From positions 620,001-684,000 of the forward strand of contig MCGO01000002.1 in NCBI GenBank assembly GCA_002104985.1: DNA of 64,000 nucleotides. Direction: 5' to 3'. This stretch comes from Rhizoclosmatium globosum (taxonomy: Eukaryota; Chytridiomycota; Chytridiomycetes; Chytridiales; Chytriomycetaceae). The translations under genes were made by a program, and so were the position numbers. The notes beneath the pieces were generated by a model that saw only the letters and a program-made list of their open reading frames with translations, ran no database searches and was not told where the DNA came from. Shown here piece after piece: positions 1 through 64,000 of this stretch (positions are counted from its first letter, which is position 1; every line of letters starts with the position of its first letter).

Positions 1-1249
1 CCTGTCAAGAAGTTGCATGTGAAGGATCAGAAGCGTGTGCTTGTGACTGGAGGTGCTGGTTTTGTGGGATCCCACTTGGTCGACAGACTCATGATCATGG
101 GTCACTTTGTTATTGTCGCAGATAACTTCTTTACTGGCTTCAAGCGCAATGTGCAGCACTGGATTGGTCACCCCAACTTTGAGTTGATCCGTCACGATGT
201 TGTTGGTGAGGTTTTGTCGATTTGTACAAGTCCCTGAGACAACATAACCACTCAAACCTATTCTCTCACTATTGCTAGACCCTCTTATGGTCGAAGTGGA
301 TCAGATCTACCACTTGGCGTGCCCAGCCTCCCCTCCACACTACCAACACAACCCTGTCAAGACCATTAAGACTTCCATGATGGGAACCATCAACATGTTG
401 GGATTGGCAAAGAGAACTAAGGCTAGAATTCTTCTCGCGTCTACCTCTGGTATGTTTGGTCTTTTTTCGTACTTCCGATTATACGATGAGAACCTTTTGA
501 CAATCGAGACCAAGTTCACTAAAAACGCGAAACTATTCACCAGAAATCTACGGAGACCCAGAGGAGCACCCACAGAAGGAGACTTACTGGGGTCATGTCA
601 ACCCAGTTGAGTTTTTTTTGGGATTTTTTAGTTTTATTTACTTAGGTCTAATATTAATTTTAGATCGGTATCCGTGCCTGTTACGATGAAGGAAAGCGTA
701 TTGCTGAAACTTTGGCGTACGAGTACCAAAGAAAGGACAAGGTTGAAGTTCGTGTTGTGAGAATTTTCAACAGTTGAGTGCATTATTTTTATTTTCCTAT
801 CTTTCTATTATCTTAATTCCCAATATTCTTTAGCCTTTGGTCCACGTATGAACCCAGAAGACGGACGTGTCGTTTCCAACTTCATCGTCCAGGCTCTCAA
901 GGGTGAACAGTTGACTGTGTACGGAGGAGGAAAGCAGACTCGTTCGTTCCAATACGTGCACGACTTGATTGACGGAATGATCAAGCTCATGAACTCTGAG
1001 TACAGCCAGCCAGTAAACGTTGGAAACCCTGAGGAGTACACTATTGGTCAATTTGCTGAGGCGATTCGTGACTTGGTGAACCCCAAGGCGACTATTGCAG
1101 ACTTGCCAATGCCAAAGGATGACCCACAGAGACGTAAGCCAGACATTACTCGAGCCAAGACCGAGATTGGATGGGAGCCTAGGTTCTCTGTGATGCAGGG
1201 AGTTGAGGAGACTGTTGAGTACTTCAAGAGCATTGTTGACATTCTTTAA
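1..1249 (+). CDS. UXS1: UDP-glucuronic acid decarboxylase (UDP-xylose synthase), 5' partial
   Basis: Converts UDP-glucuronate to UDP-xylose with a bound NAD+. The upstream coding part lies outside the window; about 320 residues are visible. I place exons at 1-205, 279-449, 544-605, 664-772 and 834-1249; joined in frame they give an uninterrupted short-chain dehydrogenase (extended SDR) fold. The NAD-binding glycine motif TGGAGFVG is near the start. The UXS-typical HLACPASP, the catalytic YDEGK (YxxxK) and the substrate-site stretch [15 protein letters not shown] follow in order. Introns 3 and 4 use an unusual GTTGAG donor. The stop is 78 bases before the ubiquilin start, so both genes share a very short gap. 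Any N-terminal membrane anchor would be upstream of the window. Family assignment is very secure. Confidence 0.95.
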
Positions 1250-1327
1250 TTTGTGATTGGGTGTGAAGGGTGGTTGTGGTATTTGAATTCATTCGTGGGA
1301 AAAGAAATCAAGGGGGCAATAGAAACC

Positions 1328-2838
1328 ATGTCCCAAACACTTACCTTCAAAGTCCGAGCACCATCGGGCGAAACCCACACGGTCCAAGTTGATTCCGAGT
1401 CGACATTCGGCGGGCTCAAAGCAGCGCTGTCGCCGGTTGTGTCGATCGCTGCAACGGAGATGCGGGTTGTTTGCGGCGGGCGAATCCTGCGCGACGACGA
1501 TGCGGCAATTCAAAGCCTGGGCTTGGCTGACGGGGCGACGCTTCACGTTGTGCGACAGGTGCGTTGGTGGTCGTTGGTCGTGTTCACCACTAACTAAAGT
1601 ACCACAACTGTCTAGGCTCAGAACTCGCAACAAACTGTTTCCTCTCCAGCTGCAGCTGCGAGCCAGGCGCGGTCGCCGGCTGCTGCGAATCCCCTCTTTG
1701 GCGGTATGGGCGGCGCGGGGGGTATGCCCGACAGAGACCAAATGCAGGCGATGATGCGCAATCCAATGATGCAGGCTCTTCTCAACAACCCTGACTTGAT
1801 GGCTTCAATCATGGAGGCTGATCCTCGTATGCAAGCCATGGCGGAACAAAATCCTGAAATTAGACGCATGCTTCGCGACCCCGCCTTCCTCAGACAAATG
1901 ACCCAGGCGATGCAGAACCCTGCGTTAATGGATGAAATGCAGAGAAACCAAGACCGTGCGTTGTCGAATATTGAGTCCATGCCTGGTGGAATGACCGCTC
2001 TCAGTGGATTGTACAGCTCAATGGAACGAACTCAAAGAGCTCTGGAGCCAACGGGACCTACTGTGACTGATGAATCGAATCGTCTTTTTGCGGAACGGAT
2101 TGGCGCTGACTTGAGCGATCAAAGTGCATTACCTAATCCTTGGGCTCCTGCTGCTACAACTTCTTCAACCGCGAGACCTGCTGCAGCTGGTGCGGCAACT
2201 GGCACCGTACCAAATCCATTCGCTGCATTGAGCGGTGCGGGTGCTGGCGCGGGTGCCAATCCCTTCGCGTTCCCTCAATTCCCTACTCCTGCAGCTCAAG
2301 CAGGGGTTCCACAACCAGGAGCACCTGCCAACAATATGCAAAGTGAGTGAATTATGAAACTTTCACTTTGAATCAAACTAATACAAATCAAGGTGATCCA
2401 TTCTTGAGCGCGCTTCTTGGAATGAACCTCGCGAACCAAACTGCCAGTCAAGGACATGGACAAACTCCATCAAATCAGCAACCAAACCCCGTAGAAGTTC
2501 AAGCTCAACGTCTTCAAATGTTAACACAGCTCATTCAACTTCAACAGGCGATGCAAGGTGCTCAAGCTGGTGTCGCACCAGGAGTAGCTTCTCAACAACC
2601 CCAACTACCATTTTTCAATCCCTATGCAAACCCGTACGCCTTCACTGCACCACCAGCAGCTACAACGCCAGTTTCCCCGACTCCTGCTGCACCAGCCATA
2701 CCACCTGAGGAGCGTTTCAAGGACCAACTGGAACAAATGAATGCGATGGGTTTTGACGACAATCAGAAGAATATCAAAGCTTTGTTGGCTGCTGGAGGGA
2801 ACTTGGAAAGTGCAATCAATTATTTGCTGTCTATGTGA
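1328..2838 (+). CDS. DSK2: Ubiquilin / Dsk2 ubiquitin shuttle protein
   Basis: Shuttles ubiquitylated clients to the proteasome and helps clear misfolded proteins. Exons 1328-1558, 1616-2342 and 2393-2838 join in frame to about 467 residues, normal for the family. The N-terminal ~75 residues are a ubiquitin-like domain (FKVRAPSGETHTVQVD). The middle is rich in Met/Asn/Gln/Pro with STI1-type repeats (MMQALLNNPDLM, then MLRDPAFLRQM). The last ~45 residues are a UBA domain with the MGF motif (LEQMNAMGFDD) and LESAINYLL. The start is the first ATG that yields the complete ubiquitin fold. Introns use standard GTGCGT and GTGAGT donors. No frame problem is visible. Confidence 0.95.
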
Positions 2839-2944
2839 GAAAGAATCAGAAGAAAAATGTATTCCATATAGGAACTGAAAGAGTAATTCGATTGTTTGTT
2901 TCTGTTTCCCATTGTTTCTTGCAACCCAACAACTCCTTCTAAAA

Positions 2945-5764
2945 ATGGCCGCGAACCTGGATCAAGGAGTTGCAGCAATCAAAATCGAGACTTCCGAAAC
3001 TGCCGAGAATGTAACTGGAGCGGTTCCTTCAACCGGAGGTTTGAGACGAATGTCAAGTGGGGTGGCCACACACCGCTATTCAATCTCAGCGGCGGAAGTA
3101 AAAGCAAAGACAAAGATTATCTTGCATGGTAAGAACATGATCAAATACTAGTTTATGGAAAGAGTTGAAAGTTAACGTGTCCCTTATGCTAGTGTTATGT
3201 GTAACTTTCCATCATCGGTATGCCTCTCCTATCTTTCTCTCGCTTCTGCTGCAAGCTAAACATACTCTTCAACTCAATTTGATATCTTCAGTAACGGTCC
3301 ACAGGTTTGGCTTCCTCAGTCTTTCTCTTGGATCTCTGACAACCTTCTCAATTAGGTGGAGTATGTGACTCCTCCGTTTCCCGGACACGAACCGTTGGGA
3401 GACTCGTTTCAACCTGACGGAAGTCGTACAGCGATAGGATTGCCTGATGAATGGTCGTTCTTTGTGAGTGCAATGAACATGTCACCCAAAGGAGATACTG
3501 ACTCGTGCATCCACCAATAAGCCCTTTCTATGCTTACCAGATGGAGCACATGGTAAACTCAATTATTCTTGATTATTGAGTCATGTTAATGTGATTTTGC
3601 ATATGCAGCAAGCGAAGAAGAGTTTATTTGTGAGTCGGATTGGGAACATATGAAGGAGAACTGACTTAAAACAACCTTGGAAACCCCTGTAGATTTCCAC
3701 CTTCCCCCAGTGGCTGGATGGGAAGGGTATAACACGACGTTGTTCGGACTGGCGTGTTTCCGACAGATACCCGTCGCTGTAAGTGGTTCGATATCGTTTC
3801 GACACATCTGAAAAATCTTGAATCAGGACCTTTTGGTGAAAACACCCGATTTGACGCGAAGCACTGTTCAAAAGGCGTTGGTAGTTTTGGCGACTGAGGT
3901 AAACACTGTATTGGGAATGATGTTTCCTGAAATCGCCCTTCAAGCCGATTCTCGGTTCAGTTCGAACGAAACTGAGTCTCGTAAATCAAGCATTTTTTGG
4001 ACAGCGTGATTTCTCGAAGATGGATATTGTTGAGGTATGTCGGAAATGTTTTTGAATGCTAGGTTTTTAAACTGGAATCTTAGACATTATACACAAGTTT
4101 AACTATGTCAATTCACGGCCCGATTTCAGACTCTACCCTTTATTCTGGAATCTCACTCCGCGAACTAGTCAACAAATTCAAGCAAAAGACTCTTCAACTC
4201 TTCAAACTCCTCTTTCTCGAGAAACGCGTTTTATTCTATGGACCGAAAGTCGAAGCTCTTTCATCTTACCAGTACAGTTTGATTTCCTTGATGCCAGACC
4301 TGTTGCGACATTTGCACGACGTTGGAGCACCGAATCTGTGTTATGCAGAGACAGGATGTTTACAGCCAGATGCGGAAGCCGGTGATGCGTTTCGACAAAA
4401 GTTGAGGAGTTTAGGGCTTCCGTTACGGATCTTTGGCGAGGTTTGGATTGTACGAAACTTGAAGTCGATGACTGAATTGTTATGTTCAAGGGTGCATTCT
4501 TTCAGCCTTATATTCCATTACAACAGATTGATGTGATTATGGCGCCAGAGACAAAGTCGTTCTTGGTGGGTACGAGCAATTCAATTTTCTTACATAATAA
4601 GACGGCACGGATTGATGCGATTGTCAATGTAAGACACGCTTTCATTAATCAAAGTATTTAACATAACTTCGTGTAGTGCGAGAAAGGAACGATTGAAGTG
4701 ATTGATCCAGTTTTGATGCAAGCAATGTCTCTGACGTCTGCTGATAAACGGTTTATCGATGGTAAGCTAGTCTCATCAAAACTGTATCGCGACTTAGAAT
4801 TATAAATTAGAAATTACCAAGACAGTTACAAGTACTTGGTTGCAAGAGGGTTTGTTGAGTCCTTTTTTTCCATTTGGGAACTAAAGCCCTTAATTAGATG
4901 ACCCTAGTCTCAACCAGCAAATCGAGTTTGAAGGAAGTGACGATGACATTCGAGCTCGTTTTGAATCATATCTGTTTTCGTTCCTTGTTTCGGCAAAATT
5001 GACATTAGATCCTCCTGAGGTTGTCGCAACGAGTCCAGATGCACCAACTCCAAAACGTGAGAAATATATTGAAACTTTGTTTCGGTTAATCGTTATGTTT
5101 AGCCAAGGATTACACGAGTGACTTCAACAGTTCATGGGTTAAATTGTGGCAAAAGACCAACAACTTCAAGATATGGAACGAACATACAAGTGGACCACAC
5201 ATTTCTTCAACTGGAATGTATGTTATTTGCTCATGTTCATTTGTGTTGGGAATAGCTGACAGTAAAGCACTTCAAAAGCAGAAGCCCAGGTCACGTCAAA
5301 GAAGTCCCTTCAACACTTTCCTACATGTCTGCGCAATTATCTCAATTCAGCTGGAACGTTATGCCTGCTCCTCAGACCGTAGAAAAGGCTCTGGCCACGG
5401 CAGAATCAACTGTAAAATCTGCCGTGAGTACTGTCGCTGAATCGCAACAGGCAAAGACGATTCAAAGTACGTTTCTAATTTTTTTCTTGTTCGTTTACTG
5501 AATTTGTGGTTAGCGGGTGCAACTCAAATGTTCGCGAGTGTGTCAGGCTGGATGTCAACCAAGAAACAAACCTGGACTTCGGCGAGCCCTAAACCAGGAG
5601 ATTCCGCAACTAACGCTAACACATCGTCTGGAGACACTAGAGTGCAGACCGATGGGAAAGTGGAGGCTGGGGCAGAAGGACCTAAATCTGCTGGATCGGA
5701 GGAGCCGTTTGTGGAAATCAAGGCGACAGATGCGGTAGAGACGTTCGAAGAAATCAAAATGTGA
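2945..5764 (+). CDS. AVL9: AVL9 family late-secretory pathway protein
   Basis: AVL9 proteins belong to the DENN-related superfamily and act in Golgi-to-surface vesicle traffic. The gene has about a dozen short introns; after splicing the first half follows the family closely: VTFHHRNGPQVEYVTPPFP, then PFLCLPDGAH, FHLPP, the block TRSTVQKALVVL, LVNQAFFGQRDFS and FKQKTLQLFKLLFLEKRVLF. A tiny 13-base exon (about 3292-3304) encodes part of the conserved N-terminus. The exon at about 3959 is entered through the acceptor just before CCGATTCTCGG, which gives the expected PILGSVRTKLS. The C-terminal ~150 residues are low-complexity Ser/Thr/Lys and end in an acidic tail. The start ATG is in a good context 106 bases after ubiquilin. 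Confidence 0.88.
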
Positions 5765-5890
5765 TGTTTGGTTCTTTCTTTCATCTGTTTTCCATAAAGC
5801 TTCTCGAAGTATTAATAACACGCATCGATTTTTTGTCCCCCAATCCACCCCTGACCCACGCATCCGTCTCCCCGTCCGAGCAACTCATAA

Positions 5891-8800
5891 ATGGCGTTTC
5901 AGTGGGCTAAAAACCAGGCTCAAAATGGAATTGAGGACATGGTGCTCCTCTCCAAGGTCACAGATGACCAAATCACAGACAACTTGAAGAAGAGGTATCG
6001 TGTATTCATAGCCCTCTGAACCAGAATATCTTACGATGTACCACTCTATATCTCTTGGATAGAATTAATGCGGATTTGATGTTCACTTACATTGGTAAGC
6101 AAAAGGCGGGGATCTCGATAGTTTTGACTAAGTGTCTCCAACAATAACAGGTCCCACACTCGTCGCCGGTGCAGTTTTTCCACATCAATTATATTTCGTC
6201 TGATATATCGTTCACAGTGAACCCATACAAGCGATTGCCATACTTTACTGAGAAGGAAATTGGTTCGTGTGGATACCATTCAATTCCGCTTCAGTGCGCT
6301 AACTCATTATTATGTATTCAGAGCAATATCATGGATCTGTATGTATCGATTGGTCTTATTGTTGTGCGATGGACTCATTATCGTCAAAAGGCTGCATACG
6401 AACATCCACCTCACATCTATGCTTTGGCAGACAAAATGTATCGTATTGAAGTGATATTGGAGGCTTATCTTTAATGGCCATATGCTCAGGTTCCAGAGTA
6501 TGATTACCGATGAAGAGAACCAGTGTGTTATCATCAGTGGTGAATCTGGAGCTGGTAGGGCTATTGCTTGTCTTTGGAATTCATACTTATGTTTTATAAA
6601 AGGTAAAACCGAGTCTGCGAAGTTGATCATGTAACCGATTCGATTGCCTGAATTGACCAAAGCCTGATGAAATAATTAGGAACTATATTGCTGCCGTGTC
6701 TTCAAAGGGAGGCTCTAATGGTAACGTTGTTGAAAACATCAAACAAGTTATCTTGGAATCCAACCCGTTGCTTGAATCATTCGGAAACGCCAAGACATTG
6801 AGAAACAACAACTCTTCTCGTTTCGTGAGTGCACTCTTGGTTCAGCTCAGAAAATGTAATTGAATTGTTTGTTATAGGGAAAGTATTTCGAAATCAACTT
6901 TACAAAGAGTGGAGCTCCCGCTGGTGGAAAGATTTCCAACTTCTTGTTGGAGAAGGTGGGTTGTTAGCTACAGACTTGAAAAGACAGCTCCTAAACTGCT
7001 CCAATCAGTCTCGTGTCGTTGGCCCTGGACCAGGAGAGCGTAACTTCCACATCTTCTACCAATTGACGACTGCGTGCACCAGGGAAGAGAAGGAGGCCTT
7101 GGGAATGATGGAACCCAAATACTTCCATTACTTAAATACGTCAACTGAGTTCACCGCTGACGGAATCAGTGATTCTGAGGAATATGCGGCAATGAAGAAA
7201 GGAATGCAGATCTGTAATATTGTTGGACAAGATCAAACCAGTGTGTTCCAAATTCTCGCTGGTGTATTGCACCTTGGAAATGTTGCATTCTTTGAGGAAG
7301 GAAATGATGCCAAAGTGGCAAACCACGAGAGTAAGCGCGTAAGGATTTGCTGATAGTAGCTAAAGTGTGAATTATAGCCTTGGATTTCCCTGCTTACCTC
7401 TTCGGTATCGACAAGGATATGTTGAATGCGAAATTGACAAGGTGAGTGACTTATGACCAGTAATTGGTCTCAACAGTTCACTTAGTCGTATTGTGACCAC
7501 TGGTGGATTCGGTGGAAAGCGCTCCTCAACCTACAACGTTACGATGAACGTCGAACAAGCCACAAACACCCGTGATGCTCTTGCGAAAGCATTATACTCG
7601 AGAATGTTTGACTGGATTGTTCAGAGTGTAAACGGAGCCTTGGCGAACCTTTCTCGTGGCATTGGTGCATCATCTCTTTGCATTGGAGTACTCGATATTT
7701 TCGGTTTTGAAATCTTTGAGGTTTGTATCGCTCCTTTCGAATTAAGCATTCATATCCTTCATTAGAAAAACGGATTCGAGCAGTTCTGTATCAACTATGT
7801 CAATGAAAGGCTTCAACAGATTTTCATTGAGCTGACGTTGAAATCCGAACAAGAGGAATACCAGCGTGAGGGAATTCAATGGACACCAATTGATTACTTC
7901 AACAACAAGGTCGTGGTTGACTTGATTGAGAGCAAGGTTTGTGCATTGATCTCTTTTGTTCTTCTAAACATGCATGGTTTGTTCTAGAAACCTCCTGGTG
8001 TCATGGCTGTCTTGGACGATGTTTGCTCCACCATGCATGCTCAAGTTGAAGGTGCTGATATGAAGTTTGTTCAGGTATGTAAATGTGGATTTTGTGGTTG
8101 AGCTCACATAGTCTAGAAATTGGATATGGCTTGCAACCAAAACAAGCACTTCAAGGGAATGCAAACCCACTTTGTGATCAGTCACTATGCTGGATCTGTG
8201 ACTTACGACTGCGATGGTTTCACCGAAGCTAACAAAGATACACTTTTCAAGGATTTGATTCAGTTGATGCAATCGACGACCAAGTGAGTTTCATAAATCA
8301 ACTTGATAGTTTTTAACATTCAAATTCAGTCCGTTCATCCGTGCTTTGTTCCCTGAAGTCGTAGATGAGTTGGACAAGAAGCGTCCAACAACTGTATCTC
8401 ACAAAATCAAGGGTCAATCCCAAGAACTTGTAGATACATTGATGCGATGCACTCCCTCGTATGTTCGATGTATCAAACCCAATGAAACCAAGCGCGCCAA
8501 AGATTGGGACAACAAAAGAGTTGAACACCAAGTTCGTTATCTCAATTTGAAGGAAAACATCAAGGTTCGACGTGCTGGTTTCTGTTACAGAAACTTCTTC
8601 GACAAGTTTTTGCGTCGATTTGCCATCCTTACTCCACAAACCTGGCCACAATGGAACGGACCTTCGTTGGAGGGAATCAAAATTATTATGAAGTCTGTTG
8701 ATATGGATCCAAAAGAATGGCAAATTGGAACAAGCAAAGTCTTCATCAAGAGTCCAGAATCGCTCTTTTTGTTGGAAGAGCAGCGTGATCGTAAATTCCA

Positions 8801-10234
8801 CGGCTTTGCCAAAATTATTCAACGCGCTTACCGTCGTTGGAAGAGTCGAAAGTACTTTTTGGAAATGCGCAAGAAGGCTGCTGAGGTTGTGTACAACCAG
8901 AAGGAAAGAAAGAGATTCAGTTTAAACAGAGAGTTTGTTGGAGACTACCTCAACTTCTTGGATAACCCAGTTCTGAAGTCTCTTGTTGGTAAGTGATCTT
9001 TGTTGATGTTGATTGCTCTAACTTCGTCATAGGGAAAAATGTGAAGGTCTACTTCTCAGATGTCGTTCAAAAGTATGACCGTAAGTTCAAGCCTACACCT
9101 CGCGAACTTTTGATCAGTGACAATGCTGTCTTCTTGATTGGATTCGAGAAAGAGAAAGAAGGCCCAAACAAGGGGAAAATGGTCAAGGTTGTGAAGCGTA
9201 AACTTGGGTTCAAGGAAATTGGTTCTGTTTCTCTCAGTACCATGTGCGATGATTATTTTGTCCTTCATGTTCCTTCTGAATACGATAATGTGATGGAAAA
9301 TCTTTTCAAGACGGAATTGATCACTGTCTTGAGGTAACATTACTCACACCTACACCCACACGAACTCTGACTCTTTTCAACAGCGAAAAGTATTTGGCTG
9401 CTACTGGATCTCGTTTGCAAATCAATTTTACAGACAAGTAAGCAATGTCGACTTGGGAAATGTAACTTATACCTTTTTAGCATCAAATACACTGTGAAGA
9501 AGACCACTTGGCAATCTGGTGGTATACACGAAATGAAATTCATCTCCGACAATAACGTGAAGCAGCCAACTGTCAAGCATTCGGGAAAAGTTGCTGAAGT
9601 GCGAGTCGCAAATGGACTTCCCAAAAACTCCCAACCTAAGCCATCTACTGTTATGCAACGACAAAACGTCCCATCGTCAAGATCTGCTCCCGTATCTCGT
9701 CCTTCGTATGGACAGCAGCAACAGTATCAGGCACCAGCCCCTGCCGCTTCTGGATTCCAAAGACCTTCTCAAAGCGGACCTGCAAGTGGAGGTTTCAAGC
9801 TTCCGGCGCCTGCTGCTGGCCCTGCAAATGGAGGATTCAAGCTTCCGTCGGGACCCACCAGTGGATATGGTGCTTCCAGTCCCCCTTCTAACCCCTCAAA
9901 CAACTTTGCTGCTGCGGCTGCTGCCAAGAAGAAGCCACCCCCACCAGCTCCACCAGCTAAGAAGTTACCTCAATGCAAGGCTCTGTACGATTATGAAGCC
10001 TCTGAAGCTGGTTTGTACAATAATTTTTATCAGGTGAATTTTAACAACTCGAATAAGATGAATTGTCATTCCGAGCCGGGGATGTGATCACAATTGTGAG
10101 CAAAGATGAGGGTTGGTGGACTGGTAACTTACGTGGCCAGAAAGGTTTATTCCCAGCTAATGTGAGTCTTTTTGCTTGAACTTTTATACAATATTAATTC
10201 GTATATTCAAACCCAGTATGTGGAAATGATTTAG
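5891..10234 (+). CDS. MYO1: Class I long-tailed myosin (Myo1, MYO1E/F-like)
   Basis: Actin motor for endocytosis and cortical actin. Many short introns; the spliced protein is about 1,100 residues. The motor has the P-loop GESGAGKTES, switch I NNNSSRFGKY and switch [11 protein letters not shown]. The TEDS position, 16 residues before DALAK, is a serine (in RSSTY), consistent with activation by PAK-type kinases. The neck has one clear IQ-like helix ([15 protein letters not shown]). The tail has a basic TH1 lipid-binding domain, a Gly/Pro/Ala/Gln region, a poly-proline stretch and a C-terminal SH3 domain split by introns ([15 protein letters not shown], then GWWTGNL and KGLFPANYVEMI). The protein ends right after SH3, so the acidic Arp2/3-binding tail of yeast Myo3/Myo5 is absent. 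No frame break was noticed. Confidence 0.95.
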
Positions 10235-11092
10235 CATTGTAATGATGGCTATTTTTCTTGTTGTTATGATATAAAGTATACTTTCCTTCTGGTATTGGGT
10301 GACGAGATTGTGGAATTTTGTATGCGAGTTTTAATAGAATGAAAGACGAAACGAAACGAAATAAGAGTCATCGAAAATCACATTAAATTCCAACAGATAT
10401 ACTGGTTTTGGCGGAAGCCATATGCTCTCTAACCAATTCCCCCTCCTTTGTACAACTTGAACCAAGTAAGTCATTTTCTGTAACAACAAGAACTCCTTGG
10501 TACTCCTTCCAGGCTTCCAGCTGAGAGCAAGTATCCAATTCTTAGAATGAATTTCATAGTTAGTAATGAATATTATAAATCTGAGGCCATCTTGGAAATA
10601 CCCTTTCTCAGCAGAAACAAACCCCCCATGACTTCTTGCAATTCCTTGATGGGCACAACAACTCTAAATAATGCTATCCTAAAATATGGTTAGGTGATAA
10701 TTGAATATTTAAAGTCAGAGACCATCTATCAGGAAAGGGTGTGACAATCAGAATTGGGCCCATCTATAACGCAACATATTAAATTGACTACAGCATATTA
10801 TCGGACGCACAGTGCAATGAGTCAAGCCGCGAGTTTTCAGTTGCTGTAAACGCGCCAAAAAGATTAAAACCTATCGTATTCACAGCCTTAATTATTGTCA
10901 CAAATAAAAAAACTTCACCAACCACAGATAAAACACAAGGCTTAAGAGACGATGCACAGATTCTTGGTTGGATTTCAAATGCTCTCCAAACTTCCTTCAG
11001 CTTGATTAGCTCACCTTCATTTAATACCATAAATGCCGGTAGCTGGACATTTAAAGTGAGCCATGTGCTCTGAAGAATGAAGTGTTGAGTAT
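10235..11092. other. Intergenic stretch without a recognised gene
   Basis: About 860 bases between the myosin stop and the stop of the next minus-strand gene. A minus-strand open frame at 10788-11159 (123 codons) overlaps the end of the neighbouring gene. It has one hydrophobic stretch but no recognisable family, no convincing start and no splice link to a conserved exon, so I do not call it a gene. The AT-rich part just after 10235 is probably the myosin 3' UTR. Confidence 0.5.
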
Positions 11093-12073
11093 TCAGACGG
11101 GGTTGGTTGAATAAATAACTGTAGACTTGGATGAAACAGGAACAGACTCTCGCTCGCATACTCGAAACTCATGCATCTCTTCAAGACACTGAATTTGCTC
11201 AGTTAATATAGTTTTTGCAGCAGAAAGCTCTTTCTGAGACTCATGATGGTGACGATCAAGAAGAGCCATTGCTTGATGGTTTTGAATAGCGTTCTCTAAT
11301 TCTGAGATCGTCATGGCCTCGCATGTTTCTTCGAAAGAAGATGCTTGTGAAGGAAAATAAGCCGATCGATATATTTTGTTGAAAGGACGATTAGACAGCA
11401 TACCTGTGTGACTAATTGGAAGTGTCTTTTGTTTCGTCGTTTTTGGAATCAATTCGGGTTCTTGCAGCTTACTGGTATCAAGTGAGGTAAAGGGAAAGCA
11501 TGATATCTTCAAACTCTGCTGAATTTTGGTATTCATGTTCGCGATTCGCTGTGACGCAAGCACTGCAGAGTGAAAGCTATAAGCTTTTCAATTCATTAAT
11601 GATACCACTTACTTGAAAAGTCAACATGGTGGCTTGATACCGCAGGTTTGGGGAATAGTCTGGCTGTTGTTTTAGGTCTGAATTTTAAGAATGTAAGTCA
11701 ACCCAGTGGCAAAAATCGCAAGCTGAAGCCAAATACCATCTAGAGGCAAGTTGAGTGGGGCGCGAATGGAATCAACTTCCACAGTGAGGCGTTTCGATTT
11801 TTTGAAGTGAATAGCAGGATGGTTCTTGAGTGAATTATATACAATTGCGGTATGATTTGAACCGAAGATGTAGTGAAAGGTGGATCTTAGGACTACCGAG
11901 CGGTGGAGGTGCCTTCCAACTTCTTGATATTCACCAACAAACAACAATTGTCCAATAATGGAACCCCAGATTTCTTCAGCCGGCTTTAAGAACGCTTCAT
12001 TTTCTTCCCGTACTGAGGCATAAACCTTTTCAGAGGTGATGGATGAAGCAGACGGACCCTGGACAGGGGACAT
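11093..12073 (-). CDS. Hypothetical protein with C-terminal coiled coil
   Basis: I do not recognise the family. A first exon runs 12073 to about 11738. It encodes a globular-looking segment (GRHLHRSVVLRSTFHYIFG). A GTATTT...CAG intron then removes about 60 bases, restoring one frame through DLKQQPDYSPNLRYQAT. A second intron (donor GTAAGT near 11606, acceptor CTGCAG near 11567) leads into the last exon, 11563-11093, which may hold one more short intron. The last ~80 residues are rich in Glu, Gln, His and Leu with heptad spacing (ISELENAIQNHQAMALL), suggesting a coiled coil. No signal peptide is seen, and a hydrophobic run near the end of exon 1 lies inside the proposed intron. The gene is transcribed away from the gap at 12074-12910. 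Exon limits are tentative. Confidence 0.55.
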
Positions 12074-12910
12074 CAGAATTGTCGGAATTTGTTTGGTGTA
12101 TATTTATTTACATTCATAATTTCACATTCCAGTCTTCAGAAGAGTAATAATTCACGTCCCAGTCATTCGCGGAGGAATATAAGAGCCAACCACTGTGTGC
12201 CGAAGCAGTCTACAGCTGGAGTTCAGAAACCAAAGGAAAGGCACTGGGACGCCAACAACCATCCAACTGTCCACAGTAAAGGAAATATCCATGTTGCGCG
12301 CCTAAGCATTAAACAACTGGCGTGGCACTTTACAGGGACTGTCGCTGGACGGTTCCACAGGAATCATTCAACCAAAGAGCCCACAGTCGCTATATGGCCG
12401 CAAATTAACAACAAAGAGATTGGAAACACAAACTCCGTATTGTGTGGGCCATTTTGTATAATGAGATTACAGACGTACTTAATGTTAACTACGAAGTTAG
12501 ACTTTAGTGAAATGAAAGACGCGAAGGGTAGGTGAGTGAAGAATTGTCAGAGTGGGAAGTTGGGAACGGAGTAGAGCAGTGAGCGAGATAGAGTCAAGGC
12601 CTATTAAGACAGTTGAAACAAGTTGATGATGAAGTTACTAAGAGAGGAGCCGTATTGGGTTGTTAGATTGAGAGTTGACCCTTCAAACATGGTGCTCCTG
12701 TTACCTGTCCAAGGTATTCAGGCTTAGAATAACCCAACGGCCAGCCAGTTTAAATTTTAAGAGTAGTGCAAGAGGAAAGAAAGGGAAGGAGTGATAGGAG
12801 GAGATCGTACATACAGTAGAATTTTGGGATGTGAAAAAAAAATACGAAGTGTCTTTTTTATTCACTTGGGAATACTTTTCTCCCTCCCATCAATCTACAT
12901 AATTAAAATA
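12074..12910. other. Intergenic region: upstream of hypothetical gene, downstream of GATA gene
   Basis: This 837-base gap separates the start of the coiled-coil protein gene from the stop of the GATA factor gene, both on the minus strand. A plus-strand open frame at 12089-12535 has a low-complexity composition and no recognisable domain. An A-rich run at about 12834-12842 lies close to the GATA 3' end. I see no tRNA, repeat or conserved coding exon. Confidence 0.5.
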
Positions 12911-14039
12911 CTAATTCTTGGCGTTCATGATTCCACTCCAAACGTACTCATCAAAGATTGAACCGCTGCCGGAAGGGTTGGCCTGTTGGTGTTGTTGAGC
13001 CATCAGTCGCCGTTGATGCATCAAGCGCTGCCTCTCAATTAAAGATGGTGTACCTTTTGGTTGTTCAACCTGTTGAGGAAGTTGAACCGTAAAGGTCGTG
13101 GGGTACAGTAAGTTTGGGTGCAAAAGACCCATTGTGTTTGAGGTTGATTCGACAGTCTGATATTCAGAAACGTTCTTGCGTTGTTCTTGTGTTGTTTGGG
13201 TAACGTTCGTTGTGTGTTGGATTTGATTGGGCAACATTTCAAGAGGTGAACTTGAAGAAGGCAGTATACTTGAACGCAAATTGGTGTCTCTGACATTCAA
13301 TGGCGAGCTATCTTTGGTCTCCACAGACTCGTTCGCTTGCGCTTTCAAGTTGTTCTTCTCATGTAGCCCCTTTAGCAGCGTATTAGTAATATTCTAAAGA
13401 ATAGGGAATACTCACGCAAGCATTGCACAGCATACGTTCCGGGTCTACTGCACTTCGTCTCCACAATGGTGTTGACGTTGAACCACATTCGTGACATACC
13501 AAATCCCTATTCCTTTCGCGCATCCTTTTTCGTTCAGCCTTGATGGCTCGTTTTTGAGCAGCGGAATCCAATTTACTTAAGTCTTCTTGAGTTAGAGGGA
13601 CTAAGTTGTGGCGCCGACGTCGCCGTTGACGAGGAGCTGTGGGATGAGTGAGATGGGCCGAGGGAGGGGTTCGTTCCGGACTCGAGGAGGTATAGGACGG
13701 ACCAGAGAAAGGGTCAGGAAATGATACCATTGGTTGTATGGCAAAGTAGTTGTTTGGCAGTTGAGGTATCTGTGCTTGATGCATGTGGCTACTTCCATCG
13801 GCAAATGACGGAAGCTGACCGCCGCCATTCCAGAACTGCACCTGGGTTGCGGAAGTTAACGGGTGCATAGATGGCGATGCAGCAAGAAGAGCCAAGCCAT
13901 TTAGTTGGTGATTTAGACTCATGCCCATGGGGTGATTTTGCTGTGGCGCCAGTTCCGAAGACTTGTCTCCCTCGGGGACTTGCCCTTGTGCGGTGTTGCC
14001 TTGCCAGTGGAAGAAGGGGGAAGCGAGAAAGGGGTCCAT
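12911..14039 (-). CDS. GATA-type zinc finger transcription factor
   Basis: DNA-binding regulator recognising GATA-like sites. Two exons, 14039-13416 and 13369-12911, give 360 residues. Residues about 1-145 are low-complexity with Pro, Ser, Gln and His. A basic stretch (PRQRRRRRHNLVPLTQEDL, then KRAIKAERKRMRERNRD) precedes the single zinc finger: CHECGSTSTPLWRRS, then CNAC followed by GLHEKNN. The loop between the cysteine pairs is 19 residues, against the usual 17 or 18. The 46-base intron falls exactly after the last cysteine codon, inside the conserved CNAC-GL sequence. The C-terminal part is Gln/Asn/Ser-rich without a known domain. Which GATA pathway it serves (nitrogen, iron, light) cannot be told from one finger. 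Confidence 0.9.
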
Positions 14040-14563
14040 GGTTTTGCCGAATTAATTATCCCTAGCGGCTTTTGGAAAATCGTACGTTGTTGCAGAAGAG
14101 AAAAATGCCACCGGATGTGATCGGATCCTTGGACCCTCAACCCACTGCGAATTTTTAACGTTTATTATACATTCCCATAGACAGTTACTCTTATGGATCC
14201 AACGTAGCAAACTCCGACCCTTTGGTATGCTGGGGATGATGCAAGGAATTCCTGTGGAACCTGTGATAGTACTGATATAAGATATGAAAATGATTGGCTG
14301 TTCAAGTTGATTTCTAATTTTCTCAATCTTCAATATTCCTATCACTTTTCTAAATTACTCTAATTGTTTGCCCACTATCTATTGTTCAATGGCGGAATGT
14401 CTGCTTCTTGGCTTGCTGCGTTTTTGGAATCTTGAGCAGACAAGACGGTTCTTTTAGTCACACAGCGGGTAGTTTTCTTTGACGAATGATTTTCTCCATC
14501 TCGCTTTCATATTTATAGCATAGAGGCTGTGGAACTCATTTCTTTTCATCGCACCAAAAGTGA
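14040..14563. promoter_or_regulatory. Shared upstream region of GATA factor and PGAP3
   Basis: 524 bases lie between two divergent start codons (GATA factor on minus, PGAP3 on plus). The plus-strand side has a TATA-like ATATTTATAGC about 50 bases before the PGAP3 ATG. No repeat or coding exon is visible. The assignment as a divergent promoter rests only on gene orientation. Confidence 0.45.
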
Positions 14564-15646
14564 ATGCCTCGTTTGTTAAAGGCGATCACGTTTCTTCTTC
14601 TGGCAGCCTTCACACTGGCCTCATCCGGAGATCGCCAACCCATCTACCAAAACTGCGTACGACAATGCCTGAAAGGCGGATGCACAGAACTGTCAATCGA
14701 TCTCAAATTGACACTCTGGACCTGTGAAGCAAACTGTATGCGCCAGTCTTTGATCTCAAAAATTCATATTGAGTTCTTACGAAATTAGGTCGTTATGAAT
14801 GCACTCATACGGTGACGAAAGTGTTGGTTGAAGGCGGTCATGGAGTCCACCAGTTTCATGGAAAATGGCCGTTTATACGTATGCTTGGGCTTCAAGAGCC
14901 AGCCTCTGTTTTGTTTTCCATATTAAATGGATACATGCACTGGATTGGCTATCGGAAGCTGAAGAGGGCTCCGTCAGGCGGCGGGGCGGGGGCATGGAGG
15001 AGTTTGTACATGACGAATGCTCTATTAGCGATGTCGGGATGGTTCTGGAGCTCTATATTTCATGCCAGAGACACATCCTTTACTGGTGAGTTGATCTGGA
15101 TTACGACATGATTGGATGTTATGTTGATGTGAGAACCTTGTAGAGAAAATGGACTACTTCTCTGCAATCCTCATGATCACATTCAATGCATATATGTCTC
15201 TCGTAAAAACTTTTAATCTGTCAAACCCAAATAATCGTGGGTACCGTGCCTTGTTGCGGTTGCTTTTGATATCGTTCTATGTGATTCATGTTTCTAAACT
15301 CACATTCTGGCCTTTCGATTATGGATACAATATGATTGCCGGAATTACTGTTGGAATGATAAGTAACTTGTCCTGGATATATTGGTGCACAACCAATCGA
15401 GCAAACCGTCGATATTGGTGGAAAATGGTCTTGTTCGTGGTTCTACTTATGTCGGCAATGTTGCTTGAAGTTCTGGACTTTCCTCCGTATCTGTGGATTC
15501 TTGACGCTCATGCTCTCTGGCATGCAGCCACTGTTCCATTAGTCTATCTGTATTACTCTTTCTTCGTGGACGATTTGCATTATGAAGTGACAAATACTGG
15601 AGGACGCACTTTGCGCAGTGGAAGAAGCAACGGAAAGATTGTGTAG
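14564..15646 (+). CDS. PER1: PGAP3/PER1 GPI-anchor lipid remodelling protein
   Basis: PER1/PGAP3 removes the sn-2 fatty acid of GPI anchors in the ER/Golgi, a step in GPI lipid remodelling. Exons 14564-14735, 14789-15085 and 15144-15646 give 323 residues. A signal peptide (LLKAITFLLLAAFTLASS) is followed by a Cys-rich luminal segment (QNCVRQCLKGGC), the family block HGKWPFIRMLGLQEPASV, and several membrane helices. RDTSFTEKMDYFSA is the conserved loop with catalytic-type residues (CREST superfamily), and HALWHAATVPLVYLYY comes near the end. Length matches the family. The stop is 40 bases from the convergent ANKRD40-like gene. The two GPI-type chitin deacetylases at 47-50 kb are plausible clients. 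Confidence 0.93.
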
Positions 15647-15686
15647 ACTCACATAATACAAATTTATTCCCAACCATATTATGAAA

Positions 15687-16569
15687 TCAATTTTGGTGAA
15701 TAATCAATCCATGTCCATGTTTGAAATGTAATGCAGCTTTGTGACCAAATTGCTTCTTGCTCACAGGAATAACACGATTGACAAAGTCGAGTCTCGAAAT
15801 TGTTGATGGTAATTTAGAATCTGGTGCAACTAGAATATCCAACTCATCAAAAGCTTGCTGCAACAAAGCGGAAATAGTCGAGCTTGGTGTAATATGAATC
15901 GCACCAACAATTGTTCGGTCATGAGAATCATAGCGGCTACTCAAGTAAACGATAATCTCTTGATACGATGATAGGTCTTCAGGTTCCGATTGAGGTGTGC
16001 GAGTATAGATAGGTTGCTTTGAAATGATGGGAGTTATGGCTGATGTGTCCTTTGACTGTAACTTTGGAGCTTCATACTGAGGAATATCAGGTTTCGATGG
16101 AGCAGATTCAAGGTCCGAAGACGCAGCTCCGGCCATAATCATGTCGATTGGCGGGAGAGTTGCTGGGTCGATCAGGTAGTTTGGCACGAAAGTCTTCCGC
16201 TGCGGCACCGACTGGTCCGGCTGATTTCTTTCAGCGCCGAGAAGGGCGCGCATTTCATCCGTCGAGGCCAGGTCCTTCGCCGACTTTCCCGCCGAGTTCA
16301 ACGTGTTTGGATCAGCGCCGGCATCGAGAAGAAGCGCGGCGACTTGGACGTGGTTGCGCTTTGCCGCCCACACTGTTTAGTCAAGTTTGTTTGGTTATTG
16401 GTTCTCTTTAGAGCAAGAGCAAGACGAGGGCTGCGGGCTACGTACTCAGGCCGGTGAAGCCGTTGATTGGATGCGCAAATCGGACCTTGTCGCCGCGAGT
16501 CGAGTTGTCCGTGAGGAACCGGGCAACGGCTTCTTTGTTGCCTCCTGCGCAGGTTTCGAGAAACTCCAT
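15687..16569 (-). CDS. ANKRD40-like ankyrin repeat protein
   Basis: Two exons, 16569-16446 and 16372-15687, give 269 residues. The first exon starts MEFLETCAGGN and has an ankyrin helix. The splice (donor GTACGT) joins TGL to MWAAKRNHVQVAALLLDAGAD, matching the ankyrin core of animal ANKRD40. The motif FVPNYLIDPATLPP follows a linker, as FVPNYL does in ANKRD40. The C-terminal ~100 residues form a ubiquitin-like-looking domain (IIVYLSSRYDSHDRTIVGAI, then LDILVAPDSKLPSTISRL). The cellular role of the family is little known. Its start lies only 63 bases from the oppositely oriented geranylgeranyltransferase start. Confidence 0.78.
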
Positions 16570-16632
16570 CGTGGTAGTGGTGATGTCCTGTCAAAGGGGT
16601 TGTGGGCAAGAAAAACATCACACAAACACACA
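16570..16632. promoter_or_regulatory. 63-base divergent promoter, ANKRD40-like / GGTase-I beta
   Basis: The two start codons are only 63 bases apart on opposite strands, so 5' UTRs and core promoter elements must overlap or lie inside coding DNA. The spacer contains an ACAAACACACA stretch before the plus-strand ATG. No TATA box is evident. Confidence 0.5.
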
Positions 16633-18052
16633 ATGCTTGATGCAAAGGAGGCCCTGACCCTGCCGCGAATGGAAGACATTCGATACTTCAAATATGGACT
16701 CTCCCTCCTGCCGCACTATCTGACAGAGTATGACACGAGCAGGTTGGTTTGTGGGCAATATTATTGACTGTTGCTCACGTACACCCTGTTCGCAGAATGG
16801 CAATGGCCTTCTATGCGATTTCTGGAATCGATATTTGTGGCGCCGTCGAGAAATCTATTTCAGAAAAGAACAGGAAGGACTGGATTGAGTGGGTGTATGC
16901 TCAGCAAGTTGTGCCATCGTGGGGTATGACGATTTCAAAGGAACGAAAGAGATTACTTATTTGAATTCGAATACAGATGTTAACTCAGAGGAGAAACCCG
17001 ACGGCGCTTCATGGGGAGCGTTTGGATTTAGAGGCTCGCCTTCATCTGGTCGTCCTTTCAATCCAAACCAGGTTATTGTGAAGTTGACCTCTCGATATTA
17101 CAATCTCATACTATTTTTATACCTAGACCACAGCCGAATTCTGGCATCACGATACGTCCCATATGGCCATGACATACACCGCCCTTCTTACTCTCGTAAT
17201 TCTTGGCGACGACTTATCCCGCGTAAACCGCGAAGCCATTATTCAAGCCTTGAAACACTGCCAAACTGAATCCGGAAGGTAATACTCACAGCCAAACCTC
17301 CAACCTGTTCAAATACTGATGAAATAACCTAGTTTCATTGCTTCTGTTGACGGTGCAGAATCCGATATGCGGTTCTTGTTCGCAGCTTGTGCGATTTCAT
17401 ACATTCTAAACGACTTTCGTGGCGTGAATACGGACCGTGCCGTTACATATATCCTCAAGTCTCGCACCTACGAAAACGCGTTTGCTCAGGGCCTGGACAA
17501 GAAAGTCACGGTGGCTCCACATATTGTGCTGTTGCGTCTTTGGCATTGTTAGGACAACTGCACGTTATTGACGAATTTCGACTTGAGCTTATTGGATGGC
17601 TGCTCAAGAGGCAGCAAGACGATGGTGGATTTGCTGGTCGTCCAGGAAAGGTTTCTGATACATGCTATTCCTTCTGGGTGGGAGCTAGTTTGGAGGTACA
17701 TTTTTCATTGAACCTCATTTCAGTCCCTTGATTAACCAGTTTCGACAAACAGATTCTTGGTGCATATCAGTTCTCCGATTCGCAAGCCAATCGTAAGTTT
17801 TTGGAGACTACTGTTTCATCACGAGGAGGGTTTTCAAAGCATGCGGACGCAAACCCAGGTTTGCTTTCATTCTAGTGCTCTCCTCAATTGTTAAGCAATA
17901 ATTTAGACCCACTTCACTCGTACATGGGACTTGCAGGCCTATCTATTGCAAAGGAGCCTGGATTGGAACCATTGTGGCCTCAACTCAACATTACGTTACG
18001 AGCTTTAAATCATTTGAAGAATGGCACAAAGTGGTGGACTATGTCGCAATAA
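16633..18052 (+). CDS. CDC43: Geranylgeranyltransferase type I beta subunit
   Basis: Beta subunit that, with the shared alpha subunit, prenylates Rho/Rac/Cdc42-type CaaX proteins. It may therefore act on the Rho proteins controlled by the RhoGAP at 54.6 kb. Exons begin 16633-16742, 16796-16923, 16977-17071 and 17127-17278. A 53-base intron (GTATGA donor) joins YAQQVVPSW to DVNSEEKPDG. Family blocks are GFRGSP, HMAMTYTALL, LGDDLSRVN, the metal-site region SHGGSTYCAVASLALLG, DTCYSFWVGA, and GGFSKHADANPDPLHSYMG near the end. At 17502-17504 (AAA) the frame slips by one between GLDKK and SHGGS. One extra A restores the conserved text, so I treat it as a likely sequence error. Confidence 0.92.
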
Positions 18053-18126
18053 ATGCTATGTGTGTTATTTTATTCTTCTCATAAATAATATATAGAGACT
18101 CGGCCCTGTGAAGTTCCATTTTGTTA

Positions 18127-19379
18127 TCATGAAGGGCCACTAATTCCCAACTCTCTTGCAACAAATTCTTCATAATCAGCTGTCATACTTTTATGTCGAA
18201 CAAGTAGCTGCGTAACAATTTTTCCAACTGTCCATTCCTTCTCTGCTACAGCTGCCAATATCCGTTTCCAAAATAAAGTCAAAGGCTTGTCTCCAAACAT
18301 TGCATAGTCAAGCCGTTGTATACCACTTTCTGAAGCTGCCATCCACTGCTGAAGAAACTTGTGCGTTCGATTTCCACCAAAACGCCCACATCCCCAATGT
18401 CCTGTGACGACAGGAGTTACAGAATCCGAAAAGGCCAGCCATGCTTTGTTCATGTCTCTCATAGAAATGGACTCAGCAAACGCGTCCATCTTTTTTGTGA
18501 GTTGAGTCGCATCCATGAGCAGCAAATCCAGCACCTTTCAGAATCACACCTCCCAGTAAATCGAAACGTCTTGTCAAAGCCAGTATAATTTGAGAACTTC
18601 CTCACGTTCTTGATTACAAGTGCTTCGTTGTTCGCCATGTGTGGTAGAAGGCTCATAACTAATAGAGCTTCGGGGAAACATGACATGACAATATCAGCTT
18701 GTGTTGCATAAGGACCAATTTTCCAGTGAATCAAATCTTTGTTTGAAAAGTGGACGAATCGAGATGCAGTTGAAGATTCCATGGGACCAGGAAGGAGGAC
18801 CACGTTTTGGGTGGGAATAGTGGAAGATTGAGTCCAATTGACGCGAGCTGAAACAGTTGGTAGTTTTTTGCGTTCAAAGATGATAGTACGTTCCGGTGAT
18901 GAAGCTTGGGCATCTAAGAATGCAAGTAAACACTGAATCCGTTGAACAGCCTTACTTTCTTTAGAGGCAAGAAGAAAGGAGAGGTCCAGTGGTTCCCAGT
19001 TGTTCTTTCCCTTTATTGTTGCGATTGGCGTGTTTCCAATAAACATATTCGCGATGGCACACCGGATAACAGACTCAGAAATAGCTATGGATTCGGAGGC
19101 ATACACAAGAAACGGTGTTGATGACGCGGCGGTTGTGGTGATTTTGGCCAGCAATGTTTCCGATTGACTGTTAGCTGCCTTTGCTGCAGCGGCAGACGCA
19201 GTGCCCTGATGTGCATCGAATGCAAGAATGCGTAGAGCAACTCGATGTGGAGGCGGTTGGTGTTGTGGTCCGTTGGCACTGGATTGGGGTGTGGCAGATT
19301 CGGTTGAAGGAACAATGTATGGAACGGACCCAGTCCGCCTGCTGGCAAAGAAAGGATGCGTCGTATGAGTTCGCGGCAT
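18127..19379 (-). CDS. PARG: Poly(ADP-ribose) glycohydrolase (PARG)-like protein, frame-broken
   Basis: PARG enzymes remove poly(ADP-ribose) from proteins. Recognisable blocks in order are NNWEPLDLSFLL, the N-K loop HFSNKDLIHWKIGP, FPEALLVMSLL, NEALVIKNVRKFSNYTG with KTFRF, and GHWGCGRFGGNRTHKFLQQW followed by FGD. The catalytic stretch usually reads QEE (two adjacent glutamates), but here it reads ATQADIV, Ala-Asp in place of Glu-Glu. The frame breaks at about 18533-18540 between FTGRCDSE and LDLLLMDATQL. The 15 bases between the frames are too short for an intron, and adding one A to the AAA run restores it. It may be a divergent pseudoenzyme or a decaying copy. The N-terminal ~80 residues are low complexity. 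Confidence 0.8.
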
Positions 19380-19561
19380 TTGACAGTGGTTTCTAATTTG
19401 GAGGAAATATAGAAGCGATATTAAAAATGCCAGATAAAATGCCAGACTTGTTTGTAGCGAAATGAAGATGCCTAAAAATTAATACCTAAAATATAGTTGT
19501 AGATTGCGCAAATGTAATTATTGGAGTCATAACACTCATTGGAAACAAATGAAGAAAAGAG

Positions 19562-21639
19562 TTAAAGCTTGGCGTAAGAAACACCCAACACTTCACCCTT
19601 GTTATCAGTCTCGTTGTACTCCTTCCAGTCAAATGCAATTGGCGCGTACAACATGTGCTCTTCAACACCAAGCGCCTTAACAAGGTTGACAGAGTGTGGC
19701 ATCAAGTCCTTGCAAATCTTTCGTTGTGCGACAGTCATATCTCCAGCTTGCTTGGGCGTAACCAATCCAGATGAAACCAACCAGGCGATATCAGCACTGA
19801 GACTGTGCAACAAGAAGAGGGCAAGAACTTGCTCCAACACAGACTTGAGTCCTCCAGTCTGAGTCGCAATCACGGCGAGCATCTCATCCAAACAGATTCT
19901 CTCTCCGTGTGCACGAGCGAGGGCCTGGATCGCGTCGGACTCCTCGAGCATCCACACCTGGAAGATACTCTTGCTTCCACCCTTCGCAGTCTGGGCCATT
20001 TGTCCTCCGAGGTACTTGACCAATCCCATCTCTCTCAAGCGGGCCAAGTTCACAAGCGCTGGTAAGCTCTTGACATCCCAATCCTTGATGTCCGTGGTGG
20101 AAATAACTGGGTACTTGACTTCACCCTTTTGGACGGCAGCGAGAAGCTCCTTTGAGACTTTTCCACAGAGAACAGAGTTATCACCTTCCGCAGTAATACC
20201 GGCGTGAGAGAAACCGATTCCGAGACCGAATTGGTTGGCAGAGAGGTATCCCTGACCACCGCAACGTTCACGACAGATAGAAGAAACACGCTCAAAGTTC
20301 CTTCATGATTAAAGACATGTTAGCTTGGAATGATCGGGTAAATAAATAAGTGACGAACCAGGTAACCAATGGCTTAATGATACAGCAGAGACGGGTAACT
20401 TCATCATGAGTAGCCTCGGTATCTTTCTCAAACTTTCTCTTGACGTAGTTGTTTCCAAAGTTGAGAGCAATAGTTCTGGCCAACAATGGAATCAACGCGT
20501 TTTGTTGCAGCTGGTAGGCGAGAATTGGAGTGTCACTCTTTCCAGTTGGTCCAACAGTCAAACGTGTAGCAGCGTAACGGAAAGCATTGTTCAAGACAGT
20601 TTTGGTTCCTCCAAGACACATGGCCGCGATACACAAACGTCCAGAGAGGAGACGGTCAGCAACGGCGAGGAAACGCTGACGACCTGCACCGAGAACAGAC
20701 TTGAGGGTACCCTCTGGAGTCATGTCAGAGTACTTGTTGAGAATGGCGTCAGCTGGGACACGGACATTCTTGAAAGTGAGTTTGGCATTGTCAACACCGT
20801 TACATCCGATACGGTGACCCATGTCCTCAATAAGAACACCCTTGCAAGGAACGAGGTTGTCAGTTCTGATTCGGACCTAAGGCTTTCACAATTAATATAG
20901 GTATGTAAAACGAAGAACAAGGGTTATACACACCAAGAATACGTGAATTCCCTCATGCTTTCCGTTCACATAAGTCTGAGCAAAGACAGCACAGTACATG
21001 GCATCGTTGAAACCATTGGTAATCCAGTACTTCTGCGACAAGACAGATGGAGAGTTGATGATGAACTCGCGTGTCTTTGGGTCCCAATCAGCACGCGTCT
21101 CCATTTCAACGGCATTGTTTCCGTAACCCAATTCAGTGAGTCCGAAGCAACCCACGATCTTGAGCGAATCGATATCGGAAAGATGCTTTCTGTGACGTTG
21201 TCCACCTATCAAAAACGGCCTGTGTGAGCAAACAGTGTAGAAGGAGGGAGGGAGGCCTTACCCAGTGAGATAACAGTTCCACCAAACAAGTTGAATTGAA
21301 CAGTCATCTTTGTGGCGACGGAGCCGTCCATCATTCCAACGCACTCGTGCACAGCAAAGACATTCAAAGGGTTCTTTTCAAAGTCAAACACACTAATGTA
21401 TCCACCCTTCGCGATAAGCTTAAGTCTCTCAAGGGCAAGCTCTCTGTTGTATGTACACAATCGTCAGTATCAATCAAAAAGACAGAGAGGAAAACTGGCA
21501 AAAACCTGTCGTGTTTCAAGGTAACTTCGAAACGAGGAGCAAAGATTCTGTCGCGAAAGAGAACATTCTTGAGCTTGTCTCTGTTTGCGCGGTTGTCAAA
21601 CTCGAGGAGTTCGTTGAGCTTCTTTGGGTCAAAGGTCAT
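19562..21639 (-). CDS. Acyl-CoA oxidase (peroxisomal)
   Basis: FAD enzyme for the first step of peroxisomal beta-oxidation, making trans-2-enoyl-CoA and H2O2. The first intron is 21505-21444; further introns lie near 21200, 20900 and 20300. Residues follow the family: [34 protein letters not shown] (flavin and substrate site), [37 protein letters not shown] and [17 protein letters not shown]. The C-terminus is AKL, a type 1 peroxisomal targeting signal variant. The start ATG opens [14 protein letters not shown]; an upstream extension of the frame lacks family similarity. Length is near 670 residues, as expected. No frame breaks were noticed. Confidence 0.93.
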
Positions 21640-21827
21640 TGTTATGCGAAGTTTTTTGTTGGACTCAACGAAGGTGGCGCGAAACAAAGAGAAAGCACTA
21701 ACACGTGGGGTCTTTTCATCGGAACGGTCTGACAAATACACTCCTACGTAGTCCACGCTATTAAAATCATAATTGACTTCATTGATATACAAGCAATAGC
21801 AAATAATACTGCATTCAAGTCCAACAT

Positions 21828-24800
21828 TCAGACCATTTGCATCACTTTCACACCTCCAACACTATTTGCAGCAACCAAAACGTCACTCGCGTTCCGTTTC
21901 CAACAAACACTGCTCACAAACTGCGAAGGCTCCTGATCTGCAACCTCTTCCCCACTCGTTGTTTCCAAGCTATTCCCAAACCTGTGCATAATAACAGGAT
22001 TTGGCAGAGAGTGGAAATACGTGTATACACTATTGTTCTCACTTCCACAAGAAATGAATTCTCCAGTCGAGTTGATGGAGAGTCCGACAAAGTTTTTCTC
22101 GTTCGTGTGACCACTATACGAGCGGAGACAGTGTGGTTGATCCATGTTGGATGCAAGAGCAGACGAAGATGGAGCCGTTGAAGAAGGGATGTTGTGATGT
22201 TGATGGGAGCGCGGGAATACGATGAAAACACTGAAGCGGCGCTAGAAAACCAAGAGTTTCTTGTCAAATTAAATAACAGTTGCAAAAGAAACTGAAAACA
22301 AATGAAAGCACTCACGAGCGACGGAAGATTCCATTGTTCATGTTTTCAGTTAGGTTCTTTTCAATGAAGGAGGAAAGCGGTGGGAATAACGAAGACGACA
22401 TAGGGCCGGCAGGGGATGCTAGAGGAGCAGCTGAAGAGGAAGACGAAGAAGAGAGATTCATGCTGGATGCGGATGGGCCCCCAAGACTCCATAACCGTAA
22501 AGTACTATCGGTGGAAGCACTGACGATTTCATTTCTTGACAAAAACTTGACGTAGGAAACAGCCTTCTTATGACCGCAGAGTATATACAAAGGCTCAGAA
22601 GGTTTTCGGATATCATAGTAATGAATATGATGATCTGCTGAACCAAATGCAATCTGATTGCTGATCAGAGGATTCCACTTCACTGAACAAATATTGGCTT
22701 TCGATTCAATTGTCTGAACGGACTTTTTTTGATTAACAGACCATATTTTGACTGAATAAACGTTAGAGAATAATGTATCAAAGCAGAAGTAATTACCTTT
22801 GCAATCGTCGCTCCCACTTGCCAGCAACACAGGATCCATAACATTGAAATCAACACTCCAAGCTCGCTTTTCATGCTCCTCAAATTCCAAAGATGCTACA
22901 CCAGTCTTACTATCCCAAAGCGTCACAATCCCTTCATAATCCGAGCTCGATAATTGCTCCTTGTTAAGACTGTTCCATGACAAACAACTGATCTTACTGC
23001 GACCACTCATTTCAAGGATAGGATATCGCGGAACAACATCCAATCCACCACCATCATCCTCCTCATCGTCATCGTCATCATCATCCCCATCATCATCAAT
23101 AAACCCACGCCTATCATCATCATTCAACGCATCCGCAACAAACAACGGTCCATCACCACCTACAAACCCTCTCCTCCTCCTCCGCGAGCTACCACCTCCC
23201 CCATCCCCAAACACTTCCTCCCAATCCTTCACCACGCTTTCAAATTCGTAAATCTTGACTTTCTTTGTAACTCCAGCTGTAGCAAAGAACTCGTCGTCTT
23301 TATCGAATTCGATCGCGCTTACGATGGAGCTGCTTCCACCGCCGCTGCTCGCTCCAGCAGCGGTTGCTGCAGCGCCAGTGGACCGGAGTTTCCTGATACG
23401 AGTTTGTCGGCGTAGTTTATGCGCGCGAGGGTGCGGAAGTGTGAGATTTTGGAGAAGCGGGATAGGGTTTGGGGGAATGATTGTCTGGTGGTTAGAAGGT
23501 TGGGAGGATCCGATGGTGTTGTTGTTGACGATAATGATGATGATGATGGTACGGGTATTTGTGGGCTGGGTATTCCAGATGACTTGATTTCGTAAGTTGG
23601 TGCTGGTTGTTTATGGGATGGAAGGCGGAATGCAAAGTAGTTTTTCTGCAAGTCTTCAAAATGCGGTTCCAGTCTAGCCATACGCGTTTTGATGAGACTT
23701 GCAAGTTCTGGATCTGTCTCGGGGTCAGCTTGCTGGTGGTCGGTTTCTGCCGGATCTAAAGTGAATTCGAGTGGAGGTTGATGTGATGGGTCTTCTGAAT
23801 CGTCAATTTCCTACACAGAGCGTTGATATACGGATGAAAATAAGAACAAGGATTCTAACATCATAATTTCGTTTCCGTGAGGACTTTGTAGCAGAGATTA
23901 CATCCTTTGGGGTGCCAGTGGTGATTGCATGCAAATTCCAGTTGATTGCAGTTGGAGTTGTCACATTTGGCAGCTCAGGCGGCAGAGGAGAACTGCAAAC
24001 ACTTGCGCCGAATCGCTTGATTGCATCTGCAGCAGTTGATGCAATATTCCGCGGTGTTGAAGGCACATTCTGAGTATCAAGTCCAGAGCCATTTCTGTTG
24101 CCATTTTTGTTTGTTCCATGGATTTCAGAGGAGCGCCTTTTCTCAAGTTCTGATTGCACATGCGATAGATCTTCATCCAGACACGCCATAGCTTGCCGAA
24201 GAGCTTCCAATTGCTAAAATGAAAGGAGTTAAAAACAAGGAGATTCCTTGACTGACTTACAATCTCTTTTTGCTGTTTCGTTTTCTTCAGAAACTGATTG
24301 TAGAGCTCCCATTGGATATCTGGTTCGTTGGATTCCAACTGTTTCCTTCTTTCAATCAATGAATTCAGCATTGAGTCGATTTCTGAGAAGGAGAAGTTTA
24401 GTATTCTGTTTTGATTACTCATTGAAGTTCAGCGTGTGTCCATTCTTGTAAATTTCTCGCCTCTCAACATTTTCAGCGAATCCCTGGCGCTCGGATCAAC
24501 TGAAGTCTTACCTTTGAGACCAGGATTTGAAGAATTCATGGTTGTGGATGGATCTACCGACAAGTTGGCTGCGATTGTCCCCATTGAAGTAGCATTCGGC
24601 GAATCGACTCCAGCTTTCGATATTACATTATTGACTAGATATTCAAAGGGATGAGATATTGAGAAGGAGAGAGAACTGAGGAAGTAGACACTGACGGCTA
24701 ATGTTTGGGTAAATTTCGCCTTGTTGCAGAGCCGTAGCGCACGAGGGACAGTTCATAGTGACGCTCAGATGGATCGTGATGCATTCGTGGCTAGTGGGTG

Positions 24801-25147
24801 GGATGGATAACGGATTCAACATCTTTGTGGGCATAGGACACCAATCAAAGCACACACACACACCAGAAGGAGTGACCACACTTTGTCATGTAGGCATCCG
24901 AGATAACGTCCAGACAGATCGGACACGCAGCCGGCGGTGGCGGTGGCGGCGGCGACGACCGTGGCCGACTTGAGCGTGGTTGTTCTTGAGTTGAAGTCGA
25001 AGTCGATGCGGCGCCCGAGAGAAGCGCGGCCGTGTTTCGCGCCGACAACGACGTCGACGCCACCAAAGTCGAAGAAGTCGAAGAACTCTGCGGATCGGAC
25101 GCTGCTGCTTCCTCGACGCGCGGTCGTTTGCGCGATTCGTCTTTCAT
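21828..25147 (-). CDS. COP1: COP1-like RING-coiled coil-WD40 E3 ubiquitin ligase
   Basis: COP1 is the E3 ligase that recruits VP-motif substrates through its WD40 propeller. The first exon has a Ser/Thr-rich start and a C3HC4 RING: CPICLDVISDAYMTKCGHSF, with CHECITIHLSVTMNCPSC completed in the next exon. A coiled coil follows (SLIERRKQLES, RQAMACLDEDLSHVQSELEK). The WD40 domain is unmistakable: SAIEFDKDDEFFATAGV, SYPILEM-type entry, SSDYEGIVTLWD, FEEHEKRAWSVDFN, SGSDDCK, FGSADHHIHYYDIR, GHKKAVSYVKFLS, STDSTLRLW, and GHTNEKNFVGLSIN near the end. An acidic/Gly/Arg insertion of about 70 residues (poly-Asp run, about 23040-23200) sits between the first and second blades. COP1 is absent from most Dikarya. 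The start is 195 bases from the divergent PHD gene. Confidence 0.93.
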
Positions 25148-25342
25148 TCTAATATTCACTCAACAAAAGTATCTAAAATCTATCCACAAAAAGCAAAAGC
25201 AGAAGCAGAAGAGAACTCTTTTGTCGCTCCTCAAACTCGGACTTTGACGCGCTCTTTCTGCTCTCTTATTTGAAATAGTCAATTGGCCGGCCTCTCTTTC
25301 ACTTGGACTCCACTCAGGATCTAGTGCCAATCTGCTGCTATA

Positions 25343-27443
25343 ATGTCCTCGTATCCTCCTCAAAATCAGTTCAATTCAAATAGGATAGCTAATCTGATTG
25401 ATACCCCTGAACCTCACGACTTTTCACCTCATGAAAGTCTTCCTGATGCTTTGGTTGCAATTGAACTCCCTTCTACCGCCCCAACAGCCTCTCTTTCGAG
25501 TCCCCAATCCCCTCTAAAGCTTAACCACCGTCCTCCTTCTACCAAACAAGAGCCTGAGACTCTTTCACAACACCCTTTGGACGAGTTTGACTTGGCCATC
25601 AAACTGTCATTTGATGTTGCCCCAGCGTCAGTGCTTGACTCTCGCGATGGAAACGAGGAAAGACGATTAGAGGACTCTTCATCTTTGCTTGTTTCGAGAA
25701 AGCGGAAACTGGAGTCCGAAAATGAGGATGAAGATGCTGACTATGTCTCGTCAAAGAAGGTATGTGCAACTGCAAAATGGAGCTAGTCGTGAGTAAAAGA
25801 AAGGATGCCATTATTAACTGTCTGTCGATGAAAGTTTCTGTTTGAGGCTCTCACTCTGAAAGCTGAATATTGTCCTTGACATCACCACCTCTTTTACTTA
25901 CCATCCAATCATTAGATGTCCAAAAAGTCAAGAACGTTATTGACAAAGTCGCGAAGGAGGAAGCGGAAACGGATATCTCAGGATCGTCATGATGTTGATG
26001 ACGAAATGTCGTATGGCAACGAAGTCCTCGAAGATCCATCAAAACTGTACTGCTACTGTCAACTTCCTCATAACGATGACTTATTTTACATTCAAGTAAG
26101 TACTATCACTTTTTTTTACCCATCTAACTCATGGCTCCTTAATTCAGTGTGACGAGTGCAACCAATGGTTCTGCAGCAAATGTACATTCCTGAAAGAGTC
26201 CCAGCTTGACTCCATCATCTTATTTTATTGCATACCGTGCGAAACTATAACCGGCAAAAAGACTTTTCGCCGCCGTCTTTGTGCCGCCTATGAATACACC
26301 AAAAAAGTCGAAATTGAAATGGAGGACGCGATGGATGATGACGCCGAAACCAATCCAAAAAGTACACCGCAACTTCCTCAACTCTTACTTCCGACTGCAG
26401 CAACAAACGGGACATCATCCAACCTCCAAATCTCAAAACGCATCCGTTCCCCGACTCCAAATCAAAACCTCTATACCCATCCACCAACTTGCAAAACATA
26501 CGTTCCTCACGAAAGCGACTCTCTCACTCAAACAGAATCGACAGAACCTCACCCCACCCCAAAATCCTTGACACAAAACCCTCCTTCTACTGCAGCGAAA
26601 CCTGTGGCACATCTCTAGCCCAACACCGCCTAAAAACCGCCCTCCCAACCCTCCCCTCAAAATCCCTCTCCCGCCGAATCTCCATCCAAAAACGCCAACA
26701 AACAGCCCTCAAAATATTACACCCGTCAGAAAAACCCTCCCGCCTCCAACAACCCGCTACAAACACCTTAGCACGGTTAGACGCAAAAGACCAAGCTTCC
26801 CTCCGCGACCTCCAACACCTCTCAAACCTCTCCCGATCTCGTATCCACGCGCTCCAAACTTGGGCACGACGTATCGACGCGGCGCTTGAACGCGCAGACC
26901 TTGTGAGTGGGTTTCTACAGCCGGGCGGGAGTGAGGCGTTTCCTGGTGTTTCGGCTGTATGTGGATTTGACTCGCGGATGCGTGATGAGTGGGTTGTGCC
27001 TTGTTGGAAAGAGTGGATTCGGCTTTCGGAGGAGACGCGGTTAGGGCTTGAGAAGGGTGTTGTTGAGGATGTTGAGAATTTGGTGCGGGAGGAGGTGGAT
27101 GATGAAGGGGAGGAAGGAGAAGTGGTGGAAATGAAGAAGGAGGAAGGGTGGGAAGCAAGGAGGGCAAGGGTTGATACAAGGTTCATGTGTATGGTGGAGG
27201 GGAAATGCTCACATCATGTTGGGTGGAGGATATTGAGGATTACTGAAGTGGAGACTGAAATCAATTTGGCAGTGAGTAATTTCTGAATTTAGTTACCTGA
27301 AACTGATTTGCAAACTCAAATAGATGCAAGATTTAGAGACAAATAACCAGGCAATGCAAAGAGTCATTGATGGAATGAGGAGGAGGAGAGATGAAGCCAG
27401 ATTTATTACTGTGGGAGAGACAACTGAATATGATGATAGTTGA
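25343..27443 (+). CDS. CFP1/Spp1-like PHD finger protein (Set1/COMPASS type)
   Basis: CFP1/Spp1 binds H3K4me3 and directs the Set1 methyltransferase. The N-terminal ~140 residues are low complexity with an acidic and basic patch before the first intron. A basic linker (KSRRRKRKRISQDRH) leads to a PHD finger: YCYCQLPHNDDLFYIQ, then after an intron CDECNQWFCSKCTF and CIPC. A second Cys cluster, FYCSETCG, matches the KYCSxxCG signature of CFP1/Spp1. A helical/coiled region then runs to the stop at 27443. The frame changes between about 26500 and 26580; inserting one A in an AAAA run gives a continuous frame into FYCSETCG. No CXXC domain was seen. Exon limits in the middle are uncertain. Confidence 0.75.
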
Positions 27444-27823
27444 AATTCACTGATTTAATTGTTATTTTGGCGCATTCAATGCAAGTGGGTTGCATACATT
27501 GAATGTAAAATTAAGCCCCAGGATTCACTGTGTGACTGCTGAGAGTGTGTGACAGGTAAATTTGAACTTACTGCCAAACTGTAGGAGGTTTCAATCAGTT
27601 TGCTGACAAGCAACTCCAACCCAAATTTACAGAACAGTTGTGAAGACAAATTGAAAACTCAACTGAGAGAACAAAGGAACAAATGTTTGTGTGCACCAAC
27701 ATTGAACAAAAAGTTTCAGAAGAAAACTTGTTGAATCTTGGGTTTTATTAATAGCTGGAAGAGAAAGTGGAAATATAAAGATTGTGAAGATCCATGATTA
27801 AAATTCATGAGTGATGTTGATGT
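27444..27823. other. Convergent intergenic spacer
   Basis: About 380 AT-rich bases between the stops of the PHD gene (+) and the TRP-like channel (-). No conserved coding exon, RNA gene or strong repeat is visible. It probably consists of the two 3' UTRs. Confidence 0.45.
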
Positions 27824-30800
27824 TCAATCATACTTTGCATACCGATTCAATAGACTTTGAGAGTTAAAAAACATGTAGTAAAAATCACATGCCACATTGA
27901 GAAGGCTCCAATAGTCATGAGAGTTCAACTTGAATTCAAAATCAACAAATTCATTGTCCTTACCAGTGCGCCTGCCTGTAATTAATTGGATTGTTTCCCA
28001 TTTTCCAGATTCTCCAACTTTATCAAGAAATAGGAAGACATGACTGTCTCCAATAAATGGGCCATACTTCAGTCCATCTTCTCTTGACTTGTTATCAAGT
28101 TGAGTATCATGTGAAGTGTTTGATTTTTCAAATAACCTAGTGACAGGTGTTGTCACATCATCAACACCTTTTTGAATCCATTTTGTATTCTCAGAAGGTG
28201 TTACTTCAGATTTTGGATTGAAATGGTATCCAAAGTCATTCTTTATCAGTGTTTTATCATTATCTGATAAAGTTCGATCAATTTCTAATTGTTTTGTTAG
28301 AAAGGTGATCACAGAACCAATGTATCAACTTACTGACAATAATTCTTGCCATTTGCATCAACCACTGAGTCTTTTTGTGAGCTGAAATGGTTGTGAAGGA
28401 ATCATTCATCATAGCAATCAGCATATTTAGCAGCAAAATCACAACCAACAGCATATATATCAGGTATATCAGAATGGCTAAATATCCAGCCTGGTTGCGC
28501 ATAGTATCAAAGTCAGACATATTATATGTAAATCTAACTGTCCACAAAATAGATCCCATCAGGCTATTCCAGTCAGATGAAGTGTCTTGCCCATTGTTTG
28601 TATCCTTCATGATGCTGAAAAATGAGGTTGCAAAGCCAATAGTTACAATTGCATATATAACAAGCCATTGCACAAATGAGCTAAATGGTTTTAATAAAGT
28701 ATTAAACAGAAATTCCAAACCTTCTTATTTGTTTTCTGAGAACATAGATCAATGGCCCTACTCCTCGCATTCCTTGCAAATAATACAAAAAATGGAGCCA
28801 CCCAAATAATAACCCCCAAGCATGTGCCCAACAAAGCCAGTCATTTACACCTGGCTTATATTTTCCCATTAAAATTAAGATGAACGCACTAATGGCAGTG
28901 ATGTAAAATGTAACTAAAACAATATCCTCATCTAAGTCAGTTTGCAAAATCTTCCATAATATTTTTCCAGAATCAATCCATGAAATGGTCTCAGAATCAG
29001 ATATTTTAGATTCTGAAGTGCCAGATTCTAAAGTTCCAGATTCTAAAGTTCCAGATTCTGAAGGGTCAGAGTATTTGATTAGCAAATTTTTGGCATTATT
29101 TGCTCGTTTTCTCAATTCTATTTCATTAGAGTATAAGGAATTGATTCTTTTAACAAGATCATTTAGTCCTTGCAGAGCAAAAGCTGCAGTTATAGCAGCT
29201 AAAACTAATTGTGATAAATTCGTGTTGGATTTGTCATTTGAAGCTGTGAGAATTGCTAATGTGAAGGAGCCAACCATTATTGAAGACAAAAACCATTTCC
29301 AAAGATAATAGCGACGGGCATAGAGGCTCCATTTTACATAGATAACAGATTTGAGAATAGAATGATCAATGATTTTGAAAGTACGTTCGTTGGGGATTAG
29401 GTCATCAACAACATAAACAAGAATTGGCTTTGAAATGTCTGTATCCTTTGCACTTAATGAAGATTTGGGTTGTACAATTTGTCCTGTAGTATTTTCTACA
29501 ACTGGTGAGTCTTGTGAACTGCCTTTTTCAAACAAAACAGGACAAATTTCATTCAAGACAACGCAATACTGGACAAACTCAACACCAAACTTTGAAAATA
29601 ACAAAATTAGGAATGTTATGACCTTCTTATGAGATTTACTCACCTTCCATTGTATTCTTTTCAAAGCTTTCAAGGTCGATGGATGGCCACATGAAAGCCC
29701 AAGTTGACAAGGAGTTTGGCCATATATGTTTTTGTGCTGTAATAAGTTGTATGCTTTGGGACTTAATGTCTCTAAATCAGTTTGATTCCTTTCACAAATG
29801 AGTTGAAACACATCATTGAAAATGCCGTAATAGGCCATAATATGCAAAACATTATTTCCATAAAAGTCTGCTTCATACAAGCAATCAGGTCTATGAGACA
29901 TCAAGAGTTCCACAACTTGGCGTGTTTTTTCATCTGAGCTTTCTTCCAACTCATCAATATCATTTGTTTTTGCACAGTGCTGTGTGGCAGCAAAGTGAAA
30001 TGGAGTGGAACCAGAATAAAGTTTGGGGTAACCATCAGACCTGAAGAACTTATATCCCTTAACATGTCGCCATTTTGCTTTTTCTTTAAGAAGAAATTCA
30101 ACCTTAAACAGATTTCAGACTGGTTTAGAATACACTACATACAACTCACAATTTCTGTCATTCTGTTTTTGCATGCTAAGTGAAGGGCTGTCTCCCCAAG
30201 ATAGCACTTAAGGCAGCTCACAGGTTCCAGCAATTTAGGAGGAATTATTGCTTTCTTTTCTTCTAATTTATAGATTGCCTTTTTCTCTGTTTTTAACACA
30301 TAATGTGTTGACATACTGCCAACACTCTCTGTTTCTAGTCTTTGACTTGAACTGTTCTCTGTTTCTTGTACTTTAGGTTCTTGTTGTGACTCATGAATAG
30401 TTGAGTCATCGAAATAATTGTCTATTACACCCCATGGTACTGAAACTGGAATTTGACTGCTGGGTTCATAAAAAAGCTCTCTGGTTTTCCCAACACCATA
30501 GCAGACATCAATCAACCTTGTAGATTCAGTTCGTCCACCAACATTAGGTGCTTCTTGAAGCACTACTTGCTCGTCACCATAATCGTTGATAAGCATTGCA
30601 GCAACCTTTGTTTTGCAATTAAGGATGGCCACATGAAGAATAGTTTCCCCCAGCTTCCCACGACGTTGAATTTCCGTAAAATTTGTTGATTGGGTTGACT
30701 TAAGAATGGATTTGACTCCATCTGCATTGTCACGCAGAACTTCCTGGATATGCTGTTAATACAATGAATATATGACTGAAATTGTACCCTATAGATAGGA

Positions 30801-31009
30801 ATATCCCTATAGCTTATTTCTGGGTTTGCATTATTGGTGTGAACACTATCATTGCTTCCGTTTAAAGTCGCACTCTCAGGAGGAGTGGTTCCACCGGGAT
30901 TTACTGCGGACTCGTCTTGAAGACCGGACTCGAGGTCAGTAGTTTGACAGTGTGGTGGGGGATAACTTGGAGCCATTTTTGGCTTAAGAAACAGGGAGGT
31001 TGGCCACAT
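27824..31009 (-). CDS. TRP-like cation channel with ankyrin repeats
   Basis: Multi-pass membrane channel resembling animal TRPV and invertebrate OSM-9-type channels. Start is at 31009, or 30976 (next ATG, MAPSYPPP). Ankyrin repeats run through the N-terminal half (GETILHVAILNCKTKVAAML; GETALHLACKNRMTEI; GSTPFHFAATQHC; NNVLHIMAYYGIFNDVFQL). Six hydrophobic segments follow (LSSIMVGSFTLAILTA; FYITAISAFILILMG; GLLFGWLHFLYYLQG; QWLVIYAIVTIGFATSFFSI; SLMGSILWTVRFTYN; IYLIYMLLVVILLLNMLIAM). The last ends in LLLNMLIAMMNDSF, the TRP-type S6, and a TRP-helix-like stretch (KKTQWLMQMARIIV) follows. The cytosolic loop holds the degenerate 15-base repeats at about 29010-29065. A C-terminal cytosolic tail is split by an intron near 28313. 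Gating stimulus and ion selectivity are unknown. Confidence 0.85.
29010..29065. repeat. 15-base degenerate tandem repeat inside channel ORF
   Basis: Units close to CCAGATTCTAAAGTT on the plus strand are repeated about three to four times, ending with a variant near CTGAAGGGT. On the coding strand they encode tandem SGTLE units in the loop before the membrane segments. Being a multiple of three, the array can change length without breaking the frame. Confidence 0.75.
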
Positions 31010-31510
31010 TTAAAGATGTTTCAAACAATATGATAAGTAAAAAGTGTCGATCCATTGTGAGTAAACGAAGGTAGATTTCTTGTCGGATTCTGATTCCAAC
31101 AAAGGCCGAAAGGTGATGGGCTATACTTCACTGTGTCGGCCCATTATGTTCCGCTTCGAAAGTCCATCACAAACAAAGGCTGATATATGATTGGACGTCC
31201 TGCACTGCTTCGGTCCATTGTGTTATGTATCGAAGGTTCATCCTGAACAAAGGCTCGAGTGTGATTGGCCGCACTGGACTGCGTCGGTCCATTATGCTGT
31301 GTCTGAAGTTCATCTCAAACAAAGGCTGGAATATTATTGGACACTGCACATACGATCCATTGTTCAAATCTTTGGCTAGAATCTATACTTCTGTATCGGT
31401 GCACTATCTATTCTGCGTCTAGGTCCCGAGCGATAGAAACGAGGGATACTTTATTGGTTGCAGAGGAATGAACCAGTTGTACAGTCATCTTCCAAGATGA
31501 TTGATATCAA
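31010..31510. other. Intergenic region upstream of TRP-like channel, mostly repeat
   Basis: About 500 bases between the channel start (31009) and the EFM5 stop (31511). Most of it (31044-about 31370) is the degenerate tandem repeat listed separately. The remainder (31371-31510) shows no coding exon; short open frames at 31191-31422 only read through the repeat. Confidence 0.6.
31044..31370. repeat. Degenerate ~74-base tandem repeat (minisatellite)
   Basis: Successive units start at 31044, 31133, 31207 and 31281, with a partial unit at about 31354. Each begins near GTCGGTCCATTATG and ends with an AACAAAGGCTNGA then ATTGGACN-CACTGCACT motif. Unit lengths are 89, 74, 74 and 73 bases. The array lies just upstream of the TRP-like channel start and could act as a regulatory spacer. 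Confidence 0.8.
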
Positions 31511-32432
31511 TCATACCCATCGGAACCCTTCACTCTCAAAGTTTGTATAACACCCAAACTCATTCGACAATCCGCCCTTATGTTTGGGCTCAAACGCACA
31601 CAACTTGCAACCCAACTCCCTTGCAATCTTTTCACGCATCACGAGTCCCGTGCACACTATAATCTTGCATCCTTCCTTTGCGAGCCATCTGACAGTCTCA
31701 CTCGTTTTTGTCCAGCACTCGTCGCTGAGGAACGGGGGGTCAACGACAAGAGTGTCAAAGTTACGGTGTAGGGATGTGTCGAGGTCTGTGGGTTGGTTGT
31801 AGTCGTAAAAGACAAAGGATGAGCCGAATACTGCAAAGCGTTTGTCGAATTCAAAGACGAATGGGTTGAGCGTTTTTGGAAGTGAGTCGGATTTCTGGGC
31901 GATGAAAGTGTCAGTTGATTGCTGCAGAAGAGGGAATACGAATCTTCGTATTGATTATGCAGGGGACATACGATCGATTGTACGTATGCAATAAACGTAC
32001 CATCATTTCGACAAAGACTGTTGGTGAGGAGACGCAACCCAAGGCTCCTCCCTCTGGAGTGACAGCGATAGAATAGTTGGCCAAGTGCTGAGCTGTTTCG
32101 TCAGAATACCAGAATTGAGACAACTGCCAGTCTTCCTTGAAGTCTTCCATGGTAACTTCGATTTTCGTCGCTCGGCAGCGGCATCGGCAGCCCTAATGAT
32201 CGGTGGCAGAGAGTCAGATGATCAGCTGATAAGCTTATTGGACAATGCATACTGGTGGGCAGTCTCTTTCAGGGCCTCGAATCGCTTCTCAGCTTCAGCC
32301 TTTTCGTTCAGGAAGCCTTGCAGCTAGCAGAAGTCAGCCAAGATCTGATATGACTGAATGCAAATGCCTTACCAGAGCCAGAGTGTCAGCAGGCAGAGCA
32401 ATAACGTCGTCGTCCGAGTCAATGTCCGACAT
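31511..32432 (-). CDS. EFM5: eEF1A lysine methyltransferase (EFM5 / EEF1AKMT1 type)
   Basis: SAM-dependent protein lysine N-methyltransferase acting on translation factor eEF1A. The start (32432) gives [10 protein letters not shown]. After two introns the signature [19 protein letters not shown] appears at about 32150-32095, then [17 protein letters not shown]. After a third intron (donor GTACGT) come [20 protein letters not shown], the catalytic [11 protein letters not shown] (NPPF/DPPF motif) with [25 protein letters not shown] and [13 protein letters not shown] to the stop. Total length fits the family (~220 residues). The gene diverges from SWI3 with 91 bases between starts. N-terminal exon limits are tentative. 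Confidence 0.88.
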
Positions 32433-32523
32433 TGTCGCTTGGGAGAGTTGAGTTGGTTGGAAGCGAAGAAAAAAGCAGTCGTTCACCAACAACAACAACA
32501 CACCACCACGACCATCACGACCA
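32433..32523. promoter_or_regulatory. 91-base divergent promoter, EFM5 / SWI3
   Basis: Two oppositely oriented start codons (32432 and 32524) are 91 bases apart. The spacer carries an ACAACAACAACAACACACC stretch before the SWI3 ATG. No TATA element is seen. Confidence 0.5.
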
Positions 32524-34528
32524 ATGGCCACGTTTGAAACACTTGGCGACCTTGAAATGGGCGAGACAGCCAAGGGCGTTCCCAGCGCAGCCAAGGCAGA
32601 GACACGTAATGCCCTCCTGTCTGTCTGTTCCGCTCTCTCTCTTTCTAACCAAACAAACAAAAGATGTCCCCGGCCTCAGCGACGCGCGCGAACTCGAACG
32701 AACACCCACCGGCGCCGCGGTTCGAGTCGTCGATGCCGCTGTCGACTACACAACTCCCTCGGCCGCAAAGTTCCTCGCTGCTCAGACAAAAGATGTCTTT
32801 GTCCCCGCCTACGCAACCTGGTTCAGACTCGACTCAATCGACCCCCGCGAACGCGTTGCTCTGCCGGAATTCTTTAACAACAAAAACAAGTCGAAAACAC
32901 CGGCGGTCTACAAGGACTACAGGGACTTCATGGTCCACACCTACCGTCTTAATCCCATCGAGTACCTGACTGTGACTGCGTGTCGCCGCAACTTGGCCGG
33001 TGATGTGTGCTCAATCATGCGCGTACACTCTTTCTTGGAACAGTGGGGTCTCATCAACTTTCAGGTACGAAACACTGCTGCCTCTCCTACGTTCTAACGT
33101 GTTTAAAAAACCAAGGTGGATGCTGACTCGCGTCCAAGTTTGATGGGTCCTTCATTTACCGGACACTTTGCTGTCACGGCTGACACTCCTCGTGGTCTCA
33201 TTCCATTTGGCCCTGCTGTTCCTGTGAACAAGGACACATCTCGCCATCCAAAGACAGAGCCATTTGGCTCATCTGCTCCCGTAACAGCTACAAACCTCCC
33301 CCTTCCTTCCATCTACGACAAAAAGCGCCCTGTAGCAGCAGCTTCATCAGACTCGTCTCCCACAAAGAAAATCAAATACGCATGTAGAACTTGTGGAGTT
33401 GACTGCTCTACACTCAGATACCATATTCCATTTGAAAAGCCCATCGTTCCAGGTTCCACTCCTTCCACTGGCGCTCCATTTATATCTGCATCAGGACTCG
33501 TCGAACCACAAGACATTGGATTCAACCTCTGTAAAGAATGTTATATGGAAGGGCGATTCCCATCCAACTTGTACAGCGGAGACTTTCAGCGCATCTCTTC
33601 CACACCAGCTACCACTGCCAAAGATGCACATGCTCCATGGACACCACAAGAGACTCTCTTGCTTTTGGAAGGAATCGAATTATTTGACCAGGACTGGACG
33701 AAAATTGCAGCGCATGTAGGAACTCGGAGTAAAGAAGCATGTGTCCTTCAGTTTCTCGAAATTCCTATTAGTGACGAAGATCAACTGTATGGACGGCCTG
33801 TGGAAGAACTTGGACCTCTTGCATTTGCTGGTGGAAAGGGTGGTGAACTTCTTCCCTTCACGGGAGGTGATAACCCGGTCTTGAGTGTGGTTGGTCTTCT
33901 GGTGGGCCTTGTGAAGCCAAGCGTTGCTAAAGCCTCTGCGAAAGCCGCTGTCGTTGCCATGAAAGAATTTGAAGCCGTTAAAAAGGAAGCAGGAGGTGAC
34001 GATATGGTTGTCGACCCACCCATCAAAACTGAGCATGGAAAGAAGGCACAAGACGCCATTTCAGCAACCTTGATGGAATCAAAAACAGAACCAAACACCA
34101 TCGAACACGCAGCTGCAACCGCGTTGGGAGCCGCCGCCGTCAAAGCAACCCAAATCGCAGCATCAGAAGCCGCCGAAGCCCGGCGCCTCACCCTCAAAAT
34201 CATCAGCCTCCACATCAAAAAAATGAACATCAAGCTCAAGCACTTTGAAGACGTGGAAGCGATTGTCGAAGCCGAGTTGAAGGAAGTTGAGCGGGAAAAG
34301 AAGATTGTGTTTGGAGAGAAGGAGCAGATTAAGAAGGAGAAGGCTGAGTTGCAGGCTTTGAAGGATCGACTTATGATGGAGGAGGCTGGGGTTGGGATGG
34401 ATGAAGGCGGTGCGGGGTCAGCGGAATTTAATATGGAAATTGGGGGAAGTAATGGAACTCCTGTTGTGAGGCAAGTTCAAGCACCGGCGCCGTCAACGGA
34501 TGGGATTGTCATGGCTTCCTTGAGTTAA
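32524..34528 (+). CDS. SWI3/RSC8-type chromatin remodelling subunit
   Basis: Core subunit of SWI/SNF-RSC remodellers. Exon 1 starts at 32524; an intron (GTAATG donor, acceptor before ATGTCCCC) enters [11 protein letters not shown]. Domains follow in order. SWIRM runs from [19 protein letters not shown] through [18 protein letters not shown] to [15 protein letters not shown] (an intron lies at the Q/V junction, near 33064-33115). The small Cys zinc finger of RSC8/SWI3 comes next ([16 protein letters not shown], then [14 protein letters not shown]). SANT follows ([40 protein letters not shown]). A Leu/Lys/Glu coiled coil ([20 protein letters not shown]) near the end is typical for dimerisation. 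Frame is intact over the second exon. Confidence 0.93.
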
Positions 34529-34793
34529 AAGATGAGCGTCTGCTCTCTCTTGTTTATTTGTTCCAATGCTTTTTATTCTCCCTCTGTCAATAAAGTCTGG
34601 ATGATTCTTCTCAATTGCAGACACGTTTATTCTTACTGCTGAAGAAAACGAAACTTGAAGGTGGTTGCGTATTCAGCAAGCATGATCTTCTGTGCCGATT
34701 GTCTCCCAAGTCGCGCCATTGACATTGTCAAGATTTCCGAATCGGCCAATCTCATCGCTCCGCAGTTTGTAGACGTGCAAACCCATTCTTCAA

Positions 34794-36658
34794 ATGGAAA
34801 ATACGAACAGACCCTTGGATGAAGACGATAGTCGCCTTAATTCCGTTGGTGATTCCAGCGATAGTTTTACTGAGAGTTTTGCGTCCACTCCCAAAGCTTC
34901 ACTTCCTGGCCTTACATCAAGAAGTCGATCTGCGTCAACTACCCGTAGCAGCTTCAATAAACTGCCTCCGATTCCAAAGGTACCGGCAGTTAGGGTCAAA
35001 CTTGATTTGGCTGCAGTTAGCGCCAAGCTAGATCACTCAGTGTTTATGAGTTATTGTTGGCGAAATTCGAGGTTGGCCGTTGAGGCCGGACAAGTTAGCG
35101 AGGCTGACGCGAATATCGGTGTAAGTAAATACGAATTGTGGTTGTAAGTGTTGGGGCTAACAGCAAAATTACAACAGGGCTGTGATCCTCGTGACTTGGC
35201 GCGAAGGCTCACGGAAGATAAAATAATAACGTTTTTGGATGTGAATCGGTTCAAAGAGGGTGATGATTTAGACGCAGCCATGAAGCAGAATATTACAGCT
35301 GGTACGTCAAGTTACTAAACACTAATTTTCTCGTCACTCATTCAGTTCCAGCAAAATTCGCGATTATTTATATATCACCAGAATATATGAAATCTAGGAA
35401 CTGTTGGCTGGAGTTTGAAATGATAACGTGGACAATGCCAGAAAACTATTTGTGTATTGTAGTTGGGGCACAAGAAGGAATTCAACCGGATGAAAAGCAT
35501 TCTGCTCTTATCGGAAATCACTATGTAAGCTTCTTTGTGTGATAATTTTCCCTAATTTCTGCCTATAGCGTATTGACACCACAAAGGACAAGAAAGGGTT
35601 CTACTCTGGAACATATATCCGAATACGCGATAATATTCGCACAAAGCTTCACGAAGTATCAAGTACACCAGCAGGAACCCCTGCCGTTGCCAAACCATTT
35701 GACCAGGCAAAAACGATTCAAGAGCAGCTGCCGATGGGAATCGAGATGCCCTTTTTACTTATGGGCGCCATCTTCTCGATAATGGAGAACCTGAAAATGG
35801 AGTTAAGATGATTGAAATGGCCGCAGAACAAGGCAACATTGAAGCAAAATTCGGACTTGCGACACTTTACCAGGAAGGAGCAAAAAAGATTGGCATTTCC
35901 AAGAATGCAAACAAGGCCATGAGATGGTTTGAAGAGTTGGCAGAAAGTGGGAATTTCCGCGGCCAGCTTGGGCTAGCTGAACTATATCATGATGGAGAAG
36001 GGATTAATGTTGACTTCAACAAGGCTTTATATTACGCAAATTTAGCTGCAAGTCAAAATTGCGCAGATGCACACCAACTTCTTGGGGATATGTACTTGAA
36101 TGGTCGTGGCATCACCAAAAGTGCTGATCAGGCATTTTCACATTACTTCAAATCAGCCAAACTCAATAACACAGATGCTGGATGTGTCAACAAGGAATCG
36201 GAACAAATCAAGACTCACTACTTGCAAGTCACCATTACCTTTTAGCTGCAAAGGCTGGATGCCAAACTTCGCAGTGGCAACTAGGAATGATGTTCTATAC
36301 TGGAGAAGGAATTAAGCAAGAAATAGAAAAGGGAATTCGTCACATTACAATGGCTGCAGAAGGCAGTGACGGAAGCCCAGAAGCACAATTTACGCTTGGA
36401 GTAATTTACAAAAATGGATACGGTGTCACTCAGAACACAAAATTAGCATTTGATTGGTTTCTCAAGGCCGCCAACCAAGGATTTGAATCAGCGCAACACA
36501 CTGTTTCTCTTATGTACCAGTGGGGAGACGGTGTCGAAAAGAATGTTGAAAAAGCCAAGCACTGGCAGCACAAAATGTTGGAGCACCAAATTCTTGATGA
36601 CCAAGAACTTCCACCTCCAATCTCCGACAGTCTTGCAGATTTATTCAGTATGAGATGA
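34794..36658 (+). CDS. TIR domain - Sel1 repeat protein, frame-broken
   Basis: The N-terminal ~70 residues are Ser/Thr-rich. A TIR-type domain follows: HSVFMSYCWRNS, LARRLTEDKIITFLDV, the BB-loop-like FKEGDD, and SRNCWLEFEMITW, in which the Glu after Trp-Leu aligns with the catalytic Glu of TIR NAD+ hydrolases. The rest is Sel1-like repeats (KFGLATLYQEG; GQLGLAELYHDGEGI; LLGDMYLNGRGI; WQLGMMFYTGEGI; FTLGVIYKNGYGV; MYQWGDGVEKNVEKAKHW), which usually form adaptor scaffolds. Introns lie near 35120-35177, 35302-35345 and 35525-35569. The frame breaks at an AAAAA run (35709-35713), where one added A restores continuity. It breaks again near 36175, where Sel1 residues also seem missing. It may be an assembly error or a damaged gene; function is inferred from domains only. 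Confidence 0.8.
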
Positions 36659-36767
36659 GTTTTTGGTTGTCATAGAAAAATCAAATTGATTTATTCAAAC
36701 TACTAAGTAAATGATAAGGATAATCTACATAAGGTTTTTGTATACAGAAAACGAACTAGGTCTCCAT

Positions 36768-38574
36768 CTAGTACTTGGCAGTACCGGTTTCACCGTCTCT
36801 CTTCTCCTCACCGAAAACCTCACCGATTTCCTCGAGGGAGAGTCCCTTGGTCTCCTTAATCATAGTCCAAGACCAGACAAACATGATGGCACAGAATGAG
36901 AAGAAAATCCAGTAGACACTTGGGCCCTTGTTCAAAGCACTGAACACTTGTGGGAAAGCGTAGGCAATGATGGTGTTCCAGATCCAGTTGGTCATGGTAC
37001 CAATACCAGTACCCTTGGAACGGACACGGAGAGGGAAGATTTCAGCCTGGTAAGACCAAACAACTGGACCCCAAGTAGTGGCGAAGGAGATCAAGAAAAT
37101 GTAGACAGAGATAATGGCACCCCAGGCAAGTGGCTGGTTAGACTTGGAAAGCTGGAAGAAAGTGAAGACTCCGGCGTGACCGATGGCCATTCCGAGGGCT
37201 CCCCAGAGCAACAAGGTCTTTCTACCGAAACGGTCGACAGCCCACATACCAGGGAAGGTGGCAATGAAGTTGATGAACGCGTTGGCGAGTGGGAAAGCAA
37301 TCTTGGTGTCAGCAGAGGCGAAACCCATGGCGTTGAAGATATCCTTTGAGTAGTACAAGATAACGTTGATACCAGTAAGCTGCTGGAGTGACTGGTTGAC
37401 AATGGCAATGATGGTACGCTTTCCAATTGATCCACGGAACATTTCACCCCAGGTAGAGTCGCCCAAGTTCTTGTCAAAGTCAACACCGTCCTGGATTTCC
37501 TTCATCTCGGCAACAACCTCGCGGTGGTTAACATCGAGACCACGGAGCTTGGAGATAACCTGGATAGCCTGCTCATGGAGACCTTTCTCAGCCAACCAAC
37601 GTGGAGACTCTGGAATGAAGGAGACGAGAACCACGAGGAGGATAGATGGAACAATTTGCATTCCGAGGGCAAGACGCCATTGAGTGAAAGACAATCATCG
37701 ACAGCCTTGATGATGATGGAGTTGATAGCGGTGGCAACGAAGATACCGAAAGTAATCATGAGTTGGTAAACGGTAGTCCTGATAATCATTTGTTAGGTTT
37801 GAACGCATTAATTCGATTTTTATACTCACAAAGCACCACGAGTAGCAGCTGGAGCAGTCTCAGCAATGTACATAGGGACGACCATAGAAGCAGTACCGAT
37901 GGCAAGACCAGAAACAACACGACCGATCAAAAGAGGTCCGAGAGTAGAAGAAATACATTGAACAAGACCACCGATGGCGAACAAGATACCAGAAATGATA
38001 ATGGACTTCTTGCGACCAAGTCTGTCACAAACAACGGAGAAGATGGCAGCACCAATGATACAACCGAACAAGAAGGTGGAGGTAATCCAGGACTCCAAGT
38101 CAGCCTGGTTGTCAGCATCGATGGTCTTTCCGTCAGAACCGTACAATGGGTTTCCAGTGGAGTCGAGCTTGATGAGGTTGAACTGGATCTGGAATGAGAT
38201 CATGGCAAGAACTTGTCTGTAAGCAATGTAATTTATTAGTTAAGGGATCATAGTCGAGATGAAGGACTGGAAGGATAAGTGTTAGGGTGAAGCCACGCGG
38301 AAGAAGCCACACCAGGACCCTTGAGTCACATTGATGGGGAGAGTCAACGATAATGCGGGACTACTGACTCACCCAATAACACCGATCTCATACTGTATAC
38401 GTGAAAATGAAAGTCAGAGTCATGTTGGTGATCTTAGTGTGGCCCACTTACACCAAAGAGCAAACCACCGAAACCGGCAGCGAATCCAACGATCCAGTTG
38501 TAAGTAGAAGAAGCCTCAGACTTTGTCATCTTGCGTTGTTTCAAAGAAGATTTTGTGATTGGACTCCTACTCAT
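36768..38574 (-). CDS. Sugar porter (MFS hexose transporter family)
   Basis: Twelve-helix monosaccharide importer at the plasma membrane. The start (38574) gives MSRSPITKSS. Short introns split GGLLFGYEIGVIGQVLAMI and the region after TRGAL. Sugar-porter signatures are present: DRLGRKKSI, GRVVSGLAIGTASMVVPMY, PESPRWLAEKG, QQLTGINVILYYS, GRKTLLLWGALGM, FATTWGPVVWSYQAEIFPLR and a KETKGLSLEEI end motif. Length is about 530 residues. The codons are strongly biased, so long antisense open frames appear over it. It converges on the TIR-Sel1 gene (gap 109 bases). Specificity (glucose, xylose or other) cannot be assigned from sequence alone. Confidence 0.95.
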
Positions 38575-39393
38575 GGCGTATGGCCTTATATATGTAATTT
38601 CGGTGTCTAATAGTTCATCAACATCGTCAAATTGGAAAATTTGAAACCTCCGACCCTCACAACTAACACGAACCCTGATTTACTGCAACGGTATTTGCGC
38701 GATATATCCTATATGAGCTGTGTATTTGTGGGTGGGCGTATTGATGTTGTATTCTTGTGAGTTCCGGCTTTGCGTGCGCCATGCTAAACCACGGAATCCC
38801 GTGTGGCACGCTCGGGACGGAACGGGTGACACTTAATCACTCTGCATACTGTGATAATCAACCCGTGTTTTCTTCCGTCCCTGCATTGTCTGTACTTTCT
38901 CTTAGTGACGTTCTTCATGCTGTGATATCCCACGCACTAGGCTTATGCAACCCCTAAATTTCTGTTAAATCACCCCTATCTGTATGTTATCTGTGATGTT
39001 ATTGATGGCGCGTTGCATCGCCGCCTTGTCATTGTGGAGAAAGGAAAAATTCAGAGTAAGATCTCAGCGATTTTCCAAATAGATAGGTCTGAGGCATTGT
39101 GTTTGAAAGAGTATGGTACGACATTTATTGCTGTCAATTGTTTATAAAAAGATGTCATGATCTCATACCAACAAACGGTTGAATATATTAAACTTCTACG
39201 TCGATTGGAGACCCTGCATAAAACGGTACGCTGGTCAGCGCTGTTCTGGCTGGTTGCGCAGCTTTTCAATTCCTTTTGGTGATCTAAATAAGATCAGCTT
39301 TAGACACCTCCACCCACCCTTGGCAAAAGCCGCCCACTCCACCGATTGCGCAGCACTTAATCGCAGCACATTCTCAACTGACTTCGTTGTTGA
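38575..39393. other. Intergenic region, 819 bases
   Basis: Between the sugar porter start (minus strand) and the stop of the TIR membrane gene. It would hold the sugar porter promoter. Open frames at 38757-38957 and 39179-39487 have no recognisable domain. No repeat or RNA gene is evident. Confidence 0.45.
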
Positions 39394-41889
39394 TCACCTT
39401 CTCATTGGTTTCTTTACTCTCTTTATTACCACAAAATCAAAAGTATTAAAAGAGTTCTGGCTTATTTTTTGTAACTTGTATCCATAAATCTTCAGTGCAT
39501 TCTTTACCCTTAAACCAATTTGCAATATTGTATCCTTCGCAAAGTTCTCATCTAGTTCCCATGCAAGAAGCAGGATGTACGATCCCATCAATACGCCCTT
39601 CTCAAGCTCCTGTCCGAAAATATCCACTTTCGTTGCATTGTCTTTTGGATGGCACACGACCAACACGCAGTCGCTTATACTCAAACTGTACTGAACCAGT
39701 TTTTTCTTGAATTCTTCCACTTGATTCGCGATTGAAGATGACGGCGAGTCAGTGTCCTTTGTCCTCCAAACACAAAGACGTGTACCATGACCAAATTGTC
39801 TTCATAGTCCCTTTCGTCTTTTGGAAAACGGATCCCAAGGTTGATAAGGAATTGACGAAGGTTCTGAGCGATTGGATGGTTTGTGTCAAAGTCATGAACG
39901 GCGACGGAGACTCTTCCAATTCCGTTTGCATTGTTATCAAAGCTGGTATTTGACGTTGGAACAACTTTGGCGCTGTTAAAGCGGGGTAGAATGTCAATGG
40001 TTGAGACTGCGCGAGAGGGCCGCTGAGAGTCTTCAATGGGGAGGTTTGTCGATTTGGCTGTCGTACTAAACTTTGGAATAACGTTGAAGACGTGGCTTGA
40101 TTCAGTCACTTTTGATACATGCCGTCTTGCTTTCCACCATTTTCGAAACGAACCAACATATCGAGTTGGTGGATTAATGGATTTGTCAAACCCGTTGGCA
40201 GCTAGCAAAGGTTTCAAACATTTTGACTGATTTTGTCGGCAGTCTACAAGGTATAAAAAGTCGACTTGACCAGTATACTAAATTCAGGAATTTAGTTCAC
40301 GAAGCAGCCATAGTGTGTTGAGGTACTCACCAGAAGCACTGCTGATGCAATGGGAAATGAAATCCAAGCTAACGAGGATGTATCGAAGAAAGCGTATCCA
40401 AATATAGTGAGAAAAATAGTCAAGATGTAGATTACGAAGAAAAATGGAACGCGTATCCTTTTTCGGTCGTTTTCCTCATGTCAGATGAAAGCCAGAGATT
40501 GGAAACTTTTATATCGTAAGCTAATGACGCCTAGAACCGATTCTTACTTGTCACTGCATTTTTGGGCGCAAACTTCCCAAACAGGTTGAATCTCTTGAGC
40601 TTAGAAACGGTCGGGAGAATGGCCTTGTCTGGAACACCAAATCCAGAACCAACATGTTTCAACCACCTGATCGAAAAATTAATCACTCCAACATCATTTA
40701 AACGTATATCACCATATATAATGCGATAAGTCCACTGAGTAGATTACTCTATGATTCAAGTAATCAATCAATCTGGAATATTCTCGAATAACAGTGATTC
40801 CTTTCTTTTCCAGTTGCCCAGCTAATGCAGTAACTCGCTTCATGTCTTCTTCTTTGTAAGATAATCCCATTTTCGCCTCATCAGGCCAAAACACAATCAC
40901 TCTATCCTTTGCGGATACTGGAGCATTCAACGCCTCGTACAGCTCAATAAAGCAAGCAGGACTATTGACATACGCTGCCGTCAGACACACTACAACAAAT
41001 CGCGCATGTGCCGCCACGGTTCTCGTGACACGAGACGCCTTATCCCCCGAAATCAATTTCAAGACATCAATCCACACCCCAATTTCGTTTTTAAGAATTC
41101 CACGCGCAAGACATCGAATGTCGTTTTGGATTCCGGGTTGCCATGAGTAAGAGAACATGACTTCTTCGACAAGTGGTTTTCCAATCTGACGGAGGTAGCG
41201 GAGGAGGCCACAGGGTGTGCGTTCATTACGAGTTAGGGCCCATGCGAGAACGATAATCTAGAATAAATTGTTTGGCACATGTTGGTTGTGTGATTTAATC
41301 GCTTACACTCATGATCAGGGTCCCAGGTCCAAGGAAAATTGATGTAGTGTGCCAATACCCATTTGTATCTTCGGCTTTTCCCAGATAAGCAGCCAAATAG
41401 ACATATCCTGTTGATGTCATGTAATTCTTGTACCAAGATATAAGGTTTGTCAATACAAATAACGATAAGACGACCGCTTCGACGGCATTGATGTAGTTTG
41501 ACAAAAGGTGGTACGTTCCGAGTTTATGTTTCCTTGATTGGGATTCAAAAATGAGGCAATTTCCAAGCTCATAATGTTGATGTGGTCTCCACAACAATTT
41601 CCAGTCGGCTTTTACAGTCCGACATAATCCCCAAATCTACAAAGTGTTAAAAAAAAAATATAGTACGTCAAGTTGAAAGATGGTTCACCTTTTCTGGTTG
41701 GTAATCAAAGAGGGGCAATTCTGAACACTCGAGTAGCTTTTCCTGTGTCTCTGGCGCGGCGTAAGGATCGAAAGCCGCTTTTGTATACGCTTTTATTCCG
41801 AAATATGGGTCTAAATCAGTCTGCTTTCCTCCGTGTTTGGGAGGCAGTAAATCCAGAAGAGTAAAGAAGTTCTCTTGCTCCGAAGGCAT
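39394..41889 (-). CDS. Multi-pass membrane protein with TIR-type domain
   Basis: Start at 41889 (MPSEQENFFTLLDLLPP). The first exons give two or more membrane segments (INAVEAVVLSLFVLTNLI; VYLAAYLGKAED; SIFLGPGTLIMS; IIVLAWALTRN). A TIR-like domain follows: VMFSYSWQPGIQND, GVWIDVLKLISGD, RFVVVCLTAAYVNSPACFIE with LYEALN, where the Glu in ACFIEL aligns with the catalytic Glu of TIR NADases. A second membrane pair follows (VPFFFVIYILTIFLTIFGYA; WISFPIASAVLLV), then a long tail of unknown type. The frame breaks at about 39756-39761 (AAA run on the coding strand). One added A continues into VEEFKKKLVQYSLSI and the final ~100 residues; an alternative splice could also bridge it. Several exon limits between 40250 and 40700 are tentative. 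Confidence 0.7.
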
Positions 41890-42176
41890 TTTGAAGAGCG
41901 TTCCTTATACGAGGTTGAAGTCGGAAGTTGGACGTTTTGATTGGCGTATTGCTTAGAGAATGTCGAGGAGTCAATCAAATTGTCACATTTCCGCGCATAT
42001 TCGGTCTGGGCCTTGCCGAATGAAAGTGATTGTCAGGAGGGTCTGGGCCTTTTGTGTAAATGGCTGACGGAAGTGTGATCCAGTAAATGGCAGTGGCACA
42101 AATGACACGTCTGATTTGATGTCGCCCAACCAACAGTTCCTCACAATTTCTCCTTCACAAACAAGGTTGACACAAG

Positions 42177-42730
42177 ATGGCACCACCACTACAAGTCGCC
42201 GTTCTCGGATTCCTCACGGGGATCGCATTCCTCGAGTACGGGCTGGGCGTGCACGCCGTTGTTCCGCACCTGTACGCGGGCTTTGGCAACGCATCGCTGC
42301 TCAAGTCGAAGCTTGTGACGTCGCAGCGCAACGAGATCCTCGGGCACTTCGGGTGCTCGCGAAGGCGCCGTTGTTTGTTCCGGTTGTTGTTCTTGGCGCG
42401 TGGGTTGTTCTCGTTGTTGCCGCGCTCTTCAACGCCGCGACCGATGCCCAAAAACGCGGGACCCACGTCGCGACTCTCTTGGCCGCCCTGGTTGCCGTGG
42501 TCCCCGCGGTCGCCGCCTTCATTGGCCCCGCGGCTTCAATCGCTAAAACGGGAAAGGCGAAGTTGGCTCCTGCACAGGAAGTACAGGCCCTCTACGATAT
42601 CTCACTTGCAATTGCCGTTGCTGGCTTCCTCTTCTTCTTTGCTCTCATTCAAACTTGACGGCGGACGAGGCGGATGAAGCTGCCCCAAAGAAGAAGAAGA
42701 AGGAGAAGAAGGAGACAAAGGACGAGTAAT
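42177..42730 (+). CDS. Small multi-pass membrane protein, frame-broken
   Basis: I do not recognise the family. The N-terminus is a hydrophobic segment (LQVAVLGFLTGIAFLEYGLG). Further hydrophobic segments are PLFVPVVVLGAWVVLVVAAL, VATLLAALVAVVPAVAAFIG and LAIAVAGFLFFFALI. A lysine-rich tail (PKKKKKEKKETKDE) ends near 42730. Reaching these from the start needs two frame changes: one near 42320-42345 and one at 42651-42653 (AAA). Both are repaired by one inserted base. An intron could explain the first instead. The tail suggests a cytosolic C-terminus of an ER or Golgi protein, but this is a guess. Convergent to CFAP206. Confidence 0.5.
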
Positions 42731-42820
42731 GTCAAGTAAATATAATAAATCTGTTGTATTCTAAAAGTTACTGTTTGGATGAAGTCTGAAGGGCTTGAAA
42801 CGGAAGGAGACCAAATAATT

Positions 42821-45530
42821 CTATAAATCCACAGTGAGGTCCAACACCTTGAACTTTCCTTCGCCTTCTCCATTGTTTCTAAGTCCCGCCATGAAGTTGA
42901 CTTTTCTTGGAACGCTGGTGGAAGATTCCGTACTTGTTTGGGTAAACTGCAACCTGTAATACTGCTTAGAATGAAGCGGAAAGAAACACCAAAAACACAA
43001 ACTTGGCTCGTAATGTTGAGTCTCACTCTCTCTTCGGTAGTGGCTGATGTCCGTTTGAGCGCTATGTGTCTTTTTCTTCTTCAAATTAACAAGCATGAGT
43101 GCTTGACGACGAAGTTCCCATTCATTCCATTGGTATTTGGGATCAATATATGCGTCAACAATGTGAGTATCGACTTGGCTACCTGCCTCTGAAACCATCG
43201 CCATTTGACCCATCAGTCGTTGACGAGTGAATGATTTGGCCTTTCATGTTCACTTAGCATTAGGGCCAATTCATATTAAAGGTGGCTTACATTCTCCAAA
43301 GCATCAACAGTAGGAAAGTAGTTGTACAAGTGAAGCAGTTGCACAAGATTTCCCGATCTTTTCGCCATTTCAAGAACTCCTTCCATGTATCTATGTGTAC
43401 AAGTCTGTTTAACAAATGTTGAATTCACGTTGATAGTTGATGTACCGGTCTGGAAATTTGGCAAACTCTCTGGCCGCCTCCGCTGTTGCGAACGAAAACA
43501 GCCTGTCACGGTACCGCAGCAAACCAATATTTTTGTCTCCAGGAAGAACGAGTCCATCTCGACGAATCAAAGTATGAGAGCAGTAACCCTAAAACGCGAA
43601 TTCTTAGCATTGTTTCCCTATCTTGATGATCCGAACAAACCCCATATTCGACAGGCAACTTAAATACTGTGTTGTGTTTCCAGGATGTACAATTTCAATT
43701 GATTTGTTGATGACAGAAACAGAGGCCATAAGTTCACTAGCTTTCAAAACCACATCGCTTTCTAGAAGTCCAATCGTAAAACACTAGAAAATGGCAAAAA
43801 ATATGTTCTGTGTACCTGGCAATATTCTGGCTCAATGTCTTTCTTGAAAGATACACTTCGTTCAAGGATTCCAACTGGAAGGGACACTTCAAAAGACTTG
43901 AAGCAAATGTTAAATAGAAAGATCAATGCCAATATAAATTACCCTGCATGAAAATCGATATTATCCAAGATTCCTCGTCGAAATGCAACAAGAAAAAGCT
44001 CATCCATCCAATTGGACCATAGTTTGCCAACCCGATAAACATAGGCTATATCACACAATTCAGAAAAAACAACCTCCAATGGTTTCTCTCACATAAACTT
44101 GATCGACAGGAACAGCCGTCTTGGCTTTACAAGTTGATTTCAAGTCCCGAATAGTTTCATCAAACCTCTCCCCGATTTGAGCGAGTGCATCTTTTGTGCG
44201 ACCGAGCTGCTCGTGTAATGCGTCCAAGTACATGAGGTATTGGCGGTGGAAGACGATGGCGGATTTCACGGTCGCTGTTTCGGTTTCGTTGAGTTCTCCA
44301 GTTGTGTTTTGGGAAGCGTAGTCGATGAGTGCTGTTCCAGATCATTGTCAGTTTATGTGGGTGGGGTGTTAAGTCTAATGTGTACGGACCCATGAAGCTT
44401 TGAATTGTTGCTTCCGTGTCCTCCATCTGTGCTCCAAGCTCTTTTGAGATTTCTTGAAGCTCTGTGGCGCACAATGCAATCACTAAACGATTTGTATAGA
44501 ATAAGCATGATGTATGGTACAACGCTGTCGACTTACAATCGTCAACAGAGTCGCCTCCTTTCCCAAGTTGCTTGTTAAATAGACGGATTCCAGTAACGAG
44601 TTGTGTAAGTCCATTCAACTGAGCTTCTTTCTCAACACGAGATAGAGATATGAAGGCTGACAGTTCGCTTTGAGGGAACACAGATTCAAGAGCAGCTAAG
44701 AACGAAAATCAGTGACGTGCACTTGATTGTCACCTTTTTCTACCTGTAGCTTCTCGAATAACGCGAATGTCTGTCGCGTTCCCAACGTGGCTACGGAGAA
44801 TCACGTACGAGACAATTTTGCGATACAAACCTAGCGTCAGTTCAGTAATCGGAACCAGAAGTAAAGTTGGATTCAACCACCTTCATAGATTGAAATATTC
44901 TTGCTCTTAACTTCGGTGATTTCGCGTAAAATCGTTGAACAGTTTGCAATTCGGGTCATTTTTTCACGATGTAGGTAATCAGCTATGACGTTTCAATGTT
45001 TAAAACGAGACCCCCTTAAAGATCAACAAACCTTGAGCTGGAAAGATGGAATCAAAGTAAACCTGCATCTTAATAGTTTCACAGACTGCATCGTTCGTAC
45101 AAGTGATCTTCTCAACACAGAGCTATAGCAGAGAGACATAAGCTTCTTTTGCCTATCATAATTATAAAACATTACATTAATCAAGCGCTCCACGTCCTCT
45201 TTAGAAAGCTCTCTCTCAATGTGAAACTCATTTCTTGGATCCAACACAACCGCACGAACAAAAAACGCAGCCAACGTGTCTGACACTGCGTGTGTTGGAA
45301 TATGCGATTTATTCCACTTGAAAACAAATGTTTGACTTGAGGAAGCGGGGTTAGCGGGGGTTGTGGGCGTGGACCTTCTCCTGGAGCTGGGGGTTCGTTG
45401 GGGTTGTCGATGAGACTTGCTTTGCGGTTTTTGAGGATCGTTGTAGAGTGGGCTACAATGTCCGGATAATGTGGCGGATAATGTCTTCGGATGAAGAAGC
45501 GGCCGCGGTTGCTGCTGCTGTAGACGACAT
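42821..45530 (-). CDS. CFAP206: Cilia- and flagella-associated protein 206 (CFAP206/FAP206)
   Basis: Axonemal protein that docks radial spoke 2 and dynein arms in motile flagella. Many short introns. Recognisable family blocks: EDIIRHIIRT near the start, VSDTLAAFFVRAVVLDPRNE with FHIERELSKEDVERLI, FSFATAEAAREFAKFPDRYI with GYCSHTLIRRDGLVLPGD before it, NVNSTFVKQT, and the C-terminal KYQWNEWELRRQALMLVNL with SHYRRE. The first intron (GTAGCC donor, acceptor near 45310-45320) removes about 120 bases and links IIRT to the VSDTLAAF block. Its presence strongly implies a motile flagellum, that is zoospores, in this organism. Its stop faces the small membrane gene. Confidence 0.88.
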
Positions 45531-45650
45531 TTTTCTCAATAGAGATTGACGCGATAATTGGTTGCGATACAGTATTTATTTCTTGAAACAAAATGAAAAT
45601 GAAATAAAGGAGATTTAGGGAGTTTGTGGGGGTTGCTATTTTTAGTGGTG

Positions 45651-46105
45651 TTATTGAAACATTGCCTTGATCATCTTCGAGCTTTCCTTGTTGACGCCTT
45701 GTTCGTGCTGTAAGAGATATCCTCCTTGAGCGGTGATGTCAACTTCCATCATTGGTTTCAAGGATTCCTTGCGGAATCCTCCCATAGGTAGTGTGGTGTA
45801 TGGAGTTCCAATGTCGTTTGAACAAACACTTGTTGCAGAAGTTGCATCACTGCGCGCGCTGGTTGCAGAGGTAGGCGTAACTTGAGGAATCTCATCCAGT
45901 GGTGGCATATCTGCATATATTGCGTGGTTTACCTCGGACATTTGAATGACTGACTGAGGAACAGGGTTGGGGGTTTCAATCGTCAATGCCTTGTTGCCAA
46001 CAGTTCCGACTTGGTGTAGTTTTTGTATCGGTAGACTGCGACACCAGCAACAGCGACGATGCAGCCCCCAACGGCTCCAACGTAAGGGATTGAAGTTGAG
46101 TCCAT
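45651..46105 (-). CDS. Small single-pass membrane protein
   Basis: Start at 46105 (MDSTSIPYVG). Residues about 8-28 form one membrane segment (YVGAVGGCIVAVAGVAVYRY) near the N-terminus, followed by a Ser/Thr/Ala-rich tail (TPTSATSARSDATSATS) and the end QGVNKESSKMIKAMF. The frame breaks at about 46009-46012 just after YKNYTK. One inserted A joins it to VGTVGNKALTIETPNPVP. No family is recognised. The tail is acidic in places and could be cytosolic. The neighbouring gene upstream is another unrecognised minus-strand gene. Confidence 0.5.
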
Positions 46106-46212
46106 ATTATCAGGAAGATTCTTGGACTGCGGCCAATTTTGGAAAAAAATTCAGTGCTTTTGATATATTACAAATATTGCGAAGCTGCAAGAAAAGAAAA
46201 CTAAGAATGAAA

Positions 46213-46990
46213 TCAGAGAGAGATTTGAGAGGAGCCAGGGTTGAAGTTTGGCACATAATCCATCATGTGCTGTTCGGAGACGGAGCTAAAGGTGCGTTCA
46301 CATCCATCGCCACATTCAACTTTCACAGAATAGGATCCTGACTTGGTCTTGTGCCAGCCAGTGATTTTGGACCCAGCCTCATTCATTACTTTTAAATCAC
46401 ATACAGTTTAGAAAAAAATTCAAAATTCAATCAACTCACATTCACCAAACTTGGAGGCATGGAAGACTTCAATAGGAGAATTTGCAAGCGCTTCAGCAAC
46501 CTTGGAAACTGTTGACCAAGCGCGTCAAGAGTCTCCATCGAAACACCCGTGTACACCATGTCGTGAGCAGGTTCCACATGAGACGCTTCAGAAAACATTG
46601 GTACAGCAACAGTCACAGAGAATGTGTTATTATGTTCGTGGGAATGGATTTCTTGGATGGATGCGCCTTGACAAGTGCATGCTCAAGCGTTCCATGGGCA
46701 CGCGTGATCTTGTGAACGTCTTCGGGCACGGGATGGGCTTGTTGGAGGGTGGCGAGGTGGTCTTGGGAAATATTGGTCCACACCATGTTCCGAACGAGTT
46801 GTCGTGGGACGCGGACAAAAACGGTGAAGAGGTTTGGTTTGTGTTCGTGGACGCGAATGTTGACGATGCAGCCTGGATAAGTGAGAAGGTTTAGTGGGTT
46901 CTTGCTCACCTCCATTGTCGAGGGCGTGCTCATGGACCTTTGGCACGCACGGTTTCAAAGTCAAGTTGGGGTGTGGAAAGCATATTGTTG
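46213..46990 (-). CDS. Hypothetical protein, start and exons unresolved
   Basis: No family recognised. In one frame, about 46990-46880 reads through PNLTLKPCVPKVHEHALDNG. An intron (GTGAGC donor, acceptor near 46878) continues to CIVNIRVHEHKPNLFTVFV and QLVRNMVWTNISQDHLA. A frame break at about 46611-46622 leads to VTVAVPMFSEASHVEPAHD. After another intron the last exon (about 46380-46213) reads SKITGWHKTKSGSYSVKVEC with a Cys-rich turn. The His/Val-rich text and paired cysteines suggest an extracellular or luminal protein. A signal peptide is not clearly visible. A TATAAAAG element lies on the minus strand at 47028-47035, about 40 bases upstream. Confidence 0.4.
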
Positions 46991-47027
46991 GGATTTTTGG
47001 TGGGATCCTGCTCTTGGAATCGACGCG

Positions 47028-47035
47028 CTTTTATA
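47028..47035 (-). promoter_or_regulatory. TATA-like element TATAAAAG
   Basis: On the minus strand the sequence CATATAAAAGCGCG occurs upstream of the unresolved gene at 46.2-47.0 kb. Position and match to a TATA box make it a plausible core promoter. It is also close to the chitin deacetylase stop at 47131. Confidence 0.45.
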
Positions 47036-47130
47036 TGAGTGGTGGCGCAAAACGAGTCATTCTTGCATTTGTTTTGATGTGCTTGGTGGAATGCACTGGC
47101 AACAAAAAAACGAGGTCGGTTTTATTCAAA

Positions 47131-48626
47131 TTAAAGGAAGAGAGCAGCGATGGCAGAAATCAAAATAGAAACCACTCCCAATGTTCCTGCGCTCTTTGTG
47201 TAGTCACAACATAGTACCCGGCCAGCCTGGGCGATCCCGCACTGGAACTACCATCGCCACTTGCAGTTTTCGCTCCACCAGCTGGATTAGCTGGGAAAGT
47301 CCCAGTAAACGCCGCCAAATCCGCAGCAGTCAAAGGAAGCTTAATACCCTTAATGAACTGAGTCAAAACCGCGTTATCATCCAAGTAAAACGACGCTCCT
47401 GGCATAATCTGGTCACAAGCATTCACAAACACGACTTGAGTCCAGACTGCACGGCGAATGGAACAACCGATTGAGCAATTTGAATATCGGCGGCAGTGAT
47501 ATCGTGCTCAAGTGAAATGAAACCATCGTAACTGAACCGTCCGCCGGTGACTGTGTTCTTGCTTGGGAAGTAGTTCCAGCGGGGGTCGTACTTTTGGTTG
47601 AAGGAGTTCTTGACGTGGGAGATGGAGTTCTCAACAGTCACGTTTTGTCCTGAGATGTCGATTCCCGCGGGGGCTTGCTGGGAGGAACGGTCACGGATGC
47701 GTCGAGTGATTCAATGTTCCAGAGAACTGGTCTGAGACCCATGGAGTACAAGATGTTGCGTATACGGTCATCAATGGCTGAGTAGGCAGGACGGTAGTAT
47801 CTTGGAACTTTGCCAATAATATTGTAGATTGCGAGGATGTTGAAAATGAGTTCAGAGATGACCTCGTCGGTGGTTTGTAAACTCATTTGTCTGTGTGTCC
47901 TGCAGAAAAAATATATTAGATAACCGTCTGTTACGGCAAAGAGTCGCATACCAAGAGTGAAGAGCGATTTGGTGTCCCGCGTTATAGAGGTCCGCAACAA
48001 ATTGTTTGTGGGTGGCGTTCTGGACTATGGTAGAACCAATCAAAAAGAATGTTCCAACGACGTTGTTCTGTTTGAGAATGGCCATCGATTGGTCAGTCAA
48101 GACAGGTCCGTCATCGAATCTGTGAGGCAAGGTTGGTCTTTCATAGTAAATTTAAGAGGGAAGCCTTACGAAAGAGCCCATTGATTGGCAGGGCAGGCAT
48201 ACACCTCAGTAGCCTTGTTGTCCAGCGTTCCCCAGGCAGCACCGTTCGCATTTGGAGCTCCTCCAGTAGCTCCACCATCGTTTGTGGTTGGGGAAGGAGC
48301 GGTATTGACCCAAGGGTAAGTTGGATCTTCCAGACTCTTAACAAATGCAGTCCACTTTGGAACAACGGGTGGCTGAGGAACCCGATATGATGCGTATGCA
48401 TCAGGATATCCATTTTAACAAGGGTACATGAAGGGTAGTTACTAAGGAGCCAGGGTATTGCATTAGTGATGAAACATATAAGCCTACTTGGAGTAGTGGA
48501 GCACACTCACGGATCGACGCAGCTATGTCATAATCTTAGTTATGAGCACATTTGAAGCAAAGGGACTTACGGTGGGTCTTGTGCATTTGCAAATGCCAAG
48601 AAAGCGATAAGGGTTGCCACGATCAT
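47131..48626 (-). CDS. Chitin deacetylase A, secreted, GPI-type, frame-broken
   Basis: Carbohydrate esterase family 4 enzyme, removing acetyl groups from chitin to give chitosan in the wall. Start 48626; signal peptide MIVATLIAFLAFANAQ. Domain motifs: RFDDGPVLTD (TFDDGP type, base and metal Asp), GHQIALHSW joined after an intron to THRQMSLQTTD (HxxxH metal histidines), YYRPAYSAIDDRI and GLRPVLWNIESLDA. The C-terminus has a Gly/Ser-rich linker and, after a frame repair, a hydrophobic tail (GTLGVVSILISAIAALF) typical of GPI attachment. Four breaks sit in homopolymers or AAG sites at 48413-48416, 47669-47673, 47434-47436 and 47195-47197. Its partner CDA-B shows the uninterrupted version of these segments, supporting missing bases rather than decay. 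Confidence 0.85.
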
Positions 48627-48728
48627 TTTGTTCTGGAAAAGTTGATTTGGAAAGAAAGAGGTCAAGACACCCGGTTTACTTCGAAATGGAAAAAGGAAAA
48701 TGAAAAAGAAAGAGATCTAAGTCCATAC

Positions 48729-50220
48729 TTACAACACCAAAAGGGCAAGGGCGGCAGCAGCAGCCACGAATGGAACGGCAACACCAGCAGCACTCTTGGT
48801 GGTAGCTGGAGTGGAAGTAGTACCAGTGGCCAAGCTGGCACCCCCGGCAGGGGTAGCAGGGAAAGAACCAGTGAATGCAGCCAAGTCAGCAGCAGCCAAA
48901 GGAAGCTTGATGCTCTTGATGAACTGGGTCAAGACAGAGTTGTCATCCAAGTATGGAGAAGCGTTTGGCAAAATCTGATCACAAGCATTGACAAGCACAG
49001 ATTTGTATCCCGACTTGACAGCAAATGGAACAACAAGACGAGCAACTTGAATTTCAATGTCACTGATATCGTGCTCCAAAGAAATGAAACCATCGTAGCT
49101 GAAGCGACCTCCAGCAACAGTGTTCTTGCTTGGGAAGTAGTTCCAACGAGCATCGTACTTTTGAGTGAAGGAGTTTTGAACGTGCTTGAAGGAAGTATCG
49201 ACGCTCAACTTTTGACCAGAAATGTCAATACCGAGCGGAGCATCCTGGGCTGGAGCTGGTGGAACTGCAATGTTGGCGTCGAGGGATTCAATATTCCAAA
49301 TGACTGGACGGAGACCCATCGCCTTGAGAATGAAACGAACACGGTCGTCAATAGCGGAGGTTGGAGGCGGAAGTACCTGGGAACCTTTCCAATAACGTTG
49401 TAAACTGCGAGAATATTGAAATAATCTCGGCAACGACTTGGTCGGTGGTTTGGAGAGACACTTGTCTGTGAGTCCTATATTGTGATGTTAGATGATTCTT
49501 AACTACTGTGTATATGGCTTCAGCCTTACCAAGTATGAAGGGCGATAATATGTCCATCGGCGTCAAGATCCTTAAGCTGTTGTCTATGGGTAGCATTGTT
49601 CACAACGTTGGATCCAATAACGAAGAAGGTTCCAAGGATGTTGTTCTCCTTCAAAATAGCCCTTGACTGATCAGACAAGACTGGTCCGTCGTCGAACCTT
49701 ATGAGCCAGGAGTTAGCGTTGGGATTGGTGAAACTGAGTTAGTGATTTGACTCACGTGAGAGCCCATTGATTGGCAGGGCAGGCAAAGACTTCAGTGGCC
49801 TTGTTGTCCAAGGTTCCCCAAGCGGCACCTTTGGCATTTGAGCCTCCACCAGTGGCACCGCCGTCTGGGTGCCTGGGAGAAGGGGCCCATTGGCTGCAGG
49901 TTCGAGAAGGGATAGTCAGGGTCTTCGAGCGACTTGACGAATGCAGTCCAACGGGGAACATCGGGAACCTGAGGAACTCTGTAGAAAGCGTATGGTCCGG
50001 CGTGTCCATCTTCACAACGGTACATGATGGGTAGTTGCTGCAGTGATTGGTTGGTTGATTGGTACTGAATTAGACACACGGCGGGCAACTTACGAGTCAG
50101 GGCATCTGTAAGGCAAGAGTCAGCATAATGCTTTATGATAGGGAGAGGTAGGACTTACGGTGGCTTGTCATCCGCACGGGCAAGGGCGGCAAAGGCGGCA
50201 AGAGCAAACAGAAGCTGCAT
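48729..50220 (-). CDS. Chitin deacetylase B, secreted, GPI-type, frame-broken
   Basis: CE4 chitin deacetylase, closely similar to the gene downstream. Start 50220; signal peptide MQLLFALAAFAALARA. After two introns the protein reads CEDGHAGPYAFYRVPQVPDV and RWTAFVKSLEDPDYPFSN, then GGATGGGSNAKGAAWGTLD, KATEVFACPANQWALT, FDDGPVLSDQSRAIL (just over the intron), LHTW joined to THRQVSLQTTDQVVAEI, IDDRVRFILKAMGLRPVIWN, and a hydrophobic C-terminal GPI-type tail (AAGVAVPFVAAAAALALLVL). Breaks at about 49882-49885 (GGGG on plus), 49419-49421 and 49363-49370 each need one base. The close pair in tandem, same strand, suggests a recent duplication. Confidence 0.87.
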
Positions 50221-50371
50221 CTCCAAAATAGTTTTTGAACTCCTTCACCTTCTGCATAAGGAATAACTCGAAAATAAAGGTTAAGAGGATCTATTCATCA
50301 AACGGAGACGTAGTACTAGATCATGTCTTTTCTGTTTTGTTTTGTTCGTTAAGTTCGAGTGATTGCATCCA

Positions 50372-53300
50372 ATGCGACTGCCCTCGCTTCTTCTCCTTCT
50401 TGCTGCCGCCGCCGCCACAGCCACCGCATCGCTGGCGACTGTTCAAACGAATTCGGCGACACGAACGATGCGCCGGCGTCGATTGCCTCTGGCGCAACCG
50501 ACTCGAATGCATTCAGTCGCAGCCAATGCCATCGCAACAGCCACAGCCCGTGCATTCAGGTACGCTTCTTGTCTTTGCTAAGTAGTGGTTTAACTGTCTG
50601 TAATCTAGACGGCGATGTCCTGTCTGTGCCTGACTCTGGAGCCTGAATCTGTGCTATGGAGATGTGGTTGGCTCTCTCTCAGACGGAATGGACTCACTTC
50701 CACTCGAAGATGCTGAAAGAAACTGCAGAATCTGTTGATATGGCTGGAACTGGAGCTGAACTAATGTGATGATCTGAAACTTTGAAAGGGATTCCTCTGT
50801 TCCAACTGATTCAGCTGACATGATATTGGACCTATATTGAAAGAAGAAGAGTTAAACACTCTATTCAAACGAGCACGGAAGTCAAAGAATCTGGCCTTCC
50901 CAGCTGTAGCAGAAACCATTGTACAAAAGATTCTCGCAACGCTTGATGAACGGGATGAAGATCCTGTATTCGTCGAAGATTGGAAAGTCAAGCTGGACCT
51001 TCCTCCTCTCATGCCTCTGGTGACTGAGGAGTTGGGCGATATTCACCAGAACTTGGAAGCAAATTCATTACCTCCATCATGACATCAAAAGAAAGCATTG
51101 CTTCTAGTACCAAACAGTATATCTATCAACAAGTACAGAGAGGTTCCTTCTGCTCCGCCATCCTCGCGAAGGAGACAATCAGAAATCAAAGCTAAAATCG
51201 TTGATGACGAGGATGATGAAAGTGCAAACGTTAAGATTCTTGAAAAGATTATGGCAAGAGCTGTGGAAAGCGCTATTGCTGCCGACGAACTGGACAAAGA
51301 AGAACCCATTTCTATAATGGAGTCAAAAAGCTCAAAAAACTTAAGTCTGAGTCAATACTGTCGAATTCAGCTGATAGTATTCCCGTTGAGTCTGTTATAG
51401 AGACAGAATATACCCCCTCATCAACTGTATCTCGCGTTAACGCCTCAGAGGAATCGTGTTCACATATATCTTGTACTATAACATCTACAACAACACAACT
51501 GTAGTTTCGGTATCGATAGATCATTCTGTTGGGGATTACACCAAGACACTTCTATGGACGAAACAAACTCTCTTGAAACCAAGGCCTCATCTTCGTCAAC
51601 CCCTACAACAGAATATCCGAGTAAAATTGAACCCGAGAACCGTCAACAAACGTACCTGTGTAACGACTGTAGATGTCAACCGAAAGAAAACATCACAGCA
51701 ACACAGAATCTGTATCTAGTATCGTATCTCAGCAGCTACCAAAGAGTCCGCACATTCTGTTCCCGAATGGTCCGAGCCTGTCACAAAACCAGTCAAGCAA
51801 CAGCCAACTAAAAGCCCCATCTCATCAGTTGTAAAACCCCACCTCCGCTAAAAAACAAAAGAAGGAAGAACGGTTCAACCATGCTTCGTTTGACTGTGGT
51901 GCGTTGATTCTTGGAACAAACCCAGGTGCAACGGGTGCGACATCCATTCTTGTAAAGAGCAAGGATCAGTATATGCTCAACAAGTGCAAGAACGCAGTAA
52001 AGAGAAAGGTCTTGCTGCTTCTGGGAGTGCCAACTTTGTGATTGTGGAGCTTTGTGATAACATCAAAATGATACATTGATGTTGGCCAACTTTGAGTATT
52101 TTTCCAGTACTTTCAAGAATTTCAACGTGTATGTTGCTGAGCAGTATCCTCCCAAGGCTGGGAAGGAAAATGATGGATGGTTGTTGCTTGGAAGTTTCGT
52201 TGCAGCAAACGTGAGAGATTCTCAGGTATTTACCATTGTTTTAACTTGATTTGCTGTTGACACGACTTGGGCAGTACTTCAAAGTCAAGGACCCCCTCTT
52301 ATTTACTCGCTATCTCAAGCTCGAATTTATCTCCTACTATGGCTCTGAATATTACTGTCCAATGACACAGCTCAAGGTTTTTGGAAAGACTGAAATGGAA
52401 GAGTTCCGAGAAGAGGAAGAGTTGTTGGCCAACAGTGCGAAAGAAGAAGAAGAAATCATGAAAGAAGCTATTCGAAACGTTGCTATTCGTGCAGTGAAGG
52501 AAATTGATTCTGTTGCGTGCATGGGAGAAGGTTGTGGATCCACAACTTTACCGTCCATTATTTATCCAAAGCCTGGCACGATTTCATTCGAGGAGGTACC
52601 ACCTTTGCAGGTGGCAGAGCCTGTTCCTCAACAACCAACTCCGCAATATCAACCAACATACTCGCAAGCATCACCAGATGCTGTTCCAAGTGAAGCAAGC
52701 TCGTACATTCTCACAGCCGATTATTTCCGTCTTTTTATGGAGTCTCAAGACCAAACAAGTCCTGCAATCCAAGAAGACTCACCTGGAATCGCCTCAACAA
52801 CCCAAACCACAACTTCAGACACGTCTCAGCAAACAGGTCAACCAACGGTCGGCCAAGAGTCTATCTTCAAAACCATTTCAAAACGGTTGAATCTACTTGA
52901 ACGTAATTCAACTTTGTCGTACAAGTTTATTGAAGAGCAGTCTCGAGCGTATCATGCTGCTTTTATTCGTGTCGAGGCTGCAAGAGCTGAAGCTATCAAA
53001 AAGGCTTTGGGTGAATGTAACAAGACAATGACGAGAGTTGTTCGAGAATTGGTATGTTCACTTTAAGTTTGAAGTAAAGTAGTCTAACTTGTCCTGATCA
53101 GGCGAATGATTATGAGGCAGCCTGGAGCTTCTTTTGCGGGATTTGGAACGCCAAAGAAGGGTGTCAGATTCTCGATTGAAGGATGTGGAACGTAATTTAG
53201 AAAAGCTGAGCGAAAGGGTAAGTAGTATCCTCATCAATCTCTTTTTCTCATCATATTTGGCAAAGATGACTCGTCAAATCTTTTATGAATTTGTGATGGT

Positions 53301-54123
53301 GATTCTGTTGGTTCTTCTCTTGACTCGTATCTTCACACCATCGCCATGACATCTTTAACGTTGGACTCGTTATCCCCGCTGAACTCTCCCCGAACCTTCA
53401 GGAAGCATTTTTCGCCCTACTTCACACGTTTTGGAAGTAAACACGACTCGGAACGACAAGTACCTGATATTGACTCAACCTTTGGTGTTGGAACGACTCG
53501 TTGCATCAACCTCACATGCAGCCTGGAGCTGCTTCGGTTCACAAACCCAGCCATCTCCAGCATTTTAGTACATTGCCTGAAGAAGAAGATGGGTTCGTGG
53601 ATAACGATGATGAGCTGCTTTCGTCACCTGATGCAGCGTATTATGACGTTGTGGGAAATGAATTTCGGTATGAAAGCGCGCAGGAAGGAGGAGAAGATCA
53701 AACCCAAATGGATCAAAAGCCGCGAGGTCTAGGGGTCGCTGAGTACGAACAGGTTATGATGGATGTTTCCGAGAATGGACAGGTTACTGGAGTACGACAT
53801 GAGTCTCCTTCACGAAAGTCAAGTTTCAGGGAAAATCCAACGATGAGGAAGGGAGGTTTGATGAAGGTGAAGATTCGAGAAGATGTTCATGCCAAATCCG
53901 AGCCAACCACGCCTTTACTCTCTTCAACCCATGGATTTATTCCGCTGCCTAGGTATTATTCTTGTAAATTTGCTTCGATATCCTGACTTTCTGGAAAAAC
54001 AGCTCCCCATCTGCTATGAACGCAAAAAAGAAGCGTAGAAGACGACGGTCATTGGCTGGTTTGAGGTTGCAATCTCAGTCAGAGTCCATTGATCATCCTG
54101 CTGGAGGAGCAACATCAACATGA
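50372..54123 (+). CDS. SLP1/SUCO-type SUN domain protein, frame-broken
   Basis: ER-membrane SUN protein of the mid-SUN (SLP1/SUCO) class. The signal peptide (LPSLLLLLAAAAATATA) is followed by a Ser/Cys-rich stretch (ASIASGATDSNAFSRSQ) and long low-complexity linkers. The SUN domain is clear from about 51870: RFNHASFDCGALILGTNPGA, TSILVKSKDQYMLNKC, then VIVELCDNIK, NFNVYVAEQYPPKAG, an intron, and KVKDPLLFTRYLKLEFISYY with GSEYYCPMTQLKVFGK. A coiled coil (RLNLLERNSTLSYKFIEEQS) and one membrane segment (FVMVILLVLLLTRIF, about 53290-53330) follow, then a cytosolic tail with KKKRRRRRSLAG. At least six single-base breaks occur (about 50445, 50620-50660, 51999, 52066, 53130, 53500). Exon structure between 50.6 and 51.8 kb is not resolved. 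Confidence 0.75.
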
Positions 54124-54181
54124 GATCGATGAAGGAATTTGTATTATTTGACGAATAAATATTGCATAGTATCATGTATCA

Positions 54182-54564
54182 TTATTGGCGATTTTTATGC
54201 TGTTGAACTGCGGCTGAAGCGGCGTTGTTGACTGCGGATTCATCAGCGTCTGCTTGCTTGACAAGTTCTTCAATGTTTGTTTCAAGTCCTGTATTCTCGC
54301 GCCCATTTCCTCCACTGCGGTATATACCGGTTTAAATTATGCGATGTAGATAAACTGCGCACGTACTCTTTCCAAGAATCTCTGAAGACATGGAGTTGAA
54401 TTTGCTTTGCTGCCGTCAAACAACCAACGATATTAGCTTGATACACAAGTTAAATGACAGATTACCATTTGGGCCAAAAGAGACTCTACAAAGGCACTAA
54501 GTTCTTCTGAATTGGCTGACGGAGTGTTTTGTGGATTGCCCTTTGCAGAAGTGGTTGTGTCCAT
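54182..54564 (-). CDS. HSBP1: Heat shock factor-binding protein 1
   Basis: Small trimeric coiled-coil protein that binds HSF1 and dampens the heat-shock response. Start 54564. Three exons: the first ends in ELSAFVESLLAQM, the second gives QSKFNSMSSEILGK, the third MEEMGARIQDL and then TNIEELVKQADADESAVNN. This matches the HSBP1 pattern of LLQQMQDKF-, RIDDLE- and NIADL-type heptads. The frame breaks at about 54281-54286 between RIQDL and ETNIEELV; one inserted G restores it. Length, about 85 residues, is near the family norm. Its start is only 41 bases from the RhoGAP start on the other strand. Confidence 0.85.
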
Positions 54565-54605
54565 TTGGAGATGCGATTTTTGTTTCGTTTCCCTAGTCAA
54601 CAACA
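54565..54605. promoter_or_regulatory. 41-base divergent promoter, HSBP1 / RhoGAP
   Basis: The two start codons lie 41 bases apart on opposite strands, leaving almost no room for separate 5' UTRs. The spacer has no TATA or obvious repeat. A shared initiator, or promoter elements inside the first exons, is likely. Confidence 0.45.
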
Positions 54606-57202
54606 ATGAATGGCCAGCCTCCCGAGTACCGAGAGGTGTGCGACCCCAACACCGGGACAACCTTCTACTTGAACTTGGGGACGGGGCAGTTTCAGTGGGA
54701 TCGCCCCCTTGATGGCATTGTGTAAGTGTTGATCAACTCACATATTGGGATGATTGCCCTGGTTCCGCTAACTTATCCTATTGAATGCAGCCATACGAAA
54801 GGTCAAGATGGGCTTGACGATGAATGGTGGGAGCTCTACGACGAAAACAGAAACTTGGTATGTTTGAATGATCCGAGTGATCATCTGAAACAGCCACTGG
54901 GATCCTCCTGGCAGCTTTCCAGATACTAATACTGTTAATCTTAGCCATACTATTATAACACTGGAACGGGTACCACTGAGTGGAGACGTCCCCTTGATGG
55001 TATTATCATTCCGGTGAGTCTAAATTGAATATAAGATTAGTGGATGTCTAACTCCTTATTCCCATTGGATGAATTAGTTGAGACGCTTCAGGTTAGAACT
55101 TAGAACCAAACTACTGTTGCGTATAAATCTAATTTGTCTCTGAAGAACACTGCCGTTGGCCAACAAATGAGTAGCGCCGTTAAACGCATGTCTACAATGA
55201 GCGCTGCGATGGTCTATGATTCATCCGAGGACTCAGACTCAGCTGCGGCTTCTGTTAGCAGAGAGTCTCCCCGAATGGGACCCACTCCCAACCCGTCACC
55301 CTTACATCTCCAACAAGCTTCCTTTGCCTCCCTCAACAACCAAACTCTTCGACGCAATCCGTCATCTTCAAACAGTAGAAAGTTTGAACAGCTTGGAATG
55401 GTTCCCGGAGGAAGCAGCGATGCTGCAAGGGCCATCTCGGATGGAGGCAGACCTTCGTCTCCAACTTCTCCCAGCTCTAGCTTGCCTCCATCAATCTTGA
55501 TGTTGAGAGATACATCCAGCGGTATGTCTTTCAGACTGATGTGTCGGGATGACGTCAAGGCTTACAAATCTACAAATCACAGATTCCCGAGTCCAACCCA
55601 TTTCGCCCATTACCCCTAGAACTAGAATTCCAAGAAGACCTCAAGAGCAAGTTTACAATCCAAACTTGGCTACGCTTCCAAAAGTGAAACCTGAGTGAGT
55701 TCTTTAAACGTTTTCCTTGAGTTATCTCTGATCCGCTTGTTTCAGAGTTTTGATGCCAGATGATTTGGTTGCGCATATGAGCAAATTCAAGATTGATGGC
55801 TTCGCCAAGGATCACTTTGCTCAACATGCTCGTGGACTTATCTTCAGACAGAAAGTGTCACTGGAAGAAATCCTCAAGTTTCAAAAGGTTTGATATTGGA
55901 TGATATGAAGCCCTATTTGTAATCTTTTATCAATAGGAACCCCTTCGTTCTCCATTGATGGATAACGTTCCAACTCACCTCCACAAGGAGGCCATCAAGA
56001 GTTTCAAATTGATTTTGCGGATTATGAGCGATGTGTCTCCTGGACCTCCATATGCTGGATCTATTCGTGAAGTCCATGCACTTCTCTCGATCGGTGTTTC
56101 AGAAAAGCACCTTCGAGATGAGATTTACGTGCAAGTGTGCAAGGTACCACGAATTTTTACAACATCTGCTCACTTCCTAACATTATTTCAAAAAATATAG
56201 CAAGTTCGATGCAACCCGTTGGCGGAATCAACTTTCAGAGGATGGTTGTTGCTTTGTACCATGGCGATTGTTTCCCTCCTTCCAAAGACTTTGAAGAGTA
56301 CATGAAGACCTTCACTCTCGAGCATTACGACGGAGTCCCAACAAACTCATGGGGTGCAACTCAACCCCCAGCATGGAGCCAGAACCCAAACTCTCGCGAA
56401 AACGAGGCCATCTCCCACCTCGCCAAGTTCTGCAACAAGAAACTATTGCGTATCTGCAGAATCGGTGCTCGTGGTAAAACTCCAATGATTCAGGAACTTG
56501 AAAGAGCGCAGGAAGCTCCATTCCGTGCTTCATTGTTTGGTGAGACTTTGGATGATATTATGGCTGTGCAGGCTCGTGAGAACCCTATGGACAGCGCTGG
56601 TCGCAAATTGGCTCTTCCAAGAATCCTTTTGTTCTTGACTGATGCCATTTTGAGCTTGAATGGATCCCAGACTGAAGGAATCTTCCGTGTCCCTGGGACA
56701 TTGATATGGTGAACGGTGGGTTTATCGTAACGTGAATTTCGTAGCCTAACTGTTTTTTGTAGACCTCCGTATCAGATTGGAAAGGGGTAAATATGATCTC
56801 AAGGGTATTACCGACCCTCACGTTCCTTCATCACTGTTGAAGCTTTGGTTGCGTGAACTTGCTGAACCATTGATTCCAGCAAACCTGTACGACGATTGTA
56901 TTGACATCGGACGTGAAGCGATGGTTTTGGAATCTCAAGAAAATGTCGGAGCTTTGGCGTATGAGCTACTAGAAGAAATGCCTGAAATTAACCACCGCGT
57001 TGCTCTGTTTATGCTCAAGTTCTTGAAAGTTATTGCCGACAAGTCTAACCAAACCTACACTCGTATGACTCATGCAAATATTGCATTGGTCTTTGCCCCA
57101 AACTTCCTGCGATGCCCAAGCGATGACCCAATGGTGATTTTTGAAAACACAAAATGGGAGCAATCATTTATCCGCGTTCTTCTTACTCATGATGAGCCTT
57201 AA
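54606..57202 (+). CDS. WW-MyTH4-RhoGAP protein (ARHGAP39 type), frame-broken
   Basis: GTPase-activating protein for Rho/Rac/Cdc42, linking membrane or actin cues to GTP hydrolysis. Two WW domains open the protein: FYLNLGTGQFQWDRPLDG, then WWELYDENRNL-PYYYNTGTGTTEWRRP. After a Ser/Pro linker, an intron (GTATGT donor near 55520) joins DTSSG to DSRVQPISPITP. The MyTH4 domain follows (FKIDGFAKDHFAQHARG; PLMDNVPTHLHKEAIKSFKL; VQVCKQVRCNPLAESTFRGW). The RhoGAP domain has the arginine finger in GIFRVPG and the signatures LLKLWLRELAEPLIP, INHRVALFMLKFL and HANIALVFAPNFL. Frame breaks at about 56240 and 56695-56697 (GGG) each need one base. The stop faces glutamine synthetase. Confidence 0.88.
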
Positions 57203-57315
57203 GTTCACAATAAACAGTATTTTATATTTGGGAATTATGAAAGAATAGGGTTGGTTTTATTTCCAATCATGAATAACTAAAGAGAAAATAAGTAAAACTT
57301 CTTGCCATTAAGCTC

Positions 57316-59929
57316 TTAGAACAAGAGCTCGGTGTACTTTGGAAGTGGCCAGTACTTGTCAGCGACTTGCTTCTCGAGGGCATCTGACTTCTCTCTTACG
57401 TCCTCCATGGCAACAGTGAGCTCCTTTCCACAAGCCTCACCCTGGGCCTCCTCATGCAGACCTTCGATCTTGGTGATCAAAGCCTCGAGCTTCTCGTTGG
57501 AGTCAGTCAAAGCAATGCAGGCCTTGGTCAAGGAAGCCAAGATCTTCTTCTCTGGGAGCGCGTCAACACCAGCAGTCTTCTGGGAGTTAATAGAATCGGC
57601 AAGCTCCTTACGGTAAGTGAATGCAGATGGCAACACAGAGTTAGTGATGATGGAGCGGAGAGTGTTTCCTTCAATCAACAAGTCCTTGGCGTACTTCTCA
57701 AGAAGAATGTGGTATCGAGAAGTCAACTCAGACTCTGAGAGAATGCCCTGAGAGATAAGCAATTCCTTGTTGTGTGGAGCAAGGAGCTGCTTGAAAGCCT
57801 CTGGACAGGACTTGATGTTTGGAAGTCCACGCTTTTCAGCCTCCTTAACCCAGTCGTCAGAGTAACCGTTACCCTCGAAAATGATCTTCTTGGAGGCAGT
57901 GGTGAACTGACGAACAACGCTGAGGATGTCCTCCTCAGATGGGACAGCCTTTGAGCCCTTGGCCTTGTTAAGAGCTTCGCTGACCAAGTTGAGAGAACGT
58001 GAAACAGCAGCGTTGAGGAGCACAACAGGGAACGATGGGGATTGCTTGGATCCGACGGCACGGTACTCGAACTTGTTACCAGTGAAGGCGAATGGAGAAG
58101 TACGGTTACGGTCAGTCAAGTCACGAGCGATTGGTGGCATGGTTGAAATCTTTAAGTCAAGGACAGTTCCACCAATTCGAACAGTCTCGAGGTGTGGCTG
58201 AGAGAAATCAGCAACTGGGCGCTTGGCCTCGATGGCATTGAGGACCTCAGAAAGGTGGTCACCCAAGAAAGCAGAGACGATAGCTGGTGGAGCTTCGTTG
58301 GCACCAAGACGGTGCTCGTTGGAAGCAGACGCAATGGATGAACGGAGAAGTCCTCCGTGCTTGTAAACAGCGTCAAGGATGGCAACGAGAACCAAGAGGA
58401 AACGGTAGTTGGTCTCTGGGGTAGCAGTTGGGTCCAACAAGTTGTCACCAGAATCGGTTTGCATGGACCAGTTGGCGTGCTTTCCACTTCCGTTGACTCC
58501 CTTGAATGGCTTCTCGTGGAAGAGAACCTTAAGCTTGTGACGGTGGGCAACTTGGTGGAGAACCTCCATGGTGGCCAGGTTGTGGTCAACAGCAATGGAA
58601 GCTTCCTCGAAGATAGGAGCAACCTCGAACTGGTTTGGTGCGACTTCGTTGTGACGAGTCTTGACTGGGACACCAATACGAGCAAGTTCGTACTCAGCCT
58701 CGGCAATACAAGCCAAAACACGGGATGGAATTTGTCCGAAGTAGTGGTCCTCGAGCTGCTGGTGCTTTGGTGGTGGAACTCCAATCAAGGTACGTCCAGT
58801 AATCTTCAAGTCTGGACGCAAGTTGTACAAGGCACGGTCAATCAAGAAGAACTCCTGCTCACATCCCAAGGTAGTAGTGACACGCTTGGTCTCGTTGTCG
58901 CCAAGAGTTCTCAAAAGCTGGACGGCAGCGTTGGAAAGAACTTCGCTGGAACGGAGCAAGATAGTCTTCTCATCAAGAGCCTCTCCGTTGTAGGAAATGA
59001 AGACGGATGGGATGTAGAGGACAGCAGTTCCGTGTGGACCACGACGGATGAACATTGGGCTGACAGGGTCCCAGATAGTGTAACCACGGGCCTCAAAGGT
59101 GGATCTGACACCTCCGTTGGGGAAAGAGGAAGCATCAGGCTCAGATTGCAAGAGCTGACCTCCGGAGAAGGCGTCGATAGCGTAGGTCTGTTAGGCACAT
59201 GGGAAGGTTGAGAATTTTTCAAATTCGGCCAAGTCATACAAAATACCTCTTCCTGTCCAGCAACAATCTGAGACTTCAAGGTGAGGAAAGAGTCATGCTT
59301 CTCGGCAGTAGTACCAGTTTGTGGCTGGAACCAGTGGGTGAAGTGGGTAGCTCCCCTTTGAATTGCGTTAGTAAGATCTCTTGGATCGTGGATTCACTCA
59401 CTTGTCCTGGGCCCAGATACGAGCGGCATGTGCCACAGCATCAGCAGTTTGACGGTCCAATTGCTGACGTCCCTGTAATCCGCAAAGCTCAGTTTCAGTT
59501 TCCAAGAGAAGCAGTAGTGAGGAAAAAAAGAAAACAGATCCGAAGCACGCGCAACTCTGTCCATTAGAGCCTGGCAGAAGTAGCTCTGTCTTCTTTCATT
59601 GAATATCCCAGATTTCCAGCCCGAAAGGCGCGATTAGAAGACTTCGTTAGGCCGCGTTTCCAACAAGGTTCACCCATAATAACCAAGCACGATAACGCTC
59701 TGATAAGAAAGAGGGAGTGGCACTAGTTTCCACGCACCTGAACTTGCTTGCAGAATCGCTGGTAAACTGGCTTTGGAAGCGCAGTGGACATTGCCTTGCG
59801 GTCAAACACGTCAAGGCCGAACACCTCCGATGGGTAAAGGTGGCGCTGGCCGTTGGTTGGCCAGTCAATGTTGCGGCCAGTACGGTCCACGTTCTCCTGA
59901 AGAGCGGCCAAACGGGCTGTTTGAGACAT
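57316..59929 (-). CDS. Glutamine synthetase type III
   Basis: ATP-dependent glutamate-ammonia ligase of the large GSIII class. Start 59929 (MSQTARLAALQENVDR). The first exon ends near 59737. A 262-base intron, longer than others here, leads to LDRQTADAVAHAARIWAQDK; then GATHFTHWFQPQTGTTAEKH, AGQEE joined to TYAIDAFSGGQLLQSEPDAS, and the uninterrupted last exon 59151-57316. GSIII signatures: FEARGYTIWDPVSPMFI, CEQEFFLIDRALYNLRPDL, RHNEVAPNQFEVAPIFEEAS, HEKPFKGVNGSGKHANWSMQ, AILDAVYKHGGLLRSSIASA with SNEHRLGANEAPPA, and NRTSPFAFTGNKFEYRAVGS. Total is about 735 residues, as expected for GSIII. Fungal glutamine synthesis is usually credited to type II, so this gene is noteworthy. Strong codon bias implies high expression. 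Confidence 0.95.
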
Positions 59930-60083
59930 TGGGTTGTTGGTTGGTTTGAGATGACTTTTGGTGATTTTTTCTTTTCCTTTGTGCCTTCCGATTTTTGACC
60001 CCTTCCAATACAGATAACAATTGATACATAGATAGGCATTGTACGGGAGACTCGGGAGACATTATCAGATGCTGCTTTATTAT

Positions 60084-63044
60084 CTATTTACGCTCTCTCA
60101 CTGCCTTAGCCCTCAGAGAAGCTAAGATGGAAAAATGGGCTGCCTCTGTTGTCATTTCCGGACTTGATTCCAAAAGCTTGGCTCTTGCTTCCTTGAATCC
60201 CGATGATAACTCATCCAGCACTGCTTCCCCTTCTCGTATCCTTTGAAGCATACTTGAGCTAAGTCCCATCATAGTCTCGGCTTTGCCTTCAGGCTGATAT
60301 CCTTTTGCAAACTGACTCATCATTTGCCAGCTTGACGGTATAGGAGATACATGCGGGGAATCTGAAGAAGTTTTTTGACTTCTACGACTTCTTTTTGACG
60401 GCTTCGTTGGCGGAGGTTGGTCAGAGACGCTTTGAGCCGATGTTGATTGAGAATATGGAACGTATTTGGCACAGAATCCGTTTCCTTGATCAGCTCGCAT
60501 TGTATATGAAACGGGTACATTCCAGCCAGGTAGCAAATCCGAAAGTTGCACGGTGACTTGGTTATTTGATCCAGGGGGCAGATCTACAGTCCCAGTGTAT
60601 TCGTCTTCCTTTCCCTTGTGATGGTATTGCCATAGGGCCCAATATCGATCTATGAGGAATAAAGCTCAGCAAGTGAGGTTAATGACTCAGTGGATACCAA
60701 CCGACGTTCGCGTGATGAACGAAAAAGAGGGGGTCATTCGTGGACAGGTCAATAAAATACAGATCCCCTTGGACTCCACCCATGTAATAATGGACGACGT
60801 TATGAGCTGCTTCCGCCGCTTTGGTGAAATTATCGTAGTACTGAGACGTCAGCACCAGTGGATACATTGCAGAATCATCGTAGATAACAACATCGAGCGT
60901 ATAATTACGCGAACTGCATTGACCAAAGTAAGAAGTCCAGTCTTTCGCGAACCCATCCTTCAAGCAAGTTGGATAAGGAGAGTTTGGATCTCCTCGAGTT
61001 CCAAACTGTCCACTTCCTTTACCAAATATGTCTTCATTCGCGAGAGGGGCATCACCATCGAAACCCCAATCCCAATACGGCAACACAACGGATGGATCTA
61101 TTTGCTGGAGCGCCTCTTCAAACAGTCGCAAGTAGTATCGGTGCCAAGGCCAAAAGCTTGGCTAAATCAACGTTCAGATCAACAGTATTACTTTCACTAC
61201 TCACAGTTTGATGAATGTAATCGATAACACTGGCGTGAATGGACACGAGATCATCAAAATAACTCCTCCGCCCAGCAGTTGAAGGAAGTGAACGTACACC
61301 CTGAACCGCTTTGATGTAAGCCATCCGTTCCGACACGGTCAAATCCCTCCATTCTTTTCGATAGTTATATGATTTGCACTTGGATTGAGTAAGCGTTGGA
61401 TAAAAGACGGAAGGCTGTGTTGGCAAAAAGTACTGATAAAAAGTATCTCCCGACTGGCAAACTCTGAAGGAACGAATAAGACCCTTATATTTCGAAAAAT
61501 AATCTTACTCTTGATCAATGATGGCTTTGTTTGGGTCTTTGACATTGAGACCAAGGCATTTGAACGAATTGGCTATTCGGATAGTACCGTCCGTGTCAAA
61601 TATCATTGATTGACTAGAGTCACTTCCACATTGATACAGCTATATCATAAACGTTAGCACAAACATTGAAGTCACTAAGAGCTCACCTTCAACTGAGTCC
61701 CATTGTTCCGATCTGCGAAACCTGCACATTTTACCTCACCTTTTGAATTTGTGTATACCAACTGTGAAAAAGACCGGGACCACCATTGAGATGGATTGTT
61801 TTCGTCGCATACCGCTGCTTCAACGCCGTTGTCCTTGCTATTGACTTGCCAACATAAAAATCCACTCGGTGTAGTATAGGTACTAGCTTGAATGAGAGTT
61901 TTATTACTTGGAATGCTCACAGGTTGTGATGATGATGGTTCTGGCGTTTGGGGTAGAGTGACTGGTGAGGAATCCGTTGCATTTGACGAAGGTAATATAA
62001 AGTACTCAGAGCTGCGATTGTTGCACAGCCTGTTATCAGAACTTGTTAGAATAAAACAAATTCGGACATTGAACCTTACGACTGGGTTGCAACCGCAGGT
62101 TCCAAGAGAGATCCAGACACCATATCAATGCACGAGCCCGACAACAAGTTTTGAATAGTTTGACCTTGTTGCAACGGTTTCCCGAGATTGAACACTTGAT
62201 ACTTTGTTTTCATTGGATTGTCGTTGCATGGAAACATCTGAAGCCTCAATCAGAACCACTTCATTCAATCGGAATTACAAACCTGAACATCCGCTTTCGC
62301 AGTATCAAGGCACAACTGTCCATCAGAAGACTGAATGAGGATACTTCCGGTTGTTCCAACTGAAATAATAGAAAATGTTTGATTGGATGAATTTGAATCG
62401 CATTCAGCGCTGATGACGGGGTTTTCTCTTCCTTGCGAGACCCAACACTGTCCGTCCGCTGTATTGATATGTCCGGTTGCCTGCAAAGTAGTGGCGTCCC
62501 GACTATAGAGATTGTGACAGGAACTACGGTGATCGATTAGTTTTAACAAGCCAAGAAGTGATAATCACCTGTGCTCGACTATTCGACTGTTCGTCGAACC
62601 TTTCAGACAAGTTCCAAACAAAGATGACTCAAGATGATGGTCTCGAACAGTAAACTCTTGGCTAGCAGAATGTTTGATACACTTCGCAACCTAGCAAGAA
62701 TCATCAGTAAACGATGAAGCAAAAAGACCGATTGCGATTACCGTTACGTCATCTTTCTCTGCGTGAACGCAATGGCCCTCCGAAGATATCACATTGTATG
62801 TTATCGCGTTTGAGTTCCGCCTTTCTCGATTGACTCGTTTCGCTCTAACCAACGTCCATAATTGCTCACTTTCAGTGTGATTGCACGTGTGAAGCTCAAT
62901 AGGCGATGAAAGTCCCTTTGAAACCCAACAGAGGGAAGGATCTATCCCGTCAGATATCACCCGACGATGTGGACTCGATGCGCAATGGCCACCATGGATG
63001 AAGAATATCGTAAGGAATCCCGCGAACATCCAGCTGTTCGACAT
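60084..63044 (-). CDS. Secreted tyrosinase with N-terminal beta-trefoil lectin-like repeats
   Basis: Copper monophenol oxidase fused to lectin-like modules. The signal peptide after 63044 reads MSNSWMFAGFLTIFFIHGGH. The N-terminal half has several Cys- and QxW-like segments (DPSLCWVSKGLSSPIELHTC; GQCWVSQGRENPVISAEC; GQLCLDTAKADV; GFLCWQVNSKDNG). These look like ricin-B-type carbohydrate-binding folds, inferred from spacing. The tyrosinase core follows: HASVIDYIHQT joined by a 43-base intron to PSFWPWHRYYLRLFEEAL (CuA), LPYWDWG, HNVVHYYMGG (CuB start) and [20 protein letters not shown]. A Pro/Ser/Lys-rich tail and helix end at VRERK. Exons join in frame throughout. Likely secreted; acts on phenols or wall-bound substrates. 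Confidence 0.85.
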
Positions 63045-63249
63045 GCAAGGCAATCTTGTCGCGAGAAATTTTTGGGGCCGGAGGTAGCCGGACGACGGAG
63101 CTGTCAAAACTTTGAAGGGCACCCCGCCCAACTCTTCCAGCATGGCCATTGAATTGAAATGACGTGCGATATTCAACCAAAAAACAAACCAGAATTATAA
63201 ATAAGATTTTACGCGTCAAAGAATAAAAAAGTCCAAAAAGCATTAGTAA

Positions 63250-63967
63250 TCATTCGTCCTCCCTGATTTCTGAATGTGGCTGGAGAGGAATGATTCCAAC
63301 ACTTGAAACCACAATCGAATCATCTGAAGAAGGATGATCATCCAAGTAATTGATAAGGTGAGTCAATGACGATTTTCGCGGAGTGAATACCGCCTTTTTC
63401 GCAGAGACCAACGGCACTTCAGTCACGTCCGTCATAGTCACCAACTGTGTCGTCTCGACAGTTTCAGTTGCAGTGGATGTCTTCATTGTTGATTCCAAGA
63501 TATCAACTTTCTCCTCAGCAAAATCGATGTCAAATGTCACCGATTTGCGTTTCTTGGCTTTCGATTTGTACTAATGCAAGAAATCAATTCCGACGCGCTC
63601 TCCATACTGTACTCGGATGAGCGCCAAATGAAATATCAGCTTCAAACACATGCTTTGGTCAGTCGCATCGAGAATGAAACTATCCCAATTTGAGATTCTT
63701 GTGGAGTATAGAAACTTTACCAATTTCCTTGTTCTCTGTGGGCGACAGTACAGGAGAGTGGCATGGAGTCTTGGGGAGGATGATATCATCATCATAATCA
63801 GTAGAGCAATCAGTTGATATCGCCGCATCGGATTGCACAATTGGATCCACTGTCATGTCGAAATACTCTGAAAGCTCGAGGTTGACGGTAGGTTTTTCAA
63901 CAAACACCTTCTCAGTCTTAATCACACTCTGCTGAATTGCGATCGTATTATTTGCTTGTGACGACAT
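63250..63967 (-). CDS. Hypothetical acidic Ser/Thr-rich protein
   Basis: Start at 63967 (MSSQANNTIAIQQSVIKTEK). The first exon is acidic, with Thr/Asp/Pro-rich text (SDAAISTDCSTDYDDDIILP, CHSPVLSPTENKE). The last exon has KAKKRKSVTFDIDFAEEKV and ends in SEIREDE, with a cluster of Val/Thr/Ser. The intron between them, starting near 63725 with GTAAAG, is not resolved: the acceptor near 63572 does not give a clean phase. No domain is recognised. A nuclear or signalling role would be speculation. About 30 bases upstream of the start lie at the window edge. Confidence 0.5.
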
Positions 63968-64000
63968 CGACGTCTCTTGCGCTCTCGTTTGATTCGCTGA

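Follow-up and report, generated by a model that had tools for sequence, protein, structure and literature searches.

Two TIR-domain genes of different architecture on either side of a sugar transporter in Rhizoclosmatium globosum are members of a large TIR repertoire

The window, a stretch of 64,000 nucleotides of contig MCGO01000002.1 from the aquatic chytrid Rhizoclosmatium globosum, carries two genes for different TIR-domain proteins with a transporter gene of the MFS sugar porter type between them, as the initial annotation had proposed. The three genes and their parts, with the strand on which each is read, are as follows.

34794..36658, + strand: TIR-Sel1 gene, from the exon reading, Pfam matches to TIR_2, TIR and Sel1, and homologues P0001-P0004
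34794..35120, + strand: exon 1 of TIR-Sel1, an N-terminus rich in Ser followed by the first part of the TIR domain (HSVFMSYCW), with GT/AG borders and a tblastn match with P0003
35121-35177, + strand: intron after exon 1, 57 nt, GT/AG
35178..35301, + strand: exon 2, middle of the TIR domain (CDPRDLARRL...FLDVNRF), from exon reading and Pfam
35352..35524, + strand: exon 3, which carries the Glu codon (35411-35413), from the match to Obelidium P0003
35569..35739, + strand: exon 4, remainder of the TIR domain with a linker that runs to the first frame break, from tblastn with P0001 and P0003
35709..36224, + strand: first Sel1 block in another frame, PF08238 at 81.4 bits and tblastn
36179..36658, + strand: second Sel1 block in the third frame, PF08238 at 95.3 bits and tblastn (99% identity to P0001)
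36768..38574, - strand: Sugar_tr transporter, matched by Pfam in two pieces (265.8 and 100.2 bits), start codon by reading
39394..41889, - strand: multi-pass membrane TIR gene, deposited in truncated form as P0005 (422 aa)
41234..41507, - strand: two membrane helices predicted N-terminal to the TIR domain, from Kyte-Doolittle and, at low confidence, the model of a relative
40748..41257, - strand: TIR exon with the Glu codon 40943-40945, PF13676 at 46.7 bits and the fold of homologue P0007
40331..40450, - strand: membrane-helix region after the TIR domain, from a Kyte-Doolittle scan
39481..39915, - strand: C-terminal alpha/beta domain of no named family, conserved in relatives, with a frame break near 39762

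The product of the TIR-Sel1 gene is found in the database as P0002, named 'HCP-like protein', and its Pfam list holds TIR, Sel1 and TPR-type repeats. The two Sel1 pieces are clear, and the TIR domain is predicted from profile matches above the cut-offs, with 31.9 bits for TIR_2 (cut-off 28) and 21.7 bits for TIR (cut-off 21.3), while the Obelidium homologue reaches 44.9 bits for TIR_2 (PF13676). The TIR part of the model made for this homologue, from an alignment of four sequences, has a pLDDT below 45, and a single-sequence PDB search with TIR-Sel1 gave no match at E<=1.

For the membrane protein TIR is the sole Pfam family listed; it scores well above the cut-off with TIR_2 and below it with TIR (PF01582, 15.7 bits), so that of the profiles named in the initial annotation TIR_2 recognizes both proteins and TIR only TIR-Sel1. 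SEFIR does not match either protein at E<=1, and this identity was rejected. A single-sequence PDB search with the membrane protein gave nothing significant (PdTIR at E 0.65). The predicted model of its homologue P0007 shows a TIR fold in the fold search. The multi-pass character is borne out by predicted helices on both sides of the TIR domain: those in front correspond to residues 111-129 and 167-185 of P0005, with an intron within the region, and one helix is called in the exon behind it, where the longer relatives have two; in the Kyte-Doolittle scan all 6 of the 6 longer relatives show a pair of helices on each side of the TIR domain. The C-terminal domain has no Pfam match, gave nothing in a PDB sequence search at E<=5, and is modelled in P0007 (residues 611-760) with a pLDDT of 58-91. 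The fold search list is filled by TIR and is scarcely a test of this domain; the top two Foldseek rows name a flavodoxin-like domain with no aligned range given. Homologues are found in Chytriomyces, Siphonaria and Physocladia and three further copies, at two distinct loci, elsewhere in R. globosum, and by sequence the membrane TIRs with this unclassified C-terminal domain are a family of the Chytridiales. The Chytriomyces membrane TIR appears to be complete, as does the Obelidium TIR-Sel1.

A Glu residue at the position that is catalytic in plant TIRs was located in both proteins, in an S-x-x-C-x-x-E setting. In the membrane protein it aligns with the Glu of Roq1 'CLEE' in a profile alignment (E 1.1e-4) and is invariant in all 11 aligned homologues. 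In TIR-Sel1 the alignment is weak, with AT1G72930 at E 0.047 and Roq1 at E 0.14. The Glu is present in both of the TIR-Sel1 sequences that hold its exon and is absent from the three database proteins, P0001, P0002 and P0004, which lack the Glu-coding part of exon 3. The P0002 model implies an intron of 161 nt at this place (acceptor 35463), and our reading one of 50 nt (acceptor 35352), which is preferred because the five other measured introns of the two TIR genes are 44-57 nt; the exon is open in R. globosum and conserved in Obelidium. By alignment, the Glu at the catalytic position of TIR NAD+ hydrolases is thus present in both TIR domains, and because both keep it they would, when clustered, most likely cleave NAD+ or make nucleotide signals. 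The domains might instead be non-enzymatic adaptors like MyD88 and TRAM, serving complex assembly only, with a Glu that is structural or fortuitous. We consider this somewhat unlikely, since the residue aligns with plant TIRs within the motif and does not vary in the membrane homologues, and the better fit of the short intron and the retention of the Glu exon in Obelidium argue in the same direction for TIR-Sel1.

The best PDB profile matches of both TIR domains are plant TIRs (Roq1, AT1G72930, RPS4, RUN1 and L6), and the Glu motif is common to these domains of NLRs and TIR-only proteins. Unlike plant NLRs the two proteins have no NB-ARC or LRR, and carry Sel1 repeats or membrane helices instead. 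Compared with the NAD+ hydrolase SARM1 / tir-1, plant, SPARTA and MyD88 chains match equally well or better; Pfam found no SAM domain, an Arm-type model reached 13 bits, far under its cut-off, and the TIR domain, C-terminal in SARM1, lies N-terminal to the repeats in TIR-Sel1. The membrane protein shares a membrane-anchored TIR with Toll-like and IL-1 receptors, and in its relatives P0010 and P0012 an additional helix and an N-terminal segment rich in Cys are seen. It differs from these receptors in being multi-pass with the TIR domain between helices and in adding the C-terminal alpha/beta domain, and neither the LRR ectodomain with a single membrane helix of Toll-like receptors nor an Ig domain was found.

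In the assembly both TIR genes are interrupted by changes of reading frame. TIR-Sel1 changes frame at 35.71-35.74 and 36.18-36.22 kb, and the membrane TIR gene is broken near 39.76 kb (tblastn) and probably again near 40.45 kb, as read against relatives. At the second TIR-Sel1 break the residues GLRMVG of P0001 are missing, and it is therefore not a single-base slip. These breaks could mean that two TIR genes are in decay in this strain as recent pseudogenes, which we regard as unlikely. For the last Sel1 block the identity to JEL0117 is 99% (tblastn). The intervening transporter is also broken (near 37694), and another membrane-TIR locus is present in two nearly identical copies, of which L044 is broken in the TIR domain and L043 is not; indel errors in the assembly would produce such a picture. 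No second allele of the region that might account for the breaks was found, the matches being only the window itself and a 70% paralogue.

A profile search of the R. globosum genome gave 92 TIR_2 matches, 86 of them exceeding the cut-off, and only five to PF01582; the 92 include allelic copies (contigs C366 and C3 are clearly one locus in two copies), and about 85 TIR places are counted. TIR-Sel1, TIR-NB-ARC-TPR, a possible kinase-TIR-Sel1 and the membrane TIR are found among the architectures. Further TIR-Sel1 places on C46, C361 and C28 (tblastn, Pfam) have the same order, TIR and then Sel1 repeats, with only a distant likeness to the gene in the window; the TIR domain on C46 shares 41% identity with Obelidium P0003 across 91 aa, and on C361 a protein kinase domain lies upstream on the same strand (Pfam). 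A 2026 TIR atlas (PMC13142454) gives a very small number of fungal TIRs as reported previously, none in the InterPro STIR clan and almost none in EukProt, where those found are from Rhizoclosmatium globosum alone. That TIR domains are rare in fungi, as the initial annotation stated, is fair in general and does not apply to this genome, and the repertoire is notable for having several architectures when so few TIRs are on record for fungi.

The two genes lie 2.7 kb apart, and this real adjacency, within 7 kb, had been taken to resemble a sensor/effector pair. A pair held together by selection might find support in the five close TIR pairs of the genome against 0.8 from random scatter, and in heterotypic TIR signalling elsewhere by RPS4/RRS1, whose heterodimer structure is among the fold-search matches of P0007. 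When 85 places were scattered at random in 2000 runs, a mean of 0.80 pairs fell within 6 kb and at least one pair in 56% of runs (0.38 pairs expected with only 60 distinct loci), and a single neighbouring pair genome-wide does not exceed chance expectation. The strand order is + / - / - with TIR-Sel1 converging on the transporter, and therefore there is no shared promoter; neither a divergent promoter nor an operon-like order was found at the locus. In Obelidium, the one genus outside R. globosum in which adjacency was tested, the homologues are on separate contigs (221,468 versus 559,873 and 195,288 bases), and the neighbourhood is not conserved. None of the three other membrane-TIR copies has a TIR-Sel1 or transporter match within the 7.5-9.5 kb around it, and with 73 of 172 candidates scored the genome-wide TIR-Sel1 search gave, for the contigs of these copies, no match on C366 or C3 and only the window's own gene on C112. 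No TIR-Sel1 homologue was among the matches listed for Chytriomyces, Siphonaria and Physocladia in word-based searches. The pairing is not supported, and a linked system is very improbable. Tandem duplication of one TIR gene was rejected on the 28% identity over 75 columns and the different architectures.

The two genes are members of a large set and not a special pair, and the whole is probably best explained by chance neighbours. The Sel1 protein would probably be a soluble receptor or scaffold whose Sel1 helices, on binding a ligand or partner, gather the TIR domains. The membrane protein, with two helices, a TIR domain predicted to be cytosolic, more helices and the conserved C-terminal domain, would probably report an envelope or membrane cue, and both TIR domains would act as enzymes when clustered. 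As a tentative extension, the Chytridiales may run their own TIR-based immune or self/non-self system with a soluble branch (TIR-Sel1, TIR-NB-ARC-TPR and kinase-TIR-Sel1) and a membrane branch, the latter being a fungal receptor-like TIR enzyme with TIR between transmembrane helices and the C-terminal alpha/beta domain a new regulatory or signal-binding domain. With its many TIR places and several architectures, one of them a multi-pass membrane type, R. globosum would offer a genome for asking whether TIR enzymes serve immunity in fungi in the way they do for plants, animals and bacteria.

Both TIR proteins proposed for this region are real, with TIR_2 profile scores of 31.9 bits in the TIR-Sel1 protein and 46.7 bits in the membrane protein (cut-off 28). 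The former also matches the Pfam TIR profile at 21.7 bits (cut-off 21.3), both of its scores referring to a splice acceptor placed two residues ahead of the final one, and the latter reaches 15.7 bits with PF01582, which is below cut-off. Sel1 repeats follow the TIR domain of TIR-Sel1 (81.4 and 95.3 bits). The contig has 954,752 bases in a eukaryotic assembly of 56.9 Mb, the window being its bases 620001-684000, and the window translation is identical to the deposited protein P0002 of the chytrid Rhizoclosmatium globosum over its first 150 residues. The exons were read as follows.

34794-35120, + strand, TIR-coding exon 1 of TIR-Sel1
35178-35301, + strand, TIR-coding exon 2
35352-35524, + strand, TIR-coding exon 3
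35569 onward, + strand, TIR-coding exon 4
starting at 41889, - strand, membrane TIR: two helices, then the TIR, another helix region and finally the C-terminal domain

The TIR-Sel1 introns of 57, 50 and 44 nt have GT/AG borders. Directly upstream, at 32432-34528 (+), lie SWIRM and Myb domains of the SWI3/SMARCC type. Four TIR-Sel1 homologues were found at E<=1e-3 among 1052 candidates, namely two proteins of Rhizoclosmatium sp. JEL0117, one of Obelidium mucronatum (a TIR-Sel1 protein of 596 residues) and the deposited protein of R. globosum itself. The TIR segment bearing the Glu aligned with the catalytic residue of TIR NAD+ hydrolases is missing from P0001, P0002 and P0004. This could be a splice variant, but exon 3 of the window gene is open, matches Obelidium and requires an intron of 50 nt as against 161 nt in the P0002 model, and we therefore take the omission to be a fault of the database gene models. 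The P0001 and P0002 models skip the Glu-coding part (window 35300-35525) using different acceptors, as an artefact or a splice variant.

The frame of TIR-Sel1 shifts at about 35.71-35.74 kb and 36.18-36.22 kb, a few residues of P0001 (JEL0117) being absent at the second break, and that of the membrane TIR breaks at about 39.76 kb and probably again at about 40.45 kb. Altogether, four breaks and a probable fifth are spread over three adjacent genes between 35.7 and 40.5 kb. One copy only of a duplicated membrane-TIR locus (L044, about 4325-4435) also has a break, and together these points to indel errors in the R. globosum assembly.

The deposited membrane TIR, P0005, has 422 residues. Its homologues number at least nine proteins including itself, plus at least two by profile search, both searches scoring the approximately 8000 candidates with most words in common; among the matches listed, all are from Rhizoclosmatium, Siphonaria, Obelidium, Chytriomyces and Physocladia. 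In all six longer relatives scanned (P0006, P0007, P0008, P0010, P0011 and P0012), the hydropathy profile shows two helix regions on each side of the TIR, with weak segments also within the TIR or C-terminal domain of P0005, P0007 and P0008, and a single helix region in P0009. P0010 (Chytriomyces sp. MP71) and P0012 (Physocladia obscura) have an additional ectodomain-like, Cys-rich N-terminal stretch of 290 residues (13 and 15 Cys, 5 and 7 NxS/T sites, respectively) and another helix. P0014 contains a septin domain in addition, perhaps through joined gene models. The C-terminal domain has no match in Pfam or among PDB sequences, and no description of the family was found in open-licence PMC, supplementary tables aside.

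The genome holds 92 TIR_2 matches, 86 of them over the cut-off, and only five to PF01582. Five of the six NB-ARC matches (contigs C146, C92, C62, C31 and C59) are flanked by TIR_2 and TPR_12 on the same strand; some of these places may be alleles, and the TIR match of all five runs across one or more stop codons, owing to an intron or a break. On C146, TIR_2 (32.0 bits), NB-ARC (30.8) and TPR_12 (391.6) lie in three consecutive open frames. TIR and Sel1 also occur together on C46, there in a single frame (TIR_2 44.1 bits; Sel1 28.4, slightly under its cut-off of 30.7), on C28 (TIR_2 31.0 bits; Sel1 by reading), and on C361 on one strand with a protein kinase (122, 34.7 and 71.5 bits for kinase, TIR_2 and Sel1), in one gene or two; from its sequence, the last is a possible kinase-TIR-Sel1 receptor-like protein.

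L048 (G000:C146:581800-586200), 523-4399, TIR-NB-ARC-TPR place
L045 (G000:C361:301200-304200), 1-2753, single strand, kinase, TIR and Sel1 repeats in succession

Arrays of four TIR matches with near-equal spacing are located at C55:49939-55892 and C112:918849-924838, and probably represent a single tandem array in its two haplotypes.

In the available text of PMC13142454, very few fungal TIRs had been reported earlier, those in EukProt are almost absent and all from R. globosum, and the InterPro STIR clan held none on 2025-11-02. Chytridiomycota NLRs with TIR, and TIR-like effectors in Pezizomycotina, are reported in PMC9815663, and TIR_2 appears in a domain table of PMC4102429. A 2014 survey, in the part available, recovered no NLRs from chytrids (PMC4986451). 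In PMC11291939, which names R. globosum strain JEL800, R. globosum is one of five fungi that together account for more than 80% of the horizontal acquisitions detected, with Saprolegniaceae as the source of TPR genes; its main text as available does not mention TIR. No literature that names the TIR domain together with Chytriomyces or with early-diverging fungi came up in open-licence PMC.

The sensor/effector pair suggested in the initial annotation was not borne out. The genes run TIR-Sel1 (+), transporter (-), membrane TIR (-), which makes TIR-Sel1 and the adjoining transporter convergent. The Obelidium contig with TIR-Sel1 measures 221,468 bases, those with the two membrane homologues 559,873 and 195,288 bases. 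The membrane family has four copies in R. globosum, those on C366 and C3 being one locus twice with identical neighbours, and the surroundings of the three copies outside the window (7.5-9.5 kb, with margins of only 2.4-3.8 kb) matched neither TIR-Sel1 nor the transporter fragment. A genome search with TIR-Sel1, scoring 73 of 172 candidates, gave a full-length match at the window gene only; C366 and C3 had no match, and C112 none beyond the window gene. With the window TIR-Sel1 and the C112 paralogue entered by hand there were 94 entries, forming 85 clusters at 2 kb. Random scatter of 85 points on one line (2000 runs) gave a mean of 0.80 pairs within 6 kb, with at least one in 56% of runs; for 60 loci 0.38 pairs are expected. 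Five were observed (the window pair, the C55 and C112 arrays of four copies each, C246 and C409), and TIR genes are therefore more clustered than random, chiefly via the arrays. A single unrelated pair like that of the window is within chance.

Judged by sequence, both TIR proteins look catalytic and belong to a large TIR set, and the more novel element is the membrane family, whose C-terminal domain is unclassified.
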